Below are positions 1 to 64,000 of a DNA stretch of 64,000 nt, in pieces. How positions within the stretch are numbered: the stretch's first letter is position 1; each line of letters starts with the position of its first letter. The DNA is from Herbiconiux ginsengi. GTDB lineage: Bacteria; Actinomycetota; Actinomycetes; Actinomycetales; Microbacteriaceae. The stretch lies in assembly GCF_900107435.1 (NCBI RefSeq), contig NZ_FNPZ01000001.1:1274960-1338959 (forward strand), in the 5' to 3' direction. The position numbers and the translations under genes were made by a program. Under the pieces are notes generated by a model. The model did not search any database and was not told the origin of the DNA. It was given only the letters and a program-made list of their open reading frames with translations.

Positions 1-110
1 TTGAGGTAGTCGTCCTTGTTCGAGATGTAGCCGTGGTGGCTGTGTTCGGCGGCCGTCGGCTGCTCGGGGGCAGTCGCATCGCCGAGGGACGCATCCGTGT
101 TCATGGTCAT
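1..110 (-). CDS. csoR: CsoR-family copper-sensing repressor (3' part outside window)
   Basis: The visible 36 codons start at the ATG at 110 and run off the left edge. A flexible Ala/Pro/Glu-rich beginning is followed by HSHHGYISNKDDYL, which resembles the start of the CsoR/RcnR four-helix family just before the Arg-rich first helix. Known members are homotetrameric Cu(I)-responsive repressors that use a Cys-His-Cys site; those residues lie beyond the window and cannot be checked. The start overlaps the stop of the upstream copper ATPase by four bases (ATGA), so both are probably translated from one transcript. The expected target is the inverted repeat at 2557-2573. A related metal sensor such as RcnR is possible, but the partner ATPase favours copper. 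Confidence 0.75.
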   Translation of the reverse strand, partial: MTMNTDASLGDATAPEQPTAAEHSHHGYISNKDDYL

Positions 111-2545
111 GCTCCGATTCTCGCCGGTCGCAGGTCGATCCGGCGCAGCAGTTGCGCGTTCGCCGCCACGATGATCGTGGAGAGCGACATGAGGATCGCT
201 CCCACCGCCATCGGCAGCACGAACCCGATCGGCGCGAGCACGCCGGCGGCGAGCGGCACCGAGAGGAGGTTGTAGCCGGCGGCCCACCAGAGGTTCTGCG
301 TCATCTTGCGGTAGCTGGCCTTCGAGAGGGTGATGACCGAGAGCACGGATCGGGGGTCGTCGCTGGCGAGGATGACCCCGGCCGAAGCGATGGCCACATC
401 CGTTCCGGCGCCGATGGCGATGCCGACGTCGGCTCGAGCCAGTGCGGGGGCGTCATTCACGCCGTCGCCCACCATCGCGACCTTGCGGCCCTCGGCCTGG
501 AGCTCGGCGACCTTCGCCGACTTGTCGCCGGGCTTGACGCCCGCGAACATCCGCGTGATGCCGAGTTCGGCGGCGACAGCGCGGGCTACGGGTTCGGCGT
601 CGCCCGTGATCATGACGACCTCGATGCCGCGCGCCCGCAGGCCGACGACGGCCTCGCGCGACTCGGGACGGATCTCGTCGGCCAGCGCGATGAGGCCGAT
701 CACCTCGTGATCGCGCAGAACGTGCAGCACGGTCTGGCCGGCGTGGGGGTCGTCGTGCATGGTGTTCGAAATCGCAACCGTGCCGCCATCCGAGCTGCTC
801 TGTGCGCCGGATGCGCTCAGGTTTGCGGTTTCGAACGTGATCGCGGCCGCAGCGTGCTGCTCGAGGAGGGCCGGACCGCCGACGTGGATCATTGCCCCGT
901 CGACGAGAGCGGAGACACCGACCGCGGTGGAGGCCTGGAACCCGGTGGCCGCGGGAACGGCGAGTTCGCGCATCCGTGCCGCCTGCACGATCGCCCGGGC
1001 CAGCGGATGCTCGCTGTCGGCCTCGGCTGCCGCGGCGAGTGCCAGCACCTCGGCCTCGTCGTGACCCGGAGCCGCGACGACCGCGGTGACGGCCGGTTCG
1101 CCCTTGGTGAGGGTGCCGGTCTTGTCGAAGAGCACGGTGTCGACGGTGCGCATGGTCTCGAGGGCGAGGCGGTCTTTGACGAGGATGCCGGCTTTCGCGG
1201 CTCGCTCCGTGGCGATGGAGACGACGAGCGGGATGGCGAGGCCGAGCGCGTGCGGGCAGGCGATGACGAGCACGGTGATGGTGCGGATGACCGCATCGTC
1301 GGGGCTGCCGACGAGGGTCCAGACGATGGCCGTGATGACGGCGGCACCGAGCGCGAACCAGAACAGCCACCCGGCCGCGGTGTCGGCGATGCGCTGGGCG
1401 CGCGAGCTCGAGTTCTGCGCCTCGGCGACCAGACGCTGGATGCCGGCGAGCGCGGTGTCGTCGCCGACGGCGGAGATGCGGATGCGCAGAGCGGTGTCGG
1501 TGGCGACGGTTCCGGCCACGACGTGGTCACCGGGGCCGCGGGACACCGGGCGCGACTCGCCCGTGATCATCGACTCGTCGACATCCGCGGTGCCCTCGAC
1601 GACCTCGCCGTCGGCCGGAACCCGACCGCCGGGGCGCACGACGACGAGGTCGCCGACGCGGAGGTCTGTGGGCGACACGGTCGTGGCGGCGCCGTCGGCG
1701 TCGAGGCGTTCGGCCTCGTCGGGGAGGAGGGCCGCGAGCGAGTCGAGTGCCGAGGTTGTCTGGGCGAGGGAACGCATCTCGATCCAGTGGCCGAGCAGCA
1801 TGATCACGATGAGGAGCGCGAGCTCCCACCAGAACTCGAGCTGTTCGTCGAGGATGCCGATCGTCGCGCCCCAGGAGGCGAGGAAGCCGACCGAGATGGC
1901 GAGGGCGATGAGCAGCATCATGCCGGGCTTGCGGGCACGGAGCTCGGAGACGCCGCCGGAGAGGAAGGGGCGACCGCCGAGCACGAAGAGAACGGTGCCG
2001 AGCACGGGGGAGATCCAGGTGGTCCAGCCCTCTTCGGGGATGGAGTAGCCGAGGATCATCGAGAAGGTGGTGCTGAAGAAGACCGTCGGCACGGCGACCA
2101 CGAGCATCACCCAGAAGAGACGGCGGAACTGACCCACGTGGTCGCCATGCCCGCCGTGCCCCATGTGGTCATGGCCCGCGTGGGCGGAGTGGTCGTGCCC
2201 TGAGTGCCCTGAGTGGTCGTGGCCGGCGTGGTCGTGCCCTGCGTGGCCGGAGTGGTCGTGGCCGTCGTGCCCGGAGTGGTCGTGCCCGGCCTGTGTGGCC
2301 CGGGTTTCGTGGTGGGAGTGCCCGCCGTGGTCGTGCTCGTCGTGCACGGAGTGGGTGTTGTGGCCGACGTGGGGGTCGTGGGTGTCGTCGCCAGACTGGT
2401 CGTGCCCGGCACGGGCGTCGTGCCCGGCGTGCGTGTCGCCGACGGCGTGGGCGTCGTGGCCGCTGTGATCGTGGCCCGGATGATCGGCGCTCGCGGGGTC
2501 GGGGCGCGTCGTGGCGGCGTTCAGATGCTCAGGCTCGGTGCTCAT
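107..2545 (-). CDS. copper-translocating P1B-type ATPase with His-rich N-terminus
   Basis: This 812-residue heavy-metal P-type ATPase should export copper across the cytoplasmic membrane using ATP. Residues about 14-135 are an extreme His/Asp/Gly-rich region of repeats such as GHDHSGHD, a likely metal-binding tail replacing the usual CxxC domain. The membrane part follows, with the actuator motif TGES near residue 329, the transmembrane metal motif ACPHALG near 429, phosphorylation site DKTGTLT near 473, and the hinge GDGVND before the last two helices. A CPH rather than CPC motif is typical of the P1B-3 (CopB-like) group. csoR follows with a 4-bp overlap, and a CsoR-like operator lies 12-28 bases upstream of the start. 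Silver transport is possible too. Confidence 0.93.
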   Translation of the reverse strand: MSTEPEHLNAATTRPDPASADHPGHDHSGHDAHAVGDTHAGHDARAGHDQSGDDTHDPHVGHNTHSVHDEHDHGGHSHHETRATQAGHDHSGHDGHDHSGHAGHDHAGHDHSGHSGHDHSAHAGHDHMGHGGHGDHVGQFRRLFWVMLVVAVPTVFFSTTFSMILGYSIPEEGWTTWISPVLGTVLFVLGGRPFLSGGVSELRARKPGMMLLIALAISVGFLASWGATIGILDEQLEFWWELALLIVIMLLGHWIEMRSLAQTTSALDSLAALLPDEAERLDADGAATTVSPTDLRVGDLVVVRPGGRVPADGEVVEGTADVDESMITGESRPVSRGPGDHVVAGTVATDTALRIRISAVGDDTALAGIQRLVAEAQNSSSRAQRIADTAAGWLFWFALGAAVITAIVWTLVGSPDDAVIRTITVLVIACPHALGLAIPLVVSIATERAAKAGILVKDRLALETMRTVDTVLFDKTGTLTKGEPAVTAVVAAPGHDEAEVLALAAAAEADSEHPLARAIVQAARMRELAVPAATGFQASTAVGVSALVDGAMIHVGGPALLEQHAAAAITFETANLSASGAQSSSDGGTVAISNTMHDDPHAGQTVLHVLRDHEVIGLIALADEIRPESREAVVGLRARGIEVVMITGDAEPVARAVAAELGITRMFAGVKPGDKSAKVAELQAEGRKVAMVGDGVNDAPALARADVGIAIGAGTDVAIASAGVILASDDPRSVLSVITLSKASYRKMTQNLWWAAGYNLLSVPLAAGVLAPIGFVLPMAVGAILMSLSTIIVAANAQLLRRIDLRPARIGA

Positions 2546-2556
2546 GGCGCTAAGCT

Positions 2557-2573
2557 ATACCCCCTAGGGGTAT
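2557..2573. promoter_or_regulatory. CsoR-type operator upstream of the copper ATPase
   Basis: ATACCCC and GGGGTAT form perfect 7-bp arms around a 3-base spacer (CTA). G/C runs flanked by AT are typical of CsoR boxes in actinobacteria. The site sits immediately before the ATPase start at 2545, and the coding strand has no convincing ribosome binding site, so repressor binding would cover the promoter or the start of a very short leader. The role in copper response is inferred from the neighbouring csoR. Confidence 0.75.
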
Positions 2574-2690
2574 TAATCAACCGCGTTCGCTCCACGCGAG
2601 CACCAGCCCGTACGACGTCGGTGGCGAAAGACGGACGCGCACGGTGTGGATGGAGATCGAGCGGCACGGGCACGGTGGTACCGTGAGCGC

Positions 2691-3317
2691 GTGTCAGCTT
2701 CCGAGCCAGCGGCCCCCGACGAGCACCCCGAGGTCGTGACACCCGCCACGGCGGCGGTCGCGAAGCGCGAAGTGCGCCGCACCGACGCGGGCTCCCGGGT
2801 GACGGGCGTCATCGTCGTCGGCATGAGTGTCGCCGTCTGGTGGCCGTCGTTCACGCTCGGCGCCTGGGGCGACTTCTTCTTCGACCAGATGCTCACGATC
2901 TGGGCCGCCGCCAGCGGCGCCTTCATCGCGGTGCTCATCCAACCCCGTGGTCAGCCACGGGTGGGGCGCGCGATCGCCCTCCTCATACCGAGTCTCTGGC
3001 TGGGCCTGTGGTTCCTCACGGCCGACGCCGATCCGGACGACTGGGTCGTGGGGGTGGTCTCCCTCCTCGGGATCGTGATCGGCATCCTCGCGGTGCCCGC
3101 CACCATCTGGGTGCTGGCCCGCATGATCTGGCCCGAATTCGCCGAGGACATCTCCTGGCCGCGGCGCTTCGCCGTGATCGGCGCGGTGCTTCTCATTGCG
3201 GTCGCGTCGTTCCTGCTCGGTGTGAACCAGTCGAAGTTCCTCACCTGCGGCGATTTCACCATCAGTGGCAACTCCGAACCGCACGGCTGCACTCCCGATC
3301 CGGTCGATACCCCGTAA
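2691..3317 (+). CDS. hypothetical membrane protein
   Basis: A 208-residue protein with an acidic, Pro/Glu-rich cytoplasmic beginning (to about residue 35). Four or five hydrophobic helices follow: a pair around VIVVGMSVAVWW and MLTIWAAASGAFIAVL, then IALLIPSLWLGLWFL, VVGVVSLLGIVIGILAV and FAVIGAVLLIAVASFLLG. The polar tail contains two Cys residues (LTCGDF and HGCTPD) that could form an extracytoplasmic disulfide. I chose the GTG at 2691 because an upstream ATG would add an Arg-rich stretch lying over the probable promoter (TACCGT). No family is recognised. The next small membrane gene begins 34 bases downstream on the same strand. Confidence 0.75.
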   Translation: MSASEPAAPDEHPEVVTPATAAVAKREVRRTDAGSRVTGVIVVGMSVAVWWPSFTLGAWGDFFFDQMLTIWAAASGAFIAVLIQPRGQPRVGRAIALLIPSLWLGLWFLTADADPDDWVVGVVSLLGIVIGILAVPATIWVLARMIWPEFAEDISWPRRFAVIGAVLLIAVASFLLGVNQSKFLTCGDFTISGNSEPHGCTPDPVDTP

Positions 3318-3351
3318 GGGTCGTTGATCTGCGGGAACTACAATCGTGCAG

Positions 3352-3606
3352 GTGAACCCCGAGCACGTCCGACTCTCCCGCCGGTTCCTCGGCACCCTGA
3401 TCGTCGTCGTCTTCGGAGCGCTGGGGGCGCTCGCGTCGCTGGTGTTCCTGTATCCCGAGCATTCCGAGGCGACCGGGATCGTGCTCGACGTCACCTTGGC
3501 CGTCAGTCTCGCCGTGTTCGTCGCCGCGGGCATCTTCGCCATCCTGACCTCGCGGCGGATCGCGGCCCTGAACCGCGCCGATCGGGCGAACCGCCTCCGC
3601 CGCTGA
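3352..3606 (+). CDS. small two-helix membrane protein
   Basis: About 84 residues with two hydrophobic segments (FLGTLIVVVFGALGALASLVF and IVLDVTLAVSLAVFVAAGIF) and a short Arg-rich C-terminus (ALNRADRANRLRR), suggesting a cytoplasmic positive tail. A near-consensus -10 box TACAAT at 3339-3344 is followed by seven bases and then the GTG at 3352, which supports a leaderless start there. The in-frame GTG at 3346 is only one base from the box. Function unknown; no family recognised. Confidence 0.72.
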   Translation: MNPEHVRLSRRFLGTLIVVVFGALGALASLVFLYPEHSEATGIVLDVTLAVSLAVFVAAGIFAILTSRRIAALNRADRANRLRR

Positions 3607-3678
3607 GCAGCGCGGGCGGCACGGACGGCACGGGCAGCGCGGCAGCGCGGCAGCAGACGACCGCGCAGCGACGAGTTC

Positions 3679-4755
3679 CTAGGCGACGACCGCCGCCAGC
3701 TCCGCCCGCAGCGCTGCCGCGAACGCGTCGATGTCGGCCTCGGTCGTGTCGAAGGCGCACATCCACCGCACCTCGCCCGTCGCCGGGTTCCAGTCGTAGA
3801 ACCGGAACGATTCGCGCAGCCGATCGGCGACCCCGGGCGGAAGGATCGCGAACACCGCGTTCGACTGGGTCTGCTGCGTGAGCGTGACCCCCGGCAGATC
3901 GACCACCGCGGCACGCAGTCGCTGAGCCATGGCGTTCGCGTGCGACGCCGACCGCAGCCACAGGTCGCCGCCATACAGCGCGATCAGTTGCGCCGACACG
4001 AAGCGCATCTTCGACGCCAGCTGCATGTCGAGCTTGCGCAGGAAGGTGATGCCGGTCGCGGCGGACGGGTTGAGCACCACCACGGCCTCGCCGTAGAGCA
4101 GCCCGTTCTTGGTGCCGCCGAGCGAGACCACGTCGACCCCCGCATCCGTCGTGAACGCCCGCAGCGGCAACCCGAGCGAGGCGGCGGCGTTCGAGATGCG
4201 TGAGCCGTCGAGGTGCAGCGTCATGCCGCGCGCGTGCACGTGGTCGGCGATGGCCGCGATCTCGTCGGCGGTGTAGGCCGTGCCGAGTTCGGTGGTCTGC
4301 GTGATCGAGACGGCGAGTGGTTGGGCGCGGTGCTCGTCGCCCCAGCCCCAGGCCTCGAGATCGATGAGCTCAGGGGTGAGCTTGCCGTCGGGCGTCGGCA
4401 CCGTGAGCAGTTTGAGCCCGGCCACTCGTTCAGGAGCGGCGTTCTCGTCGGTGTGGATGTGCGCCGTCGTCGCGCACACCACCGCCCCCCACCGCGGCAG
4501 CATCGACTGCAGGCTGATGACGTTCGCTCCGGTGCCGTTGAACACTGGGAACGCCTCCGCCTGCCCGCCGAAGTGATGCCGCGCCACCTTCTGCAGCTCG
4601 GCGGTGTAGACGTCTTCGCCGTAGGCGATCTGGTGCCCGCCGTTCGCCGCCGCGATCGCCTCCAACACCTCGGGGTGCACCCCGGCGTAGTTGTCGGAGG
4701 CGAAGCCGCGCAGCTCGCGGTCGTGCAGGGTCAGGGCAGGAGCGATATCGGTCAC
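3679..4755 (-). CDS. ltaE: low-specificity threonine aldolase (PLP-dependent)
   Basis: A 358-residue fold-type I PLP enzyme that should cleave L-threonine or L-allo-threonine to glycine and acetaldehyde in the cytoplasm. Characteristic pieces are FASDNYAGVHPEV at the start, FNGTGANVISLQS in the cofactor-binding part, LHLDGSRISNAAASLG, and the lysine motif SLGGTKNG near residue 213 that forms the Schiff base. Length is normal for the family. A GGAG element lies about 10 bases before the ATG at 4755. It is transcribed alone, and a strong palindrome separates it from the ABC permease gene upstream. Related beta-eliminating lyases share the fold, so exact substrate specificity is uncertain. Confidence 0.9.
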   Translation of the reverse strand: MTDIAPALTLHDRELRGFASDNYAGVHPEVLEAIAAANGGHQIAYGEDVYTAELQKVARHHFGGQAEAFPVFNGTGANVISLQSMLPRWGAVVCATTAHIHTDENAAPERVAGLKLLTVPTPDGKLTPELIDLEAWGWGDEHRAQPLAVSITQTTELGTAYTADEIAAIADHVHARGMTLHLDGSRISNAAASLGLPLRAFTTDAGVDVVSLGGTKNGLLYGEAVVVLNPSAATGITFLRKLDMQLASKMRFVSAQLIALYGGDLWLRSASHANAMAQRLRAAVVDLPGVTLTQQTQSNAVFAILPPGVADRLRESFRFYDWNPATGEVRWMCAFDTTEADIDAFAAALRAELAAVVA

Positions 4756-4788
4756 CGCTCCAGTCTCTCAAACCCGGCCCGACCCCAC

Positions 4789-4847
4789 GCGAGGTAGCGC
4801 AAAGTCACCTTCCGAGCGCGCGGAAGGGTGACTTCGCGCTACCTCGC
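4789..4847. repeat. family C intergenic palindrome, full copy
   Basis: Arms at 4789-4814 and 4821-4847 start with GCGAGGTAGCGC and end with TTCCG. They match over 26 positions with one mismatch and one single-base indel, around a 6-base loop. The element sits between the ABC permease stop and the threonine aldolase start, both on the minus strand. It could terminate the permease transcript or be a dispersed REP-like element; a related hairpin occurs at 59507-59557 and a partial one at 18751-18792. Confidence 0.8.
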
Positions 4848-4866
4848 GGGCTGAGGCCCGAGTCGC

Positions 4867-6108
4867 TCAGCCGCGGAGGGCGTCGCGCAGCTTCACCCGC
4901 GCGCCCGTGCGGAGCAGCGAGTTCGCGTAGATGCGCGAGCCGACGGCGATCACGACCGCCGTGGTGAGGGCGAGGATCGCGAGGGAGAGCAGGGGCTCCC
5001 ACCACTCGGCGTCGCCCAGGAACAACCGCAGCGGCATCCCGACCGGCGCCGAGAAGGGCACGTACGACATCACGGCCATCACGGTCTCGTTGGAGTTGAA
5101 GAAGATCACCAGGAAATACGGGATCATCACGAGCATCGTCACCGGCGAGGTGACCGAGCCCACGTCTTCTTGCCGCGAGACGAGAGCGGCCGTCGCCGCG
5201 TAGAGCGCTGCCAGCAGGACGAAACCGAACACGAAGAACACGACGAACCAGGCGATGGCGGCACCCAGGGCGCCCAGCAAGGCGGATTGGCCGGTGATGG
5301 TGAGGCCGAGCGCCGAGATCACGGCGATCACCGCGATCTGCCCGAACGCGAGGATGCTGTTGCCCAGCACTTTGCCCGCCATCAGCTCCCGCGCCGTGAT
5401 GGTGGAGAGCAGGATCTCCACCACACGTGTCTGCTTCTCTTCGACGACGCTCTGCGCGATCGTGCTGCCGAAGGTGATGGCTGACATGAAGAACACGATT
5501 CCGAAGGCGATGCCGATGATGTAGGAGAGCAATCCGTCGCCGTCGTCGCCCGGTTCGAGCAGGTGCACCTGGGGTGCGACGCTCAGCAGCGACACGACGG
5601 ATGTCGGCGCCTCGCTCAAGGCCGCCACCTCGTAGTCGAGCGCGGGCTGGCCGGGCGGGGGCGACTGGGTCGTCGCATCCGTCGCATCCGTCGCATCCGT
5701 CGCATCCGTCGAGCCGGTCGTGTCGGTCATGGATCCGCGCGGCACGATCGCCGCGTCGACCGTCTCGTCGCGCACCAGTTGCTCGGCCGCCTCGACCGAC
5801 TCGACCTGCGTGACGTCGAGTCCCTGCACGCCGTCGACCACGGCGGAGGTGCCCGAGACCACCGCCACCTTCGGCGCCGAGCTGGTGGCGCTGAGCAGGC
5901 CGCCGACGATGATCGACGCGAGGATGGCGAGCATCAGGATGCCCGTGGAGATGAGGAACGCCTTGCTGCGCAGGCGCATGGTGATCTCGCGTCGGGCCAC
6001 CAGCCAGGTGCTGCGGGCGGCGCTCCGGGGGAGGGCGCCGGAGGGACGGATGCGCGTGGAGCCGGGGCCGGCACCGGCGGCGTGGCTCGGCGTGGTCTGC
6101 GTGCTCAT
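4867..6108 (-). CDS. ABC-2 type transporter permease (NatB-like)
   Basis: A 413-residue permease of the ABC-2/NatB type, expected to export an unknown substrate with the ATPase encoded just upstream. There is one membrane helix near residues 47-70 (AFLISTGILMLAILASIIVGG), then a large extracytoplasmic domain to about residue 190, then five or six helices to the C-terminus. The conserved stretch VVEEKQTRVVEILLSTITARELMAGKVLG typical of NatB precedes the third helix. In the outer domain, four tandem copies of a 9-base unit encode a Thr-Asp-Ala repeat (about residues 133-146). The start overlaps the ATPase stop by four bases (ATGA), so the genes are co-translated. NatAB-type sodium export is only a family analogy. 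Confidence 0.88.
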   Translation of the reverse strand: MSTQTTPSHAAGAGPGSTRIRPSGALPRSAARSTWLVARREITMRLRSKAFLISTGILMLAILASIIVGGLLSATSSAPKVAVVSGTSAVVDGVQGLDVTQVESVEAAEQLVRDETVDAAIVPRGSMTDTTGSTDATDATDATDATTQSPPPGQPALDYEVAALSEAPTSVVSLLSVAPQVHLLEPGDDGDGLLSYIIGIAFGIVFFMSAITFGSTIAQSVVEEKQTRVVEILLSTITARELMAGKVLGNSILAFGQIAVIAVISALGLTITGQSALLGALGAAIAWFVVFFVFGFVLLAALYAATAALVSRQEDVGSVTSPVTMLVMIPYFLVIFFNSNETVMAVMSYVPFSAPVGMPLRLFLGDAEWWEPLLSLAILALTTAVVIAVGSRIYANSLLRTGARVKLRDALRG

Positions 6109-7007
6109 TTCACGACCTCCGTGAAGATCTGGGAGAGGGTGGGGTGGACAGGAGCGAAGCGCGCGACAGGCCCGGTGTCGAGGGCGCGCCGCAGCACCGA
6201 CTGCGCCGCATCCCGACCCGCGTCGCCGCGTGCCACACCGAACAGGGCGTAACCGCCGTCGAGGTCGACCACCGAGACGCCGGGCACGTCGCGCACCCAG
6301 CCGGCGTCGCCGGAGCCGCTCACGTCGATCTCGTAGCGCGGCTCGGAATGCGTCGATCGCAGCTCTTCGCGCGATCCGCTGGCCCGGATGACGCCGTCGG
6401 CGATCACCACCAGGTCGTCGCAGAGGCGCTCGACGATGTCGAGCTGGTGCGAGGAGAAGAGCACGGGGGCGCCGCCCGCGGCGTGCTCGGCGAGCACCGC
6501 CTGCACGGTCTGCACCGCCAGGGGATCGAGCCCCGAGAACGGCTCGTCGAGCACGAGCACGCTCGGATCGTGCACCAGAGCCGCGGCGATCTGCGCGCGT
6601 TGCTGGTTGCCGAGCGAGAGGCTCTCGACCGTGGCGTTCGCGCGCTCCCCGAGTCCGAGGCGGTCGAGCAGGTCGGTCGTGCTCTTCGTGGCCGCGGCAT
6701 CCGACATCCCGTGCAATCGCCCGAGGTAGACGATCTGTTCGGCGACCTTCATCTTGGGGTAGAGGCCGCGTTCTTCGGGCATGTAGCCGAAGAGGGCGCG
6801 GTCGGCCGGAGTGAGGCGGGTGCCGTCGAGGGTCACGGAGCCGGAGTCGCTCGAGAGCACCCCGAGGATGATGCGCATCGTGGTGGTCTTGCCGGCGCCG
6901 TTGCCGCCGACGAAGCCCGTCATGCGGCCGTCGCCCACCGCGAAGCTCACGTCGTGCAGCACCTTCCGGCTGCCGAAGGAGCGGGAGACGCCTTCTACTT
7001 CGAGCAT
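6105..7007 (-). CDS. ABC transporter ATP-binding protein (NatA-like)
   Basis: A 300-residue nucleotide-binding protein that powers the ABC-2 permease downstream. Walker A is GGNGAGKTT (about residues 34-42), the signature is LSLGNQQRAQIAAALV, and Walker B is VLVLDEPFSGLDPLA, followed by the switch His in LFSSHQ. The last 80 residues form the C-terminal extension common in NatA/DrrA-type exporters, which suggests a drug, lipid or ion exporter rather than an importer. A TAGCGT box on the minus strand, about 30 bases upstream of the ATG, suggests a short leader with weak ribosome binding. It is the first gene of a two-gene operon. Confidence 0.93.
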   Translation of the reverse strand: MLEVEGVSRSFGSRKVLHDVSFAVGDGRMTGFVGGNGAGKTTTMRIILGVLSSDSGSVTLDGTRLTPADRALFGYMPEERGLYPKMKVAEQIVYLGRLHGMSDAAATKSTTDLLDRLGLGERANATVESLSLGNQQRAQIAAALVHDPSVLVLDEPFSGLDPLAVQTVQAVLAEHAAGGAPVLFSSHQLDIVERLCDDLVVIADGVIRASGSREELRSTHSEPRYEIDVSGSGDAGWVRDVPGVSVVDLDGGYALFGVARGDAGRDAAQSVLRRALDTGPVARFAPVHPTLSQIFTEVVK

Positions 7008-7208
7008 CTGTCTGTCTTTCGTCGAGTCATGTCTTCACGCTAGGCGGGCAGTGGATGCGCGACATCGGCCGAGCGGATGGCGCGCCTCCGTCGCGCGACG
7101 GAAAGCGAGTCGCGTTCCGCTGGCAATCCGCCGATACGACGGATTTCTGCCCCACCAGGGCATACCCTTCGGATACCGAGCCGTCGTGGCTCCGATGGAG
7201 GAATCACC

Positions 7209-7346
7209 ATGGGCGAGAAGTCCGCAAAGAAGGCCGTTGCCAAACCCGCTGCTCGCTCCCTCAAGGAGAAGCGCGCCGACAAGAAGGCGAAGAGCGACAA
7301 GTTCGATCACTCGGCCGACGCGGTCACCAACGTCAAGAAGCGCTAG
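7209..7346 (+). CDS. small basic Lys/Ala-rich protein
   Basis: A 45-residue protein, MGEKSAKKAVAKPAARSLKE at its start, ending VTNVKKR. It carries about a dozen lysines, no hydrophobic segment and no cysteine. A good ribosome binding site (GGAGGA) lies six bases before the ATG. The last 14 bases overlap the 3' end of the convergent response-regulator gene. Short Lys-rich proteins of this look are common in actinobacterial genomes without an assigned role; nucleic-acid binding would fit the charge but is a guess. The clear ribosome site makes it more credible than most frames of this size. Confidence 0.7.
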   Translation: MGEKSAKKAVAKPAARSLKEKRADKKAKSDKFDHSADAVTNVKKR

Positions 7347-8058
7347 TACCCGGAACCGCCACGCCGTTCTCATAGGCGAACACGACCGCTTGGATGCGGT
7401 CGCGGAGGCCGAGCTTCTGCAGGATCTTGGAGACGTGCGTCTTCACGGTGGCCTCGCCGAGGAAGAGCGCCGTGGCGATCTCGGAGTTGGAACGCCCGGC
7501 GGCGAGGAGCTCGAGCACTTGCCGTTCACGGTCGGTGAGGCCGGCGAGCTGCGGGGCCGGGGTGATCTCGGGTGAGGCATCCGGTGCAGCGCCGTTGCTG
7601 CCGTTGCCGTCGCTTCGCCGCGCGCTGAACCGCTCGATCACCCGGCGGGTGACGTCGGGGGAGAGCAGGGCGTCTCCGCGCGCCACGATTTGCACCGCGG
7701 CCACGAGCGCCTCGGGAGACGAGTTCTTGAGCACGAATCCGCTCGCGCCCGCCTCGAGGGCGTCGAAGAGGTAGTCGTCGCGGTCGAAGGTGGTCAGCAC
7801 GAGGATGCCCGAGGGCGTGCCGGCCGCCACGAGTTCGCGGGTGGCAGCGAGGCCGTCGAGGCCGGGCATCTGCACGTCCATGCACACGACGTCGGGTGCG
7901 AGAGCGGTGACGAGCTCGACGGCTTCGCGGCCGTCGCGAGCCTCGCCCACCACTTCGATGCCGTCTTCGGACTCGAGGATGATGCGGAGCCCGACGCGCA
8001 CGAGGTCTTGGTCGTCGGCGAGCACGACGCGGATGCCGTCGTTCGGCGCAGCCGCCAT
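7333..8058 (-). CDS. LuxR/NarL-type response regulator
   Basis: A 241-residue DNA-binding response regulator. The N-terminal receiver (about 10-125) has the acidic pair in VVLADDQ, phospho-acceptor Asp60 in VVCMDVQMPG, the switch Thr in VLTTFDRDD and Lys in FVLKNSS. A Gly/Ser/Pro linker (150-170) leads to the LuxR helix-turn-helix LTDRERQVLELLAAGRSNSE...EATVKTHVSKILQKL. Its start shares one base with the stop of the histidine kinase gene, so the pair is a coupled two-component system. It lies next to the ABC-2 exporter, the usual neighbourhood for stress-sensing kinase/regulator pairs, but a regulatory link is only suggested by position. Confidence 0.93.
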   Translation of the reverse strand: MAAAPNDGIRVVLADDQDLVRVGLRIILESEDGIEVVGEARDGREAVELVTALAPDVVCMDVQMPGLDGLAATRELVAAGTPSGILVLTTFDRDDYLFDALEAGASGFVLKNSSPEALVAAVQIVARGDALLSPDVTRRVIERFSARRSDGNGSNGAAPDASPEITPAPQLAGLTDRERQVLELLAAGRSNSEIATALFLGEATVKTHVSKILQKLGLRDRIQAVVFAYENGVAVPGTSAS

Positions 8059-9422
8059 CAGCCGGCCCCGCCAGCAGCTGGCGTGACCGCCGGCGGTGCG
8101 ACCGGCGACGGCGTCACCGGCAGCCGGGCGCGCACGAGGAAGCCGCCGCGCGGCTTCGACCCGATCTCGATCTCGCCACCGACGGCCGCGACACGCTCGC
8201 GCATGCCGATGTGCCCGAGCCCGGTCGTGGACCCGGCTGATTCAGCCGACCTCACCGCGCCGGCGGATGCGCCTCCCACACCCGAGTCGGACACCTCGAT
8301 CTCCACCACCCCGTCGAGATAGCGCAGTCGCACGTCTGCGGTGGCGCGGGGTCCGCCGTGCTTGCGCACGTTGGTGAGCGCCTCCTGCGCGATGCGGTAG
8401 ACGTTCAGACCCACCACTGCGGGAACCGCTTGGGGTTCGCCGATCGCCGAGAAGCTCACGGGCAGTCCGGATGCGCGGACCTCGTCGACGAGTTCGTCGA
8501 GCTGGGCGATTCCCCGCGTGCTGGCCGAGCGGCTGGCGTCGTCGGCCGGAGTGAGCGCGTCGTCGCCCTGCCGGAGTGCCCCGAGCATCCGGTGCAGTTC
8601 GTCCACTGCTTCGCGCGCGTTCGACTCGATGACCGAGAGCGACTCGACCACCCGCGGGTCGGTGCCGGCCGCCCCCTCGTTCTTCGCGAGCACGCGCCGC
8701 GCCGCGCCCGCCTGAACGCCCATCACCGACACGTGATGGGCCACCACGTCGTGCAGCTCGCGGGCGATGCGCACTCGCTCGAGCGCCACGGCCTGCCGGC
8801 TCGACACCTCGCGTTCCCGTTCCAGTTCGAGCGTGCGCTGTTCGAGCACTTCGCGCTGGCGCGCCGCGGTCCACGCCGAGTTGCCGAAGAAGTAGGCCGC
8901 GCCGAAGTAGAGCAGGTTCGTGATGATCGAGATGAGGCCGATCGCGAGGAATTGCGAGGGGAACCCGTCGTGCGAGACATCGGGCACGAGTTCCGGGTAG
9001 ATCGCCTGGAAGACGAAGGCGCCGACCAGCCAGAACAGCATCCCGACGACGATGACGATGCGCACGACCTTGGCGAGCATCCGATTGCGCCCCCAGGCGC
9101 CCACGGAATAGAGGGCGAGGAACAGGCAGATATTGCTGAACAGCACCTCCCAGACCGAGGCGTACTGCCCGATCACGAAGGTGGCGGCCACGACGAGCGC
9201 CACCGGTTCGGGCCACCGACGCCGGAGGGCCAGCGGGCCCGCGATCGCCACGGCCCAGATGAGGGTGCCCCACCACGGCGCCGCCGCTCGGTCGACCGCG
9301 TGTACGTAAAGCTCGGCGCTTGCCAGCGCCGCGACGACGAGCGCTGCGGCCACGACGGCGTCGCGTCGGTACCCGGCACGCCCGGGTCGCGGTCGCACCC
9401 AGTCGTCGGCGCTCGAACTCAT
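8058..9422 (-). CDS. sensor histidine kinase (HisKA_3 type)
   Basis: A 454-residue membrane sensor kinase that should phosphorylate the adjacent response regulator. The first 190 residues contain five or six hydrophobic helices with little extracytoplasmic sequence, so the signal is probably sensed in the membrane. A coiled region (EREREVSSRQAVALERVRIA) leads to the dimerisation/phospho-acceptor motif ARELHDVVAHHVSVM, with His near residue 222. The ATPase domain shows N-box EALTNVRKHG and a G-box (GLGHIGMRERV). A TAGCGT box six bases before the ATG indicates a leaderless transcript. The stop overlaps the regulator start (TGATG-like). Confidence 0.93.
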   Translation of the reverse strand: MSSSADDWVRPRPGRAGYRRDAVVAAALVVAALASAELYVHAVDRAAAPWWGTLIWAVAIAGPLALRRRWPEPVALVVAATFVIGQYASVWEVLFSNICLFLALYSVGAWGRNRMLAKVVRIVIVVGMLFWLVGAFVFQAIYPELVPDVSHDGFPSQFLAIGLISIITNLLYFGAAYFFGNSAWTAARQREVLEQRTLELEREREVSSRQAVALERVRIARELHDVVAHHVSVMGVQAGAARRVLAKNEGAAGTDPRVVESLSVIESNAREAVDELHRMLGALRQGDDALTPADDASRSASTRGIAQLDELVDEVRASGLPVSFSAIGEPQAVPAVVGLNVYRIAQEALTNVRKHGGPRATADVRLRYLDGVVEIEVSDSGVGGASAGAVRSAESAGSTTGLGHIGMRERVAAVGGEIEIGSKPRGGFLVRARLPVTPSPVAPPAVTPAAGGAG

Positions 9423-9703
9423 GACTCCACGCTACAGACGCGCCCGCGCCGGCCCATCCCCCACGCGGATGATCGTTCTGCTCTGGCGACCACGGATGTC
9501 GGCGTGACGCTTCACCCGACAGGTGGGCGCGGAGGGTCATCATCAATCGACTCTCGGGCGGAACCGCCGACGACACCGGCGCCGCGCAGGTGACCGCCGT
9601 CGGAAAGAAGACGCTCTGAGGGCGGCAATTCCTCAACCCGGCGGCTCTCTACGGGTGGGATGGTTGATCGCGCCGTCCCTCCGGCATCGCAAGCTCGGCC
9701 CGG
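9423..9703. other. intergenic region, no convincing gene
   Basis: This 281-base gap holds the minus-strand promoter of the kinase-regulator operon at its left end (-10 TAGCGT, 9429-9434 on the complement). A plus-strand frame ending at 9619 reads somewhat like a protein tail (INRLSGG...AVGKKTL) but has no ATG or GTG start in frame, so it may be chance or a gene remnant. I see no terminator or structured RNA with confidence. Confidence 0.5.
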
Positions 9704-10468
9704 TCAGGGCAGACGGATGCGCGCCCCGTCGAGCTCGCCGGCCGGCGCGTCCCAGAGGCCGACGACCGCCGACGCCAGCGTCTCGACGTCGGTGTAGCCG
9801 GGGAAGGCCTTCTCGGGGGACTCGGCGCGCATCCGGTCGTCGACCAGCGCCTTCACCACGAAGACGACCGCGGCCGCACGCAGCTCGCTCTCGCCCTGGT
9901 CGCTCCGGAATCCGTGCGCCAGCGACCGCATCCACGACTCCGAGGCCGCCTTGGCCGCTGCGTAGTCAGCTCCGGATGCGGTGGGTGCGTCGACCGCGGT
10001 GGAGGAGACGAAGGCCACCCGGCCGGCCTCCGACGCGACGAGGGCCGGATAGAAGGCGCGGGTGGTGTTGCGCAGGGTGCGGAACGAGCGCTCCACCGTG
10101 GCCCAGCCCGCATCCGTCTGCCCCGGGATGCCGCGCCCGCCGACCCAGCCGCCCACCAGGTGCACGAGCCCGTCGATCGGGCCCGACGCGGTCAGGCGCA
10201 GCGCGAGCGTGTCGACGGCGGAGCTGTCGGCGAGGTCGCAGACCTCCGTGGCGATGCCCGGAACGCGGAGCGCGAGCTCATCGAGCCGGCCCGCGTGCGA
10301 TCCGAGCGCCACGACCTGGGCGCCCGCCGCGGCGAGCGCGGCGCAGGCGGCGGTGCCCGACGCGCTGGAGGCGCCGGCCACGACGACCCGCCGGCCGCCC
10401 ACTCCGAGGCCGCCGGCATCCGGGGAGGAGTCGGCCGTCGCGTCAGGGCTGTGCTGCATCTCGGTCAT
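9704..10468 (-). CDS. SDR-family NAD(P)-dependent oxidoreductase
   Basis: A 254-residue short-chain dehydrogenase/reductase. The Rossmann entry is RRVVVAGASSASGTAACAAL, a variant of the TGxxxGxG motif, followed by the Asp of the CDLADSSAV loop. HLVGGWVGG replaces the usual NNAG, the active-site Ser lies in VSSTAVDAP and the catalytic pair is YAAAK. The unusual glycine motif and HLVGG suggest a subfamily apart from classical ketoacyl reductases. It lies directly behind the DUF6421 gene on the same strand (154-base gap with a hairpin), a pairing that suggests joint function. Substrate unknown. Confidence 0.88.
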   Translation of the reverse strand: MTEMQHSPDATADSSPDAGGLGVGGRRVVVAGASSASGTAACAALAAAGAQVVALGSHAGRLDELALRVPGIATEVCDLADSSAVDTLALRLTASGPIDGLVHLVGGWVGGRGIPGQTDAGWATVERSFRTLRNTTRAFYPALVASEAGRVAFVSSTAVDAPTASGADYAAAKAASESWMRSLAHGFRSDQGESELRAAAVVFVVKALVDDRMRAESPEKAFPGYTDVETLASAVVGLWDAPAGELDGARIRLP

Positions 10469-10525
10469 GCCTTCATCCTGGCCCCACGCGCGCGCGGCGT
10501 CGAGCCCGTCTTGGTGGGATTCGAC

Positions 10526-10600
10526 CCCGCCTCCCCGAGACGCCGCTCGCCGCGCGCCGGTGCAGTTCGGGCGCGGCGAGCGACCTCTCGGGGAGGCGGG
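10526..10600. terminator. GC-rich hairpin between DUF6421 and SDR genes
   Basis: Arms at 10526-10555 and 10571-10600 begin CCCGCCTCCCCGAGA and continue GCTCGCCGCGC. About 27 of 30 positions pair around a 15-base loop. No T-run follows. It may attenuate transcription between the two minus-strand genes, or be another solitary palindromic element like those elsewhere in the window. Confidence 0.65.
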
Positions 10601-10622
10601 ATCGGCGGGTGGCCGGATCGGA

Positions 10623-12059
10623 TCAGTCGCGGCCCGTGATGCCCGCCGTCGACGCGATCACGTCGTGCATCTTCTTGTCGAGCGCCTCGTAGAACATCGA
10701 GAGCGGGAACTCGTCGTCGAGCACCGCATCGGTCAACCCGCGCGGCGGGCCGTCGAGAGGCAGCGCCGACGGGCCCTGCGCCCACACCGAAGCCGGATTC
10801 GGCGTCAACGTCGACGTGATCAGGTCGTAGGCCGCGAGCCAATGCGCGGTCTTCGGGCGGTCGATCGACCGCCAGTAGAGCTCGTCGATCGCATCGCCGA
10901 GCGCCGTCACCGCATCGGCCACCTCGGGCCAGTCGATGGTGAGCTTCGTGTCGGTCCAGTGCAGCACCCCACGCTGGTGCAGCCAGGCGAAGAGCAGCTG
11001 CCCGCCGAGCCCGTCGTAGTTGCGCACCCGCGAGCCCGTGATCGCGAAGCGGAAGATGCGGTCGAAGAGCACCGCGTACTGCACGAGCTTCGCGTGGTCG
11101 AGCAGTTCGGCGTCGCCGGCACCGAATGGCTCACCGGACTCCGCCGCCGAAGCCGTCAGCCGCCGCTCGATCTTCACGGCTTCCCGGAACGCCGTGAGAT
11201 CGCAGCGCAGCTCCTCCAGCGAGTAGAGGAAGTAGGGCATCCGCTGCTTGATCATGAACGGGTCGAACGGCAGGTCGCCGCGCATGTGCGTGCGGTCGTG
11301 GATGAGATCCCACATCACGAAAGTGCGCTCGGTGAGCTCCTGGTCGTCGAGCAGGCGTGCTGCGTCGTCGGGCAGGGAGAGCCGGGTGACGGATGCCGCC
11401 TCCCGCACCACGCGACGGAACCGCGCGGCCTCGCGGTCGGCGAAGATCGCACCCCAGGTGTACGTCGGGATGCTCGAGGTGGCCACCGACTCGGGGAAGA
11501 GCACGGCCGAGTTGGTGTCGTAGCCCGCCGTGAAGTCGAGGAACCGGATGGGCACGAACAGCGCGTTGGAGTAGTCACCGGCCTCGAGCGCGGCGACGAA
11601 CTGAGGCCACAGCACCTCCACCAGCACGGCCTCGACGTGCCGGTCGGTGCTGCCGTTCTGGGTGTACATCGGGAACACCACGAGGTGGCGCGCGCCGTCG
11701 ACCCGGTGGAGCTCGGGGCGGAACGCCACGAGCGAGGCGAGGAAATCGGGAACACCGAAACCCTCGGCCGCCCATCGCTCGAAGTCGGCCTGCAGGGCGA
11801 CGAGGTACTCGTGATCGTGGGGGAAATGGTGCGCGAGCCGTGCAACGTCGCCCACGATGGTAGCCACCAGGGCCCGCGCCGCCGGGTGGTCGACCGGATC
11901 GGGGATCGACCCGTCTTTCGCCTGCAGCGGCTGGATGGCGGTCACAGCGGCCTTCAACGAGATCCACGCTGCCGAGTGGGTGAGTGCCGCGTCTTCGACG
12001 ACCTCGGGTTCTCCGATGATGGCCTGGGAAGCGAGCGTGGTGCGTGCGCGAGCGGACAT
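10623..12059 (-). CDS. DUF6421-type conserved protein
   Basis: A 478-residue soluble protein matching, from memory, the actinobacterial DUF6421 family. It has no signal peptide and no membrane helix. Conserved-looking blocks include HLVVFPMYTQNGS, FLDFTAGYDTNSAVLFPE, MWDLIHDRTHMRGDLPFDPFMIKQR and NYDGLGGQLLFAWLHQRG. The cluster of His, Asp and Asn residues would suit an enzyme, but no catalytic motif is known to me. I chose the ATG at 12059 because a GGAGG lies seven bases before it; longer frames would run into the promoter (TAGGCT on the minus strand, 12094-12089). The SDR gene follows on the same strand, suggesting a two-gene metabolic unit. Confidence 0.85.
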   Translation of the reverse strand: MSARARTTLASQAIIGEPEVVEDAALTHSAAWISLKAAVTAIQPLQAKDGSIPDPVDHPAARALVATIVGDVARLAHHFPHDHEYLVALQADFERWAAEGFGVPDFLASLVAFRPELHRVDGARHLVVFPMYTQNGSTDRHVEAVLVEVLWPQFVAALEAGDYSNALFVPIRFLDFTAGYDTNSAVLFPESVATSSIPTYTWGAIFADREAARFRRVVREAASVTRLSLPDDAARLLDDQELTERTFVMWDLIHDRTHMRGDLPFDPFMIKQRMPYFLYSLEELRCDLTAFREAVKIERRLTASAAESGEPFGAGDAELLDHAKLVQYAVLFDRIFRFAITGSRVRNYDGLGGQLLFAWLHQRGVLHWTDTKLTIDWPEVADAVTALGDAIDELYWRSIDRPKTAHWLAAYDLITSTLTPNPASVWAQGPSALPLDGPPRGLTDAVLDDEFPLSMFYEALDKKMHDVIASTAGITGRD

Positions 12060-12232
12060 GGTCGAACCTCCAATCGGTCGTCTCTTCGAGCCTAGGCGCA
12101 ACGCATCCGCGCTTCCTTGTTCGAGCATCCGCTTTGTTGCGCAGAACGCCCGATCGCACGCTGATTTCGTGCATGCACCGCACCGAGCGTGCTCCCAGCC
12201 GCGCCGAAAGGGCCCGGGTAGCATGGACGGCG
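12060..12232. promoter_or_regulatory. divergent promoter region
   Basis: The gap between the DUF6421 gene (minus) and the acyltransferase gene (plus). On the minus strand a TAGGCT box (12094-12089) gives a leader of about 22 bases containing GGAGG (12071-12067). On the plus strand TAGCAT (12219-12224) lies eight bases before ATG 12233, which fits a leaderless or nearly leaderless start. No palindromic operator stands out. Confidence 0.55.
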
Positions 12233-14365
12233 ATGGAGAAGCAGACGGCCGCGGCCACCACGACGGCGCCGGCCGCGACGGGCGCGGGCAGCCGCGCCAC
12301 GAAGCCCGACCACTTCCTTCCGCACATCCAGGGTCTGCGTGCCATCGCCGTTCTCCTCGTCGTGGTCTACCACTTCTGGCCCGGACGCCTCACGGGCGGG
12401 TACATCGGCGTCGACGTCTTCTTCGTGATCTCCGGCTTCCTGATCACCCAGCAGCTCACCCGTCAGCTCGAGCGCACCGACCGCATCGCCCTGCCGAGCT
12501 TCTACGCCAAACGCGCGCGCCGGCTGTTGCCGGCCGCCATCACGGTGCTCATCTTCGCGAGCCTCGCGACGCTGTTCATCATGCCGTTGTCGAGTCTGAC
12601 CGAGAACGTGCGCGAGATCCTGGCCTCCACCTTCTATGTGGAGAACTGGGTACTGGCCCTCAACTCGGTGGACTACCTGGCCGCCGCCAACGAGGCGAGC
12701 CTCGTGCAGCACTACTGGTCGCTCTCGCTCGAGGAGCAGTTCTACCTGTTCTGGCCCGTGCTGCTGCTCGGGGCATCCGTCGTCGCCATGAAATTCTTGA
12801 AGGGCAAGCGCTGGCTCGCCCTCATCTCGGTGCTCGGCATCGTAGGCGTGGTCTCGTTCGTGCTCTCGGTCGTGACCACGGCGGCCGATCCGGCCAGCGC
12901 CTACTTCGTCACCTACACCCGGGTGTGGGAGTTCGCCGTGGGCGGCGCCCTCGCGCTGCTGCCGCGGTGGCGGCCGGTGCGCGCCTGGCAGTCGAACATC
13001 CTCGGCTGGGGCGGCATCATCGTGGTGCTCGCGTGCGGCTACCTCTTCAACCAGGCGACGCCGTTCCCGGGCTACATGGCCGCCATCCCGGTGCTCGGCA
13101 CCGCCGCCATCATCGTCGCCCACCACCGCGAGAAGCCGTGGGACGCGGGTCGAGTGCTCAGCTTCCGCCCCATCGCCTTCATCGGCGACATCTCCTACTC
13201 GCTCTACCTCTGGCACTGGCCGCTCATCATCATCGCCCCCTACATCCCGGGCTGGGGCTTGAGCATCTGGAACCGCATCGCGCTGTTCGTGTTCTGCTTC
13301 GTGATCGCCTGGGCCACCAAGCGTTTCATCGAAGACCCGACCCGGCAGTGGAAGTTCTTCACCGGCCGCCGCCCCCGCGTCACGATGATCGGCGTCGTGG
13401 CCGTGATGGCCGTATCGAGCCTCTTCGCGGGCACCGCGTGGGCCGTGCAGCAGCCGAAGTACGACGCCGAGGCCAGCCAGCTCGCCGACACGCTGGCGAA
13501 CCCGCCGGAGTGCTTCGGTGCGGCCTCCGGGCCGACGGATGGCGTGAACCCGATCGATCCGCTCTGCGTGAACCCCGAGCTCGCGGGCCAGATCATCCCG
13601 AGCCCCGGCTTCGGCAACGCCGACCGCCCGCGCCACCCGGACTGCCTCTCCACCCTCAACGACGCCACCGTGCGCGACTGCCAGTTCGGCAGCGACGCCA
13701 CGGACGCGCCCCAGATCGCGCTGATCGGCGACAGCCACGCCTACGCCCTGATGGACCCGTTCGTCGAGATGGCCGAGCGCAACGGTTGGCACCTCACCAC
13801 CTACCTCAAGGGCGGCTGCCCCTGGACGACGACGCCGTTGCTCGCCAAGGACGCATTCGCGGCGTCGTGCGACAGCTGGCGCGCGTCGCTCACCGACCAG
13901 CTCGCGACGCATCCGCCGTTCGATGCGATCTTCACGGCGGCGCTCACCGACCGCAACGTGCCGGGCACCGCCGACGACGAGCAGACAGCGGCGATCGGCT
14001 ATGGCGAGGCCTGGAAGCAGGTGCTCGACCAGGGCACGCCGATCGTGACCGTGGTCGACAACCCGGCTTGGGAGGACGACCCGAACAAGTGTCTCCGCAC
14101 GCAGGCGGAAGCCGACTGCACCGAGCCGCGGGGCGACGGGCTGGCGGAGTTCGATCCGATCGCGCTCGCCGCATCCGGTGCCATCACGCAGGGGCAGGAT
14201 GTGACGCTGCTCGACTTCAGCGACACCTATTGCACCGCCGAGGAGTGCCCGGCCGTGATCGGCGGAGCGAACGTCTACCGCGACGTCGACCACCTCACCC
14301 GCACCTTCGCCTTCACGCTCGAGCCCTTCCTCGAGCGGGCGATGACCGCCGCGCTCGGGCGCTGA
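12233..14365 (+). CDS. acyltransferase-3 / SGNH membrane O-acyltransferase
   Basis: A 710-residue OafA/YrhL-like protein that should transfer acyl (often acetyl) groups onto cell-surface glycans. Residues about 30-390 are the acyltransferase-3 domain with ten or so helices, starting HIQGLRAIAVLLVVVYHFWP and VDVFFVISGFLITQQL, with the conserved SLSLEEQFYLFWP. After a single helix near 400, the outer C-terminal SGNH domain carries LIGDSHAYALMDPF (near residue 498) and a late DVDHLTRTFA that could supply the catalytic Asp-His. The ATG at 12233 follows a TAGCAT box by eight bases. Earlier in-frame ATG codons overlap the promoter. The AEC transporter gene starts 22 bases downstream, so they are probably co-transcribed. 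Confidence 0.92.
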   Translation: MEKQTAAATTTAPAATGAGSRATKPDHFLPHIQGLRAIAVLLVVVYHFWPGRLTGGYIGVDVFFVISGFLITQQLTRQLERTDRIALPSFYAKRARRLLPAAITVLIFASLATLFIMPLSSLTENVREILASTFYVENWVLALNSVDYLAAANEASLVQHYWSLSLEEQFYLFWPVLLLGASVVAMKFLKGKRWLALISVLGIVGVVSFVLSVVTTAADPASAYFVTYTRVWEFAVGGALALLPRWRPVRAWQSNILGWGGIIVVLACGYLFNQATPFPGYMAAIPVLGTAAIIVAHHREKPWDAGRVLSFRPIAFIGDISYSLYLWHWPLIIIAPYIPGWGLSIWNRIALFVFCFVIAWATKRFIEDPTRQWKFFTGRRPRVTMIGVVAVMAVSSLFAGTAWAVQQPKYDAEASQLADTLANPPECFGAASGPTDGVNPIDPLCVNPELAGQIIPSPGFGNADRPRHPDCLSTLNDATVRDCQFGSDATDAPQIALIGDSHAYALMDPFVEMAERNGWHLTTYLKGGCPWTTTPLLAKDAFAASCDSWRASLTDQLATHPPFDAIFTAALTDRNVPGTADDEQTAAIGYGEAWKQVLDQGTPIVTVVDNPAWEDDPNKCLRTQAEADCTEPRGDGLAEFDPIALAASGAITQGQDVTLLDFSDTYCTAEECPAVIGGANVYRDVDHLTRTFAFTLEPFLERAMTAALGR

Positions 14366-14387
14366 GCCCTCTGGCCGGGGGCGCATC

Positions 14388-15311
14388 ATGCTGGGGGTGC
14401 TGACCGGTTTCGGGATCATCGGCTTCGTGATCCTCGTGGGCTACGTGACACAGCGCTGGCACATCCTGCCGCCCACCACCGGACTCGTGCTCAACCGCGT
14501 GGCCTTCTTCGTGGCGATGCCCGCGTTGCTCTTCACCGTGCTGGCGCGCTCGCATCCGGCCGCCATCTTCTCGCTGCCGACGCTGGCCTCGCTCTCGGCG
14601 ATCGTGGTGGCGGCGGTGCTGTACGTCGTGGCCTCGCGCGTCTGGTTCCGGCAGTCGTTCGCCGAGACCACGGTGGGCGCCGCGGGCGCGTCGTACGTGA
14701 ACGCGAACAACATCGGGCTGCCGGTGGCGACCTACGTGCTCGGCAACCCGCAGCTCGTGGTGCCGGTTCTGCTGCTGCAACTGATCCTGATGGCGCCGGC
14801 CCTGCTCGCGGTCCTCGACATCAGCTCGCGGGGATCGGCGTCGGTGCGGTCGATCGTGACGCAACCGCTGCGCAACCCGATCATCATCGCGTCGATCGCG
14901 GGCATTCTCGTCGCGCTGTTCGGGCTCCGGATTCCGGATGCGGTGATGGCGCCGTTCGAATTGATCGGCGGGGCCGCCGTGCCGATGGTGCTGCTGGCGT
15001 TCGGCATCTCCCTGGTGGGGCAGCGGCCGCTGCAGCCCGGCAGCGGACGGCGTGCGATCGTCGTGGGCAGCGCCATCAAGATCGCGATCATGCCTCTCGT
15101 GGCATACGTCTTCGGGCGCTTCGTGTTCCAGCTCGATCCGGAGCACCTCTTCGGCGTGGTCGCGCTCGCGGCGCTGCCGACGGCGCAGAACATCTACAAC
15201 TACGCGGCGCGATACGAGCGCGGCGTCGTCGTGGCGCGCGACACCGTGTTGATCACGACGATCGGCGCCGTGCCGGTGCTCGTGGTGGTGGCGGCGCTCC
15301 TCGCGCCGTAG
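14388..15311 (+). CDS. AEC-family (auxin efflux carrier-like) transporter
   Basis: A 307-residue membrane protein with about ten helices in two repeats of five, the layout of the AEC/bile-acid transporter superfamily. Diagnostic stretches are NRVAFFVAMPALLFTVLARS, YVNANNIGLPVATYVLG in the first repeat and VVALAALPTAQNIYNYAARY in the second, whose helix-break residues face the transport site. Members export or import small organic anions such as malate; the substrate here cannot be read from sequence. It follows the acyltransferase closely and ends in front of a palindrome shared with the convergent coiled-coil gene. Confidence 0.88.
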   Translation: MLGVLTGFGIIGFVILVGYVTQRWHILPPTTGLVLNRVAFFVAMPALLFTVLARSHPAAIFSLPTLASLSAIVVAAVLYVVASRVWFRQSFAETTVGAAGASYVNANNIGLPVATYVLGNPQLVVPVLLLQLILMAPALLAVLDISSRGSASVRSIVTQPLRNPIIIASIAGILVALFGLRIPDAVMAPFELIGGAAVPMVLLAFGISLVGQRPLQPGSGRRAIVVGSAIKIAIMPLVAYVFGRFVFQLDPEHLFGVVALAALPTAQNIYNYAARYERGVVVARDTVLITTIGAVPVLVVVAALLAP

Positions 15312-15322
15312 CGAGGCATCGC

Positions 15323-15386
15323 TTCGGGCGAACCACAAGCGACACGAGCGCTGAGGAGGCCTCGTGGTGACGCACGTTCGCCCGAA
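15323..15386. terminator. bidirectional hairpin between convergent genes
   Basis: TTCGGGCGAAC (15323-15333) pairs perfectly with GTTCGCCCGAA (15376-15386), and an inner CACGAG...CTCGTG adds a second stem. It sits between the stops of the AEC gene (plus) and the coiled-coil gene (minus), a typical place for a shared terminator, though it lacks a T-run. Confidence 0.65.
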
Positions 15387-15399
15387 ATGACGAGGGGTT

Positions 15400-16404
15400 T
15401 CAGGGGAGCTTCTCGTAGCGCTGCCGGGCGCGCGTCGCCGCCCGGGCGGCGGCGTCGGAGGCGCGCTGGGCGGCGGCCCGCTCCTTGCGGAGCGTCGCTG
15501 CGAGCACGTCGGCGGCGCTGACCGCATCCTGCAGCTCCTCGACCTGCTGTTTCAGCTCACGGAGTTCGGATGCGCGCTCGCGGCGCTCCTCGGTGGTCTC
15601 CCGGATGCGCAGATCGAGCGTCGCCAGCTCGGCCTCGGCGTTCTCGGCGTCCTGCCGCGCCTCCTCGGCCTCGCGCTTGGCCTGCCGTTTCGCCTCGCGC
15701 CGCGCCTCCCGACGGGCCTCGAGCTCGTCGCCACGCGTGCTTGCGCGCCCATCACCCGCGCGACCGGACGCTCCCGCGGCGGTGGAAGCCTCGCCTGCCC
15801 CCGCTTGTGCCGAATCGTCTGCAGTGGAGGTGATGGACGTGTTCGCGCGGCCGGCGGAGGCGTCGCGGACGCGCGGCGGGGCGGCTTCGCCCAGGGCCTC
15901 GGGCACCGCGACCGCCCCGGCGAGGTCGACGGGATCGAGCCCGGATCCACTGAAGGTGCGCACCAGGGTTCCGTCGCGCACCGCCGCTGCCGCGGCCTCG
16001 TCGCCCATCGCCGCCTGCAGGGTCTGTTGCACCTCGACGGCCGCCGATTCCGAGACAGTGGTGCCGAGGTCGTCGCCGAGGTCGCGGGCCGACCGCCCGA
16101 TCGCGGCGAGCATCCGCTGTCGCTCACGGCCGAGCTCGCGGATCGCGTCGCGATCGAGGTCGTCCTGAGCCGCCCGCAACCGCTCGCCCAGGTCGAGCAG
16201 CGTCTCGACCTCGTCGAACCGGTGCCGCACCAGGGCGTTCACGGCCCAGGCCGCGACCGAGGGTTTCGCGAGCGAGCGGATGCGCTTCGCGAGCGGGCGG
16301 TCGCCGTCGTCGGCGGCCAGCTTCGCCCGGTTGTTGCGTGCCCCCGTGAACTCGGCGGGGTCGAGTGCGTAGAGCTCGCGTGCGATCGCGCCGAGTGATT
16401 CCAT
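15400..16404 (-). CDS. conserved coiled-coil protein, function unknown
   Basis: A 334-residue soluble protein. The N-terminal 120 residues (LYALDPAEFTGARNNRAKLA, then AKPSVAAWAVNALVRHRFDE) recall a widespread but uncharacterised actinobacterial family whose hallmark is the PSVAAWAVN-like motif. The middle is an Ala/Gly/Ser-rich linker (about 190-235). The last 120 residues form a long charged coiled coil (RREARREAKRQAKREAEEA...), then Ala/Arg repeats to the C-terminus. I chose the ATG at 16404 because upstream sequence is low-complexity and Arg-rich. It is monocistronic and convergent with the AEC gene. A structural or nucleoid-related role would fit a coiled coil but is a guess. Confidence 0.8.
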   Translation of the reverse strand: MESLGAIARELYALDPAEFTGARNNRAKLAADDGDRPLAKRIRSLAKPSVAAWAVNALVRHRFDEVETLLDLGERLRAAQDDLDRDAIRELGRERQRMLAAIGRSARDLGDDLGTTVSESAAVEVQQTLQAAMGDEAAAAAVRDGTLVRTFSGSGLDPVDLAGAVAVPEALGEAAPPRVRDASAGRANTSITSTADDSAQAGAGEASTAAGASGRAGDGRASTRGDELEARREARREAKRQAKREAEEARQDAENAEAELATLDLRIRETTEERRERASELRELKQQVEELQDAVSAADVLAATLRKERAAAQRASDAAARAATRARQRYEKLP

Positions 16405-16589
16405 CCGCGCCCTCCCTGCTGCCGCACTCCCGCGGCTGCGCCGCGTCTGGCCCCGAGCATACGGCGGCATCGGTGCGCTCGTGTCGCACGGAACCCTCGC
16501 GTGGCGCGGGGCTCTGATCGTCGGCCGATGCGCGTGCTGAACCCCGCGCATCCGTTGGCCGCGAGGCGGGGTCGTGCTACAGATGAGTC

Positions 16590-17147
16590 ATGAGCGACCC
16601 GAAGCACGTGAGTCCCACCGATCCGGTGGGTGACGCCACCCCGGCCGATCACCGTGTGGACGCCGTTCCGGGTGACGGGCGCGACGAGACCGAGAACGAG
16701 CGCCTCGACCGCAACTGGAACGAGATGCTGCAGGAGTTGCGCGTCATCCAGACCGGAACGCAGATCCTCACCGGCTTTCTGCTCGCGGCCGTGTTCCAAT
16801 CGCGGTTCGAGGAACTCGACGACTACCAGCGCACCGTCTACCTCTGTCTGGTGGTGACCTCGATCCTCACCACCGTCTTCGGGCTCACCCCGGTGAGCCT
16901 GCACCGCGCGCTGTTCCGCCAGCGCAAGAAGGCGCAGGTGGTGCGGGCGACCGACCGCATCCTGATGTTCACGATGCTGGGGGTGGCGCTGACGCTGGCC
17001 GGCACGGGGATGCTCATCTTCGACTTCGTGTTCGGGCGCGTCGGCGGAATCGTGATCGGCGTGGTCATCCTGCTCGTGGTGGCGGGACTCTGGGTCGTGG
17101 TGCCCCGCGTCGTGCGCCGCACATCGCACATCGAGCTGCGGGGCTGA
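16590..17147 (+). CDS. DUF6328-like membrane protein
   Basis: A 185-residue protein with an acidic N-terminus, the conserved block ETENERLDRNWNEMLQELRV and then four helices (TGTQILTGFLLAAVFQSRF; VYLCLVVTSILTTVFGLTPV; RILMFTMLGVALTLAGTGML; GGIVIGVVILLVVAGLWVVV). This matches my memory of DUF6328, often found near transporters but of unknown role. A TACAGA box (16578-16583) six bases before the ATG marks a leaderless start. Its stop lies seven bases from the convergent TetR gene, with no room for a separate terminator. Confidence 0.85.
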   Translation: MSDPKHVSPTDPVGDATPADHRVDAVPGDGRDETENERLDRNWNEMLQELRVIQTGTQILTGFLLAAVFQSRFEELDDYQRTVYLCLVVTSILTTVFGLTPVSLHRALFRQRKKAQVVRATDRILMFTMLGVALTLAGTGMLIFDFVFGRVGGIVIGVVILLVVAGLWVVVPRVVRRTSHIELRG

Positions 17148-17154
17148 GCGCGGA

Positions 17155-17835
17155 TCAGGGCGCGGGTGCCGGAGTTGGCGGAACGGTGGGCGAGGCGGGC
17201 GTGGCCGTGAGACCCGCCCAGAGGAGGTCGACCGTGGCCCGGGTGGCCTCGGCCACCGGAACGCCGTCGAGCAGCTGGTTCGTGGCGAGCGTCGCGACGC
17301 CGTGCACGGCGGCGAATGCCACGAGCGCGAGACGGTCGGGGTCTCCGGGCGCCACCTCTCCGGCGGCCTGGGCGGCGCGGATGAGATCGGTGGTCGTCGC
17401 GAGACTGGCGTGACCGATCTGCAGCAGCCGTGGGCTCGCATCCGGAGCGTGCTTCGTGGTGTACATCACCTGCAGCAGCGCTCGGTGCTCCACCGCGAAG
17501 GTGACGTAGGCGCGCGCGACGGCGCCGAGTCGTTCGGCCGGCGGCCCGGGAGTCGCGACCGCCGCGTCGAGCTGAGCGTTCATGGCCACGAAGCCGTCGT
17601 AGGCGAGCACGTCGAGCAGCGCCTGTTTGTCGCGGAAGTGCCGACCCGGTGCGCCGTGGCTCACGCCGAGGTCGCGCGCGAGCTGGCGCAGCGACAGGCT
17701 CTCGACTCCCTCGGCCTCGATCGTCTGCTCCGCGCGTTCGAGCAGGGCTGAGCGCAGATTGCCGTGGTGGTAGCTGCTGCTCGCGCCGTCGCCGGTACCG
17801 GCGTTCGCGTGTGTCGCATCGCCCCTGCTGCTCAT
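17155..17835 (-). CDS. TetR/AcrR-family regulator of the divergent SDR gene
   Basis: A 226-residue repressor. After a flexible start it has the helix-turn-helix HGNLRSALLERAEQTIEAEG...LSLRQLARDLGVSHGAPGRHF and a ligand domain with TFAVEHRALLQVMYTTKHAP, typical of the WHG-type TetR C-terminal domain. The tail is Pro/Thr-rich. It is transcribed divergently from an SDR gene across a 62-base region holding a near-consensus promoter and a TGACA...TGTCA palindrome, so it most likely represses that SDR gene and itself. A TAGACT box on the minus strand lies seven bases from the ATG (leaderless). The inducer is unknown. Confidence 0.9.
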   Translation of the reverse strand: MSSRGDATHANAGTGDGASSSYHHGNLRSALLERAEQTIEAEGVESLSLRQLARDLGVSHGAPGRHFRDKQALLDVLAYDGFVAMNAQLDAAVATPGPPAERLGAVARAYVTFAVEHRALLQVMYTTKHAPDASPRLLQIGHASLATTTDLIRAAQAAGEVAPGDPDRLALVAFAAVHGVATLATNQLLDGVPVAEATRATVDLLWAGLTATPASPTVPPTPAPAP

Positions 17836-17862
17836 GCCGTCCAGTCTAGCGAGATGTTGGCG

Positions 17863-17891
17863 TTGACAACAATGCTGTCAGTGTCTACATT
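17863..17891 (+). promoter_or_regulatory. promoter with TetR-type operator for SDR gene
   Basis: TTGACA (17863-17868) and TACATT (17886-17891) are spaced by 17 bases and lie six bases before ATG 17898, one of the best sigma-70-like promoters in the window. Inside it, TGACA and TGTCA (17864-17880) form a palindrome with a 7-base spacer overlapping the -35 box, a natural target for the divergent TetR protein. The TetR assignment is inference. Confidence 0.72.
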
Positions 17892-17897
17892 GAAGCC

Positions 17898-18698
17898 ATG
17901 ACAATGACATATCGCGGAACCACCGCCCTCATCACCGGCGCGAGCTCAGGCCTCGGCGTCGAATTCGCCACCCGGTTCGCCGCTCGGGGAGCCGACGTCG
18001 TGCTCGTGGCCCGCCGGGTCGAGCGCCTGGAGCGGCTGGCCGCCGAGCTCGACGAGCGCTTCGGCATCACCGCCACCGCCCTCGAGTTCGATCTCGCCGT
18101 TCCGGACGCCGGGGGCCGGTTGCGCGCCGAGCTCGCCGCGCGCGGGATCACGGTTCAGACGGTGATCAACAACGCCGGATTCGGCACCCACGGGCCGTTC
18201 GCCGAGGAGGAAGGGGCGGTGCTGGCGTCAGAGATCCAGCTGAACGTGGCCGCCCTGGTGGATGTCTCGCGCGCCTTCCTGCCCGACCTTCTGGCGGCGG
18301 CGGGCGGGCCCGCATCCGGAGCCCTCGTGAACATCGCGAGCACGGCGGCCTATCAGCCCACTCCGTTCATGGCGGTCTACGGCGCCACGAAGGCGTTCGT
18401 GCTGCATTTCACCGAGGCGGTCGCGTTCGAGACGCGCGCCTCGGGGCTCAAGGTGCTGGCGCTGAGCCCCGGCGCCACCCGCACCGAGTTCTTCGAGGTG
18501 GTGGGCAGCGAGGCCGCGGCGGTCGGGCGGTTCCAGACCCCCGAGCAGGTCGTCTCGGCGGCGCTTCGGGCGCTCGACAAGCGCACGACGCCCGCGAGCA
18601 TCGTCTCGGGCCGCGCGAACGCCGCCACGGCGGCCGCGACGAGCCTGCTTCCGCGCGGCGCCCTGCTCGCGGTCTCGGGGCGGGTCATGTCCGACTGA
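17898..18698 (+). CDS. SDR-family oxidoreductase (DltE-like)
   Basis: A 266-residue short-chain dehydrogenase/reductase with TTALITGASSGLGVEFATRF at the nucleotide-binding start, VINNAGFGTHGPF, the Ser of NIASTAAYQP and the catalytic YGATKAF. The pattern FATRFAARGADVVLVARRVERLE and the downstream SPGATRTEFFEV are typical of the DltE-like subgroup, usually of unknown substrate. It should be expressed from a strong leaderless promoter controlled by the divergent TetR gene, so it probably responds to a small-molecule inducer. A partial family C repeat follows. Confidence 0.9.
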   Translation: MTMTYRGTTALITGASSGLGVEFATRFAARGADVVLVARRVERLERLAAELDERFGITATALEFDLAVPDAGGRLRAELAARGITVQTVINNAGFGTHGPFAEEEGAVLASEIQLNVAALVDVSRAFLPDLLAAAGGPASGALVNIASTAAYQPTPFMAVYGATKAFVLHFTEAVAFETRASGLKVLALSPGATRTEFFEVVGSEAAAVGRFQTPEQVVSAALRALDKRTTPASIVSGRANAATAAATSLLPRGALLAVSGRVMSD

Positions 18699-18750
18699 CC
18701 CGTGTCTCACCCGTGGGCTCCCCCTTGGGTCACGCCGAGTAGCCCGGATG

Positions 18751-18792
18751 GGCGACCTCGCGGGGCGCTGCGCCCACGTCGCGCTACCTCGC
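18751..18792. repeat. partial family C repeat
   Basis: The right part (CGTCGCGCTACCTCGC) resembles the right arm of the full copy at 4821-4847, and a small hairpin GGGCGC-T-GCGCCC lies inside. The left arm of the family is missing. It sits between the stops of convergent genes (SDR, TetR) and may act as a weak terminator. Confidence 0.5.
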
Positions 18793-18817
18793 AGACCGGT
18801 GAGGCGCCCGGGGCGGG

Positions 18818-19525
18818 TCAGGGCGCGAGGCGGCGCACGATCTCCTCCCAGCCGTCGGCGAGGCGCGCCGAGGTGACTCCCCGCACTGCGCCCGGCGGAA
18901 GCACCAGGATGGCCTCGAGCATGGAGATGAGGTTGAACGCGAGCACCGGCAGGTCGCCCTCGACGCCCGCCTGCCGCAGGAGGCTCACCACGTGCACCTC
19001 CGTCACCTGGCGCGCCGGCACGGAATAGCGCGACTCCGGCGGCGCCTCGGACTTGCGCAGCAGGTCGCCTTGCGCGCTGATCACCAGGATGCGCGCGCGC
19101 CCGAAGGCGACGAGTCGGTCGAGCGGATCGGCGCCCGGTCCGAGTGGCGGCGGGCCGCTGATCATCCGGCCCTGGAACTCCCGCTCGGTCTCGTCGAGCA
19201 GGGCACGGAAGACTCCCGTGCTCGACCCGAACCGCCGGAAGATCGTGCCCTTGCCCACGCCCGCCTCGGTGGCGAGCACATCCATGGTGAGGGCGTCGAC
19301 GCCGTCGCGCTCGATGACGCGGCGGGCGGCGGTGAGGATGCGTTCGCGGTTGCGCGCCGCATCCGAGCGTTCTGCCGGTGGTGCGCCGGTACCTCCTGCT
19401 GCGCCGGGCCGGATGCTCGTCGGCAGTCCCAGCGGCACCCCGGCCAAGGCCCCGAGCGGGAGGTCGGGGGCTGGCGCGGGTGGGCGGCCGGTCGAGGTTT
19501 CGGATCGGGCGCCGGGCGAGTCCAT
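18818..19525 (-). CDS. TetR-family regulator of the divergent FMN reductase gene
   Basis: A 235-residue regulator. The first 50 residues are Pro/Gly-rich; the DNA-binding part is RNRERILTAARRVIERDGVDALTM...GVGKGTIFRRFGSS (about 58-105), followed by an all-helical ligand domain. The ATG at 19525 lies six bases from a TACAGT box on the minus strand, so the start is probably leaderless; an extended frame to 19600 would overlap the operator. A CGGACC-AC-GGTCCG palindrome at 19554-19567 lies at the -35 position. Likely role: repression of itself and of the flavin reductase gene in response to an unknown redox or xenobiotic signal. Confidence 0.88.
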   Translation of the reverse strand: MDSPGARSETSTGRPPAPAPDLPLGALAGVPLGLPTSIRPGAAGGTGAPPAERSDAARNRERILTAARRVIERDGVDALTMDVLATEAGVGKGTIFRRFGSSTGVFRALLDETEREFQGRMISGPPPLGPGADPLDRLVAFGRARILVISAQGDLLRKSEAPPESRYSVPARQVTEVHVVSLLRQAGVEGDLPVLAFNLISMLEAILVLPPGAVRGVTSARLADGWEEIVRRLAP

Positions 19526-19553
19526 GCACGGACTGTAGCATGGTGGGAATAAG

Positions 19554-19567
19554 CGGACCACGGTCCG
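19554..19567. promoter_or_regulatory. TetR-type operator palindrome
   Basis: CGGACC and GGTCCG flank a 2-base centre. It lies in the 104-base region between the TetR gene (minus) and the FMN reductase gene (plus), about where the -35 box of the TetR promoter should be. Length and symmetry fit a TetR-dimer site. Confidence 0.7.
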
Positions 19568-19629
19568 GTTGAACCCTTGGTACACCGAGCTCGCCGGCAT
19601 CTGGCGGCCACCTCTTACTTAGGAGAAGC

Positions 19630-20202
19630 ATGACTGACATCCTCGTTCTCGTCGGCAGCCTGCGCGCCGCCTCGACCAACCGCCAGCTCGCCCAGGCGGC
19701 TGTCGACCTCGCCCCCGAAGGTGCGAACCTGCACCTCTACGAGGGCCACGGCGCCCTGCCCCTGTACAACGAAGACATCGACGTCGAGGGCCAGCTGCCC
19801 GAGGCCGTCGTCGAGTACCGTGCGGCGGTCGCCGCCGCTGACGCCGTCCTCGTCGTGACCCCCGAGCACAACGGCACGATCCCGGCGAACCTCAAGAACG
19901 CCATCGACTGGTCGTCGCGCCCCTTCGGCGGCAGCTCCATCTCGGGCAAGCCGGTCGCCATCATCGGCACCTCGTTCGCGCAGTTCGGCGGGGTCTGGGC
20001 TCAGAACGAGGCCCGCAAGGCCTACGGGATCGCCGGCGCCCGCGTCATCGAGAGCACCGTTCTCGCCGTGCCGAACTCGATGGTGCGCTTCGCCGAGACC
20101 CACCCGAAGGAGGACGCGGAGATCGTGGAGCAGCTGCGCGCCTTCCTCGCCCAGTTCGTGAGCGACCTCGCCGCGCTCAAGAACGAGGAGCAGGCCGCGT
20201 AG
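19630..20202 (+). CDS. NADPH-dependent FMN reductase-like flavoprotein
   Basis: A 190-residue flavodoxin-fold reductase that should transfer electrons from NAD(P)H to FMN, quinones or azo compounds. Typical motifs are VLVGSLRAASTNRQLA (phosphate-binding loop), LPLYNEDID, VVTPEHNGTIPANLKNAIDW and the flavin loop FAQFGGVWAQN. TAGGAGAAG provides a ribosome site before the ATG. The divergent TetR gene and the shared operator suggest inducible expression. A strong hairpin follows. Members with the GSLR...PEHNG pattern are often called chromate or quinone reductases, but the substrate cannot be fixed here. Confidence 0.9.
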   Translation: MTDILVLVGSLRAASTNRQLAQAAVDLAPEGANLHLYEGHGALPLYNEDIDVEGQLPEAVVEYRAAVAAADAVLVVTPEHNGTIPANLKNAIDWSSRPFGGSSISGKPVAIIGTSFAQFGGVWAQNEARKAYGIAGARVIESTVLAVPNSMVRFAETHPKEDAEIVEQLRAFLAQFVSDLAALKNEEQAA

Positions 20203-20238
20203 GGCAGCCGCTCCACCCGGCGCATCCGGACAGCGAAA

Positions 20239-20269
20239 AGGGCGCCCGCACAGATCGTGCGGGCGCCCT
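20239..20269. terminator. bidirectional intrinsic terminator
   Basis: AGGGCGCCCGCAC (20239-20251) and its exact complement (20257-20269) form a 13-bp perfect stem with a 5-base loop (AGATC). Read on the minus strand it is followed by TTTT, so it is a good intrinsic terminator for trxA. On the plus strand it can stop transcripts from the FMN reductase gene. Confidence 0.9.
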
Positions 20270-20285
20270 CGTCGTGCGGGACCGC

Positions 20286-20684
20286 CTACTCGGCGGAGAC
20301 GGCCTCGTCGGTGCCGGCGGCCTGCTTGGCCACGGCCTCGGCGTAGTCCTTCTTCACGGCCTCCATGTCGAGGGCGCGCACCTGCGAGATGACGTCTTCG
20401 AGCACCTGGCCGGGGAGGGCGCCGGGCTGGGCGAAGATCGGGATGCCGTCGCGGTAGCCGACCAGGGTCGGAATGGAGGTGATGCCGTAGGAGGCGGCGA
20501 GCTGCCGCTGATCCTCGGTGTCGACCTTCGCGAAGGTGATGTCGCCGTGCTGCTCCGAGGCCTTCTCGAACACCGGGGCGAACTGCTTACAGGGGCCGCA
20601 CCAGTCGGCCCAGAAATCGATCAGGACGATGCCGTCGGCAACCGTCTCGTCGTGATTCTCAATGGTCAGAGTCTTCGTGGACAT
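20286..20684 (-). CDS. trxA: thioredoxin
   Basis: A 132-residue cytoplasmic thioredoxin with the active site WCGPC (residues 28-32) inside FWADWCGPCKQFAPVFEKA, the cis-proline IPTL and the GALPGQ loop. The fold ends near residue 103; the remaining Lys/Ala/Glu-rich tail of about 28 residues (AVKKDYAEAVAKQAAGTDE) is an extension present in some actinobacterial thioredoxins. A GTTAAT box six bases before the ATG suggests a leaderless start. Its own terminator follows at 20239-20269. Confidence 0.95.
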   Translation of the reverse strand: MSTKTLTIENHDETVADGIVLIDFWADWCGPCKQFAPVFEKASEQHGDITFAKVDTEDQRQLAASYGITSIPTLVGYRDGIPIFAQPGALPGQVLEDVISQVRALDMEAVKKDYAEAVAKQAAGTDEAVSAE

Positions 20685-20761
20685 ACCTTCATTAACGACA
20701 CAACCATGCCGAAATTCCGAGCGTTCAGGCGGCGTTCAGGCGGCGCATCCGCACGGCCGCG

Positions 20762-22768
20762 TCAACTGACGTGAACCTCGGGCCGGTGCCGCCGGTCGCG
20801 CTCGGCCCGCCGCAGCACCTCGCGGGTGACGGGAGCGACCTCGCCGGTGCCCGTCACGAGGTACTTGAACATGTTCGAGATGGGGCTGCCCTCGGTCCAC
20901 TCGAAGTAGATGTTCGGCACGACGCCCGTGATGTCGCGGATCTCGAGCAGCACGGTGGCGATGGTGTTCGGGATGTTCCCGCTCGTCACCCGCAGCACGC
21001 GGTAGCCGTGTGCCGTCTCGCCACGCACCACGAGGTCTTCTTCGAAGTCGGAGGAGTCGGAGGGGTAGACCTCGAGGAAGATGACCGGCGAGCGCTGCGG
21101 GATGCCGCTGTCACGCCGCTCCTCAGCGACCTTCTGGCTGTATTCGCGCGCCGATCCGTCGTCGGGTTCGTTGGCGATGATGCGGACGGAGTCGTATTCG
21201 TCGGCATCCGTCAGCACGAAATCGACCGCCGTCGGATCGAGGGTGACGGAGGTCGCGCGCAGCTGGAACGAGCGCTGCACCCGAGAGATGATCGAGACCG
21301 CGATGATGCCGATGATGAACAGGGCCGCGATGCGCACGCCGTCGGGTCGCTCGATGATGTTCGCGATGGTGGTGTAGAGGAAGAGCACCGACACCACGGC
21401 GAAGCCGATCATGGCGGCGCGTTGCTTCTTGCGCATCGCCGAGAGGGTGACGGCGACGGATGCGGAGGTGATCAGCACGAGAACGCCGGTGGCGTAGGCG
21501 CCGGCCTGCGCGTCGACGTCGGCGCCGAACCAGAGCGTGATGATGACGGCGATGGCCGTGAAGACGAGCACGAGCGGGCGCACGAGCCCGGCCCAGTGCG
21601 GGGCCATGCCGTAGCGGGGGAGATAGCGCGGCACCAGGTTGAGGAGACCGGCCATCGCGGAGGCGCCGGCGAACCAGAGGATGGCGATGGTGCTGACGTC
21701 ATAGACCGTGCCGAAGCCCTCGCCCAGATATTGGTGGGCGAGGTAGGCGAGAGCGCGGCCGTTGGCGGGACCACCGGCCTGGAACGCCTCCTGCGGGATG
21801 AGCAGCGTGGTGACGACACTCGACGTGATGAGGAAGGCGCTCATGATCAGGGCGGCTGTGGTGAGCAGGCGCTTGGCGCCCTGGATGCGCTTCTTCGGGT
21901 TGCTCTGCTCGTCGCTGGGGCTGCCCGTGATCTGAGGCATTACCGCGACACCGGTCTCGAAGCCGGAGAGGCCGAGCGCGAGCTTCGGGAACGCGATCAG
22001 CGCGATGCCCACCATGACCCACGGATTGCCGTGCTCGGCGGTGAGGGCGGCCCACCAGTCGTCGATGACGAGCGGATTCTCGGCGACGTGGGTGAGGCTC
22101 ACGACGATCACCACCGCGTTCAGCAGCAGGAAGACCGCGACCAGCACGACGGCGATGTTGATGGCCTCCTTGAACCCGCGGAGGAACACCACGGCGAGCG
22201 CGGCGATCAGCACGAGGGTGATGATCACCTGCTGCCCCTCGAACCAGCTCGGGGCGAACGGGTTCTCGATGGCGTGCGCCGTGGCATCCGCCGCACTCAG
22301 GGTGATGGTGATCATGAAGTCGGTGGCGGCGAAGCCGAGCAGCACGAGCACCACCAACTTGCCGCCCCACCAGGGGAGGAGCCGCTCGAGCATGGCGATC
22401 GAGCCTTCTCCGCGGAAGCTCTCGCGCGCCACCCGGCGGTAGACCGGGAGGGCGCCGGCGAGCGTGATGACGATCAGGATGATGGTGGCGAAAGGGCTCA
22501 GGAGCCCGGCGGCCAGAGCGGCGATGGCGGGCTGGTAGCCGAGGGTCGAGAAGTAGTCGACGCCGGTGAGGCACATGACCCGCCACCAGGAGTGCGTCTT
22601 CTCGGGTTTGGCGGCGCCAGGCCCCGGGTGGCGGCCGGTGTTGTCGGTGAGGCCGACGGTGAGCCAGCGGCGCAGGCGCGCGCTGGTGCGCCGGTCAGCA
22701 GCACCAGGAAGTTCATGGGGCACGCCCGGCGTGATGTTCGAGCCGGCGCCGACCGTGGGAGTTGACAT
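20762..22768 (-). CDS. APC-superfamily permease with C-terminal cytosolic domain
   Basis: A 668-residue membrane protein with about twelve helices between residues 60 and 480, starting [29 protein letters not shown], followed by a soluble domain of roughly 180 residues (from [13 protein letters not shown]). The first unwound helix ([12 protein letters not shown]) and [20 protein letters not shown] (helix 6 region) place it in the amino acid/polyamine/organocation superfamily. The architecture recalls KUP- and KimA-like potassium transporters as much as amino acid permeases. TATACA lies six bases before the ATG on the minus strand (leaderless). Monocistronic; substrate uncertain. Confidence 0.82.
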
Positions 22769-22814
22769 GCTCCATGTATACCCGCTTCGGGTGGCCGATC
22801 GCGCACGTCAAGAG

Positions 22815-22834
22815 TATGATAATTACTCAGTAAT
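22815..22834. promoter_or_regulatory. AT-rich promoter with ATTACT-C-AGTAAT palindrome
   Basis: TATGAT (22815-22820) resembles a -10 box, and directly after it ATTACT (22822-22827) and AGTAAT (22829-22834) form a perfect palindrome around one C. This is the most AT-rich short stretch in the neighbourhood. It lies 28 bases before the cell-wall-binding protein gene and 47 bases before the divergent APC permease. A bound regulator here would block the transcription start of the former. Confidence 0.5.
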
Positions 22835-22861
22835 CTTCCTTCGAAGTGATCCGAGGAGCCT

Positions 22862-23968
22862 ATGTCCACAACTCTGTCGTCGCCCGATTCCGGTGCAGAA
22901 TCACGCCAGGACGGGCATCCGAGCCGCCTGGCGCGTGCGCTGACATCGCGTTCGGTGCTCGCGTCACTCGCTCTCTTGGCGGCGATGCTCGCGCCTGGAC
23001 AAGCGGCAGCGGGCGCTGGCTTCCCGGCGACAACGTCGCCTGTGATGGCGAGCGACATCGCAACGCCCGTCGAAAGGATCGGGGGTGTGGATCGGTTCGC
23101 GGTGTCCACGGCGATCTCTGCCAAGATCTTCAAACCGGGCGTTCCGGTGCTCTACGTCGCGTCGGGCGAGGTGTTCCCAGATGCGCTATCGGCGTCGGCG
23201 GCGGCCGGCAAGCAAGGCGGGCCGGTTCTCCTGGTCATGAAGGAAGCCATCCCCGACCCCGCCGTGTATGAACTGGCACGTCTGGCGCCGGAGAGCATCG
23301 TGGTCCTGGGCGGTACCGCGACCATTAGCGACAGGATCTATGAAGCTCTCCGTAAATACACGAAGAACCTGACGCGAATCGCCGGGCCGGACCGGTTCGT
23401 TGTGTCAGCGGGTGTCTCGGCAGCCGTCTTCACCCGAGACGTGCCCGTCGCGTACGTCGCCTCCGGGACGGCCTTCCCTGACGCGCTCTCAGGATCGGCT
23501 GCGGCTGGGCGGGCTGGCGGGCCGATGCTGCTCACCACGAAGGATTCGGTTCCGGATGCCGTCATGACCGAGTTGTCGCGTCTGCACCCTGGGAAGATCG
23601 TCGTCCTCGGTGGTAGCAGCGCCGTGTCCGACGACGTGGTGCGTGCACTGGCCGCCATCGCCCCCGTGACCCGCACCGCGGGCGCAGATCGATTCGTCGT
23701 CTCGGCCACCATCTCGGCCGAAGGGTTTCCGGCAGGGGCGAGCACGGTGTACGTGGCATCCGGAGCGCAGTTCCCCGACGCACTCTCAGGGTCGGCGGCC
23801 GCGATCGCCGATAAGGGCACGGTGCTGCTCACGACGAGAGACGAGATCCCGGCCCCGATCGTCACCGAACTCCAACGGCTCAAACCGACACGGATCATCG
23901 TGCTCGGAGGCGTGAACTCGGTGTCCGACGCCGTTCTCACCAAGCTCGCGGACTACGTCACCGAGTAG
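22862..23968 (+). CDS. secreted protein with three cell-wall-binding (CWB2-type) repeats
   Basis: A 368-residue exported protein. A long Sec signal peptide (about 1-50, hydrophobic SVLASLALLAAMLAPGQAAAG) is followed by three repeats of about 100 residues starting VERIGGVDRFAVS (about 70), RIAGPDRFVVSAG (about 172) and RTAGADRFVVSAT (about 270). Each contains VYVASG..FPDALSGSAAA and IVVLGG...SD. This is the cell-wall-binding repeat 2 family, thought to anchor proteins to peptidoglycan-linked polymers. There is no further catalytic domain, so the protein consists of the anchor alone. GAGGAG lies four bases before the ATG. Codon use is less GC-biased than in neighbouring genes (AAATAC, CGTAAA), which hints at recent transfer. 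Confidence 0.9.
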   Translation: MSTTLSSPDSGAESRQDGHPSRLARALTSRSVLASLALLAAMLAPGQAAAGAGFPATTSPVMASDIATPVERIGGVDRFAVSTAISAKIFKPGVPVLYVASGEVFPDALSASAAAGKQGGPVLLVMKEAIPDPAVYELARLAPESIVVLGGTATISDRIYEALRKYTKNLTRIAGPDRFVVSAGVSAAVFTRDVPVAYVASGTAFPDALSGSAAAGRAGGPMLLTTKDSVPDAVMTELSRLHPGKIVVLGGSSAVSDDVVRALAAIAPVTRTAGADRFVVSATISAEGFPAGASTVYVASGAQFPDALSGSAAAIADKGTVLLTTRDEIPAPIVTELQRLKPTRIIVLGGVNSVSDAVLTKLADYVTE

Positions 23969-23970
23969 GT

Positions 23971-23988
23971 CTGCCCGTTCACGGACAG
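23971..23988. terminator. small hairpin between convergent genes
   Basis: CTGCCCG and CGGACAG pair at six of seven positions around TTCA. It occupies the 22-base gap between the stops of the cell-wall-binding gene and exonuclease III, so it may serve both directions. It has no T-run. Confidence 0.45.
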
Positions 23989-23990
23989 TG

Positions 23991-24836
23991 CTAGCCGAAG
24001 ATCATCGGGCGGTCGTCGTCGTCTTCGGCCGATGCGGGGAGGTCGAGGTCGACCACCACCGGCACGTGATCCGACGGGGCGTCGCCCTTGCGCTCGTTGC
24101 GGTCGATGCGCGCGGCGCTCACCAATTCGGCGAAGGGCTGCGAGCCCAGGATGAAGTCGATGCGCATGCCCTCGTTGCGGGGGAAGCGGAGCTGCTTGTA
24201 ATCCCAGTAGGTGTAGCCCGTCGGCACCAGCGGGCGCACGACATCCGTCAGCCCGATCTGCTCGAAGACCTCGAAGGCGGCCCGCTCCGGCGGGGAGACG
24301 TGTGTGGCGCCGTCGAAGAACGACAGATCCCAGACATCCGTGTCGAGGGGCGCGATGTTCCAGTCGCCCATCAGGGCGAGCGGTTGCGTCGGGTGGGCGG
24401 CGAGCCAGGCCTGCGTCTGCGTCGCCAGCTCTTTCAGCCAGGCGAGCTTGTAGACGTAGTGCGGATCGTCGAGCATGCGCCCGTTCGGAACGTAGAGGCT
24501 CCAGAGGCGCACGCCATCGACCGTCACGCCGAGCGCCCGTGCCTCCAGCGGCAGCGAACCGTCATCGAGCGGCTTGCCGAACCCGGGCATGCCGGTGAAG
24601 GTGTTCGCCGCCTCGGTCATCGGCAGGCGGCTCGCGAAGGCCACGCCGTTCCACTGGTTCAGCCCGTGCAGCACCACCTCGTATCCGGTGTCGTGGAAGG
24701 CCTCGAACGGGAACTGCGACTCCTTGCACTTGATCTCCTGCATGGCGAGCACGTCGACGTCTTCGCGCACCAGCCAGTCGACCACCCGGCCCACTCGCGC
24801 ACGGATCGAGTTCACATTCCAGGTCGCAACACGCAT
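23991..24836 (-). CDS. xth: exodeoxyribonuclease III
   Basis: A 281-residue endonuclease/exonuclease/phosphatase-fold enzyme that cleaves at AP sites and removes 3'-blocking groups in base excision repair. Motifs in order: ATWNVNSIRAR, the metal-binding Glu in LAMQEIKCKESQFP, YVPNGRMLDDPHYVYKL, the Asp/Asn of MGDWNIAPLDTDV, the DNA-contact FRIDF-like MRIDFILG and the catalytic SDHVPVVVDLDL. Length is normal apart from an acidic tail (ASAEDDDDRP). A minus-strand TAGCGT box six bases before the ATG indicates a leaderless transcript. Confidence 0.95.
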   Translation of the reverse strand: MRVATWNVNSIRARVGRVVDWLVREDVDVLAMQEIKCKESQFPFEAFHDTGYEVVLHGLNQWNGVAFASRLPMTEAANTFTGMPGFGKPLDDGSLPLEARALGVTVDGVRLWSLYVPNGRMLDDPHYVYKLAWLKELATQTQAWLAAHPTQPLALMGDWNIAPLDTDVWDLSFFDGATHVSPPERAAFEVFEQIGLTDVVRPLVPTGYTYWDYKQLRFPRNEGMRIDFILGSQPFAELVSAARIDRNERKGDAPSDHVPVVVDLDLPASAEDDDDRPMIFG

Positions 24837-24900
24837 GCCTCCACGCTACCGGCACCCTCCGTCATCGCGATGCCGCCCGCCCCGTCGCTAGGCTGACCGC
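24837..24900. promoter_or_regulatory. back-to-back leaderless promoters
   Basis: In 64 bases there are two -10 boxes, TAGCGT on the minus strand (24848-24843) and TAGGCT on the plus strand (24889-24894), each exactly six bases from its start codon (xth and the YihY-family gene). No palindromic operator is visible, so both genes look constitutively expressed. Confidence 0.65.
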
Positions 24901-26115
24901 ATGGCGAGAGCGGGCGCGGATCGACCGCGCGGAGGTGGTACGAACGCGGGGCAGGCATCCGGAGCTCCGAGCGACGACCCGACGTTCCGCGACCGCCTCG
25001 AGCAGCACTTCGAAGAGCCGATCGCCCGCGTCACGACCCTCACCCAGAACACCCTCGCCCTGTTCCCGACGCGGGTGTGGCGCCGCTTCCTGGCCGGCAA
25101 CGGGTTCCTGCTCTCGTCGGGCATGAGCTACCAGGCGCTGTTCGCCGTGTTCGCCGCCGTCTACATCGTGTTCGCCGTCGCCGGCATCTGGCTCACCGGG
25201 TCGCCCGAGACGATGGATGCGCTCATCCAGCTGATCAACACCTACGTGCCGGGCCTCATCGGCACGACCGGCGACCCCGGTGTGATCTCGGTCGACGACC
25301 TCGACACCATCGCCCGGTCGAGCACCTCGGTGCTCACCATCACAGGCCTCACGGCGTTCGTGGTGCTGGTGTGGACCGCCATCGGCTGGATCACCTACTC
25401 CCGCATCGCGGTGCGCGCCATCTTCGGCCTGCCCAAGGACAAGCGCTCCTACGTGCTGCTCAAAGCCCGCGACTTCCTCGTGTCCCTGGTGCTGGGCGCC
25501 GCGCTCTTCGCCGCGGCCGTGCTGACCGTGGCGAGCACCGCCGCGATCGACTGGCTCGTCTCGCTGCTCGGCGAACCGCTGAAGGACTGGTCGACGATGC
25601 TCGTCGGCGCCGCGGGCCTGGCGGTCGTGTACGTGATCGACGTGATCGCCCTGATGGTGCTCTACCGGTTCCTCGCCGACGCGCATCTGACGATCGCGCG
25701 GATGCGCGGGGGAGCACTTCTCGGCGGGGTGGGACTGCTCGTGCTTCAGCTCCTCGGCGGGCAGCTGCTGGGCGGGGCGACGCGCAATCCGCTGCTGTCG
25801 ACCTTCGTGGTGTTCATCGCGATGCTGCTGTGGTTCCGGTTGACGAGCGTGGTCACCCTGGTGGCGGCGGCGTGGATCGCGGTCGCCGTCGAGGACCGAG
25901 GGCAGTCGCTGTACGAGCCGACCGCCGAGGAGCGCGCCGCGCTAGAACGCGACGCCCTGCTGCTGGCGGCACAGGTGCGGTTGCGCGACGCGACCTCACA
26001 CCTCGAGGCCGCCCCGTGGTGGCGCCGCCCCGCCGCACGCTGGCGCCGCGATGCCGCCCAAGAGGAGCTCGCCGCACTCGAGCACCCCCGCCCCCCGGGC
26101 GACGCGCCCCTCTAG
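24901..26115 (+). CDS. YihY/BrkB-family membrane protein
   Basis: A 404-residue inner-membrane protein with six or so helices between residues 60 and 325 and charged ends. Typical family sequence is RFLAGNGFLLSSGMSYQALFAVFAAVYIVFAV near the start, VVLVWTAIGWITYSRIAVRAIFGLPKDK in the middle, and LLSTFVVFIAMLLWFRLTSVVTLVAAAWIA near the end. The old names RNase BN and BrkB virulence factor are misleading; function is unknown. The last 70 residues are a cytoplasmic Arg/Ala/Glu-rich tail. TAGGCT lies six bases before the ATG. A family A palindrome follows. Confidence 0.9.
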   Translation: MARAGADRPRGGGTNAGQASGAPSDDPTFRDRLEQHFEEPIARVTTLTQNTLALFPTRVWRRFLAGNGFLLSSGMSYQALFAVFAAVYIVFAVAGIWLTGSPETMDALIQLINTYVPGLIGTTGDPGVISVDDLDTIARSSTSVLTITGLTAFVVLVWTAIGWITYSRIAVRAIFGLPKDKRSYVLLKARDFLVSLVLGAALFAAAVLTVASTAAIDWLVSLLGEPLKDWSTMLVGAAGLAVVYVIDVIALMVLYRFLADAHLTIARMRGGALLGGVGLLVLQLLGGQLLGGATRNPLLSTFVVFIAMLLWFRLTSVVTLVAAAWIAVAVEDRGQSLYEPTAEERAALERDALLLAAQVRLRDATSHLEAAPWWRRPAARWRRDAAQEELAALEHPRPPGDAPL

Positions 26116-26147
26116 AGCTCCGGATGGCGCCGCCGCGCCGCTCACTG

Positions 26148-26200
26148 ACCCGCACGTTTTCGCGAAACCGCGCGGTGCCGTGGCGCGAAAACGTGCGGGT
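26148..26200. repeat. family A palindromic element, copy 1
   Basis: ACCCGCACGTTTTCGCG (26148-26164) and its exact complement (26184-26200) make a 17-bp perfect stem with a 19-base loop. The same pattern recurs at 42207-42269, 53099-53162 and 54366-54430. Here it lies between the stops of the convergent YihY and SDR genes and could double as a terminator. Confidence 0.85.
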
Positions 26201-26289
26201 GAGTGGGGACTCCGGGCCGCGCGGGGTCGGTGGTGATGATCATCCGCAGATCGTCGGCCTCGCGCGAGGCGGCGACGGGGCGAGTCCGG

Positions 26290-27054
26290 TCAGTTTCCGT
26301 GCGGGTCGAGGTGGTTCAGCGCGGCCACTGTCTCGGCGTAGTCGCCGCGGGCCTCGCCATAGCGGAGGAACTTCACCCGCTCGACCTGGATCTCCCGCGC
26401 GTCGGGATCGCTCTCGATGAGTCCGACGACCTCGGTGATGAACTCGTCGAGAGGCATGGCGAAGGCGCTCTCCCGCTGCCCGGGCATCAGGTCGGTCGCG
26501 ACCGACGGTGGCTCGAGTTCGGACACCGTCACCGATGTGCCGGCCAGCTGCAGACGCAGGCTTTCGCTGAGCATGTGGATCGCGGCCTTGGTGGCGTTGT
26601 AGCTGGGCGTGATGCGCAAGGGGGTGAAGGCCAGCCCGGAGGAGACGGTCATGATCGTCGCATCCGGCCGCGACCGGAGGTGCTCGACGAACGCGGCGAT
26701 GAGACGGATCGGGCCGAGCAGATTGGTCGTGACCGTGGCCTCCGCGCTGGCCAGGAAGCCCTCGGGACGGGTCCAGTCCTCGGGGTGCATGATTCCGGCC
26801 ATGGCGATGAGGACGTTCAGTTCCGGATGCTCCGCGATGACGCGCGATGACGCGTCACGGATGCTGTCGGCATCGGTGGTGTCGATGCGGATGGTGTGGA
26901 TGCCGGGGTGCTCGGCGGTGATCTGCGCGAGCAGCTCGGCGCGGCGACCGCCGACGATGACCTCGTTGCCCTTCGCGTGGAGTGCGAGGGCGAGTTCGAG
27001 ACCGATGCCGCTGGTCGCGCCGGGAATGAAGATGGTGTTTCCGCTGATGTGCAT
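26290..27054 (-). CDS. SDR-family oxidoreductase (DltE-like)
   Basis: A 254-residue short-chain dehydrogenase/reductase: NTIFIPGATSGIGLELALAL binds the dinucleotide, LNVLIAMAGIMHPEDW replaces NNAG, the Ser lies in VSSGLAFTPL and the catalytic pair is YNATKAA. The stretch HMLSESLRLQL and VSELEPPSVATDLMPGQ are typical of DltE-like SDRs. I chose the ATG at 27054; a longer frame would cross the promoter of the divergent regulator. The neighbouring XRE-type regulator reads away from it, a common arrangement of regulator and target in this SDR/XRE pairing. Substrate unknown. Confidence 0.88.
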   Translation of the reverse strand: MHISGNTIFIPGATSGIGLELALALHAKGNEVIVGGRRAELLAQITAEHPGIHTIRIDTTDADSIRDASSRVIAEHPELNVLIAMAGIMHPEDWTRPEGFLASAEATVTTNLLGPIRLIAAFVEHLRSRPDATIMTVSSGLAFTPLRITPSYNATKAAIHMLSESLRLQLAGTSVTVSELEPPSVATDLMPGQRESAFAMPLDEFITEVVGLIESDPDAREIQVERVKFLRYGEARGDYAETVAALNHLDPHGN

Positions 27055-27154
27055 GCCTCGATTCTTCGACTCCCGCACGGCTCGTGCCAGAGAGCGCTTA
27101 TCGGGGGACAACCGGTCTCTGTTTCGGCTCCGGCGAGCGATGCAGACTGTCATC

Positions 27155-28003
27155 ATGGATCGCGACGCCCTCGGCAGCTTCTTGACCCGCCACCGCAACA
27201 GCCTGCAACCGGCCGACGTCGGTGTCGCGGCCGGCCCACGCCGGCGCGCGGTCGGGCTGCGGCGGGAGGAGGTCGCGCAGCTCGCGGGGATGTCGACGGA
27301 CTATTACACCCGGCTCGAGCAGGGTCGCAGCACCCAACCCAGTTCGCAGATCCTCGGCTCCGTGGCCCGCGCCCTGCGGCTCACGCCCGATGAACGCGAC
27401 TACCTCTTCCGCGTCGCAGGGCTCGACGCACCCGACCGCCACGGCGGCGGCGACTACGTGGCGCCCGCGCTTCTGCGCGTTCTGGACCGCCTGACCGACA
27501 CCCCGGCTCTGATCATCTCCGTTCTCGGCGAGACGCTCGTGCAGAACGAACCGGCTGTCGCGCTCTTCGGAGACGCCAGCCAGTACACCGGGCTGGAGCG
27601 GAGCGAGGTCTACCGCTGGTTCGTTCACCCCGAGACCGAGCGCCGGCGGTATCCCGAGCATGATCGCGACCGGCAGAGCCGCGCCCACGTCGCCTCCCTC
27701 CGTGCGGCGCTCGGCGCGATGGGATCGAACTCCCGGGCATCTGAGCTCGTGCGCGAGCTCAGCCGGAGCAGCCCCGAGTTCGTGAGCCTGTGGGAGCGGC
27801 AAGAGGTGCATCGCCGGTTCACCGACCACAAGACCCTCGTGCATCCTGAGCTCGGCGAGATCGAGGTCGACTGCCAGGTGCTCTTCACCGAGGACGAGTC
27901 GCAAGCACTGCTCGTGCTCACCGCCCCGCCCCGCACGGAGGCCGCCGGCAAGCTCGAGCTCCTCGCGGTGCTCGGAAGCCAGCAGTTCGCCACGGAGCGC
28001 TGA
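27155..28003 (+). CDS. XRE-type regulator with MmyB-like ligand domain
   Basis: About 282 residues. The helix-turn-helix LGSFLTRHRNSLQPADVG...RREEVAQLAGMSTDYYTRLEQGRS is followed by LGSVARALRLTPDERDYLFRVAG and then the MmyB-like sensory domain with VLDRLTDTPALIISVLGETLVQNEPA and the late FTDHKTLVHPELGEIEVDCQVL. Such proteins are actinobacterial regulators of adjacent oxidoreductases, with fatty acids suggested as ligands for MmyB. The ATG at 27155 starts MDRDALGSF, the usual family start; an ATG at 27140 would add five residues. It is divergent from the SDR gene, its probable target, and an inverted CAGAGA...TCTCTG pair (27088-27121) lies between them. Confidence 0.88.
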   Translation: MDRDALGSFLTRHRNSLQPADVGVAAGPRRRAVGLRREEVAQLAGMSTDYYTRLEQGRSTQPSSQILGSVARALRLTPDERDYLFRVAGLDAPDRHGGGDYVAPALLRVLDRLTDTPALIISVLGETLVQNEPAVALFGDASQYTGLERSEVYRWFVHPETERRRYPEHDRDRQSRAHVASLRAALGAMGSNSRASELVRELSRSSPEFVSLWERQEVHRRFTDHKTLVHPELGEIEVDCQVLFTEDESQALLVLTAPPRTEAAGKLELLAVLGSQQFATER

Positions 28004-28028
28004 CTCGGAGCCTCGCGCCGCGGCCGCG

Positions 28029-28661
28029 TCAGCCCGCGGAAGGAGTGACGTGCTCGCCGAAGGAGTTCTCCGGTGCTTCGTGCACGCGCACATACGGCCC
28101 GAACAGGTCGACGAGTTGCGCGGTCTGGTCGTCGGTCAGGTCATGGATGCCGAACTCCTCCGCGCCGTCGACTCCGACGCCGTAATCCTGGATGAGGAAT
28201 CCCTCCGACATGAGCCTCGGCACGGTCGCCTCGACGCGAGCGTGCAACGCGGCGGAGTCCGACGTCGAGAGTCGGCCCTGCTCGAACACGACCTTGTCAG
28301 GGTCGTGGATGCCGCTCACCGTGACGAGGTCGGCCTGGATCTGCGGGGTCGTGCCGACGAGGTAGATCACGAGGCGATCGACGGATGCCGGGGTGCCGCT
28401 CGCGATACCGGCGTAGTTGTCGGGGTAGGCGGCCGGAGCATAATCGCGCACGGCGACGATTCCGTTCGCGACCTCGGCCGACAGGACACCCGGTGCCCCG
28501 ACTCCCGACGGCAGTGCGGGAAGAGGCGTGGCGGCGTCGCTCATCACGACGTCGGCACCTGGCGTCGGCGACGAGCTTGTCATCGAGCAGCCGACGACCA
28601 GACTCAGGGCGAGTGCAACGGCCGAGGTGACCAGCGTCGTCCTGACGATTACGGCGAGCAT
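28029..28661 (-). CDS. lipoprotein, function unknown
   Basis: A 210-residue exported lipoprotein: signal peptide with hydrophobic VTSAVALALSLVVGC, where Cys25 fits a lipobox. A Ser/Thr/Pro-rich spacer leads to a globular part with VDRLVIYLVGTTPQIQADLVTVSGI and FGIHDLTDDQTAQLVDLFGPYVRVHEAP. No Pfam family is recognised; the fold seems to alternate strands and helices. A TATGCT box lies six bases before the ATG on the minus strand (leaderless). It ends 25 bases from the convergent XRE gene. Confidence 0.78.
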   Translation of the reverse strand: MLAVIVRTTLVTSAVALALSLVVGCSMTSSSPTPGADVVMSDAATPLPALPSGVGAPGVLSAEVANGIVAVRDYAPAAYPDNYAGIASGTPASVDRLVIYLVGTTPQIQADLVTVSGIHDPDKVVFEQGRLSTSDSAALHARVEATVPRLMSEGFLIQDYGVGVDGAEEFGIHDLTDDQTAQLVDLFGPYVRVHEAPENSFGEHVTPSAG

Positions 28662-28724
28662 GCAAGGAGCATAGCTGAGTGATCGTCAGAGATCATCAGC
28701 GAGTGGATGGTGCCCGACGCCTGG

Positions 28725-29021
28725 TCAGCGGCGGGTGCCGGGGTAGTTGAGGTGGCGGAAGAGGGTGAGCTCCCAGCCGCGGGAGCCGCGCTCCTCTTCC
28801 GGCGCCGGGCGTACCGCCGCGCGTGCCGCCGCAGGGCGGGACGGCGCGCGCTCGGGCGGCGCGGTGCGCGGCTCCGCCTCTCGGGGGGACACCGGGCGAC
28901 CGGCCGGCACAGCCACACCGAGCGGGGGAACCGCGCGCAGCGGGGGATGCCGGGGCGGCGCCTCCACCCGCTGCGGCGCGGATGCCGGGACGGAGCGCGC
29001 CGGCTGGGCGTTACTCGGCAT
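28725..29021 (-). CDS. Pro/Ala/Arg-rich small protein, doubtful
   Basis: A 98-residue frame starting MPSNAQPARSVPASAPQRV with many Pro, Ala and Arg residues and no hydrophobic helix. Only the end, RGWELTLFRHLNYPGTRR, looks like folded protein. Its ATG overlaps the last 11 bases of the upstream frame (29011-29235), so translation could be coupled. It may instead be part of one frameshifted gene together with that frame, or non-coding GC-rich sequence. The distinctive tail is the main reason to keep it. Confidence 0.4.
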   Translation of the reverse strand: MPSNAQPARSVPASAPQRVEAPPRHPPLRAVPPLGVAVPAGRPVSPREAEPRTAPPERAPSRPAAARAAVRPAPEEERGSRGWELTLFRHLNYPGTRR

Positions 29022-29235
29022 GGCCCGCGCCGCCCGTCGAGGAGGAGTCGGGCGCATCCGGCGACCCGGCTGAGCCGGTACCCGGCGCCGCGGATGACCC
29101 GGCACCCGGCGACACGGGTGACCCAGGCGACCCAGGCGACCCAGCAGGAGACTCGGCGGAGGAGAGCGCGGCGAGCGCTCCGGTCAGGCGGCGGGATCGA
29201 CGGGGGCGGCGGATGCGGGTGAGAGAGCCGGTCAC
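29011..29235 (-). CDS. small low-complexity protein, doubtful
   Basis: A 74-residue frame with a basic start (MTGSLTRIRRPRRSRRLTGAL) and then a Ser/Gly/Pro/Ala-rich stretch including GSPGSPGSPVSP, encoded by tandem GGCGACCCA units. The support is a GGAGG eight bases before the GTG start and the overlap with the next frame. Codon composition cannot discriminate in such GC-rich sequence. It might be a short secreted or surface peptide, but there is no clear signal peptide. Alternatively the two frames are one decayed gene. Confidence 0.4.
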   Translation of the reverse strand: MTGSLTRIRRPRRSRRLTGALAALSSAESPAGSPGSPGSPVSPGAGSSAAPGTGSAGSPDAPDSSSTGGAGHAE

Positions 29236-29382
29236 GGTGGGAACCTCCGGAGGGAATGGGGCCGCAGCGCGCGGCGTCTCCCAGTTTGGAGGTCACGAGT
29301 ATGCCGTTCGTGGCCGTCTGCGGACGGTGGCCGCAGGCTGCCACATCCGGAAACAGGGCCGTAACGGAGGCGTCACACGGCG

Positions 29383-29512
29383 GTCACACCTAGCCCCGGT
29401 TCCTAGACCGCAGCCGTTTCAGCGGTGGGCGGGCGCGGCGTCACACCCCAGCCCCGGTTCCTGGCCGCAGCCGTTTCGGCGGTGGGCGGGCGCGGCGTCA
29501 CACCCAGCCCCG
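29383..29512. repeat. 57-bp tandem direct repeat, two full units plus the start of a third
   Basis: Units at 29383-29439 and 29440-29496 both run GTCACACC...AGCCCCGGTTCC...CGCAGCCGTTTC...GGTGGGCGGGCGCGGC with few differences. A third begins at 29497 and covers the last codons of the TrmB/LuxR-type regulator gene (GTCACACCCAGCCCCG). The array therefore looks like tandem copies of a segment that includes the 3' end of that gene. Confidence 0.8.
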
Positions 29513-30526
29513 CCGGGCCGCCTCCACCCCCGCCTGGAAGCGATTGTCGGCGCCCAACTCCACCATCAGCTGATGACTGCGTCGCCGCAACGAGCGCGTC
29601 GACATGCCGAGACGCCGGGCGATCACCTCGTCTTTCAGTCCCGCGCCGATCAGGGCCAGGATGGCCTGCTCCTCGCGGCTGATGCGGCGGGAGGGCACGG
29701 TCGCGGTGGGGGCAGGAGGGGGCGCGGGGTCAGCGGCGGCCGGGTCGCGCATCCGCTCGCGCGCCTCCGGGAGCGGCAGCGCACGGGCCCAGTAGAACTC
29801 GAACAGGTCGCAGAGCGCCGCCACCATCGGCGCCGACTCGGTGACGATCGCGTCGCTCCGCCCCTCTTCGACGCTCAACGAGACGAGCGCCGTGGTGCGG
29901 TCGGCGATCGCGAGCTTCACCGGCAGCTCGGAGACGATCCGGGCCTGCTCGCCGTGCCCGGCCAGCCGTTCCGCCTCCTCCCAGCTGTCTTCGCGGCTGA
30001 AGCTGTCGCCGGTGTAGATCGCGCGCCACGAGACGCCGCGCCCGAGCACCACGGCTTCGAGAGGCTCCAGCGACGACGAGACGTAGGGTGGCCGGTCGAA
30101 CACGAGCAGCTCCCGGGTGGCCTGGTGCTGCAGCCGCACGTACCAGCTCGCCACGGCGTCGCGGTCGCTCAGGATGCGCGTCTCCGCGTTCTCCTCCGCA
30201 CTCGTGGCACCCCGGTCGAACTGGTCGGCGAGGGTGGGGATGAGCTGCCGGATGCGCCCCACGCCCTCACTCAGCTGCTCGACCATCGAGGTGAGCGAGT
30301 AGCGCGGATCGACCGGCACGTAGAACCCCGCATCGCTGCGTTCGCGCGAGATCAGGCCGATGTGCCGGAGCGATTCGAGTTGTTCGGTCGCGGCGTCGTC
30401 GTCGAGGTCGAAGCGCGCCGTCACGTCGGAGAGGAGCGTCTTTCCGCGGTGGATGACGAAGAGGTAGATCTGCTCGGCGGCGTCGGAGAGGCCGGCGAGG
30501 GCGAGCACGGAGGGTGTCGTAGTCAC
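29498..30526 (-). CDS. regulator with TrmB-like N-terminus and LuxR helix-turn-helix
   Basis: A 342-residue regulator. The first 70 residues form a winged-helix like TrmB (LSDAAEQIYLFVIHRGKTLLSDVTARF...LESLRHIGLISRE). A middle sensory part (about 70-270) includes LLVFDRPPYVSSSLEPLEA and FSREDSWEEAERLAG. The C-terminal 60 residues are a LuxR domain (ISREEQAILALIGAGLKDEVIARRLGMSTRSLRRRSHQLM). Such proteins occur widely in actinobacteria with mostly unknown targets. A minus-strand TTAGCT box six bases before the GTG indicates a leaderless start at 30526. It is divergent from pyrE, but pyrE regulation by it is not implied. Its final codons lie in a tandem repeat. Confidence 0.85.
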   Translation of the reverse strand: MTTTPSVLALAGLSDAAEQIYLFVIHRGKTLLSDVTARFDLDDDAATEQLESLRHIGLISRERSDAGFYVPVDPRYSLTSMVEQLSEGVGRIRQLIPTLADQFDRGATSAEENAETRILSDRDAVASWYVRLQHQATRELLVFDRPPYVSSSLEPLEAVVLGRGVSWRAIYTGDSFSREDSWEEAERLAGHGEQARIVSELPVKLAIADRTTALVSLSVEEGRSDAIVTESAPMVAALCDLFEFYWARALPLPEARERMRDPAAADPAPPPAPTATVPSRRISREEQAILALIGAGLKDEVIARRLGMSTRSLRRRSHQLMVELGADNRFQAGVEAARRGWV

Positions 30527-30571
30527 CCCACCAGCTAAGCGTGTTCTGCGCCCGCGGATAAACTGGGCCGC

Positions 30572-31120
30572 GTGACCGACGCGCGAAGCCAACTCATCGA
30601 CTACATCAAGACCGACGCCGTGTTCCACGGCGACTTCACCCTCACGAGCGGCAAGAAGGCGTCGTACTACGTCGACCTGCGCCGGGTCTCGCTCGACCAC
30701 CGGGTGGCCCCGCTGATCGGGCAGGTCATGCTCGACCTGATCGCCGGCATCCGCGACGTCGACGCGGTGGGCGGGATGACGATGGGGGCCGACCCGATCG
30801 CCGCCGCCGTGCTGCACCAGGGCGCCGCTCGTGGCCTCGCCTACGACGCCTTCGTGGTGCGCAAGGAGCCGAAAGACCACGGGCGCGGTCGCCAGGTGGA
30901 GGGTCCGGATGTCGCGGGCAAGCGTGTGATCGTGCTCGAAGACACCTCGACCACCGGTGGTTCGCCGTTGGCCGCCATCGCCGCCCTCGAGAGGGCGGGC
31001 GCCATCATCGCGGGCGTCGCCGTCGTGGTCGACCGCAACACCGGCGCCGGGGAGCGGATCGAAGAGGCCGGCTACCCCTACCACTACGCGATCGGATTGG
31101 CGGACCTCGGTCTGGAGTGA
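30572..31120 (+). CDS. pyrE: orotate phosphoribosyltransferase
   Basis: A 182-residue enzyme that joins orotate and PRPP to give orotidine 5'-phosphate in pyrimidine synthesis. Seen: FHGDFTLTSGKKASYYVDLRR at the start, the flexible-loop region VVRKEPKDHGRGRQVEG, and the PRPP motif VIVLEDTSTTGGSPL near residues 119-131. Length is normal for the family. TAAACT (30559-30564) lies seven bases before the GTG, so the transcript is probably leaderless. The next gene starts two bases after its stop and may be co-transcribed. Confidence 0.95.
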   Translation: MTDARSQLIDYIKTDAVFHGDFTLTSGKKASYYVDLRRVSLDHRVAPLIGQVMLDLIAGIRDVDAVGGMTMGADPIAAAVLHQGAARGLAYDAFVVRKEPKDHGRGRQVEGPDVAGKRVIVLEDTSTTGGSPLAAIAALERAGAIIAGVAVVVDRNTGAGERIEEAGYPYHYAIGLADLGLE

Positions 31121-31121
31121 C

Positions 31122-32123
31122 ATGAGCCTGCCCCCGAACGACCCGCAGCGCCGCGACGACGCCGTCCCGCCTGCGGGTGCGGTCGGGTCGGCAGCGGGTG
31201 GGGGCACGCACGCGCACCATTCTGCTGAGGGGGCGCTAGGGGCGCCGCGAGTGCCGGGAGTGCCGGGAGTGCCGGGAGTGCCGGGAGTGCCGCCTGACGG
31301 TGGCGGCCATGCGGTGCACGCGGCCAACGGGGTGCCGGCTGACCGCCGTGCACACGGGTCCGATGCGGCGCCGATCGACAGCGCTGGGCACGCGGCGCAC
31401 GCTGGGCACGCGGCCGCCGGGGTGTCGGTCGATCACGGGGCGTCCACGACCGCGGGGGCGCACGTCGGTGCGCACCGGGCGCCGCCATCCGGTGCGGAGC
31501 GACGCGGACCCGGCCGCACCGTGTGGCTGGTCGTCGCGGGCGGCGTGGTGCTGCTCGCTGTGATCGTGGGCCTGTTCTTCGCCGGCCTGCGCGTGGGCAG
31601 CGGTGGGGAGGCCGCGCCGGTCGCGGTCGCGACATCCGCGACCGCCGGCGCCGGCGCATCCGTGACGCCGACGCCCAGCGAGGCCCGGGCCTCTCCGACG
31701 CCTGCGCCCGCCGCCGACGCCGCGCCTGCCGGTCCGCTCGCTCCGGGCGTGCACGACTGGAATGCGCTGCACGGGGGCGAGTGCCTGAGCGGCTACGCCT
31801 CGCCCTGGGAGCCGCAGTTCACGGTGGTCGACTGCGCCGGCGAGCACAACGCTCAGCTCGTGTCGAAGGGCGCCTTCGCCGAAGAGGCCGCCGCGCCCTT
31901 CCCCGGCGAGGCCGAACTCGTGTCGCGCCTCAACCTGCTCTGCACGGCGCCCGCGGTGCTCGACTATGCGGTGGCGGAGTCCGTGCCCGATCTGCAATGG
32001 CAGGGCGCCTATCCCGCCGCCGACGCCCAGTGGGCCGCCGGCGACCGCGCCTACTTCTGCTTCTTCTCGCGCACCTCCGGCGAACCGCTCGGGGCGTCGC
32101 TGGCCGCACCGCCGGCCGGGTGA
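31122..32123 (+). CDS. single-helix membrane protein with septum-formation-like domain
   Basis: A 333-residue protein. The first 125 residues are a low-complexity, His/Ala/Gly/Pro-rich cytoplasmic region with a Gly-Val-Pro repeat (five copies) encoded by a 9-base tandem repeat at 31251-31292. One membrane helix follows (TVWLVVAGGVVLLAVIVGLFF, about 130-150), then a Thr/Pro/Ala spacer and a C-terminal domain (from about 205) with HDWNALHGGECLSGY, VVDCAGEHNAQLVSKG and DRAYFCFF. The Cys pattern of the last domain resembles the septum formation family. It starts two bases after pyrE. Role unknown. Confidence 0.8.
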   Translation: MSLPPNDPQRRDDAVPPAGAVGSAAGGGTHAHHSAEGALGAPRVPGVPGVPGVPGVPPDGGGHAVHAANGVPADRRAHGSDAAPIDSAGHAAHAGHAAAGVSVDHGASTTAGAHVGAHRAPPSGAERRGPGRTVWLVVAGGVVLLAVIVGLFFAGLRVGSGGEAAPVAVATSATAGAGASVTPTPSEARASPTPAPAADAAPAGPLAPGVHDWNALHGGECLSGYASPWEPQFTVVDCAGEHNAQLVSKGAFAEEAAAPFPGEAELVSRLNLLCTAPAVLDYAVAESVPDLQWQGAYPAADAQWAAGDRAYFCFFSRTSGEPLGASLAAPPAG

Positions 32124-32166
32124 GTTTTCCTCCGGAATGTCGGCGGCCCCGGCTAGAGTGAGGTCG

Positions 32167-34155
32167 ATGAAGAACGTCGCCCAGAAGCTCAGAGTCCCCG
32201 CGCTCGGGGCGCTCGCCGCGCTCGCGCTCGCCCTCGGAGCGGCCGCCTTCGCCGCAGCGCCGGCTGCCTCCGCCGCCGCTCTCTCTGCGGCGCCGGCGCC
32301 GTCGCCGTCTCCGGCCTCGGCCCCGTCTCCGGCTCTGGCGTCGGCCCCGTCTCTGGCGTCGGCCCCGTCTCTGGCGTCGGCCCCGGGGGCCGCGGCTCCT
32401 GTCGCGCCGCTCGCCGCCGCACCCGGCGACGTCAACGACTTCACCTTCGCCTCCTTCGACGCCCGCTACGATCTGGGCATCGACGCCGAAGGCCACTCCA
32501 CCCTCGCCACCACCGAGACCTTCGTGGCGGAGTTCCCCGATTTCGATCAGAACCACGGCATCCAGCGCGCCATCCCGCTCGACTACCAGGGGCATCCGAC
32601 CCAGCTCACCCTGACCTCGGTGACGGATGCGACGGGCGCGCCCCGCGAATACGAGACCGAGACCGACGACGAGAACCTCATCGTCACCATCGCGGGCGAC
32701 GACTTCGTGCACGGCGAGCAGACCTACGTGCTGAGCTACACGCAGAAAGACGTCACGGCCTACTTCTCGAACACCGACGACGACGAGTTCTACTGGGACA
32801 CCAACGGCACCCTCTGGCGGCAGCCCTTCGCGGTGCACACCACCACGACCACGGTGCCGGCGAACCTCACCGGCGCGCTCACCGGCGACACGGGGTGCTT
32901 CGTCGGGCCCGAGGGCTCCGGCAGCGCGTGCGCGATCGAGCGCACCGATCAGGGCGACACCGCGGTGTTCACCACCCGCAACGAGAGCCTGGCGCCGGGC
33001 GACAACGTGACCATCGGCATCGCCTTCCAGCCGCACACCTTCACCGAGCGCGACACCTCCTACCTCGCGGGCGGTTCCAGCTGGGTGCAGCTGATCAGCA
33101 CGATCCTGGCGGTCGGCGCTGCTGTGTTCGCGGTGTTCTACCGCATCATCGGGTTGCGGGATGCGCCGGGCCGGCCGGTCGTCATCCCCGAATACACACC
33201 GCCGCCGGGCGCCGACATCCTCATCGCCTCCGTCGTGATGAAGAAGACGCCGCGGGCTGCTGCGGCCTCGTTCGTCGACTATGCGGTGCGACACAACATC
33301 CAGATCGTCGAGCAGGAGCAAGACGCGGTGTTCGGCACGAAGACCGTCTACTGGCTGCGACTGCTCACCGCGCAAGGCCTCAACCCGAGCGAGATCCACC
33401 TGGTGCGAACGCTGTTCGGCTCCGAACTCGCACCCGGCACCTGGCGGGAGCTGAAGAAGAACGACACGGCCTTGTCGAAGTCGATCTATGCCGTGATGCA
33501 GGCCACGAAGAAGCGGGCCTTCGCCGAGGGCTACATGAAGTCGGGAGTGCGGCTCGCCGGCAGCCTGCTGCTCGTGGCCACCATCGTGCTCGCGGCCATC
33601 GGTTTCGTGAGCGGCGCGCTCTCGCTCAACGACGATTTCGGCGGCGGGCTGCCGATGCTGTTCTTCGTGTTCGGGTTCTTCGCGATCTTCGTGGTGGTGG
33701 GCGCGGCCTTCCGCAACCCCCTCACGGCCAAGGGCTCGGAGTTGCGCGACTACATCCGGGGCATCGAGATGTACATCGACTGGGCGGAAGAAGATCGCTA
33801 CAAGATGCTGCAGTCTCCCGAAGGGGCCCTGAAGACCGGCGTGAACGCGCCCGACTGGGGCCAGGTGGTGAAGCTCTACGAGAAGCTGCTGCCTTACGCG
33901 GTGCTGCTCGGCCTCGAATCGGAGTGGGCGAAGGTGCTCGGCACCTACTACGAGAGTCTCGGCAGCCAGCCCGACTGGTACGGCGGAGGCTCGGGAGCCT
34001 TCAACGCCTACCTCTTCGCATCCGCGATCGGCTCGCTCTCGTCGACCGCCTCCACCGCTTATTCGGGGAGTTCATCGAGCAGTTCGAGCGGCTTCTCGGG
34101 TGGGGGCGGCTTCTCCGGCGGGGGCGGCGGAGGTGGCGGAGGCGGGGGTGTCTGA
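32167..34155 (+). CDS. DUF2207-containing membrane protein
   Basis: A 662-residue exported membrane protein. It has a signal peptide (ALGALAALALALGAAAFAAAPAASA), then an Ala/Ser/Pro stretch with three tandem copies of a 6-residue unit (LASAPS). The outer domain (about 95-300) is typical of DUF2207, with EAHST-like EGHSTLATTETFVAEFPDFDQNHGIQRAIP. One helix lies near 310-330 and two more near 460-515, separated by a cytoplasmic portion. The C-terminus ends in a Ser run and a Gly-rich tail (FSGGGGFSGGGGGGG), a hallmark of the family. TAGAGT lies seven bases before the ATG. Function unknown. Confidence 0.9.
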   Translation: MKNVAQKLRVPALGALAALALALGAAAFAAAPAASAAALSAAPAPSPSPASAPSPALASAPSLASAPSLASAPGAAAPVAPLAAAPGDVNDFTFASFDARYDLGIDAEGHSTLATTETFVAEFPDFDQNHGIQRAIPLDYQGHPTQLTLTSVTDATGAPREYETETDDENLIVTIAGDDFVHGEQTYVLSYTQKDVTAYFSNTDDDEFYWDTNGTLWRQPFAVHTTTTTVPANLTGALTGDTGCFVGPEGSGSACAIERTDQGDTAVFTTRNESLAPGDNVTIGIAFQPHTFTERDTSYLAGGSSWVQLISTILAVGAAVFAVFYRIIGLRDAPGRPVVIPEYTPPPGADILIASVVMKKTPRAAAASFVDYAVRHNIQIVEQEQDAVFGTKTVYWLRLLTAQGLNPSEIHLVRTLFGSELAPGTWRELKKNDTALSKSIYAVMQATKKRAFAEGYMKSGVRLAGSLLLVATIVLAAIGFVSGALSLNDDFGGGLPMLFFVFGFFAIFVVVGAAFRNPLTAKGSELRDYIRGIEMYIDWAEEDRYKMLQSPEGALKTGVNAPDWGQVVKLYEKLLPYAVLLGLESEWAKVLGTYYESLGSQPDWYGGGSGAFNAYLFASAIGSLSSTASTAYSGSSSSSSSGFSGGGGFSGGGGGGGGGGGV

Positions 34156-34236
34156 CCTGACCAGACTCCCCCGCCCCGGGGCGGAAGACGCCCTCGCCCC
34201 CGGATGCGCGCTCAGCGCGCCGTCGACGGAGGCCGG

Positions 34237-34782
34237 TCAGTAGGAGCTCGCCGCGGCTCCGATCAGGGCGAACCCGGCGACGGCCACCCAGAAGAAGGCC
34301 ACCAGCAGCCAGCCGGCCACGGTGACGTAGCCGAGGATGAGGCCCGCGAGGGTGAGGCCTCGGCCGTCTTCGCCGGTCTTCTTGATCTGGCTCAGCGCGA
34401 TGTGGCCCGTGATCACGGGAACCACGCCGAAGCCCAGGATTCCGAGCACGAGCGTGATGATGCCGAGGATGTTGGTCTTCGGCTGCGGCGGGTAGAGCTG
34501 GGCCGGCTGGGGTGCCGGCGCCGCGGGCGGCTGGGGTGCGGCCGGCGCCTGGTAGCCGGGGTAGAGAGGAACGGAGGCGGGGGCGGGCGGCGGCAGCGTG
34601 GCTGTGGCTGTGGCGCTGGCCGGGAGCGTCCCGGCGGCGGGGAGAGTTCCGGTGTCGGCGGCAGGAAACGTTCCGGCGGCGGTCGGCGCAGTGCCGCCGA
34701 AGATCTCGGTGGTCTCGGTGGCGCCGCCCTCCGTGGAGGCGGAGGTGGGGGAGGACTCGGGGGTGGGGGTGTCGTTCGTCAT
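34237..34782 (-). CDS. DUF4190-type membrane protein
   Basis: A 181-residue protein. The first 100 residues are Thr/Pro/Ala-rich and disordered (ending QPAQLYPPQPKTN). The C-terminal DUF4190 domain has two helices, ILGIITLVLGILGFGVVPVITGHIAL and VTVAGWLLVAFFWVAVAGFALIG, linked by the conserved SQIKKTGEDGRGLTLAGLILGY. Such proteins are frequent small membrane proteins of actinobacteria without known activity. A family B palindrome lies upstream, between it and the LCP gene. Confidence 0.88.
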   Translation of the reverse strand: MTNDTPTPESSPTSASTEGGATETTEIFGGTAPTAAGTFPAADTGTLPAAGTLPASATATATLPPPAPASVPLYPGYQAPAAPQPPAAPAPQPAQLYPPQPKTNILGIITLVLGILGFGVVPVITGHIALSQIKKTGEDGRGLTLAGLILGYVTVAGWLLVAFFWVAVAGFALIGAAASSY

Positions 34783-34892
34783 GGTTCAACGCTACGAAGG
34801 GCGCCGCATCCGGGCATCCGACCGCAGGCTCATCCTCGTGGTACCGCAGGATGAGCGCGCACGATTCCGCGGTTGGACCCCGGCCGCCGTCG

Positions 34893-34958
34893 TTTCGGGA
34901 GGAGGAGAGCAGAAGCGACCCCGTATTCGGGCTCGGTGTCGCTCAGCTCCTCCCGAAA
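34893..34958. repeat. family B palindromic element, copy 1
   Basis: TTTCGGGAGGAG (34893-34904) and its exact complement (34947-34958) enclose nested stems AGCGAC/GTCGCT and CCCG/CGGG around TATT. The same structure and core sequence occur at 45232-45297 and 58210-58275. It lies between the DUF4190 start and the LCP stop, both minus strand. Confidence 0.88.
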
Positions 34959-34996
34959 TCGCGTGACCCGCACGGAGGATGCCGCGCGACGACTGA

Positions 34997-36277
34997 TCAG
35001 TCGCTGAACGCGCTCGCGCAGGTCTGCTCGGCCGCCGTCTGACCCTTGAGCCCGTCGATGACCTCGGGAGCCGCCTCGACCGGTGCATTGGTGGCCGGTG
35101 CGTCGGTGGCCGGCGCATCCGTGGCGGGGGTCTCCGTGCCCGGATCGGCCGGGGTGGCCGGATCGGTGGGCACGACCGTGGAGCCCGTGCCGGTGGAGTC
35201 GTCAGCCAGCGTGAACGGCTGGTCGGCCTGCACCTTCGCGAAGAGTTCGTCGGCCAGATCCTGCACCGGCACGACCTTGTTCGGGTCGGCGGAGGAACTG
35301 CCGGACGGGTACTGCACGAAGACGATGTTGTTGAGGTCGACGTCTTTCATCGTGAGCGCGAGCGACACCATCGAGTCGAGGCTCGACAGCGAGGTCGAGA
35401 GCTTGATGTTCGACGCGGCCGCCTGGGCCAGCCCGTAGAGCTTCGTGATGTCGGTCAGCGTGTTCGCGCTCTTCAGCGTGCGGGCCATCGACGAGAGATA
35501 CTGCTGCTGCGAGGCGATGCGGGCGAGGTCGCTTCCGTCGCCGACGCCGTGCCGGTTGCGCAGGAACGAGAGCGCCATCTGGCCCTCGATCACACTGGTG
35601 CCGGCGGGCAGGTCGAGACCGGAGTCTGCGTCGAAGATCGGCTCGTTGAGGCACACCGGCACGCCGCCGACCGCATTGGTCATCTCGATCACGCCGTCGA
35701 AGGAGGTGGCGGCGGCGTAGTTGATGTCGAGCCCGGTGAGGTTCTCGATGGTGGAGTTGACGCACGCCAGCCCGCCGCGCTCCCAGGCGTCGTTGAGCGG
35801 CTGCGCGCTCATCGCGTCGAAGACCTCGCCCGTGTCGGGGTCGGTGCACTCCGGATGGGAGATCACGAGGTCGCGCGGAAAGCTCACCACCACGGCGTTC
35901 TTGTGGTCGGCGGAGACGTGCAGCAGGATGTTGACGTCGTTGAGCGTGGCATCCCGCTCACCGAAGCTGTCGCCCTGGTTGGGATCGTTGTCGGTGCCCA
36001 CCACCAGGAGGTTGAAGCCGCCCTCGAAAGCGCCGAGCACCGGCGGGGGCGGGGGTGCCGCGTCGGTTCCGCCGCCGAGGTCGACGGCGTTGGCGGTGAC
36101 CTGCTGGGCGAGGCTGTTGATCGCGTAGGCCGCGACCGAACCGATGCTCACGAGGGCGACGGCCAGCACCACGGCGAGCCCTTTGAGGATCGCCCCGACG
36201 GGCGAAGGGGTGCGCTGGCGACCGTGCCGGATCGGCCCGGAGCGGTGCCGTCTCGGGCGTCGGTCGCTGGTGTTCAA
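34997..36277 (-). CDS. LytR-CpsA-Psr (LCP) family glycopolymer transferase
   Basis: A 426-residue membrane-anchored enzyme that should attach teichoic-acid-like or other glycopolymers to peptidoglycan outside the cell. It has a basic start, one helix (GAILKGLAVVLAVALVSIGSVAAY), then the LCP core: FNLLVVGTDND, VNILLHVSADHKNAVVVSFPRDLVI, GLDINYAAATSFDGVIEMTNAVGGVPVCL, ALSFLRNRHGVGDGSDLARIASQQQ. The tail is Thr/Pro/Ala-rich with a repeated ATDAP unit. The start is not ATG: the TTG at 36277 is preceded by GAAGGAC, and a TAGGCT box (36320-36315, minus strand) gives a 30-base leader. Upstream frames would overlap the promoter. Confidence 0.88.
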   Translation of the reverse strand: MNTSDRRPRRHRSGPIRHGRQRTPSPVGAILKGLAVVLAVALVSIGSVAAYAINSLAQQVTANAVDLGGGTDAAPPPPPVLGAFEGGFNLLVVGTDNDPNQGDSFGERDATLNDVNILLHVSADHKNAVVVSFPRDLVISHPECTDPDTGEVFDAMSAQPLNDAWERGGLACVNSTIENLTGLDINYAAATSFDGVIEMTNAVGGVPVCLNEPIFDADSGLDLPAGTSVIEGQMALSFLRNRHGVGDGSDLARIASQQQYLSSMARTLKSANTLTDITKLYGLAQAAASNIKLSTSLSSLDSMVSLALTMKDVDLNNIVFVQYPSGSSSADPNKVVPVQDLADELFAKVQADQPFTLADDSTGTGSTVVPTDPATPADPGTETPATDAPATDAPATNAPVEAAPEVIDGLKGQTAAEQTCASAFSD

Positions 36278-36555
36278 ATGGCTGTCCTTCGGGTCGGGAG
36301 GTCTTCGACCGTCGAGCCTAACCCACGCATTCGGCAGGCCATCGGGGGTTTTCCCAGGTGGCGAGGGGTGCGCGCCGCCCGCGAGGGAGCGCGAACGGGT
36401 CGACAGCGGGCGCGCGGGAGCCCATTCGGGCAACCGCACAGCGGCACCAGCGGAGGTGGAGGGGGCAGGCGACATCCGATGGATGGCAGGAATTCGACGC
36501 AGAACGGCATAGTGCCTACTGGTGGCCATTTCGAGACGGCCATAGCGTTACTGCC

Positions 36556-36702
36556 ATGACTATCGTACTCGTGTTCCTCGGCATCCTCGCTCTCGTCGGG
36601 GTCGCCGCCGCCGTACGGGCGGTCGCCCGCGACGGATACCGTCGGATGCCGCGCCGCACGGCCGCCGACCGCGACCCCGAGGAGCGGTTCACCGCACACT
36701 GA
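36556..36702 (+). CDS. small single-helix membrane protein
   Basis: A 48-residue protein: one membrane helix (MTIVLVFLGILALVGVAAAV) then a basic/acidic tail (RAVARDGYRRMPRRTAADRD). TAGCGT (36543-36548) lies seven bases before the ATG, fitting a leaderless start, and a compact terminator follows its stop. The promoter, helix and terminator together make it credible despite its size. Its role is unknown. Confidence 0.72.
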   Translation: MTIVLVFLGILALVGVAAAVRAVARDGYRRMPRRTAADRDPEERFTAH

Positions 36703-36710
36703 TCCGCACA

Positions 36711-36726
36711 CCCCCCTTGCGGGGGG
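36711..36726 (+). terminator. compact hairpin terminator
   Basis: CCCCCC and GGGGGG form a perfect 6-bp stem with a TTGC loop just behind the small membrane protein gene. The loop and the first G residues (TTGCGG) may also serve as the -35 box of the sugar operon promoter. Confidence 0.6.
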
Positions 36727-36728
36727 AT

Positions 36729-36763
36729 CTAAACCGGTATAGCTTTGGCCTAAACCGGTTCAG
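36729..36763 (+). promoter_or_regulatory. two LacI-type operators and promoter of the sugar operon
   Basis: CTAAACCGGTATAG (36729-36742) and CTAAACCGGTTCAG (36750-36763) are near-palindromic 14-mers of the LacI type, each one mismatch from CTAAACC-GGTTTAG. Their centres are 21 bp apart, two helical turns. A possible -10 (TATAGC, 36738-36743) overlaps the first box, with TTGCGG at 36717-36722 as -35. Binding of the LacI dimer or tetramer would block the start of the lacI-ABC-GH130 transcript. A short hairpin (36777-36796) lies in the leader. Confidence 0.8.
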
Positions 36764-36820
36764 ACCGGTGGACTCGACGGCGAGCTCCCTCGCCGTCCCA
36801 GCAGCACCGGGAGGTCGGCG

Positions 36821-37855
36821 ATGAAGCGCAAAGCGACGATCAACGATGTCGCCAAGGCCGCCGGCGTCAGCAAGGGCCTCGTCTCGTTCGCGTTCAACGA
36901 CCGGCCCGGCGTCTCACCCGACACCCGCGATCGCATCCTCACCGTCGCTCGCGAGCTCGACTACCGGCCGAGCCTCTCGGCCCGTTCGCTCTCCACCCGC
37001 ACCTCCTACGCCTTCGGCCTCGTCATCGCCCGCGACCCCGAGATCCTCGGTGCCGATCCCTTCTTCCCGTCTTTCATCGCGGGCGTCGAGCGCGTGCTGC
37101 TGCAGGAGGGCCGCGCGCTCGTGCTCAGCGTCGTCGCCGACGAGCAGCACGAAGCCACCGTCTACCGCACACTCACCGCCGACGCCCGGGTCGACGGCGT
37201 CTTCATCACCGACCTGCGGCACGACGACTCGCGCATCCCACTGCTCCGTGAACTCGGGATGCCGGCGGTCACCCTCGGTCGCCCCGAAGGCTCTCACGCG
37301 GGCGACCCGGATGCGTTCCCCGCGGTCAGCCTCGACGACACACCCGGCATCGTGGCCGCCGCCCAGCACCTCATCGATCTGGGCCACCGCCGCATCGCGC
37401 ACGTCATCGGGCCGCGCCGGATGCTGCACGCCACCCGCCGCAACGCCGCCTTCGCCGCGACGCTCGAGGCGGCGGGTCTGCCGGCCGACCTCGTGATCGA
37501 GACCGACTTCACGGCGGCGCAGGGCGCATCCGCCACCGAGACCCTGCTCGACCTGGCCGAGCCGCCCACCGCCGTCGTCTACGGCAACGACCCGATGGCC
37601 ATCGCGGGCATCGGCGTCGCCCACGAGCGAGGGCTCCGCCTGCCCGACGACCTCTCGATCACGGGTTTCGACGACTCCGAGCTCGCCCGCTATGTCTACC
37701 CCGCCCTCACCTCGGTGCGCACCGATCCGCTCGCCTGGGGCGAGGCCGCGGCCCACGCCCTCTTGCGTCTGACCACCACCGGCGTCGCCGCCGACATCGA
37801 TCTCGAACCCGCACGTGTCATCACGCGCGCCTCGACCGGGCCCGTCCGGGCCTGA
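36821..37855 (+). CDS. LacI-family regulator of the sugar operon
   Basis: A 344-residue repressor. The N-terminal helix-turn-helix is ATINDVAKAAGVSKGLVSFAFNDRPGVSPDTRDRIL, followed by the hinge YRPSLSARSLSTRTSYAFGL and the periplasmic-binding-like sensor domain, ending ITGFDDSELARYVYPALTSVR. GGGAGGT lies seven bases before the ATG. It is the first gene of an operon (42 bases to the solute-binding protein) and two LacI boxes lie upstream, so it should repress its own operon until a sugar, probably a manno-oligosaccharide or similar disaccharide, binds. Confidence 0.93.
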   Translation: MKRKATINDVAKAAGVSKGLVSFAFNDRPGVSPDTRDRILTVARELDYRPSLSARSLSTRTSYAFGLVIARDPEILGADPFFPSFIAGVERVLLQEGRALVLSVVADEQHEATVYRTLTADARVDGVFITDLRHDDSRIPLLRELGMPAVTLGRPEGSHAGDPDAFPAVSLDDTPGIVAAAQHLIDLGHRRIAHVIGPRRMLHATRRNAAFAATLEAAGLPADLVIETDFTAAQGASATETLLDLAEPPTAVVYGNDPMAIAGIGVAHERGLRLPDDLSITGFDDSELARYVYPALTSVRTDPLAWGEAAAHALLRLTTTGVAADIDLEPARVITRASTGPVRA

Positions 37856-37897
37856 AGAATCGCGGCCTCCGTGGCCGCCACCGAAAGGAGCACCATC

Positions 37898-39208
37898 GTG
37901 CAGACATCCTCAGTGAAGAGGTCGAAGCGCGTGCTGGCCGTCGCCTTGGCGGCCGTCGCGGGAATCGGCCTCGCAGCATGTTCCGGCGGGAGCGGAGGCG
38001 GCGGCGCCGCCGGCGATCTCACCGCCACCGGACCCATCACCATCTGGTATTCGAACAACGCCACCGAACTCGAGTGGGGCAAGCAGATGGTGGAAGCCTG
38101 GAACGCCGAGAACCCCGACCAGAAGATCACCGGGCAGGAGATTCCGGCCGGCAAGTCGAGCGAAGAGGTGATCGGCGCCGCCATCACCGCCGGCAACGCT
38201 CCCTGTCTTGTCTTCAACACCGCTCCCAGCGCGGTGGGCCAGTTCGAGAAGCAGGGCGGGCTGGTGAACCTCAGCGACTTCGACGACGGCGCCTCCTACA
38301 TCGAGGAACGCTCGGGCGACATCGCGAAGCAATACCAGAACGCCGACGGCGACTACTTCCAGTTGCCGTGGAAGTCCAACCCCGTCGTCATCTTCTACAA
38401 CAAGGATCTCTTCGCCGCGGCCGGCCTCGACCCCGAGAACCCGAAGCTGTCGACCTACGACGACTTCATCGCCACCTCGAAGACGCTGGTGGATGCGGGC
38501 GTCGCGCCCTTCGCCATCCAGCCCGCTCCGACGAGCGAGTTCTTCCAGATGCAGTTCGACTTCATGCCGCTCTACGCCGCAGCCACCGGCGGAACGCCGC
38601 TGATCGAAGACGGCAAGGCGACCTTCGCCGACGACAAGGGCACCGAGGTCGCGCAATTCTGGCGCGACCTCTACGACCAGAAACTGGCCGGCCAGGAGCA
38701 GTACCAGGGTGATGCCTTCGCCGACGGGCAGGCCGCCATGGCCATCGTCGGTCCGTGGGCCATCTCGGTCTACGACGGCGTGAACTTCGGTTCCGTGCCG
38801 GTCCCGACCCCCGAGGCCACCGATCCGAAGGACGTCTGGACCTTCAGCGACGCCAAGAACGTCGGCCTGTTCAGCGCCTGCGAGAACAAGGGCACCGCCT
38901 GGAACGTGCTGAAGTTCGCCACCAGCGAGGATCAGGACGGCAAGTTCCTCGAGACCACCGGCCAGATGCCGCTCCGCCAGGATCTGCCGACCGTTTACGC
39001 CGACTACTTCGCGGCGAACCCGGCCTATCAGGCCTTCGGCGACCAGGCTAGCCGCACCGTCGAGGTTCCGGGTGGCCCGAACACCGTGCAGATCATGCAG
39101 GCGTTCCGGGATGCCTGGAGCAAGTCCGTGATCTTCGGCGAGGGTGACGTGGGCCAGTCGCTCACCGATGTCGCCACGAAGATCGATCAGCTGGCGACGC
39201 AGCCCTAG
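37898..39208 (+). CDS. sugar ABC transporter solute-binding lipoprotein
   Basis: A 436-residue exported lipoprotein with signal peptide and lipobox (VAGIGLAAC, Cys28). It belongs to the extracellular solute-binding family 1: TGPITIWYSNNATELEWGKQMVEAWN near the start, KSNPVVIFYNKDLFAAAGLDP in the middle, and FADGQAAMAIVGPWAISVYDG. It captures a sugar outside the membrane and passes it to the two permeases encoded next. AAGGAG lies seven bases before the GTG at 37898; an earlier ATG at 37871 has no such site. The missing ATPase is probably supplied by a shared MsiK-type protein encoded elsewhere, as in many actinobacterial importers. Confidence 0.92.
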   Translation: MQTSSVKRSKRVLAVALAAVAGIGLAACSGGSGGGGAAGDLTATGPITIWYSNNATELEWGKQMVEAWNAENPDQKITGQEIPAGKSSEEVIGAAITAGNAPCLVFNTAPSAVGQFEKQGGLVNLSDFDDGASYIEERSGDIAKQYQNADGDYFQLPWKSNPVVIFYNKDLFAAAGLDPENPKLSTYDDFIATSKTLVDAGVAPFAIQPAPTSEFFQMQFDFMPLYAAATGGTPLIEDGKATFADDKGTEVAQFWRDLYDQKLAGQEQYQGDAFADGQAAMAIVGPWAISVYDGVNFGSVPVPTPEATDPKDVWTFSDAKNVGLFSACENKGTAWNVLKFATSEDQDGKFLETTGQMPLRQDLPTVYADYFAANPAYQAFGDQASRTVEVPGGPNTVQIMQAFRDAWSKSVIFGEGDVGQSLTDVATKIDQLATQP

Positions 39209-39216
39209 GCCGTGCG

Positions 39217-40236
39217 ATGACCTCCACCGTCAGTGATCCCCGCGCCCCGGTGCCCTCGCGCACCGGGGCGACGGGCCCGGCGTCGGGCAAGGGCAAGGGC
39301 AAGGGCAAGGGCAAGGGCTCGGGCTCCGGCTCACCCCGCGCCAAGCGGTCTGTCGCGCACCGCATCTTCGGGCGCCAGCCCCTGGGCCTGCTGTTCAGCT
39401 CGCCCTACCTCCTCTTCGTGCTCGCGGTCTTCGCGTTCCCGATCGTCTACTCGGTCTGGATCTCGTTCCACGACTTCTTCTTCGCCGCCCCGGGCGCGAA
39501 TCCGGATCGCCCCTTCGTGGGCCTCGACAACTACGTCGCCGCGTTCAGCAACCCGGCCGTCATCCGGTCGTTCGGCAACGTGGGCATCTTCCTGCTCATC
39601 AACGTGCCGCTCACGGTGGTGCTCTCGCTGCTGCTCGCGAGTGCGCTCAACAAGGTGGTGCACGCCCGCACCTTCCTGAGGGTGAGCTTCTACGTGCCCT
39701 ACGTCACGGCGAGTGTCGCCGTGGTCGCGGTGTGGCTGTTCCTGTTCAACGGCAACGGTCTCGTCAACTCGATCCTCGGGCCGCTGGCGCCGAGCCCGTC
39801 GTGGCTGATCAACGAGAACCTGGCGATGCCGGTGATCGCCATCTACGTCACCTGGAAGCAGCTGGGGTTCTACATCCTGCTCTACCTGGCGGCGCTGCAG
39901 AACGTGCCCAAAGAGCTCTACGAGTCGGCCGCGACCGACGGGGCCGGGCGCATCCGTCAGTTCTTCTCGGTCACCGTGCCGGGCGTGCGGCCGGCGACGC
40001 TGCTGGTGCTGCTGGTGTCGACCGTCACGGGAGCCAACCTGTTCACCGAGCCCTATCTGCTCACCGGAGGTGGCGGGCCGAACGGCGCCTCGGCCAGCCC
40101 GGTGCTGCTGATGTACCAGCTCGGAATCCAGCAGGGTCAACCGGATGTCGCCTCCGCCATCGGCGTCGTGCTCGTGATCGGCGTGCTGATCATCGCCTTC
40201 ATCCAGAACCGACTCGTGGGGGAGAGGGACTCATGA
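39217..40236 (+). CDS. sugar ABC transporter permease (MalF-like)
   Basis: A 339-residue permease with six helices after a basic N-terminus. The conserved cytoplasmic loop is ELYESAATDGAGRIRQFFSVTVPGVRPA (EAA motif), which contacts the ATPase. The N-terminus carries five Gly-Lys repeats (GKGKGKGKGK) encoded by five tandem 6-base units at 39285-39314. It starts eight bases after the binding-protein gene, and its stop overlaps the next start (ATGA), so translation is coupled. Pairs with the following permease to form the importer channel. Confidence 0.93.
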   Translation: MTSTVSDPRAPVPSRTGATGPASGKGKGKGKGKGSGSGSPRAKRSVAHRIFGRQPLGLLFSSPYLLFVLAVFAFPIVYSVWISFHDFFFAAPGANPDRPFVGLDNYVAAFSNPAVIRSFGNVGIFLLINVPLTVVLSLLLASALNKVVHARTFLRVSFYVPYVTASVAVVAVWLFLFNGNGLVNSILGPLAPSPSWLINENLAMPVIAIYVTWKQLGFYILLYLAALQNVPKELYESAATDGAGRIRQFFSVTVPGVRPATLLVLLVSTVTGANLFTEPYLLTGGGGPNGASASPVLLMYQLGIQQGQPDVASAIGVVLVIGVLIIAFIQNRLVGERDS

Positions 40237-41123
40237 CCGAGATCACCCAGGAACGTGCAGCGCGGATGCATCACCAGAGGCCGCACGGCTGGTCGCGCGC
40301 GCAACTCGTGCTGCGCGGCGTCGTGCTCGGACTCGGGGCACTGGTCTTCCTGTTCCCCTTCTACTACATGGTGGTGGGGGCCCTGCAGAAAGACCCCGAT
40401 CCCACCCTCGCCGGCGCCTTCCCGAACCCCTCGAACCTCACGTTCGACAACTTCGTGAACGTGAACGAGCGCATCAATCTCGGCACGGGTCTCATCAACT
40501 CCGGCATCTTCACCGGCGGAGTGCTGCTGTGCACCGTGATCTTCGGTGTTCTCGTGGGCTACGCGCTGGCGATGCTGAAGTGGCGAGGAGCCCGCGCGAC
40601 GTTCGCGCTGGCGCTGCTGGTGCAGGTCATCCCGTTCCAGCTGCTGCAGATCCCGCTCTACGTGCTGATCGCCCGCGACTACGGTCTCGCCGACACGCAC
40701 GTGGGCATGATCCTGCCCTTTGCCATCAACTCGACCGCTGTGATCATCTTCCGGCAGTACTTCCTGCAATTGCCCAAGGAGCTGTTCGAAGCGGCGCGGA
40801 TCGACGGAGCGGGCGAGATCCGCCTGCTCTGGAGCATCGCCCTGCCGCTCGTGCGGCCGGCGCTGGTGACCGCGGTGCTGCTGACCTTCATCGGGCCCTG
40901 GAACGAGTTCCTCTGGCCCTTCCTCATCACCAAGGATGCGGCGCTGCAGCCGCTCGCGGTGTCGCTCGCCAACTACATCTCAACGGTCGCCGCGTCGACC
41001 GACAACCCGTTCGGGGCGATCCTCGCCGGCGCGGTGGTGCTCGCGGCTCCGGTCGTGGTGCTGTTCATCGTGTTCCAGCGCTACTTCGTCTCGAACGACC
41101 TCGGATCGGGAGTGAAAGGATAA
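40233..41123 (+). CDS. sugar ABC transporter permease (MalG-like)
   Basis: A 296-residue permease of the MalG type: six helices, with the EAA loop ELFEAARIDGAGEIRLLWSIALPLVRPA and the typical end VFQRYFVSNDLGSGVKG. It forms the second half of the importer pore. It overlaps the upstream permease by four bases and its stop (TAA) shares its last A with the ATG of the GH130 gene, a tightly coupled operon. Confidence 0.93.
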   Translation: MTEITQERAARMHHQRPHGWSRAQLVLRGVVLGLGALVFLFPFYYMVVGALQKDPDPTLAGAFPNPSNLTFDNFVNVNERINLGTGLINSGIFTGGVLLCTVIFGVLVGYALAMLKWRGARATFALALLVQVIPFQLLQIPLYVLIARDYGLADTHVGMILPFAINSTAVIIFRQYFLQLPKELFEAARIDGAGEIRLLWSIALPLVRPALVTAVLLTFIGPWNEFLWPFLITKDAALQPLAVSLANYISTVAASTDNPFGAILAGAVVLAAPVVVLFIVFQRYFVSNDLGSGVKG

Positions 41124-42199
41124 TGATGACCCCCGCAACCACCACAACAGTCCCTTACCGCCTGGAGCGGATCGGGATCGTGATGGAACCCCTGTCCGGC
41201 GACGAGCTCGAGGCCGAGGGGGTGCTGAACCCGGCATCCGGACGAGGGCCCGACGGCGAGCTGTACCTGCTGCCGAGGCTCGTCGCCACCGGCAACGTGT
41301 CGCGCGTGGGCCTCGCCCGGGTGCTGCTCTCGGACGACGGGGTGCCGGTGGGGGTGGCACGCGAAGGCGTGGTGCTCGCGCCCGATCGCGGGTTCGAACG
41401 CGGGGCGCACAACGCCGGCGTCGAAGACCCGCGGGTGACCTTCGTGCCCGACCTCGGGCTGCACGTCATGACCTATGTGGCTTACGGGCCGCTCGGGCCA
41501 CGCACGGCCATCGCCGTGTCATCCGATCTGCGCACCTGGCAGCGGCTCGGCCCGGTCACCTTCGCCTACGACGATGCGCTCGACATCGATCTCGGTCTCT
41601 TCCACAACAAGGACACGGTGTTCTTCCCGACTCCGGTCGCGGCCCCCGACGGCGAACTCTCGTTCGCGGTGCTGCACCGGCCGATGTGGGACCTCGGCGA
41701 GACCAAGCCCGGCGAGGGCGTGCGACTGCCGGCGGGGGTGACGGATGCGCGACAGAGCATCTGGATCAGCTACGTCCCCGTCGCCGCCGTCGCCCGCGAC
41801 CTCTCGGAGCTCACGCGCTGGACGCGGCACCGCTTCCTCGCCGGGCCCGAGTTCCCCTTCGAGGAGCTCAAGATCGGCGGCGGCCCCGCGCCGCTACGGG
41901 TGCCGGAAGGGTGGCTGCTCATCCACCACGGCGTCACCGGCACCATCGACAGCGCGTTCTCGCAGCAGCAGAAGGTGAACTATGCCGCCGGAGCCATGCT
42001 GCTCGATGCCGACGACCCGTCCCGGGTCATCGCGCGCACCCCGACACCGTTGCTCGAGCCGGAGACCGAAGACGAACGCAGCGGCATCGTGCCGAACGTC
42101 GTCTTCCCCACCGCTATCGAGGAGATCGCGGGACAGCACTACGTCTTCTACGGCATGGCCGATTCGAAGATCGGCGTGGCGCGCCTCCTCCACACCTGA
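41123..42199 (+). CDS. glycoside hydrolase family 130 phosphorylase
   Basis: A 358-residue five-bladed beta-propeller protein of the GH130 type, which phosphorolyses beta-mannosides (such as mannobiose or mannosyl-glucose) to mannose 1-phosphate and the remaining sugar. Seen: LNPASGRGPDGELYLLPRLV, the conserved AGVEDPRVTFVPDLGLHVMTYVAYG, NKDTVFFPTPV, and IGGGPAPLRVPEGWLLIHHGV. No signal peptide, so it acts in the cytoplasm on imported oligosaccharide. AAAGGA precedes the start, which overlaps the permease stop by one base. Exact substrate cannot be fixed; family membership is clear. Confidence 0.87.
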   Translation: MMTPATTTTVPYRLERIGIVMEPLSGDELEAEGVLNPASGRGPDGELYLLPRLVATGNVSRVGLARVLLSDDGVPVGVAREGVVLAPDRGFERGAHNAGVEDPRVTFVPDLGLHVMTYVAYGPLGPRTAIAVSSDLRTWQRLGPVTFAYDDALDIDLGLFHNKDTVFFPTPVAAPDGELSFAVLHRPMWDLGETKPGEGVRLPAGVTDARQSIWISYVPVAAVARDLSELTRWTRHRFLAGPEFPFEELKIGGGPAPLRVPEGWLLIHHGVTGTIDSAFSQQQKVNYAAGAMLLDADDPSRVIARTPTPLLEPETEDERSGIVPNVVFPTAIEEIAGQHYVFYGMADSKIGVARLLHT

Positions 42200-42206
42200 T
42201 CCCTCT

Positions 42207-42269
42207 CGCTGATCCGCACGTTTTGGCGTCATCCGACGGTTCGGAAGCGCGAAAACGCGCGGATCAGCG
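42207..42269. repeat. family A palindromic element, copy 2
   Basis: CGCTGATCCGCACGTTTTGG (start of arm 42207-42228) pairs with 42248-42269 at 20 of 22 positions. It lies between the GH130 gene and the large secreted protein gene, within the apparent operon, so it may reduce downstream expression or be a neutral insertion. Confidence 0.85.
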
Positions 42270-42295
42270 CAACGACACGACGAAAGGCACGTTCG

Positions 42296-44602
42296 ATGAC
42301 GAACTCGCTCGCTCGACGGATGACCGCTGGTGCGGCATCCGTGACTCTTCTGATCGGAGGGCTCGCGCTGGCGAGTTCGCCTGCCTCGGCTGCGCCATCG
42401 GCGGGGAGCGCGGCGCTCACCAATACGGCGCACCTCGACTTCTTGCTCGACGAGGTGTCACCCCCTGAGGTGCCGGGGCACTCGAGCTACCGGCTCGACA
42501 CCGAACCCGCGATCACCCTGCCCTGGACCTATGCGGATGCCCGCGACGGCGGCACGTTCGAGCGCGTGGGCGGGGGGCCGCTCGACGCGGCCACCGGAGA
42601 CTACGGGCAGGGCGCCTTCAACAGCGACGACGTGGCCCGCGCGGCCGTGGTCTACCTGCGGCACTGGCAGCAGACGGGCGACGACGCGAGTCGGCAGAAG
42701 GCCTACGAAGTGCTGCGGGCGCTGGCCTACTTCCAGACCACGGAGGGGCCGGATGCCGGCAACGTCGTGCTCTGGATGCAGCCCGACGGTTCGCTGAACC
42801 CCAGCGCCGAGCCGGTGGAGCTGCCCGACCCGAGCGACTCGGCCGAGAGCTACTGGCTCGCCCGCTCGCTCTGGGCGCTCGGGGAGGGGTTCGCGGCGTT
42901 CCGCGACGTCGATCCGTCGTTCGCCGCCTTCCTCCAGGAACGGGTGCAGCTCGGTGTCGCCGCCGTCGACCGCGAGGTGCTGGACAGCTACGGGCAGTAT
43001 GCCGTGGCCGACGGGGTGTCGGTGCCGGCCTGGCTCATCGTCGACGGAGCGGATGCGACGGCCGAGGCCGTGCTCGGCCTCTCGGCCTACACGGCGGCGG
43101 CCCCCTCCGATGTCGCGGCCCGCGACGCCCTCGCGAAACTCGCCGAGGGGATCGCGGCGCTGGGCAGCGCGACGACCGATCCGGCCGGTCCGGGTGCGGG
43201 AGCGGCGCTCGCGGATCCGGCGGATGCCGCGGCCACGGACGCCGCTGCGAAGGATGCGGCGGCGGATGGCGCGGGAGCAGGCTCTGCGGATGCGGATGCG
43301 GATGCGGATGCCGGCGCGAGTGCGGCGGATGCCGGCTCCGGCGGGTCGTCGCACGATACGGGAGCCGCAGACGCTCTCGCCGCAGCGGGCACCCGGAACG
43401 GCGCGCAGTCCGGCGCGGGTTCGTGGCCGTACGGCGCGATCCTGCCGTGGGCCGAGTCGCGCTCGATGTGGCACGCGTGGTCGTCGCAGATGGCGGGGGC
43501 ACTGGCACGCGCATCCGTCGCTCTCGACGACGACTCGCTGCTGCAGCCGGCGATCACGGAGTCGGCGCGTTTCGCTCCCACGTTGCTCACGGCGGGCGGG
43601 CCCGACAACGCCCGGTATCCCTCGCCCACCGAGCGCGTGCAGCTGGCCTACGGCGCCGACTCCCGGCTGCAGAACCTGCTCGCCACGGCAGAGGCGGCCG
43701 ACCTGCCCGGTCTCGCCGACCTCGCGGGGCTGCAGGCGGCCTGGTTCTTCGGGCTGAACCCCGCAGCCACGCTGATGTACGACCCCGCGACGGGCGTCAC
43801 CTACGACGGCATCCAGCCCGACGGGTCGATCAACCGCAACTCGGGAGCCGAGAGCACGATCCACGGGCTGTTGTCGATGCTGGCGCTGGATGCGCATCCG
43901 TCGGTTTCGGCGATGGCGCAGTCGCTGACGACCCTCGATGCGCGCGACGGCCTGCGGGTCATCGAGGCGGAGGACGCGACGTCGACCACGGGTACGGTCG
44001 TCACCCCGGAGTCGACGTGGACGGAGGAGTCGTCGTGGAGCGGTTCGTACCTCGCGCTCCAGAAAGGACAGAAGGCCACGTTCTCGCTCGGCACGGCGGA
44101 GAACGGGATGCTGCGTGTCGTCGAACCCGTCGTCTGGCAGGTCGAGAAGGGCACGGCGGCCACGCCGAAGTCGCTCTGGAGAACCGGTTGGCTGCCACTC
44201 GGGGCGCTGTCGTCGTCGGTGGGTGAGCAGGGCATCACCGCGGCATCCGGAGCCCTGCTGCCGCAGCGCCTGACGGTTCCGGTGCCCGCGTCGCGCGACT
44301 CGGTCGAGGTGCGGGCGCTCGCCGGGGAGGTCGACGTGGATGCGCTGCTCGTGCGCCCCGCGGTCGGCACGTTCTCGGGATCGGGATCGGGATCGGCATC
44401 GGGAGCGGGTGCGGTCGCGTCGGCGCAGCTCGCACAGAACAACCTGGGTGTGCCGCAGCGCGTGACGCTCGGCGCTTCGGGCCTGCAGACCCTGCGCTCC
44501 TACGACGGGGGCGGCGCGCTCGTCTCCGAGCGCACGATCACCGCTCCCACCACGGTCTGGCTCCCGCCGGGCGGCTACGCCCTGGCGCTCACCCAGCCTT
44601 GA
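42296..44602 (+). CDS. large secreted protein, probable alpha/alpha-barrel carbohydrate-active enzyme
   Basis: A 768-residue protein with a Sec signal peptide (cleavage after ASA, about residue 33). Residues 35-290 and 380-530 contain helical stretches such as DVARAAVVYLRHWQQTGDDASRQKAYEVLRALAYF and ESYWLARSLWALGEGFAAF, with WSSQMAGALARASVAL, typical of (alpha/alpha)6 barrels found in glycoside hydrolases. I recognise no GH family. About residues 298-361 are an Ala/Asp/Gly-rich low-complexity insert derived from GGATGC repeats. Residues 540-650 look like a carbohydrate-binding beta domain (IEAEDATSTTGTVV), and the end is another beta domain. GAAAGG lies eight bases before the ATG. Context suggests a beta-mannan or related glycan as substrate. 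Confidence 0.72.
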   Translation: MTNSLARRMTAGAASVTLLIGGLALASSPASAAPSAGSAALTNTAHLDFLLDEVSPPEVPGHSSYRLDTEPAITLPWTYADARDGGTFERVGGGPLDAATGDYGQGAFNSDDVARAAVVYLRHWQQTGDDASRQKAYEVLRALAYFQTTEGPDAGNVVLWMQPDGSLNPSAEPVELPDPSDSAESYWLARSLWALGEGFAAFRDVDPSFAAFLQERVQLGVAAVDREVLDSYGQYAVADGVSVPAWLIVDGADATAEAVLGLSAYTAAAPSDVAARDALAKLAEGIAALGSATTDPAGPGAGAALADPADAAATDAAAKDAAADGAGAGSADADADADAGASAADAGSGGSSHDTGAADALAAAGTRNGAQSGAGSWPYGAILPWAESRSMWHAWSSQMAGALARASVALDDDSLLQPAITESARFAPTLLTAGGPDNARYPSPTERVQLAYGADSRLQNLLATAEAADLPGLADLAGLQAAWFFGLNPAATLMYDPATGVTYDGIQPDGSINRNSGAESTIHGLLSMLALDAHPSVSAMAQSLTTLDARDGLRVIEAEDATSTTGTVVTPESTWTEESSWSGSYLALQKGQKATFSLGTAENGMLRVVEPVVWQVEKGTAATPKSLWRTGWLPLGALSSSVGEQGITAASGALLPQRLTVPVPASRDSVEVRALAGEVDVDALLVRPAVGTFSGSGSGSASGAGAVASAQLAQNNLGVPQRVTLGASGLQTLRSYDGGGALVSERTITAPTTVWLPPGGYALALTQP

Positions 44603-44607
44603 CCCCG

Positions 44608-44665
44608 ACTTCTTGCCCCTTCCGGCCCTATTTCGCGAGTTTTAGGGCCGGAAGGGGCAAGAAGT
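44608..44665. terminator. perfect 23-bp inverted repeat
   Basis: The arms 44608-44630 (starting ACTTCTTGCCCCTTCC) and 44643-44665 are exact complements with a 12-base loop. It follows the secreted-protein stop by five bases and ends the sugar operon; the length exceeds a normal terminator stem and resembles the other palindromic elements. Confidence 0.8.
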
Positions 44666-44698
44666 TCAAGCTCCGCCCCGCGGGAGTACGGTCTGCGC

Positions 44699-45223
44699 AT
44701 GGAATCGGGTGATGGTGAGGGGCTCGTTCTGGCGGGCGAGCGGGTGGTGCTCGCGCCCGTGCGGGCCGACGACGTCGCAGAGTTGCGGCGCATCCGGCTG
44801 ACGCCCGAGGTGGCGGCGCGGTGGGGCGCCGACGACACCGCACCGCCGTGGCCGTGGGACGACCCCGACGCCATGGTGTTCACGGTGTGGCACGAGGGCG
44901 CGATCGTGGGCATGATCCAGTACAGCGAGGAGACGGAGCCGACCTACCGGCACGCGTCGATCGACATCTTCCTCGACCCCGCGGTGCACCGCCGAGGGCT
45001 CGGTCGCGACGCCGTGCGCACGCTGGCCACGCATCTCATCCGGGATCGCGGCCACCATCGCATCACGATCGATCCCGCCGCCGACAACGAAGCCGCCATC
45101 CGCGCCTACGTGGCGGTCGGCTTCCGCCCCGTCGGCATCATGCGCCAATACGAGCGCGACCCCGACGGCCGCGCCTGGCACGACGCCCTGCTCATGGACC
45201 TCCTGGCCCATGAGCTCCGCTGA
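44699..45223 (+). CDS. GNAT-family N-acetyltransferase
   Basis: A 174-residue acetyl-CoA-dependent acetyltransferase. The acetyl-CoA site is DIFLDPAVHRRGLGRDAVRTLA (R/QxxGxG pattern), preceded by VGMIQYSEET and followed by ITIDPAADNEAAIRAYVAVGFRPVGIMRQYERD and HDALLMDLL. The layout is like that of GNAT proteins related to aminoglycoside 6'-N-acetyltransferases (HDALLMDLL end), but drug modification cannot be claimed from sequence. TACGGT lies six bases before the ATG (leaderless). A family B palindrome follows it. Confidence 0.88.
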   Translation: MESGDGEGLVLAGERVVLAPVRADDVAELRRIRLTPEVAARWGADDTAPPWPWDDPDAMVFTVWHEGAIVGMIQYSEETEPTYRHASIDIFLDPAVHRRGLGRDAVRTLATHLIRDRGHHRITIDPAADNEAAIRAYVAVGFRPVGIMRQYERDPDGRAWHDALLMDLLAHELR

Positions 45224-45231
45224 CGTCACCG

Positions 45232-45297
45232 TTTCGGGAGGAGGAGAACGCGACCGGGGCCGAATAGGACCTCGGTATCACCCAGCTCCTCCCGAAA
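45232..45297. repeat. family B palindromic element, copy 2
   Basis: TTTCGGGAGGAG (45232-45243) and its exact complement (45286-45297). The core between the arms contains GACCGGGGCCGAATAGG and differs from copies 1 and 3 mainly there. It lies in the gap between the convergent GNAT and HAD genes. Confidence 0.88.
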
Positions 45298-45323
45298 TCG
45301 CGTCAGGCCAGCGGGATGGCGCC

Positions 45324-46121
45324 TCAGAGCTCGGTCTCGACGGGCTCCGGGTCGACGAGGTCGGCGACGGAGGCGAGGATCTCGTCGGGGCGGAAGGGGT
45401 ACTTGTCGATCTCGGCCTGGTCGCTGATGCCCGTCATCACGAGGATCGTGTGCAGCCCGGCCTCGATGCCCGCCACGACATCCGTGTCCATCCGGTCGCC
45501 GATCATGCCCGTGTTCTCGGAGTGCGCGCCGATGCGGTTCATCGCCGAGCGGAACATCATCGGGTTCGGCTTGCCCACCACGTAGGGCTCCTTGCCGGTG
45601 GCCTTGGTGATGAGCGCCGCGATCGCACCCGTCGCGGGCAGCGGGCCTTCTGCGCTCGGCCCCGTGGCATCCGGGTTCGTCACGATGAACCGCGACCCGT
45701 TGCCGATCAGCCGGATCGCCTTCGTGATGGCCTCGAAGGAGTAGTTGCGCGTCTCGCCGATCACCACGTAGTCGGGCGCCGTCTCCGTCATGATGAACCC
45801 GGCCTCGTGCAGCGCGGTGGTGATGCCGGCCTCGCCGATCACGAAGGCGCTGCCGCCTGGCATCTGGTCTTTGAGGAACGCGGCGGTGGCGAGGGCCGAC
45901 GTCCAGATGAACTCCTCCGGCACTTCGAGACCGGATGCGCGCAACCGCGCCGAGAGGTCGCGCGGCGTGAAGATGGAGTTGTTGGTGAGCACGAGGTAGG
46001 GCTTGCCCTGGTCGCGCCACTGCTGCAGCAGCTCGGCGGCGCCCTGGATCGGCGCGTTCTCGTGCACGAGAACGCCGTCCATGTCGGTGAGCCAGCATTC
46101 GATCTCGTCGCGCGCGGTCAT
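45324..46121 (-). CDS. HAD-IIA family phosphatase (NagD-like)
   Basis: A 265-residue haloacid-dehalogenase-fold phosphatase of subclass IIA. Motif 1 is CWLTDMDGVLVHEN with the nucleophile Asp13, motif 2 LVLTNNSIFTPRDLSARL, motif 3 Lys in VVGKPNPMMFRSAM, motif 4 IGDRMDTDVVAGIEAG. These enzymes dephosphorylate nucleoside monophosphates, glycerol phosphate or phosphoglycolate; the substrate here is unknown. GAAGGAGG lies five bases before the ATG, one of the strongest ribosome sites in the window, and TAGCCT on the minus strand supplies the promoter. Convergent with the GNAT gene. Confidence 0.92.
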   Translation of the reverse strand: MTARDEIECWLTDMDGVLVHENAPIQGAAELLQQWRDQGKPYLVLTNNSIFTPRDLSARLRASGLEVPEEFIWTSALATAAFLKDQMPGGSAFVIGEAGITTALHEAGFIMTETAPDYVVIGETRNYSFEAITKAIRLIGNGSRFIVTNPDATGPSAEGPLPATGAIAALITKATGKEPYVVGKPNPMMFRSAMNRIGAHSENTGMIGDRMDTDVVAGIEAGLHTILVMTGISDQAEIDKYPFRPDEILASVADLVDPEPVETEL

Positions 46122-46224
46122 CCGGACCTCCTTCTCCCGTTCGTGCCCCCAGGCTACAGGGGCCGCCTGAACGGGTAGAGTTCACACGTCGTGGCCGGGG
46201 GGCTGCATGAATCCCGAGGGGGAG

Positions 46225-47016
46225 ATGATGTCGAAGTCCATCGCGCGCGTGCTTCTCGGCGCGTGCACTGCTCTGGTGCTGGCGGCCACGGTCACCGGAT
46301 GTGCCGGGCCGGGTTCCGCGGCACCGGAGACGGTCGCCACCACCCAGGCTGCCGCGTCCGCCCCGACGCCCATGCCGATTGAGGAGGTCGTCGATCTCGA
46401 TCCGCTGGCCGAGCCGCTCGTGGCCGCCGGGAAGGCGCTCGTCGCCGGCACGGAGGGTTTCGCGCCGGTCGAGGCGCGAACGACGCTCGACGTCGCCGTG
46501 CAGCAGCTCGATGCCGATGTGCAGGTCGCGCAGCTCTCGGCGGCCGGCGGTCCGGCCGCGAGCCAGGCGACGCCCCCGGTCGACGAGGCGCGCATCGCCG
46601 CCGACATCGCGGCGCTCTATGCGGCGGCGCAGCTCGTGCGGCAGGGGGTGGTCGACACCGCTTCGCGTGTGCTGAACGAGGAGACGCCCGATGCCGACCA
46701 GGCCGTGCGCGACGACCTGTACCTCGCCGTCGTGGCGCAGCAGGCCGCGGGCCCGGCGACCGACGACACCCCGCGCCAGCTCCTCGAGCTCGTGGCGAAG
46801 ACGCGGGCCGCGCAGGACGCGCAGGCGGCCGGCGCTGCGGCCCGGGAAGCGGCCGAGCAGAGTGCGGCGGACGGCGAATCCGCCTCCGGCGGCGGATCGG
46901 GCCCGACCTACACGGAGATTCCCTTCTGCTACCACTGGCCGCCGCTGCACATCACCGACCCCCTCACGGGTGAGCCCCAGGACGTCACCCCGCCGCCGTC
47001 GGGGCCGGGTTGCTGA
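46225..47016 (+). CDS. lipoprotein, paralogue 1 of a tandem pair
   Basis: About 263 residues with a lipobox (VLAATVTGC, Cys26), an Ala/Thr/Pro linker and a helical domain that contains VDEARIAADIAALYAAAQLVRQGVVDTASRVLNEE and ATDDTPRQLLELVAKTRAAQDAQ. It ends with Gly/Ser and a Cys- and Pro-containing tail (FCYHWPPLHITDP). GGGGGAG lies just before the ATG pair at 46225/46228; a TAGAGT promoter box is 45 bases upstream. The downstream gene (47212-48057) encodes a clearly related lipoprotein. No family recognised; a surface-exposed helical bundle is likely. Confidence 0.78.
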   Translation: MMSKSIARVLLGACTALVLAATVTGCAGPGSAAPETVATTQAAASAPTPMPIEEVVDLDPLAEPLVAAGKALVAGTEGFAPVEARTTLDVAVQQLDADVQVAQLSAAGGPAASQATPPVDEARIAADIAALYAAAQLVRQGVVDTASRVLNEETPDADQAVRDDLYLAVVAQQAAGPATDDTPRQLLELVAKTRAAQDAQAAGAAAREAAEQSAADGESASGGGSGPTYTEIPFCYHWPPLHITDPLTGEPQDVTPPPSGPGC

Positions 47017-47019
47017 ACT

Positions 47020-47094
47020 GACGAGCGGGAGGTCGACGGGGTGGTGGCCGCACGGTCCGCTTGGCCGTGCAGCACCCGCTGAACCTCGCTCGTC
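47020..47094 (+). terminator. nested hairpins between the two lipoprotein genes
   Basis: GACGAGCG (47020-47027) pairs with CGCTCGTC (47087-47094), extended by AGGT/ACCT with a 2-base bulge; inside, GCACGG/CCGTGC form a second stem. It lies just after the first lipoprotein stop and before the second gene's own promoter, fitting a terminator. Confidence 0.5.
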
Positions 47095-47211
47095 TGCGGA
47101 TTTGCGGGTTCCCGCCGAGTCGATCGCATGCGACGGCCGTTGCCTTCCGGAGCGGCACAGCCGGGCGGTAGAGTACCCGTGCGTGGGGACGCTCCGACTC
47201 GAGGAGAACCG

Positions 47212-48057
47212 ATGCCAGCAGCCCGCATCACGCAAGCCGGGCGGTATCGAGGTCTGCGCATCCTGCTGATCGCCGCCGTGGCGATCGGGATGGTGACCGC
47301 GGTCGCCGGATGCGTGGGCCCGGGTTCCGCCGAAGCGGGTGCGTCGGATTCCACGGCCGCCGCCGGTGCGTCCACGTCGACCCGTGTGCCGAGTTCCGGC
47401 TCGGACACGACCCCGACGCCGACACCGTCGCCGACACCCACGCCGGCGCCGAGCCCTGCGCCCGCCGCGGTCGACCCATTGGCCGGAGCCCTCGTGACCG
47501 CGGGGCACACCCTCTCCGAGGGCACGGCGGGCCTCACCCCCGTCGAGGCTCGCGCGGCCCTCGACCAGGCGACCGCGACGCTCGAGGCCGACGTCGGGGC
47601 GATGAGCGCATCCGGAGCACATGTCGACGCGGCACGGATCGCCGCCGACATCGACGGGTTCCTGGCGTCGACGCACTCCGTTCGCCAAGGTGTGGTGGAG
47701 AGCGCCATCCGCGTGGTCAACGACGAAGCGCCGAACGCTGACCCGGCGCTCCGAGACGCCCTCTACCTCGCCATCGTCGACCAGCAGGCCCAGATCTCGG
47801 CCACCGACGACACCCCGCGCCAGGTGCTCGACCTCGTGGCGAAGCTGCTCGCGGTGCAGGACTCCGAGGCCGCCTTCGCCGCGGAGCAGCAGGCCGCGGA
47901 GCCCGAGCAGCGGCCTGACGGAGGCGGCCCCGCTGACGCGCCGGCCATGCACACCTTCCCGCCTCCGGACGGCGGAGGTCCGTCGGAGACCTACTGCCCC
48001 GATGCCAGCCATCCGGACTACTGCCTCCCGGTCGGCCCCCTCGCTCCCGTGGGCTGA
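47212..48057 (+). CDS. lipoprotein, paralogue 2 of a tandem pair
   Basis: A 281-residue lipoprotein with a long basic n-region (MPAARITQAGRYRGLRI), hydrophobic core and lipobox (VTAVAGC, Cys34), then a Thr/Pro/Ser linker (TPTPTPSPTPTPAPSPAP). Its helical domain repeats that of paralogue 1: ARIAADIDGFLASTHSVRQGVVESAIRVVNDEAPNAD and ATDDTPRQVLDLVAKLLAVQD. The tail has Cys residues (ETYCPDASHPDYCLP). GAGGAG precedes the ATG at 47212 and a TAGAGT box lies 40 bases upstream. The two genes are clearly a tandem duplication that has since diverged. Function unknown. Confidence 0.78.
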   Translation: MPAARITQAGRYRGLRILLIAAVAIGMVTAVAGCVGPGSAEAGASDSTAAAGASTSTRVPSSGSDTTPTPTPSPTPTPAPSPAPAAVDPLAGALVTAGHTLSEGTAGLTPVEARAALDQATATLEADVGAMSASGAHVDAARIAADIDGFLASTHSVRQGVVESAIRVVNDEAPNADPALRDALYLAIVDQQAQISATDDTPRQVLDLVAKLLAVQDSEAAFAAEQQAAEPEQRPDGGGPADAPAMHTFPPPDGGGPSETYCPDASHPDYCLPVGPLAPVG

Positions 48058-48141
48058 GGAGCACGTGACCCCGGCCGTTCAGCGAGGTCCCGCGCTCCGG
48101 GAATCGCGGGATCTCGCCTCCTGGTTTGTGTCATTGCGACT

Positions 48142-48170
48142 TTAAGGGTTATAGTCGAAACAACCTTTAG
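48142..48170 (+). promoter_or_regulatory. candidate NrtR operator at the NAD operon promoter
   Basis: TTAAGGGTT (48142-48150) and AACCTTTAG (48162-48170) form an imperfect inverted repeat (two mismatches) with an 11-base spacer. A perfect TATAGT -10 box (48150-48155) lies between the arms. The nrtR gene starts 26 bases downstream. The surrounding bases are AT-rich in contrast to the rest. Assignment to NrtR is inferred from position. Confidence 0.6.
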
Positions 48171-48195
48171 GGCGGCACGACCAGGAAGACCACCC

Positions 48196-48963
48196 ATGAC
48201 CGATCTCACGAACCGCGACGCGATGATCTCGCTCGCCGTCTCGACGGTCATCTTCGCCCTCCGCCCCGACCGGCCCACCGAGTTGCCGTCGCTCTGGCTG
48301 CCGCTGGTGCGGCGCATCCGCCCGCCCTGTGAAGGGCAGTGGGCGCTCCCGGGCGGGCCGCTCCGGGCCGACGAAGACCTCGAGTCGGCCGCCGCCCGCA
48401 CCCTCGCGGCCACCACGGCGCTCGCACCGAGCTACCTCGAACAGCTCTATGCGTTCGGCACCCTCGACCGCTCGCCGGGGGAGGCGCGCCTCGCCGCCGA
48501 ACGCGGCCAGAACGAGCGGGTCGTCTCGATCGTCTACTGGGCGCTGGTGAACTCGGATGAGGTCACCCAGTCGGCCGGCAGCAGCGCGAGCGAGAACGTG
48601 GCCTGGTTCTCGGTCGACGACCTGCCCGATCTCGCCTTCGACCACGACGTCATCATCGAGTACGCGCTCTGGCGGCTGCGCAACAAGGTCGAATACAGCC
48701 GCATCGCGCACGCGTTCCTCGGCGACACCTTCACCCTGGCCGAACTGCGCGAGGTGCACGAAGCGGTGCTCGGGCGCTCGCTCGACCCGGCGAACTTCCG
48801 GCGCCAGCTCGAGTCGTCGAACACCATCGTGCCCACCGGCAAGCGCGTGACGGGCACGAGCTACCGCCCCCCGAAGCTCTATCGCTACAACCAGGCGATC
48901 GACCCGCTCGACCGCGGGCCGCTCTCGCCTGGGAACGCCCCCTCCAGAAAGCCGAACTCATGA
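48196..48963 (+). CDS. nrtR: NrtR-type regulator (Nudix-like sensor plus winged helix) of NAD synthesis
   Basis: A 255-residue regulator. Residues 1-150 form a Nudix fold (WALPGGPLRADEDLESAAARTLAATTAL and LEQLYAFGTLDRSPGEAR), in which the catalytic REXXEE part of the Nudix box is replaced by RTLAATT, so hydrolysis is unlikely and ADP-ribose is probably only sensed. Residues 160-240 are the NrtR winged helix (FDHDVIIEYALWRLRNKVEYSRIAHAFL, FTLAELREVHEAVLGRSLDPANFRRQLE). It should repress the nad operon in response to the NAD state. It starts the operon and overlaps nadA by four bases. A palindromic site surrounds the promoter. Confidence 0.9.
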   Translation: MTDLTNRDAMISLAVSTVIFALRPDRPTELPSLWLPLVRRIRPPCEGQWALPGGPLRADEDLESAAARTLAATTALAPSYLEQLYAFGTLDRSPGEARLAAERGQNERVVSIVYWALVNSDEVTQSAGSSASENVAWFSVDDLPDLAFDHDVIIEYALWRLRNKVEYSRIAHAFLGDTFTLAELREVHEAVLGRSLDPANFRRQLESSNTIVPTGKRVTGTSYRPPKLYRYNQAIDPLDRGPLSPGNAPSRKPNS

Positions 48964-50261
48964 ACGCACCCGCTCCCGCGACGATGTCGGTCGACACCGA
49001 GATCCAGCTGATCGTGGCCGGCGACCCCGCTGTCACCGCGTCGACCTGTACGCCTGAGCTCGCGGAGGGGCCGTGGGTCTTCGACCTGCAGCCGGCTCCG
49101 TCCTACGGGCCCGGCGCCTCGATGGCCGACCCGATCCCCGCCGAGGCTCCGCGCCAGGGCCAGCTGCCCGAGGAGTACAAGACGGCGTCGAAGGCCGAAC
49201 TGGATGCGCGCATCCGGGCCGCCAAACAGACGCTCGGCGACCGCGTGGTGGTGCTCGGCCACTTCTACCAGCGTGACGAGGTGGTGCAGTACGCCGACTT
49301 CGTGGGCGACTCGTTCCAGCTCGCCAACGCTGCCCTCACGGTGCCGCAGGCCGAGGCGATCGTGTTCTGCGGCGTGCACTTCATGGCCGAGACGGCCGAC
49401 ATCCTCGCCCGCCCGGGGCAGTCGGTCATCCTGCCGAACCTCGCGGCCGGCTGTTCGATGGCCGACATGGCCGACATCGACTCGGTCGAGGAGGCCTGGG
49501 CGCAGCTCGGCGAGATCTACGGAACGGAGCCGGATGCGTCGGGCCGGGTTCCGATCATCCCGGTCACCTACATGAACTCCTCGGCCGACCTCAAGGGCTT
49601 CTGCGGCCGCAACGGCGGCATCGTGTGCACCTCCTCGAACGCCGCCACGGTGCTCGAGTGGGCTTTCGAGCGCGGGCAGCGGGTGCTCTTCTTCCCCGAC
49701 CAGCACCTCGGCCGCAACACGGCGAAGGCCATGGGCGTTCCCCTCGAGCGGATGCCGATGTGGAACCCGCGCAAGCCGCTCGGCGGAAATGACGAGGCCG
49801 GCCTGCTCGACGCGCAGGTCATCCTGTGGCACGGCTTCTGCTCGGTGCACAAGCGTTTCACGGTGGCCCAGGTCGAGAAGGCCCGGGCAGAGCACCCCGA
49901 TGTGCGCGTGATCGTGCACCCCGAGTGCCCGATGCCCGTGGTCGACGCGGCCGACGCGGCCGGCTCCACCGACTTCATCGTGAAGGCCATCCAGGCGGCT
50001 CCGGCCGGCTCGACCTTCGCCATCGGCACCGAGATCAACCTCGTGCAGCGGCTCGCCAACGAGTACCCGCAGCACACCATCTTCTGCCTCGACGACGTGA
50101 TCTGCCCCTGCTCGACGATGTACCGCATCCACCCCGGCTACCTGGCCTGGGTGCTCGAGGAGTTCGTGGCGGGCCGGGTCGTGAACCAGATCACGGTGGG
50201 CGACGACGTGGCGGTTCCCGCCCGCGTCGCCCTCGAGCGGATGCTCGCGGCCCGGCCATGA
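48960..50261 (+). CDS. nadA: quinolinate synthase A
   Basis: A 433-residue enzyme that condenses iminoaspartate (from NadB) with dihydroxyacetone phosphate to quinolinate, using a [4Fe-4S] cluster. Seen: LGHFYQRDEVVQYADFVGDSFQLA, the three cluster-type Cys blocks FCGVHFMAET, GCSMADMADID and DDVICPCSTMYRI, and the substrate region MNSSADLKGFCGRNGGIVCTSSN, FPDQHLGRNTAK, VHPECPMPV. The first 60 residues are an extra acidic segment before the usual beginning (EEYKTASKAELDARI). It overlaps nrtR and nadB by ATGA. Confidence 0.96.
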   Translation: MNAPAPATMSVDTEIQLIVAGDPAVTASTCTPELAEGPWVFDLQPAPSYGPGASMADPIPAEAPRQGQLPEEYKTASKAELDARIRAAKQTLGDRVVVLGHFYQRDEVVQYADFVGDSFQLANAALTVPQAEAIVFCGVHFMAETADILARPGQSVILPNLAAGCSMADMADIDSVEEAWAQLGEIYGTEPDASGRVPIIPVTYMNSSADLKGFCGRNGGIVCTSSNAATVLEWAFERGQRVLFFPDQHLGRNTAKAMGVPLERMPMWNPRKPLGGNDEAGLLDAQVILWHGFCSVHKRFTVAQVEKARAEHPDVRVIVHPECPMPVVDAADAAGSTDFIVKAIQAAPAGSTFAIGTEINLVQRLANEYPQHTIFCLDDVICPCSTMYRIHPGYLAWVLEEFVAGRVVNQITVGDDVAVPARVALERMLAARP

Positions 50262-52165
50262 GCGAGCGTTTCGCCGAGTCGCCACAACACGCCGCAACGA
50301 AGGCCGGCATTCCGTCGGAATCTGGCGATTCGGTGACATCGGATGCGGCGGAGCGGCGGATGCGCGTCGTGATCGTGGGCAGCGGGGTCGCCGGGCTCGT
50401 GACCGCGCTCGCGCTCGGCGACCGGCACGACGTGACGATCGTGACGAAGTCGACCATCGACGAGAGCAACACCCGTTACGCCCAGGGCGGCATCGCGGCG
50501 GCGGTCATGCCGGGCGACACCGTCGACTCGCACGTCGCCGACACCCTCGTGGCAGGCGCCGGGCTCAGCGACCCGGCGGCCGTGCAGGTGCTCTGCGCGG
50601 AGGGGCCCGCGCGCATCCGCGATCTCATCCGCTGGGGCGTCGACTTCGACCGACAGCACGACGACCCCGCGGCCGACTTCGATGCCGGGCTCGAGGGCGC
50701 GCATTCGTTCCACCGCATCCTGCACGCCGGCGGCGATGCCACGGGCTACGAGGTCGAATGGGCGCTCGTGCGGGCTGTGCGCGCCTCCGCCACCCGGGTG
50801 CTCGAGCAGACCTTCGTGGCCGATCTGGTGGTGACCGACGGATGCGCCACCGGGCTCACCGTGCTGCGCGACGGCATCGCCGAGACGCTGACCGCCGACG
50901 CGGTGGTGCTGGCGAGCGGCGGTATCGGGCAGCTCTACCCGCACACGACGAACCCGTCGGTGACGACGGGTGACGGAGCGGCGGCGGCCCTGCGCGCCGG
51001 AGCAGTGCTGGCCGACGTGGAGTTCGTGCAGTTCCACCCGACCGCGCTCGCCGTGAGCGGATCGTTCCTCGTGTCGGAGGCCGTGCGCGGCGACGGCGCC
51101 GTGCTGCGGAACGCGTCGGGGGAGCGGTTCATGGTGGGCGAGCATCCGCTGGCCGAACTGGCGCCGCGCGACGTCGTGGCCCGGGCGATCGCCTCGGAGA
51201 TGGCCCGCACCGGGAAGCCCGTGGTGCTCGACGCCACGGCCATCGGGGCTGCGGAGCTCGAGCGGCGGTTTCCCACCATCTCGGCCGCGGCCCGGGAGCA
51301 CGGTTTCGACTGGGCGCACGAACCGGTTCCGGTGGCGCCCGCCGCGCACTACTGGATGGGCGGCGTGGCGACCGATCTCGACGGCCGCACCTCGATCCCC
51401 GGGCTCTTCGCGGTGGGAGAGGTGTCGTGCACCGGGGTGCACGGCGCGAACCGGCTGGCGTCGAACTCGCTGCTCGAGTCGCTCGTGTTCGCGCACCGCG
51501 CGGCGGCGGCGATCCGTTCCGATGCGGCCGCGCCGTCCGGCGCCCCGCGCCTGTGGTCGGGCCTGCCGAACACGGTCCCGCTCGAGCGTCTCGCGCGTGC
51601 CGGCGTGCCGGCCGGTGCCGAATCGCCAGAATCCGACGGAATGCCGGCCACCGTTACGGCGTTTCTTGGCGATTCGGTGACCACGGTGGCGACCGAGGCA
51701 GGCGACGCATCCGCTCGCGTGACCCGCGAGCCGAGCCGTGCGGAACTGCACACGCTGATGTGGCGAGACGCCGGCGTGCATCGCGACGCCGCCGGTCTCC
51801 GCGAGGCGCGCGACACCCTCGCCGGCTGGGATCTGCCCGTCGCGGCGGATGCCTCGATCCAGCGGCGCGAGACGGCGAACCTGCTGCAGCTGGCGCGGGC
51901 GATCGTCGCCGCCGCCCTCGCGCGCGAAGAGTCGCGGGGGGCGCATTTCCGTGCCGATCACCCCGACGCGGAGCCGCCGTTCGCCCACCACATCACGGTG
52001 CAGGCGCCCCTCCACGCCACATCCGCGGGGCGCGATGCCGCGCCCGCGCCCGCTCCATCGAGTGCGTCCGTCACCCCGGCGCCCGCATCCGTCGCTCCCG
52101 CACCCGCTCGGGCACGCGCATCCGTCGCGCCCGCCGCGAACCCCACAGAGAAGGTCACCGTCTAG
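50258..52165 (+). CDS. nadB: L-aspartate oxidase with two in-frame palindromic insertions
   Basis: A 635-residue FAD enzyme oxidising L-aspartate to iminoaspartate for NadA. Seen: VVIVGSGVAGLVTALALGDRH (FAD), NTRYAQGGIAAAVMPGD, HSFHRILHAGGDATGYEVEWAL, ASGGIGQLYPHTTNPSVTTGDG, EFVQFHPTAL, YWMGGVATDLDGRTSIPGLFAVGEVSCTGVHGANRLASNSLLE. The family is usually near 530 residues. Here about 35 residues precede the FAD strand (including the encoded peptide of the first 66-bp element, residues about 5-27), the second element adds residues 453-474 between the substrate and helical domains, and an Ala/Pro tail of 40 residues ends it. It should still be active, as all motifs remain. The start overlaps nadA (ATGA). 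Confidence 0.95.
   Translation: MSERFAESPQHAATKAGIPSESGDSVTSDAAERRMRVVIVGSGVAGLVTALALGDRHDVTIVTKSTIDESNTRYAQGGIAAAVMPGDTVDSHVADTLVAGAGLSDPAAVQVLCAEGPARIRDLIRWGVDFDRQHDDPAADFDAGLEGAHSFHRILHAGGDATGYEVEWALVRAVRASATRVLEQTFVADLVVTDGCATGLTVLRDGIAETLTADAVVLASGGIGQLYPHTTNPSVTTGDGAAAALRAGAVLADVEFVQFHPTALAVSGSFLVSEAVRGDGAVLRNASGERFMVGEHPLAELAPRDVVARAIASEMARTGKPVVLDATAIGAAELERRFPTISAAAREHGFDWAHEPVPVAPAAHYWMGGVATDLDGRTSIPGLFAVGEVSCTGVHGANRLASNSLLESLVFAHRAAAAIRSDAAAPSGAPRLWSGLPNTVPLERLARAGVPAGAESPESDGMPATVTAFLGDSVTTVATEAGDASARVTREPSRAELHTLMWRDAGVHRDAAGLREARDTLAGWDLPVAADASIQRRETANLLQLARAIVAAALAREESRGAHFRADHPDAEPPFAHHITVQAPLHATSAGRDAAPAPAPSSASVTPAPASVAPAPARARASVAPAANPTEKVTV
50271..50336 (+). repeat. family D palindromic element inside nadB, copy 1
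   Basis: A 66-bp element with terminal arms TCGCCGAGTCGCCA (50271-50284) and TGGCGATTCGGTGA (50323-50336), two mismatches. Its core contains GGCCGGCATTCCGTCGGA. The same 66 bp occurs in reverse orientation at 51615-51680 with about 54 of 66 identities. It encodes the peptide that begins FAESP and ends SGDSV near the NadB N-terminus. Confidence 0.85.
51615..51680 (-). repeat. family D palindromic element inside nadB, copy 2 (inverted)
   Basis: Reverse-oriented relative to copy 1: GCCGAATCGCCAGAATCCGA at its start, TGGCGATTCGGTGA at its end. The sense frame reads GAESPESDGMPATVTAFLGD and continues SVT, so like copy 1 it begins AESP and ends GDSVT although the inserted strand is opposite. It lies between the substrate-binding and helical domains of NadB, where an insertion is tolerable. 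Confidence 0.85.
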
Positions 52166-53022
52166 TGCTCACCGCTCAGATCATCGACGACGTCGTCACG
52201 CGCGCGCTCGCCGAGGACGCGCCGTGGGGTGACATCACCTCCGAGCTGCTGATTCCCGGCGATGCCGTGGTCGAGGCCACGCTCGACGCCCGCGAGCCCG
52301 GCGTGTTCAGTGGTGCCGCCGTCTTCGCAGCGACGATGACGGCGGTCGATCCGCGCATCGTCACCACCTTCCACCTCGCCGACGGGTCGCCGTTCGAGGC
52401 CGGGGCGGTGCTCGCCACCGTCTCCGGACCGGCTCGCGGCGTGCTCCGCGGCGAGCGGGTGGCCCTCAATCTGGTGCAGCGGATGAGCGGCATCGCCACC
52501 CTCACCGCCGAGTACGTGGGGCTGGTCGCGCACACGAAGGCGCGCATCGTCGACACCCGCAAGACCACGCCCGGACTCCGCGCCCTCGAGCGCGAAGCCG
52601 TGCGCGACGGCGGCGGGCACAACCACCGCTACTCGCTCTCCGATGCCGTGATGGCGAAGGACAACCACCTCGCCGTGCTCGCGGCCCAGCACGGCGGCGA
52701 CGTCACGGCGGCCCTGCTCTCGGTGCGCGAACGGATGTCGCACACCATGCACCTCGAAGTGGAGGTCGACCGGCTCGAGCAGATCGACGCCGTGCTCGCG
52801 GCAGGCGTCGACACGATCATGCTCGACAACTTCGGCCTCGCCGACCTCCGCGCGGGTGTCGCCCAGGTCGCCGGCCGCGCGCTCGTGGAGGCGAGCGGCG
52901 GGGTGAACCTCGGCACGGTGGCGGCGATCGCCGAGACCGGCGTCGACATCATCTCGGTGGGCGCCCTCACGCACAGTGTGCGCGCCCTCGACCTCGGCCT
53001 CGACGTGGGTTTCGTGCCGTGA
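52165..53022 (+). CDS. nadC: nicotinate-nucleotide pyrophosphorylase (carboxylating)
   Basis: A 285-residue enzyme converting quinolinate and PRPP to nicotinate mononucleotide with loss of CO2. Seen: AEDAPWGDITSELLIPGD, GVLRGERVALNLVQRMSGIATLTAEYV, ARIVDTRKTTPGLRALEREAVRDGGGHNHRYSLSDAVMAKDNHL and VDTIMLDNFGLADLRAG...VEASGGVNLGTVAAIAETGVDIISVGALTHS, the last at the phosphate site. The GTG at 52165 shares a base with the nadB stop (TAGTG), so translation is coupled. It completes the nrtR-nadABC unit. Confidence 0.96.
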   Translation: MLTAQIIDDVVTRALAEDAPWGDITSELLIPGDAVVEATLDAREPGVFSGAAVFAATMTAVDPRIVTTFHLADGSPFEAGAVLATVSGPARGVLRGERVALNLVQRMSGIATLTAEYVGLVAHTKARIVDTRKTTPGLRALEREAVRDGGGHNHRYSLSDAVMAKDNHLAVLAAQHGGDVTAALLSVRERMSHTMHLEVEVDRLEQIDAVLAAGVDTIMLDNFGLADLRAGVAQVAGRALVEASGGVNLGTVAAIAETGVDIISVGALTHSVRALDLGLDVGFVP

Positions 53023-53098
53023 TCCCCGCGCTGGCGCCCCTCGCGCCCGTCACTCTCACGCCCGTGCCGGTGGCGGCCGCTCGCGCCCGCGCGGCCTC

Positions 53099-53162
53099 CA
53101 CTCGTCCGCACGGTTTGGCGGGAATGGGGGCGGCGGGTGGTGCGAAAGCGCGCGGATCAGTG
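53099..53162. repeat. family A palindromic element, copy 3
   Basis: Arms 53099-53120 (CACTCGTCCGCACGGTTTGG start) and 53141-53162 pair at 16 of 22 positions; the most diverged copy. It lies between nadC and the cysteine desulfurase gene, inside the probable NAD operon. Confidence 0.7.
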
Positions 53163-53194
53163 GCGGCCGCGCGGCGCATCCGTGGTGCGCGACC

Positions 53195-54337
53195 ATGATC
53201 TACCTCGACGCCGCGGCCACCACACCCGTCAAGCGCGAGGTGCTCGAGGCGATGTGGCCATTCCTCACGGGCGATTTCGGCAACCCGTCGAGCCACCACG
53301 GCGTGGGCGAATCCGCGTCGCGGGCGCTCGCCGCGGCCCGCCGCGTCCTTGCCGAGTGGCTGGGCTGCCGCCCCGCCGAGGTCGTGTTCACCTCGGGTGG
53401 AACCGAAGCCGACAACCTCGCCGTCAAGGGCATCGCCCTCGGAAACCCCCGCGGGCGGCATGTCGTACTCAGTGCCATCGAGCATCCGGCGGTCGTCGAA
53501 TCGGTCGACTACCTGCGACGCGTGCACGGTTTCGAGGTGAGCGTCGTGCCGGTCGACATCGACGGACGCGTCGACCCGGATGCGTTCGCCGGGGCCCTGC
53601 GACCCGACACCACGCTGGCCACCGTGATGTACGCGAACAACGAAATCGGCACCGTGCAGCCGGTCGCGCGGCTCGCCGAGCTGGCGCACGCCTCCGGAGT
53701 GCCGTTCCACACCGACGCCGTGCAGGCGGCGGGTTGGCTCGACACCCGGCTCGACACGCTCGGCGTCGACGCTCTCAGCCTCTCGGGGCACAAACTCGGT
53801 GCGCCCAAGGGCATCGGCGTGCTGGCGGTGCGGCAGCGACTGCCGCTCGAACCCGTGGTGCACGGCGGGGGCCAGGAACGCGGCCACCGCTCCGGCACCG
53901 AGAACGTGGCGTTCGCGGTGGGTCTCGCGGCAGCGGTGCGGCTGGCCCCGCCTTTGGAGGTGGCGGCGGCTGCGGCGCGCACCACGGCGTTGCGCGACGA
54001 GTTCATCGGCGCGGTGCTGGCCACCGTTCCCGGTGCACGGCTGACGGGGCATCCGTCGTCGCGGCTGCCGTCGGTGGCGTCGTTCTGCTTTCCGGGCACG
54101 AGTGGTGAGGCGGTGCTGTTGCAGCTCGAGGAGCGCGGCGTGATCGTCTCGAGCGGATCGGCCTGCGCCGCCGGCAGCGACGACCCCTCGCCCGTGCTGC
54201 TGGCCATCGGCCTGTCACCGCAGGTGGCCCAGACGGCGGTGCGCTTCACGCTGACGCCCGACACCACCGCCGAGGAGCTGCGGGCGGCGGTGGATGCCCT
54301 CCGCGCCTCGGTCGCGGAGGTCGCCGCCCTCGGCTGA
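53195..54337 (+). CDS. cysteine desulfurase (NifS/IscS-like)
   Basis: A 380-residue PLP enzyme that takes sulfur from cysteine for Fe-S cluster assembly. Seen: IYLDAAATTPVKREVLEAM, FTSGGTEADNLAVKG, MYANNEIGTVQPVARLAELAH, HTDAVQAAG, the PLP lysine in LSLSGHKLGAPKG (near residue 200), the substrate site GGGQERGHRSGTENV and the catalytic Cys in SSGSACAAGSDDPS (near 324). Placement directly behind nadABC is common in bacteria and suggests service to the NadA [4Fe-4S] cluster. No promoter box is evident, so it may be read through from nadC across the family A element. Confidence 0.95.
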   Translation: MIYLDAAATTPVKREVLEAMWPFLTGDFGNPSSHHGVGESASRALAAARRVLAEWLGCRPAEVVFTSGGTEADNLAVKGIALGNPRGRHVVLSAIEHPAVVESVDYLRRVHGFEVSVVPVDIDGRVDPDAFAGALRPDTTLATVMYANNEIGTVQPVARLAELAHASGVPFHTDAVQAAGWLDTRLDTLGVDALSLSGHKLGAPKGIGVLAVRQRLPLEPVVHGGGQERGHRSGTENVAFAVGLAAAVRLAPPLEVAAAAARTTALRDEFIGAVLATVPGARLTGHPSSRLPSVASFCFPGTSGEAVLLQLEERGVIVSSGSACAAGSDDPSPVLLAIGLSPQVAQTAVRFTLTPDTTAEELRAAVDALRASVAEVAALG

Positions 54338-54365
54338 CGGCACGCGCCCGCCCTCGCGCCTCCCA

Positions 54366-54430
54366 ACGCTCATCCGCACGTTCTTGCGGTATCCGGGCGC
54401 GCGATAGCGCCAAAACGCGCGGATCAGCGT
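54366..54430. repeat. family A palindromic element, copy 4
   Basis: Arms 54366-54388 (ACGCTCATCCGCACGTTCTT start) and 54408-54430 pair at 19 of 23 positions around a 19-base loop. It follows the desulfurase stop by 28 bases. Confidence 0.8.
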
Positions 54431-54517
54431 GCCTGCATCGTTGCCGCCGGGGGAAGGGTGGATGAACGGGCGGTGACCTCGGGCGACGGATGGGGCCGCG
54501 CGGCCTAGCATCGGACC

Positions 54518-54883
54518 ATGTCCGACCCGAGCACGCAGATCGACGTGCTCGCGGCCCGGCGAGCGCTCGACGCGGTGACGCATTCGGTCGTGGCCCGCGC
54601 ATCCTTCGTCGCCGCGTACGACGGGCCGGGGGAGGCCGTGGGCGTGCTGCGGCAGTTCCTCGCGCGGGTGGAGGATCCCGCCGGACGCGAGGCCGATCGT
54701 CTCCGCAGGGAGAACCTGGAGCGCGCGGCCTTCGCTCGCGCCGATTCGCCCCGGGAGGCGAAGCGGGCCGAGCAGGCGCTCGCCGTCTTCCGCGCCGAGG
54801 ATCAGGTGCGCACGGCTCAGCTCACCGGACTGGTGAAAGCACTCGCAGCCCTCACCCGGGCCGATCACGGCCCGTCGCGCTGA
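54518..54883 (+). CDS. small helical protein, function unknown
   Basis: A 121-residue protein, predicted all-helical, with Ala/Arg/Glu-rich heptad-like sequence (EDPAGREADRLRRENLERAAFARADSPREAKRAEQALAVF) and no membrane segment. TAGCAT (54506-54511) lies six bases before the ATG, a clear leaderless start, and the downstream gap holds a long direct repeat. No family recognised. Confidence 0.65.
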   Translation: MSDPSTQIDVLAARRALDAVTHSVVARASFVAAYDGPGEAVGVLRQFLARVEDPAGREADRLRRENLERAAFARADSPREAKRAEQALAVFRAEDQVRTAQLTGLVKALAALTRADHGPSR

Positions 54884-54972
54884 CGTCTCCGGCCCCACGG
54901 GGCAGACAAGTCCAACCCTGGTGCTCACCGCGCGCTCATGGGGGCGCCGCCAGGATTGGCGATCTCCGCCAT

Positions 54973-55133
54973 GCGCTGGGTCAAGTCGAGCTCCGCGGGC
55001 GGCCGCGGCCACATCCCGGCACGTGGCGGCGACCCTCGTTGAGTTCCGCTCCCGCCTCGTGCGCTGGGTGAAGACGGCCGCCGCCGCCGCGGCCGCATCC
55101 CGAGACGGGGCCGCGACCCTCGTTGCGCTCCGC
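54973..55133. repeat. long imperfect direct repeat, two copies
   Basis: Copies begin GCGCTGGGTCAAG (54973) and GCGCTGGGTGAAG (55061) and end near GACCCTCGTTGAGTTCCGC (55049) and GACCCTCGTTGCGCTCCGC (55133), 84-88 bp apart. It fills most of the 282-base gap between the small helical protein gene and the mntR stop. No start codon with a ribosome site lies here, so I call no gene. Confidence 0.7.
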
Positions 55134-55165
55134 ATCCGCACCAGGCCGTCGGCCCCGGGCGCCCG

Positions 55166-55972
55166 TCAGGCGGTGAGCCAGACCGCCTCGGGGGCGTCGA
55201 CCTCGACCACGGGGGCCGCCGCGGCGCCCGCGTCGAGCAACTCGAGCCGCCGTGCCGCGCCGCCTGTGCCGGCCGCTCGGCCACCCGCCGCGCCCGCGCC
55301 CGCGCCTCCGCCCACGGCCCCACCACCAGCTGTGCCCGCGCCACCCGCCCCGCCGTCGGCAGCGTCCCGCACCCGCACCCGCGTCCCCGGAAACACCCCG
55401 CCCTCGGCGAGGCGCCGCAGCAACGACGGGTCACGGTCGTTGATGCGCACGATCCGTCCCTCGTGCCCGACCGAGGCATCCGCCAGCAGCACGGCCTCGA
55501 ACACCGGCACCACGCCGGCGGCCGACGGGATCGGGTCGCCGTGTGGATCCTGCCGCGGCCGCCCCAGCCGCTCGTCGATCGCATCCAGCAGCCGCTCGCT
55601 GATCGAGTGCTCGAGCACCTCGGCCTCGTCGTGCACCTCGTCCCACTCGTAGCCCATCTCGCGCACGAGCCAGCTCTCGATCAAGCGGTGCCGGCGCACC
55701 ACACCCATGGCGCGCATCCGCCCCTCCGCGGTGAGCGTGAGCGGGCCGTACGGAACGTGCGTGATGAGCCCGCCCGCCGCGAGCTTCTTCACCATCTCGG
55801 TCACCGACGACGGCGCCACGCCCAGCCGCCCGGCCAGCACCGACGGACTGATCGGATCGGGCTGCCACTCGGTGTGCGCGTAGATGGTCTTGAGGTAGTT
55901 CTCGGCAGCGACGTCCTGCCCGGCCACGAAGCGCGAGGCCGGCCCGGGGGAATCGGATGCGGAGGTCGTCAT
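55166..55972 (-). CDS. mntR: DtxR-family manganese-dependent repressor (MntR)
   Basis: A 268-residue metalloregulator. The winged helix is AAENYLKTIYAHTEW...ISPSVLAGRLGVAPSSVTEMVKKLAAGGLI; the metal/dimer domain is GVVRRHRLIESWLVREMGYEWDEVHDEAEVLEHSISERL, with the Glu/His pattern of DtxR-type sites, followed by GDPIP. The C-terminal SH3-like domain (HEGRIVRIND) is interrupted by a Gly/Ala-rich insert of about 40 residues. A TAGGCT box nine bases before the ATG marks the promoter. The mntH gene and a perfect palindrome lie 480 bases away, the likely target. Iron rather than manganese sensing cannot be excluded. Confidence 0.9.
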   Translation of the reverse strand: MTTSASDSPGPASRFVAGQDVAAENYLKTIYAHTEWQPDPISPSVLAGRLGVAPSSVTEMVKKLAAGGLITHVPYGPLTLTAEGRMRAMGVVRRHRLIESWLVREMGYEWDEVHDEAEVLEHSISERLLDAIDERLGRPRQDPHGDPIPSAAGVVPVFEAVLLADASVGHEGRIVRINDRDPSLLRRLAEGGVFPGTRVRVRDAADGGAGGAGTAGGGAVGGGAGAGAAGGRAAGTGGAARRLELLDAGAAAAPVVEVDAPEAVWLTA

Positions 55973-55984
55973 GATCGCTCCAGC

Positions 55985-56398
55985 CTAGGACGTGGGGGTG
56001 GACCGCTCCTCGCGCGGAAGCAGCATCCCGCTCGATCCCATCGCGCGGGTGACCTCGATCGCGATCACCACGCGCTCCGGATTCTCACGCGGCTGCCGGT
56101 AGCGCACGGCGTAGCGAGCCACCGCATCCGCCACCGACGACGGGTCGTCGAGGATGCGCGCGGTGCCGCTCAGGGTCAGCCAGCGTGCCCCGTCGAGCTG
56201 GCTCACGCTCGCGCGGCCGTCGCGTTGCACGTTGCGCACCTTCTGGCTCGGCCCGTTCGTGATGATGCGCACGGTCGTGCCGTCGAAGGTGAAGCCCACC
56301 GGCACGACGTGCGGCGAGCCGTCGGCGAGCAGCGTCGACAAGGTCGCGAGATGGCGGTCGCGCACGAACTCCGCGCCCTCGGCGCTCAGGAGACTCAT
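55985..56398 (-). CDS. pyridoxamine-phosphate-oxidase-like (PPOX) flavoprotein
   Basis: A 137-residue split-barrel protein of the PPOX class, many of which in actinobacteria use F420 or FMN for redox reactions. Seen: RDRHLATLSTLLADGSPHVVPVGFTFDGTTVRIITN and RASVSQLDGARWLTLSGTARIL, the usual beta-barrel pattern. It is divergent from mntH and ends 12 bases before mntR, so it may share the manganese-regulated promoter region. Substrate unknown. Confidence 0.86.
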   Translation of the reverse strand: MSLLSAEGAEFVRDRHLATLSTLLADGSPHVVPVGFTFDGTTVRIITNGPSQKVRNVQRDGRASVSQLDGARWLTLSGTARILDDPSSVADAVARYAVRYRQPRENPERVVIAIEVTRAMGSSGMLLPREERSTPTS

Positions 56399-56446
56399 GC
56401 CCGAATTATCGCAGCCCGCGGATGCGGGTCGTGGCGGCCTGTGCTA

Positions 56447-56468
56447 ATTTTTAGGCATGCCTAAAAAT
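56447..56468. promoter_or_regulatory. MntR-type operator overlapping the mntH start codon
   Basis: A perfect palindrome: ATTTTTAGGCA followed directly by its exact complement, 22 bp in all, of the TTTAGGCA-TGCCTAAA type used by DtxR-family repressors. The mntH ATG (56457-56459) is at the centre of the palindrome, and the -10 box TAATTT (56445-56450) overlaps its left arm. With a leaderless transcript, repressor binding would cover promoter, start site and start codon at once. The palindrome also adjoins the divergent PPOX gene. Confidence 0.92.
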
Positions 56469-57899
56469 GCGACGGAGCACCGGGTCGGCCACACGACCCC
56501 CGGGCCGAAGCCGCTCGACCTGCCCGGCGCCCGTCCGCGCTGGTGGCACAGCATCGCGATGTTCGGGCCCGCGTTCGTGGCCTCCATCGCCTACGTCGAC
56601 CCCGGCAACGTCGCCGCCAACCTCACCTCGGGTGCGCAATACGGCTATCTGCTGGTCTGGGTGCTCGTGCTGGCCAACGCGATGGCCGTGCTGATCCAGT
56701 TCCAGTCGGCCAAGCTCGGCATCGTCACCGGCAAGACGCTGCCCGAGCACGTCGGCGCCCGTACACGCCCGTGGGGCCGTCGCGCCTATTGGCTGCAGGC
56801 CGAGATCGTGGCCGCCGCCACCGACATCGCCGAGGTGCTGGGCGGTGCCATCGCGCTCAACCTGCTCTTCGGCGTGCCGCTCGTGATGGGCGGGCTGATC
56901 GTCGGGGTCGTCTCGATGGCGTTGCTGCTCGTGCAGAACGCCCGGCGGCAGCGCACCTTCGAGTACATGATCATCGGCCTCCTCGCCGTGATCGCCTTCG
57001 GCTTCCTCGCCGGTGTGTTCGTGTCGAACGTCGACTGGTTCGCGGCGGCCGACGGCCTGGTGCCGCGCTTCGAGGGAGCGCCCACCGTGCTGCTCGCCGC
57101 GAGCATGCTCGGCGCCACCGTCATGCCGCACGCGATCTACCTGCACTCCGCACTCGCCCGCGACCGCCACCACGTCGAGTTCGCGGCCCTGGCCGAGAAG
57201 AGCGACTTCACGGGCGAGTCGGTGCGGCCCCCGCGAGCGGATGCGGCGGCGCGAGCGGATGCGCAAGCGGGCGCCCGCGAGACCACGCGCGTGGTCGCCG
57301 ACCCGGCTCCCACGCACGGCGCCTCCCGCGAACGTCTCCGCCGCCTGCTCCGCGTCACCCGAGGCGACGTCGTGGTGGCCCTCGTGCTCGCGGGGGCGGT
57401 CAACATCGCCATGCTGCTCCTGGCCGCCTCGAGCCTCCGCGGGGTCGACGGCACCGACACGATCCCCGGTGCCTATGCCGCCATCCAGGGCGCGCTGGGC
57501 CCCGCGATCGCGACGATCTTCGCGGTCGGGCTCCTCGCATCCGGTCTCGCGTCGACCTCTGTCGGCGCCTACGCGGGCTCGGTGATCATGAAGGGGCTGC
57601 TCCGCATCCGCATCCCCATCGTGGTGCGTCGCGTGGTGACGCTGATTCCCGCGCTGATCGTGCTCGGCGTCGGCATCGACCCCACGTGGGCGCTGGTGCT
57701 CAGCCAGGTGCTCCTGAGCATCGGCATCCCGTTCGCCCTGATCCCCCTCATCCGCCTCACCGGTGACCGTGCGCTGATGGGCGAGTTCGCCGACCGGATG
57801 CCCGTGCGCGTCGTCGCCTGGACCGTCGTGGCCCTCATCGTCTGCCTCAATGTGGTGCTGATCTTCCTCACGGTGACGGGTGCGGGCGTCGCGGCGTGA
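56457..57899 (+). CDS. mntH: NRAMP-family manganese transporter
   Basis: A 480-residue proton-coupled divalent metal importer with eleven or so helices. Helix 1 shows the metal-binding AYVDPGNVAANLTSG, helix 6 the MPHAIYLHSALARD motif, both essential in the NRAMP family. A loop of about 50 residues between helices 6 and 7 contains Ala/Asp-rich inserts (ADAAARADAQAGAR). The start codon is in the MntR-type palindrome and there is no ribosome site, so translation is leaderless. Regulation by MntR, manganese-dependent, is a strong inference. Confidence 0.95.
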   Translation: MPKNATEHRVGHTTPGPKPLDLPGARPRWWHSIAMFGPAFVASIAYVDPGNVAANLTSGAQYGYLLVWVLVLANAMAVLIQFQSAKLGIVTGKTLPEHVGARTRPWGRRAYWLQAEIVAAATDIAEVLGGAIALNLLFGVPLVMGGLIVGVVSMALLLVQNARRQRTFEYMIIGLLAVIAFGFLAGVFVSNVDWFAAADGLVPRFEGAPTVLLAASMLGATVMPHAIYLHSALARDRHHVEFAALAEKSDFTGESVRPPRADAAARADAQAGARETTRVVADPAPTHGASRERLRRLLRVTRGDVVVALVLAGAVNIAMLLLAASSLRGVDGTDTIPGAYAAIQGALGPAIATIFAVGLLASGLASTSVGAYAGSVIMKGLLRIRIPIVVRRVVTLIPALIVLGVGIDPTWALVLSQVLLSIGIPFALIPLIRLTGDRALMGEFADRMPVRVVAWTVVALIVCLNVVLIFLTVTGAGVAA

Positions 57900-57971
57900 C
57901 CGGAGTGGTTCCGCACTCCGCTCGACAGCCGTAGCGTAGGAAGGTCAGTCGTTCCGACCGAAGGGCACGTC

Positions 57972-58181
57972 ATGGTCTCCACCGGCTTCAGCTGGTTCGG
58001 CATTCTCGTCGTCATCCTCGTCTATGCCGTCCCGGCCGCGATCATCCTGTTCGCGCTGTACTGGGTCATCCGCTCCGCCGTGGGCAGCGCCTTGCGCCGC
58101 CACGAGCTCTGGCTGGAGGAGAGGCGCCGCGTCCCGCCCGCCGGCTCCGCGGGTGGGGCGGGTGCGCTCGACCAGCCCTAG
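57972..58181 (+). CDS. small membrane protein
   Basis: A 69-residue protein with one strongly hydrophobic segment (FGILVVILVYAVPAAIILFALYWVI), an amphipathic basic helix (SALRRHELWLEERRR) and a Gly/Ala tail. GAAGGG lies seven bases before the ATG, and TAGCGT lies further upstream. No family recognised. A family B palindrome follows. Confidence 0.7.
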   Translation: MVSTGFSWFGILVVILVYAVPAAIILFALYWVIRSAVGSALRRHELWLEERRRVPPAGSAGGAGALDQP

Positions 58182-58209
58182 CCGTGGCTCTCGAGGCGCG
58201 CGAACGCGA

Positions 58210-58275
58210 TTTCGGGAGGAGGAGAGCGCGAGCGACCCCGTATTCGGCCCCGGTTCGCTTCTCCTCCTCCCGAAA
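58210..58275. repeat. family B palindromic element, copy 3
   Basis: TTTCGGGAGGAGGAGA (58210-58225) and its exact complement (58260-58275), the longest perfect arms of the family (16 bp). The core GCGACCCCGTATTCGG matches copy 1 closely. It lies between the small membrane protein and corA, both plus strand. Confidence 0.9.
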
Positions 58276-58415
58276 CGCATCGCGGTGTCGGTGGGCGGGG
58301 GCGGGCCGGCGCCCGGCCCGCCCGCCCGAGCCCTCGTCAGGGTTCCGTGAGGATCCCCCACCGTCCCGCGCGCCCGACACCATCCGTTCACCGTCCGGAC
58401 GTATCGTCTGCATCC

Positions 58416-59474
58416 ATGCCCCTCATCGACAACGCGGTCTACGTGACCGGACACCGCATCGACGACCCGAAGAGCCTCGACGAGACCTACGAGCTCATGG
58501 ATCGCCTGCACGGCATGGCCTGGATCGGGCTCTACCGCCCCGACGCCGACGAGATCCATTCGATCGAGACCGAGTTCGGCCTGCATCACCTCGCCGTCGA
58601 AGACGCCCTCACCGGTCACCAGCGCGCGAAGCTCGAGCGCTACGGCGACACGCTCTTCGTGGTGCTGCGACCCGCCCGCTACCTCGATGCAGCCGAGGAG
58701 GTGGAGTTCGGCGAGGTGCACGTGTTCATCGGGCCCGGATTCGTGGTGACCGTGCGGCACGCCGAGTCACCGAACCTCGGCGCCGTGCGGCACCGTCTCG
58801 AAGCGAACCCCGAGCTCCTCGCGCTCGGACCCGAAGCCGTGCTCTACGCGATCGTCGACGAGGTGGTCGACGAGTACGGACCCGTGGTGGCCGGGCTGCA
58901 GAACGACATCGACGAGATCGAGAAGCAGCTCTTCGGCGGCGACCCCGATGTGTCGCGCCGCATCTACGACCTGCTCGGCGAGGTGATGGAGTTCCAGCGG
59001 GCCGCGCATCCGCTCGCCGGCATGCTCGAGGCGCTGCTGCGCGGGGCCGAGAAGTACCAGGTCGACCTCGAGGTGCAGCGGGGCCTGCGCGACGTGCTCG
59101 ATCACGTGCTGGCCGTGGTGGGGCAGGCGGATGCCTTCCGCGCGACCCTGCAGAACGCCCTGACCGTGCACTCCACTCTCACCACGCAGCGGCAGAACGA
59201 CGAGATGCGGCGCATCTCCGAGGCGAACCTGACCCTCGCGGAAGACACCCGCAAGCTCTCCGAGGCCAGCATCCAGCAGGGCGACGAGGTGAAGAAGATC
59301 TCGGCGTGGGCCGCGATCCTCTTCGCCCCGAGTCTCATCGCCGCCATCTACGGCATGAACTTCGACCACATGCCGGAGCTGCACTGGGTGTGGGGTTACC
59401 CGGCGGCGCTCGCCGCGATGGTGGTGATGGCCGTGGTGCTCTACAAGGTCTTCAAGCGCAACCGCTGGCTGTAG
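58416..59474 (+). CDS. corA: CorA-family magnesium/cobalt transporter
   Basis: A 352-residue CorA-type channel. The cytoplasmic part includes HHLAVEDALTGHQRAKLERYGDTLFVVLRPARY and the long helix region up to residue 300. The two C-terminal helices contain the signature YGMNFDHMPELHW between them. It should admit magnesium (or cobalt) down its gradient as a pentamer. TATCGT (58402-58407) lies eight bases before the ATG (leaderless). A long hairpin follows. Confidence 0.95.
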   Translation: MPLIDNAVYVTGHRIDDPKSLDETYELMDRLHGMAWIGLYRPDADEIHSIETEFGLHHLAVEDALTGHQRAKLERYGDTLFVVLRPARYLDAAEEVEFGEVHVFIGPGFVVTVRHAESPNLGAVRHRLEANPELLALGPEAVLYAIVDEVVDEYGPVVAGLQNDIDEIEKQLFGGDPDVSRRIYDLLGEVMEFQRAAHPLAGMLEALLRGAEKYQVDLEVQRGLRDVLDHVLAVVGQADAFRATLQNALTVHSTLTTQRQNDEMRRISEANLTLAEDTRKLSEASIQQGDEVKKISAWAAILFAPSLIAAIYGMNFDHMPELHWVWGYPAALAAMVVMAVVLYKVFKRNRWL

Positions 59475-59506
59475 GCTCGCCGACCTCCGGGAGCACCCCC
59501 TCACCG

Positions 59507-59557
59507 GGTCGCGCGAAGTCACTCCTTGCGAGCACTCGGCACCGACTTCGAGCGACC
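59507..59557. repeat. family C-like hairpin
   Basis: GGTCGCGCGAAGTC (59507-59520) and GACTTCGAGCGACC (59544-59557) pair at 13 of 14 positions. The arms resemble the outer part of the full copy at 4789-4847 (GCGCGAAGTCAC). It lies between corA and the methyltransferase gene, just before the promoter of the latter. Confidence 0.7.
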
Positions 59558-59579
59558 TCGTGGGAGATAGCCTGGGGGC

Positions 59580-60227
59580 GTGACGGATCCGAGCGGCGAC
59601 GCGCCAGCCAACCCGAGCGCCGAGCTGAGCGCCGGCGGGGTCGGTCCGTGGATCGGCGAGCTGCCCGACGAGCCTCGTTACGACCCCGAGCTGCTCGCGC
59701 GCGGCGACACCCGCAACGTGATCGACCGCTACCGCTACTGGCGCATGGACGCGATCGTCGCCGATCTCGACGAGCACCGGCATCCGTTCCACGTGGCCAT
59801 CGAGAACTGGCAGCACGACCTCAACATCGGCTCGATCGTGCGCAGCGCCAACGCCTTCGCGGCCGACACGGTGCACATCATCGGCCGGAAGCGCTGGAAC
59901 AAGCGCGGCGCGATGGTGACCGACCGCTACCAGCACGTGTCGAACCATCCGGATGTCGCGTCGTTCGTCGCGTTCGCGCAGGCGGAGGGTCTGCCCATCA
60001 TCGCGATCGACAACGTGCCCGGCAGCGTCATCATCGAGACGTTCGCGTTCCCGTCGCGCTGCGTGCTGCTCTTCGGGCAGGAGGGCCCTGGCCTGTCACG
60101 CGAGGCCCTCGCGGCGGCGGATGCGGTGGTCGAGATCTCGCAGTTCGGCTCCACCCGCTCGATCAACGCGTCGGCGGCGGCAGCGGTCGCGATGCACGCC
60201 TGGGTCACCCAGCACGTCGCCTTCTAG
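59580..60227 (+). CDS. SpoU/TrmH-family RNA 2'-O-methyltransferase
   Basis: A 215-residue knotted methyltransferase. Seen: the three family motifs HDLNIGSIVRSANAFAA, CVLLFGQEGPGLSREAL and QFGSTRSINASAAAAVAMHAW; the last two form the SAM-binding knot. The N-terminal 60 residues are a charged extension. It should methylate ribose at a position in tRNA or rRNA, not fixable from sequence. TAGCCT lies six bases before the GTG (leaderless). Confidence 0.93.
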   Translation: MTDPSGDAPANPSAELSAGGVGPWIGELPDEPRYDPELLARGDTRNVIDRYRYWRMDAIVADLDEHRHPFHVAIENWQHDLNIGSIVRSANAFAADTVHIIGRKRWNKRGAMVTDRYQHVSNHPDVASFVAFAQAEGLPIIAIDNVPGSVIIETFAFPSRCVLLFGQEGPGLSREALAAADAVVEISQFGSTRSINASAAAAVAMHAWVTQHVAF

Positions 60228-60297
60228 ACCGAACCGACGGGGCGCGCGGCGGACGGGCGTTCGACGATCGGCGGTCGTGTCCCGCTACGATTCCGCT

Positions 60298-60795
60298 ATG
60301 GATGCGACCGACCTCGGGGGCTGGCAGGCGTTCGCGTCAGCCACCGCCGGTTCTGCGGGCGCACTCGCGGGCTTGATCATCGTGGCGGTGTCGGTCAACG
60401 TGAAACAGATTCTCGCGGGTTCGGCACTGCCGGCCCGCGCCGGCTCCACCATCGCCGCCATCGCCGTCGTACTGGTGTCGTCGTTCGCCATGCTGATCCC
60501 GGGGCAGACCCTCGACAAGCTGGGCGTCGAGGTGCTGGCCTTCGCCGTCGTGGCCCTCGGCTTTCAGGTGGACGCGGCGGTCCGGATGCTGCGCAGCCAC
60601 GACGGCCCCAGCCTGAGCCGCACCATCCCCACCATCGTTCTCCACATCGGCCAGCTCGCGGGTGTGCTGGTGGGAGGCGTGCTGCTGATCTCCGGCAACC
60701 CCGACGGGCTCTTCCACGTGGCCGCGGGCTTCATCGCGATCTTCATCGTGTCGATCCTGAACGCCTGGGTCTTGATGGTCGAGATCCTCCGCTAG
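60298..60795 (+). CDS. four-helix membrane protein, function unknown
   Basis: A 165-residue protein with four helices (ALAGLIIVAVSVNVKQIL; IAAIAVVLVSSFAMLIPG; VLAFAVVALGFQVDAAVRML; LAGVLVGGVLLISGN plus IAIFIVSILNAWVLMVEIL). The start has small, polar residues (GWQAFASATAGSAGALAG) of a kind seen in conserved actinobacterial membrane proteins. TACGAT (60286-60291) lies six bases before the ATG, a textbook leaderless start. The stop faces the phosphatase remnant. Confidence 0.75.
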   Translation: MDATDLGGWQAFASATAGSAGALAGLIIVAVSVNVKQILAGSALPARAGSTIAAIAVVLVSSFAMLIPGQTLDKLGVEVLAFAVVALGFQVDAAVRMLRSHDGPSLSRTIPTIVLHIGQLAGVLVGGVLLISGNPDGLFHVAAGFIAIFIVSILNAWVLMVEILR

Positions 60796-60833
60796 TTCCC
60801 TGCCGAGGCGCCGTGCCAGGGCGGGTCACCGGC

Positions 60834-61200
60834 CTACTCGACCCGGAGCAGCGCGCGGAGACGATCGGTCTCGGCCTCCGCCAGGCCGCCCGCGCGCAGG
60901 TAGCCCGCGGCATCGCCGTGCTGGGCGGCGATCCAGTCGAGCGCCGCCTCGATCGCGCCTGCCGGCGATTTCGTGGCGAGGGTCTCGAGGCGTGGCACGA
61001 GGGGAATGCCCAGGCTGGTGATCAGCTTCGCCAGCTCCCGTCCGAGGCCGTCAGCGAGGTTGGCTTCGGTGAGCACGTAGTCGGCCACGATCGCCTCGCG
61101 GTCGGCGCCCGCGACGTCGAGCAGCAACGCGGCGGCGAGACCGGTGCGGTCCTTTCCGGCCGTGCAGTGGAAGAGCACGCCCGGCCGGTCGGTGTCGGCG
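60834..61200 (-). pseudogene. 5'-truncated protein-tyrosine/serine phosphatase
   Basis: Only the C-terminal half of a Y_phosphatase3-type enzyme remains: DTDRPGVLFHCTAGKDRTGL with the P-loop (HCTAGKDRTG) and the following helices (LLLDVAGADREAIVADYVLTEANLAD, AALDWIAAQHGDAAGYLRAGG) to the stop. Upstream of about 61200 the sequence no longer resembles the family, and no start codon with a ribosome site or a TAnnnT box is seen. The missing part is about 120 residues. A leftover frame to 61382 exists but runs into the next gene. I judge it non-functional. Confidence 0.72.
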
Positions 61201-61201
61201 G

Positions 61202-61294
61202 CGCTTCCTCTGGCACGTCGATCCGCAGACCGACGCGCGAACCGACCATCTCCTCGATCTCGTCGTCGACGCGCTGCGTCCTCGACGGTCCTAA
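61202..61294 (+). pseudogene. 3' fragment of a plus-strand gene, probably a TetR-type regulator
   Basis: The plus frame reads RFLWHVDPQTDARTDHLLDL and ends VVDALRPRRS then TAA. This is like the final helix of many TetR-type regulators (TDHLLDLVVDALRP). No start lies upstream, as the phosphatase remnant begins there on the other strand. The TAA overlaps the EamA stop by two bases, the normal spacing of convergent genes, so the 3' arrangement is original. Confidence 0.5.
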
Positions 61295-62217
61295 CCCGCG
61301 GTGGCGGTCGGCGACTCCTCCGGCTCCAGGTCGGCCGGGATGCGCGCCCGCGGTCGCCAGGCGAGCGTCGCCACCAGCACACCCGCCACCACCACCGCGC
61401 CGCCCAGGAGATCGCCCGCGGTCGGCACCTCGCCGAGGATCAGCCACGCGCTGATGAACCCGGCCACCGGCACCAGCATCGAGAACGGAGCCACCCGACT
61501 CGACGGGTTGCGCTTCATCAGCGTCACCCAGATGCCCGATCCGACGATCGTGCCGAGCACCACCGTGTAGAGCAGGCCGAGCACGGCGGGCAGCGCCTCG
61601 AGCGTGAAAGTGGTCGACACCGACGACCAGATGCGTTCCGGCCCCTCGATCAGCAGCGAGAGCCCGATCATCGGGATGGGCGGCACCACCGACATCCACA
61701 GCGTCAGTCCCAGCGGACTCACCGGGTTCGCCTGCCGGCTGCACACGTTGCCGAAGGCCCAGCCGAGCGCGCCGCAGAGGGTGAGGATCACGGGCAGCAA
61801 CGCCGACACCCCGGCGCGCTCCGCCGCGATGATGCCGAGCCCTGCGACGGCGACGAGGATGCCCACACCCTGCACGAGCGTCAGCCGCTCCCGCAGCCAC
61901 ACGGCCGCGATCACCACGGTGAACGGTGCGGATGCCTGCAGCACGAGCGACGCGAGCCCCGGCGGCATCCCCGTGGCCATTCCCGCGTAGAGGAACGCGA
62001 ACTGCAGGATGCCGAAGCCCAGCCCGTAGCCGAGCAGCCAGCGCACCTTCACACCGGGCCATTTCACGAACAACGCGGTCGGGATGGCCAGCACGAGAAA
62101 GCGCAGCCCGACCAGGAAGAACGGCGGATAGTGCTCGAGCGAGAAGTGGATGGCGACGAAGTTCACGCCCCAGAGCAGCGCGACGAGTCCGGCCAGTAGT
62201 CGATCGCGGAGGGGCAT
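61291..62217 (-). CDS. EamA/DMT-family transporter
   Basis: A 308-residue permease with ten helices in two EamA repeats: LLAGLVALLWGVNFVAIHFSLEHYPPFFLVGLRFLVLAIP and LPVILTLCGALGWAFGNVCSRQAN. It is likely an exporter of metabolites or amino acids; a substrate cannot be named. I chose the ATG at 62217 (MPLRDRLLAG), the usual start; an ATG at 62268 would add 17 residues. The C-terminus is Pro/Glu-rich. Its stop touches the remnant at 61292-61294. Confidence 0.9.
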   Translation of the reverse strand: MPLRDRLLAGLVALLWGVNFVAIHFSLEHYPPFFLVGLRFLVLAIPTALFVKWPGVKVRWLLGYGLGFGILQFAFLYAGMATGMPPGLASLVLQASAPFTVVIAAVWLRERLTLVQGVGILVAVAGLGIIAAERAGVSALLPVILTLCGALGWAFGNVCSRQANPVSPLGLTLWMSVVPPIPMIGLSLLIEGPERIWSSVSTTFTLEALPAVLGLLYTVVLGTIVGSGIWVTLMKRNPSSRVAPFSMLVPVAGFISAWLILGEVPTAGDLLGGAVVVAGVLVATLAWRPRARIPADLEPEESPTATAG

Positions 62218-62320
62218 GCCCTCAGCCTCGCGCGCACGCCCCCACCCCACAAGCAACGCTTGCTTCATCCACGATGTGGCTGCTCTTCAGCCCGGCCCGC
62301 GCCCCGATCGCGCGACGCGG

Positions 62321-62584
62321 CTACCGCCCGTGCTTGGCGAGGATGGTGTCGAGGTCGATGCGCTTGAGCGTGCCGGCCCAGTCGAAGCTGCGCGCCGTGG
62401 CGATCGCGGCGTCTTCGGCGAGCACCTTGCCGTTGCGCTCGATGGTCACGCCGGCCGGGGCCGCGTCGTTCAGGATGCGCAGGATCTCGTCGTTCACCGC
62501 CTCCGCGTCGAAGTCGGCGCCGTAGCGGGCGTAGACATCTGCATTGACGGTGTAGTTCAGGATGGTGATTTCAGTGTGGGTCAC
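62321..62584 (-). CDS. small conserved-looking protein
   Basis: An 87-residue soluble protein beginning MTHTEITILNYTVNADVYARY and ending TLKRIDLDTILAKHGR, with balanced charge and no Cys or membrane segment. GGAGG lies right before the GTG, unusually close, so the true start may differ. The compact ordered composition makes it likely a real protein. Function unknown. Confidence 0.68.
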   Translation of the reverse strand: MTHTEITILNYTVNADVYARYGADFDAEAVNDEILRILNDAAPAGVTIERNGKVLAEDAAIATARSFDWAGTLKRIDLDTILAKHGR

Positions 62585-62677
62585 CCCTCCATCTTCGCCC
62601 AGATGTCTCAGGTGGGATAGCGGTCGGCGCGTCGCCATCGACTCACCGCACCCAGATGCGCCGCCTAGACTCCTCGG

Positions 62678-63097
62678 GTGAGTTCTGCATCGGTGTCGCC
62701 CCCGCCCGCCCGCGTCTCGGCACGCCGCGCGAGCAGGAGGACGCTCGTGCTGGCGGTCGTGCTCGATGTCGCCCTCATCGCGGTCTTCGTGCTGATCGGT
62801 CGGCGGAGCCACGACGAGGACTCGGCGCTCATCGGCTTCCTCACCACGCTCTGGCCGTTCCTCGCCGGCGCAGCCATCGGGTGGGTGGCGTCGCTCGCGT
62901 GGCGGGCTCCGTTGCGTCTCGCGCCCACCGGCGTCGTGGTCTGGGCGGCCGCCGTGGTGGGAGGGATGCTCCTGCGCATCCTCTCGGGCCAGGGCGTGCA
63001 GTGGAGCTTCGTGATCGTCACGGCCGTGGTGCTCGGCGTCTTCCTCGTCGGCTGGCGGGCCATCGCCCTGTTGGTGCGTCGCCTCCGTCGGCGGTAG
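62678..63097 (+). CDS. DUF3054-family membrane protein
   Basis: A 139-residue protein with four helices, starting LAVVLDVALIAVFVLIGRRSHDED, which matches DUF3054 as I recall it. LLRILSGQGVQWSFVIVTAVVLG is in the third/fourth helix region. The tail is Arg-rich (LLVRRLRRR). TAGACT (62666-62671) lies six bases before the GTG (leaderless). Function unknown. Confidence 0.87.
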   Translation: MSSASVSPPPARVSARRASRRTLVLAVVLDVALIAVFVLIGRRSHDEDSALIGFLTTLWPFLAGAAIGWVASLAWRAPLRLAPTGVVVWAAAVVGGMLLRILSGQGVQWSFVIVTAVVLGVFLVGWRAIALLVRRLRRR

Positions 63098-63147
63098 CTC
63101 CGGCGCGCACACGGTCGGCGCACAGCCGCGCGTTCCTATGATGAGGC

Positions 63148-64000
63148 ATGCGACCAAGACTCTGGGCCGCGGCCTCGGGAGTGGTGGCCGCGGGAACCGT
63201 GCTCGCCACCGCCGAGCTGATCGCGCTGTTCGCGGGCTCGGAGTCGAGCCCCCTGTTCGCCGTCGGTTCGCTCGTGATCGACCTCGCGCCGCCCGGCGTG
63301 AAAGACACCGTCATCCAACTCTTCGGCACCGGCGACAAGGCCGTGCTGCTCATCCTGCTCGGTGTCGTGGTGCTGGTGCTCGCCGGCCTCGTGGGCATTC
63401 TCGAGCTCCGTCGGCCGCCCTTCGGCACCGCGCTGCTCGTGGTGGTGTCGGGCGTGGCCGTTCTCGCGGTCTCCACCCGGTCGGGCGCCGGCGCGTTCTC
63501 GGCCGTGCCGACCGTCATCGGCATGATCGTGGGCGTGCTGGTGCTGCGGATGCTCGTCGGCCGGTTGCGGCGCTGGCAGACCTCCGAGCAGGCCGACACC
63601 CCGCTCCGCGCACAGGCCGGCGTCGATCGGCGCGCCTTCCTCGTGCGCGGGGGCATCTCCGCCGTCGCCGCTCTCGTGGTGGGCAGCGTGGCGCGCACCA
63701 TGAACGCGGCCGCCACCGCCGTGAGCACGGCGCGCGAGGCCATCCTGCTGCCGCCCCCGACGACTCCCGCGCCCGCCATCCCGGCCGGCGCCGAACTCGG
63801 CCTCGACGGCCTCGCCCCCTACCTGACGCCCAACGACAGCTTCTACCGCATCGACACCGCGCTGCAGGTGCCGCAGGTCGAGGCGGCGAGCTGGAGCGTC
63901 AAGGTCACCGGAATGGTGGAGCAGGAGATCGAGCTCAGCTGGGACGAACTGCTCGCCCTCCCGCTCGAAGAGCACGCCGTCACCCTCGCCTGCGTCTCGA
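63148..64000 (+). CDS. membrane-anchored molybdopterin oxidoreductase (3' part outside window)
   Basis: The visible 284 residues start with five helices (LWAAASGVVAAGTVLATAEL to VIGMIVGVLVLRMLVG), then a second hydrophobic segment after DRRAFLVRGGISAVAALVVG, which may be an internal twin-arginine-like signal. After a Pro-rich linker comes the start of a sulfite-oxidase-type molybdopterin domain: GLAPYLTPNDSFYRIDTALQVPQVEAASWSVKVTGMV and ELSWDELLALPLEEHAVTLACVS. The Cys at the edge may be the molybdenum-ligating residue. TATGAT (63137-63142) lies five bases before the ATG (leaderless). Substrate unknown; the gene runs off the right edge. Confidence 0.82.
   Translation, partial: MRPRLWAAASGVVAAGTVLATAELIALFAGSESSPLFAVGSLVIDLAPPGVKDTVIQLFGTGDKAVLLILLGVVVLVLAGLVGILELRRPPFGTALLVVVSGVAVLAVSTRSGAGAFSAVPTVIGMIVGVLVLRMLVGRLRRWQTSEQADTPLRAQAGVDRRAFLVRGGISAVAALVVGSVARTMNAAATAVSTAREAILLPPPTTPAPAIPAGAELGLDGLAPYLTPNDSFYRIDTALQVPQVEAASWSVKVTGMVEQEIELSWDELLALPLEEHAVTLACVS

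Follow-up and report, generated by a model that had tools for sequence, protein, structure and literature searches.

Translated palindromes in nadB of Herbiconiux ginsengi belong to a dispersed family that may form a selfish system with an AbiEi-Vsr-like nuclease

nadB contains two inverted copies of a palindromic unit

The window (the whole stretch of 64,000 nucleotides analysed here, from the Herbiconiux genome designated G000) carries on its forward strand the nadB gene (50258..52165), assigned by its frame and by a TIGR00551 score exceeding the cut-off as encoding L-aspartate oxidase. A preliminary description had noted a 66-bp palindromic segment occurring twice in nadB in inverted orientation, with the frame remaining open in both. 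This was indeed confirmed, as 54 of 66 bases are identical between 50271-50336 and the reverse complement of 51615-51680, and the best inverted match elsewhere of 300 random 66-mers from the window had a mean of 37.2 and a maximum of 43; a second alignment of the same pair covers 63 nt at 86%. Zero-mismatch occurrences of the core GCCGGCATTCCGTCGGA in the window are limited to the two nadB sites, and in the nadB frame the two segments translate to AESPQHAATKAGIPSESGDSVT and AESPESDGMPATVTAFLGDSVT. The repeat unit, called here family I, is better delimited at 64 bp, with copy 1 (arm A, spacer, arm B) at 50272-50335 on the forward strand and copy 2 in the opposite orientation (arm B, then arm A) at 51616-51679 on the reverse strand. 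These units encode about residues 5-26 and 453-474 of NadB, and their mapping on the AlphaFold model, as proposed in the preliminary description, placed both inserts within segments with pLDDT <50 (1-29 and 447-486), a third such segment being the C-terminal tail (587-635). In the closest relative compared (G002), nadB has a copy at the place of copy 2 and lacks copy 1 at the orthologous site, and hence the two segments are not conserved together in all orthologues.

Family I is dispersed and lies mostly between genes

The two segments had been read as a mobile palindrome that enters coding DNA and is translated, as with the Rickettsia palindromic elements, which are palindromic repeats inserted in frame in protein genes and translated. 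This reading is partly supported, in that the unit is found elsewhere in G000 and in a second Herbiconiux genome, copy 1 is absent from the closest relative compared and coding copies are translated. At E <= 2e-5, family I occupies at least 32 places in G000 and at least 23 in G002, numbers that are minima from the scoring of 150 candidates per genome. Coding DNA as the insertion target holds for 6 of the 32 copies in G000, with most being intergenic near gene 3' ends (16 between tandem and 8 between convergent genes), and 14 of the 16 tandem copies are located within 34 bp past a stop codon.

The imperfect palindrome initially described can be refined to a near-palindrome of exchangeable half-sites of ~26 bp, whose inner arms agree at 3-14 of 15 positions. 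The arms are of unlike type in 21/32 copies, while half-site positions stay fixed. All 32 matches to the arm-A pattern in G000 (at most one mismatch) fall within 64-bp units, in some of which the partner arm is of type C, and no longer element with family I ends was seen in this genome using arm A with 0-1 mismatch. The ends are not constant either: CGTC is present at one or both ends in 12/32 copies, CATC and CACC being equally common, and other families end differently (family II mostly in CAC/GTG and family III in CTCC). Among the 32 and 23 copies, which are old, and with relatives ~10% diverged, flanking direct repeats of 2-9 bp were in no clear excess, and at the same divergence no exact insertion junction was found among the copies compared.

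Two family I copies frame a predicted AbiEi-Vsr-like nuclease gene

In G000, two further family I copies lie on either side of a gene (C2:1380018-1380938) that encodes a protein of 306 aa, constituting a candidate autonomous unit of palindrome, gene and palindrome (G000:C2:1379927-1381009), 41 kb beyond the end of the window and with no second gene between its palindromes. The protein is predicted to combine an AbiEi-like DNA-binding part with a Vsr/homing-endonuclease-like domain. Its predicted structure (pLDDT 93.8) has Rv2827c (1zel) as the top Foldseek match (E 3.5e-4), followed by I-Bth0305I (E 0.012, TM 0.71 of the target) and Vsr (E 0.021). AbiEi profiles match the protein, and profiles of the MTES_1575 REase (PF18741) and DUF559 match its C-terminal domain. 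Residues invariant across 51 sequences include E209, D242, H259, D269 and R272, consistent with the acidic and His residues of the Vsr fold. Genes of this AbiEi-Vsr (DUF559/MTES_1575-type) kind were found in at least 83 of the 120 Microbacteriaceae genomes searched. The preliminary description had suggested a REP-associated tyrosine transposase (RAYT) instead. This suggestion had to be abandoned, since Y1_Tnp (PF01797) matched none of seven palindrome-bearing genomes, as compared to 5 of 14 control genomes, and the gene associated with the palindromes is that of the nuclease.

The site of the whole unit measures 1,136 bases in G000 vs 52 in G002. Comparison of the 32 G000 sites located both flanks for 13 and one flank for two (L009 and L011), the remaining sites being outside the DNA compared or matching another repeat only. 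Among the 13, eight are filled in G002, one is rearranged and four are empty, namely nadB copy 1, L005 and the two palindromes of the nuclease unit, although an empty site in the relative could also be a loss.

Nuclease genes are paired with their own palindromes across genomes

Among 46 Herbiconiux AbiEi-Vsr genes from 16 genomes (50 loci minus four duplicates, with weak partial matches left out), 32 have a palindrome upstream and 31 downstream, at a distance of up to ~250 bp, and 23 have one on both sides. For 188 control genes, taken from G002 stretches picked near family I sites, the corresponding numbers are 12, 21 and 1 (Fisher 4.5e-18 for both-sides flanking). In other Microbacteriaceae, 17/28 genes have a palindrome upstream, 18/28 downstream and 14/28 on both sides, and outside this family both-sides palindromes were found in 0/27 genes and one-sided ones in 8/27; these 28 and 27 loci are those returned with best matches first, the 27 being 29 minus two too short, with gene edges taken from profile-match edges that may be short. 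A palindrome went undetected on at least one side of 23/46 Herbiconiux genes and 14/28 of the others, which is partly a threshold effect, because even the family I pair escapes the palindrome finder.

The two palindromes of one gene have a mean similarity of 0.89, as against 0.57 for palindromes of different genes, and in 27 of 30 genes the value is at least 0.82 (three lie at 0.45-0.59). Similarity of palindromes follows that of the proteins in 47 genes (Mantel r 0.41, reached in 0/2000 permutations, with no phylogeny correction), a set that includes manually placed family I palindromes for L249 and L250. All five cognate palindromes tested are dispersed in their own genome, with at least 10, 24, 32, 67 and 41 matches (both strands counted), and among the matches listed each is confined to its own genome, with none in G002. 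Dispersal, gene-palindrome pairing, co-variation and the difference between filled and empty sites, for solo palindromes and for a whole unit, are shown by this comparison at the level of sequence. For some families, such as family III in G002, none of the genes found in the genome matches, and hence the nuclease gene is not needed for the palindromes to persist.

The window itself holds further palindromes. One of the same class (4788..4848) agrees in 21/22 arm positions with a palindrome flanking the AbiEi-Vsr gene at G000:C2:523836. Three belong to family IV (26143..26205, 42207..42269 and 54366..54430), of which the first has 21/22 arm positions in common with a palindrome next to the AbiEi-Vsr gene at G000:C11:128797, the others scoring 20/22 and 19/22. 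A strong palindrome at 44608..44665 is an orphan or of another class, since it reaches 10-13/22 against seven nuclease flanks and matches none.

A proposed two-part selfish system and its alternatives

The nadB segments are probably non-autonomous copies within a two-part selfish system, similar in organization to REP/RAYT, whose other part is the AbiEi-Vsr-like nuclease. In such a system, the autonomous unit would consist of a single gene between two palindromes, and a pair of protein molecules would occupy each palindrome at its two half-sites of ~26 bp, in the manner of AbiEi and Rv2827c on paired inverted repeats. Cleavage by the nuclease domain at the palindrome or next to it would follow, and a copy would reach another place by repair or strand transfer. 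Copies would persist in intergenic DNA and in those protein linkers that tolerate them, where open frames would be translated. Binding, cutting and the role of the nuclease as palindrome mobiliser are what we infer here.

It is unlikely, but deserves first consideration, that the palindromes are instead the regulon or operators of an AbiEi-Vsr autoregulator whose nuclease serves another purpose such as defence; that the copies arose otherwise and were retained for useful binding is to be doubted to the same extent. According to PMC7319586, AbiEi and Rv2827c control their own expression by binding inverted repeats that lie in pairs upstream of the gene, those of Rv2827c being 23 bp each, 13 bp apart and 59 bp overall. 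Also in favour are eight ungapped orthologous copies in which arms are conserved and spacers vary, with 62/448 mismatches in arms and 27/64 in spacers; this count omits sites outside the DNA compared and L013/L155, the latter because a single base is missing from one arm in G002, and two of the eight pairs (L010 and L233) differ in arm type. The one-sided palindromes outside Microbacteriaceae fit an operator role too. Against such a role, the ~64-bp unit is found between as well as inside genes, translated linkers included, the tandem copies close behind stop codons are in poor operator positions, the nuclease gene frequently has palindromes to either side, and two species differ in whether a whole unit or individual palindromes are present. 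Operators moreover leave the dispersal of five different families in five genomes without a reason.

Movement as ordinary MITEs or REPINs by a RAYT or other transposase, with nuclease genes as passengers or targets, is very improbable. Two inverted ~26-bp arms, a variable spacer and the intergenic bias do resemble REPINs as presented in PMC3733652, and the CGTC ends recall the tag of a class of REPs described there as having no dedicated transposase. Such movement is opposed by the absence of Y1_Tnp from all seven genomes and of a longer element with these ends in G000, as judged from arm A at no more than one mismatch, and it would require one coincidence per family for the gene-specific pairing and co-variation over 47 genes. 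Even less credit can be given to amplification by copying of RNA-level elements (bidirectional terminators or mRNA hairpins), despite the location of most copies just past gene ends and the near-perfect hairpins formed by some families such as family III. For family I, the idea that an RNA hairpin is what is conserved was rejected, since copies whose arms differ in type show disrupted inner pairing but constant half-site positions; some copies are also found within reading frames, nadB among them, and no Rfam family reached the gathering score in 13 loci, two matches in the nadB region both being under theirs. That the segments are native NadB protein resembling each other by chance, as their position in species-variable regions modelled with low confidence might suggest, is refuted by the 54/66 identity, the 32 genomic places and the orthologue without copy 1.

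Relation to known systems and significance

The proposed selfish system shares with REP/RAYT the arrangement of a gene between repeats that recur elsewhere in its genome, the logic of REPtrons, for which PMC3733652 reports an intergenic bias and occasional intragenic copies. It differs from REP/RAYT in its proposed enzyme, an AbiEi-Vsr-like nuclease and not an HUH/Y1 protein, in apparently having no constant GTAG/CGTC tag, and in a double site of ~64 bp vs a REP element of 20-40 bp. A MITE of a DDE insertion sequence would be expected to have a longer relative with a transposase between the same ends; the unit found here instead has a nuclease gene enclosed by two full palindromes. Type IV antitoxins of the AbiEi/Rv2827c kind resemble the nuclease in predicted fold, AbiEi profiles and paired inverted repeats of ~23-26 bp, but here a C-terminal Vsr-like domain is added, a partner toxin gene is missing between the palindromes of the G000 unit, and sites occur on both gene sides and dispersed. 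The C-terminal fold and profile matches ally the protein with Vsr, homing endonucleases of the I-Bth0305I kind, PF18741 and DUF559, families from which it is set apart by the association with palindromes; among the open-access papers listed, no title or abstract opening ties DUF559/MTES_1575 genes to palindromes, and no published description of a nuclease-linked palindrome system was found in the open-access literature. By analogy, in-frame translation within protein genes is a likeness to the Rickettsia palindromic elements, the difference being the cognate palindrome-flanked nuclease gene proposed here.

The logic of a gene between its own dispersed repeats is known from REPtrons, whereas the enzyme, site type and lineage are not, and the kind of system is therefore probably new. 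On balance, we favour a new class of selfish DNA, in which a nuclease framed by its own operator-like palindromes would spread them in trans, with a clade-specific palindrome code and translated copies. If true, AbiEi-Vsr genes of Microbacteriaceae would be drivers of this system, which would give a role to a common, unexplained actinobacterial gene family and would represent a second, independently built answer to the job of RAYTs, namely one small enzyme with a population of palindromes. Since each nuclease has its own half-site of ~26 bp, the 47 gene-palindrome pairs amount to a natural code for co-change of protein and site, and could be a source of long-site nucleases.

For nadB, the proposed system would exemplify a route by which selfish DNA lengthens enzymes by extra residues. 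A search with the family I model found no copy in 14 nadB loci of 13 other Herbiconiux genomes, a result resting on the model because the palindrome finder misses family I in nadB. An unrelated palindrome family is present three times in nadB of two other species, so that the flexible segments of nadB have received two unrelated families, each in different species. Poisson estimates for nadB as an insertion hotspot (8.6e-5, 1.3e-6 and 1.1e-6) are taken as a hint only, being post hoc and using approximate copy numbers, with the G005 and G014 copies shared by descent. A palindrome was also observed in the nadB linker of G006 (L166:2227-2282).

Inverted repeats within the nadB reading frame

The preliminary description had reported a palindromic element placed twice, in opposite orientation and with the frame kept open, in nadB of Herbiconiux ginsengi. 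The inverted repeat is real, with 54 of 66 bases identical between 50271-50336 and the reverse complement of 51615-51680, as compared to a best inverted match of at most 43 identical bases for 300 random 66-mers of the window, and the nadB frame indeed runs through both segments. The host protein scores above the NadB equivalog cut-off, and upstream lie nadA, above its own profile cut-off, and a regulator gene whose best match, below cut-off, is an NrtR-type ADPR-responsive repressor. In an AlphaFold model of NadB (mean pLDDT 76.7), both inserts fall within segments with pLDDT below 50 (residues 1-29 and 447-486), the sole remaining such segment being the C-terminal tail.

These segments are copies of a near-palindrome designated family I (copy 1, 50272-50335; copy 2, 51616-51679). 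A palindrome of unrelated sequence, family II, sits three times in nadB of each of two further Herbiconiux genomes, G005 and G014, always translated in frame: one copy is N-terminal, one is in a loop around residue 200 and one is in the linker that holds copy 2 in H. ginsengi. The two species have these copies in common, presumably through descent. The third of them (L168:1433-1488 in G005, L169:2208-2265 in G014) carries matched changes in both arms, such as GCGG replaced by CCCC in G005 with the complement in the other arm, as if palindromy had been kept while the sequence changed. In a third lineage, the NadB linker holds a 56-bp palindrome whose sequence differs from these (L166:2227-2282 in G006).

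Dispersal and anatomy of family I

A 78-base query revealed about 20 extra family I copies in the 4.85-Mb H. ginsengi genome, and a model built from 28 copies located at least 32 distinct places there and at least 23 in its closest compared relative, G002 (E <= 2e-5), counts that are minima because 150 candidates were scored per genome. Among the 15 other Herbiconiux genomes, a pattern for arm type A with at most one mismatch was positive in G002 alone (20 matches). The model, more sensitive than this pattern, also drew in a further family and matched G007 22 times, counting both strands; the three G007 copies that were read carry TCTCC instead of TCGCC on both arms.

Each H. ginsengi copy measures 64 bp and comprises two inverted arms, each about 26 bp long and at a constant offset, separated by a random-looking 8-bp spacer, and the alignment of 28 copies is gap-free with 13 invariant columns. 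This spacing is not absolute, since an arm of at least one orthologous copy in G002 is short by one lost base. When arms were assigned to types A, B and C by the nearest of three reference arms, the types proved interchangeable, with unlike arms in 21 of 32 copies (13 A/B, 7 A/C and 1 B/C), and the inner part of such copies pairs poorly. Hence the sequence points to two half-sites that a protein would read rather than to a hairpin. Comparison of eight ungapped H. ginsengi copies with their G002 orthologues shows mismatches at 62 of 448 arm positions and at 27 of 64 spacer positions.

As judged with a purpose-written codon-usage gene caller, 16 of the 32 H. ginsengi copies lie between tandem genes (14 of them at most 34 bp after a stop codon), eight between convergent and two between divergent genes. 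The remaining six fall within reading frames. Two of these belong to nadB, a haem-type ABC ATPase frame has one at either end, a TPR protein that weakly matches AAA has one, and the last is in a frame taken by eye for AlaX-like, which has a sub-cut-off Pfam collagen-repeat match and no NCBIfam match. A dispersed repeat of about 130-170 bp also occurs near family I copies in H. ginsengi and G002 (L149:216-387; also in loci L005, L016, L017, L026, L030, L033, L050, L146 and L153).

A predicted nuclease gene flanked by its own palindrome

Two family I copies 1,019 bp apart (C2:1379927 and 1380946 of H. ginsengi) enclose a single gene, and the same gene type stands between two family II copies in G005 and G014. 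The 306-residue product of the H. ginsengi gene matches MTES_1575 REase (6e-8) and DUF559 (5e-4) at the C-terminus, each slightly under the Pfam cut-off; at E <= 0.001 these profiles matched 29 and 22 of 51 members, respectively. MTES_1575 REase is a Vsr-fold nuclease according to its describers (PMC3710099). An AbiEi profile covers residues 75-211, and the predicted structure (pLDDT 93.8) has as its top and sole match below 0.001 the AbiEi-type antitoxin Rv2827c (E 3.5e-4, TM 0.40). Next come the homing endonuclease I-Bth0305I, through its catalytic domain (0.012, TM 0.71 of target), and E. coli Vsr (0.021). AbiEi is described as binding paired 23-bp inverted repeats 3 bp apart and Rv2827c as doing the same with repeats 13 bp apart, a double site of 59 bp, near the length of the palindromes found here (PMC7319586).

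This protein has one or more matches in all 16 Herbiconiux genomes. Among 46 Herbiconiux nuclease genes, a palindrome was found upstream of 32, downstream of 31 and on both sides of 23, as compared to 12, 21 and 1 among 188 control genes in G002, and the two cognate genes of family I were scored as misses because their palindromes are imperfect. Background palindromes numbered 2 in 57 kb of unselected Herbiconiux loci and 104 in 829 kb of loci from other genera. Across Microbacteriaceae, 83 of 120 genomes contain the gene, and 28 loci from other genera of the family show palindromes upstream in 17, downstream in 18 and on both sides in 14, with six other palindromes in their 67 kb. Across the phylum, matches were obtained in 48 of 198 genomes, H. 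ginsengi included; 27 loci outside Microbacteriaceae have a palindrome on one side in six, on the other in two and on both in none, with two others in 65 kb. Among the loci compared, the two-sided arrangement is thus confined to Microbacteriaceae, and a one-sided, operator-like state may be the older. The pairing of gene and palindromes itself is hardly in doubt.

Each gene moreover has its own palindrome. Upstream and downstream copies of one gene share a mean similarity of 0.89 over 22 bp (30 genes; 27 at 0.82 or more, three at 0.45-0.59), as compared to 0.57 between different genes. Across 47 genes, palindrome similarity increases with protein similarity, with a Mantel r of 0.41 for each of the two protein halves; none of 2000 permutations of this statistic, which ignores kinship, reached the observed value. 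Five palindromes from five genes of five genomes were sought jointly in six genomes. Every one was dispersed in its genome of origin and, among the matches listed, found in that genome only; the sixth had none of the five. One H. ginsengi nuclease gene has mixed flanks, family IV on one side and family I on the other (L282, C11:127600-131000).

Filled and empty sites

Between shared flanks, the site of nadB copy 1 measures 76 bases in H. ginsengi versus 10 in G002, and that of copy 2 is occupied in both; the family I model found no copy in 14 nadB loci of 13 other Herbiconiux genomes, G007 nadB not being among them. Thirteen H. ginsengi sites had both flanks located in G002, where eight are filled, one is rearranged and four are empty, two of the latter being the palindromes of one palindrome-gene-palindrome unit. 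From the stop codon of the preceding gene to the point where homology resumes, this unit spans 1,136 bases in H. ginsengi versus 52 in G002, and G002 encodes, at a different locus, a 79%-identical protein within a similar unit. Individual empty sites could reflect loss in G002. At the G002 orthologue of site L053, the flanks lie about 22 kb apart (L336:11060-11210 and L335:8900-9040).

Possible mechanism

By analogy with its named relatives, the AbiEi-like part of the nuclease protein would bind DNA as a dimer, the Vsr-like part would cut, and the palindrome would be copied to new places. We consider this nuclease-driven reading, as a whole, a reasonably probable one. It is weakened because neither a junction sequence nor a clear excess of flanking duplications that would define an insertion reaction was seen among the copies, because some palindrome families match none of the nuclease genes found in their genome, because, with the threshold applied, half of the nuclease genes are missing a palindrome on one side or both, and because the search for other transposases was confined to Y1_Tnp. 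It is weakened as well by an operator role of the palindromes, which accounts for part of the data. The REPtron, a REP/RAYT system, offers the nearest known logic to a gene flanked by its dispersed palindromes (PMC3733652); its defining Y1_Tnp transposase, the RAYT suggested in the preliminary description, was looked for in seven palindrome-bearing genomes and not found. Among the open-access papers listed for DUF559 and palindromes, for MTES_1575, for Microbacteriaceae palindromes and for mobile repeats linked to Vsr or AbiEi, none describes this pairing in its title or at the start of its abstract.

Other palindromes in the window

Seven palindromes of the window score at least 14, a value below which the nadB pair falls. 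Window palindromes were set against seven palindromes from the flanks of six H. ginsengi nuclease genes, and the nadB copies agreed at 20 and 21 of 22 bases with a flank of the gene at C2:1380018. Four of the seven, strong palindromes at 4788-4848, 26143-26205, 42207-42269 and 54366-54430, agreed at 19-21 of 22 bases with a flank of one or the other of two further nuclease genes. The strong palindrome at 44608-44665 and the longer ones at 10522-10604 and 53087-53174 matched none of these flanks and, like non-cognate comparisons, gave 10-15 of 22. A further family, III, consists of CTCCTCGCGAGTCGCCAAAATCCGCCCT and its inverse, near-perfect palindromes common to several Herbiconiux species (L229-L231 in H. 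ginsengi; L236-L241 in G002; L211, L212, L228 and L243-L245 in G010 and G011; L213 in G005). None of the three nuclease genes found in G002 matches this family, which is thus an orphan and looks similar to a bidirectional terminator.
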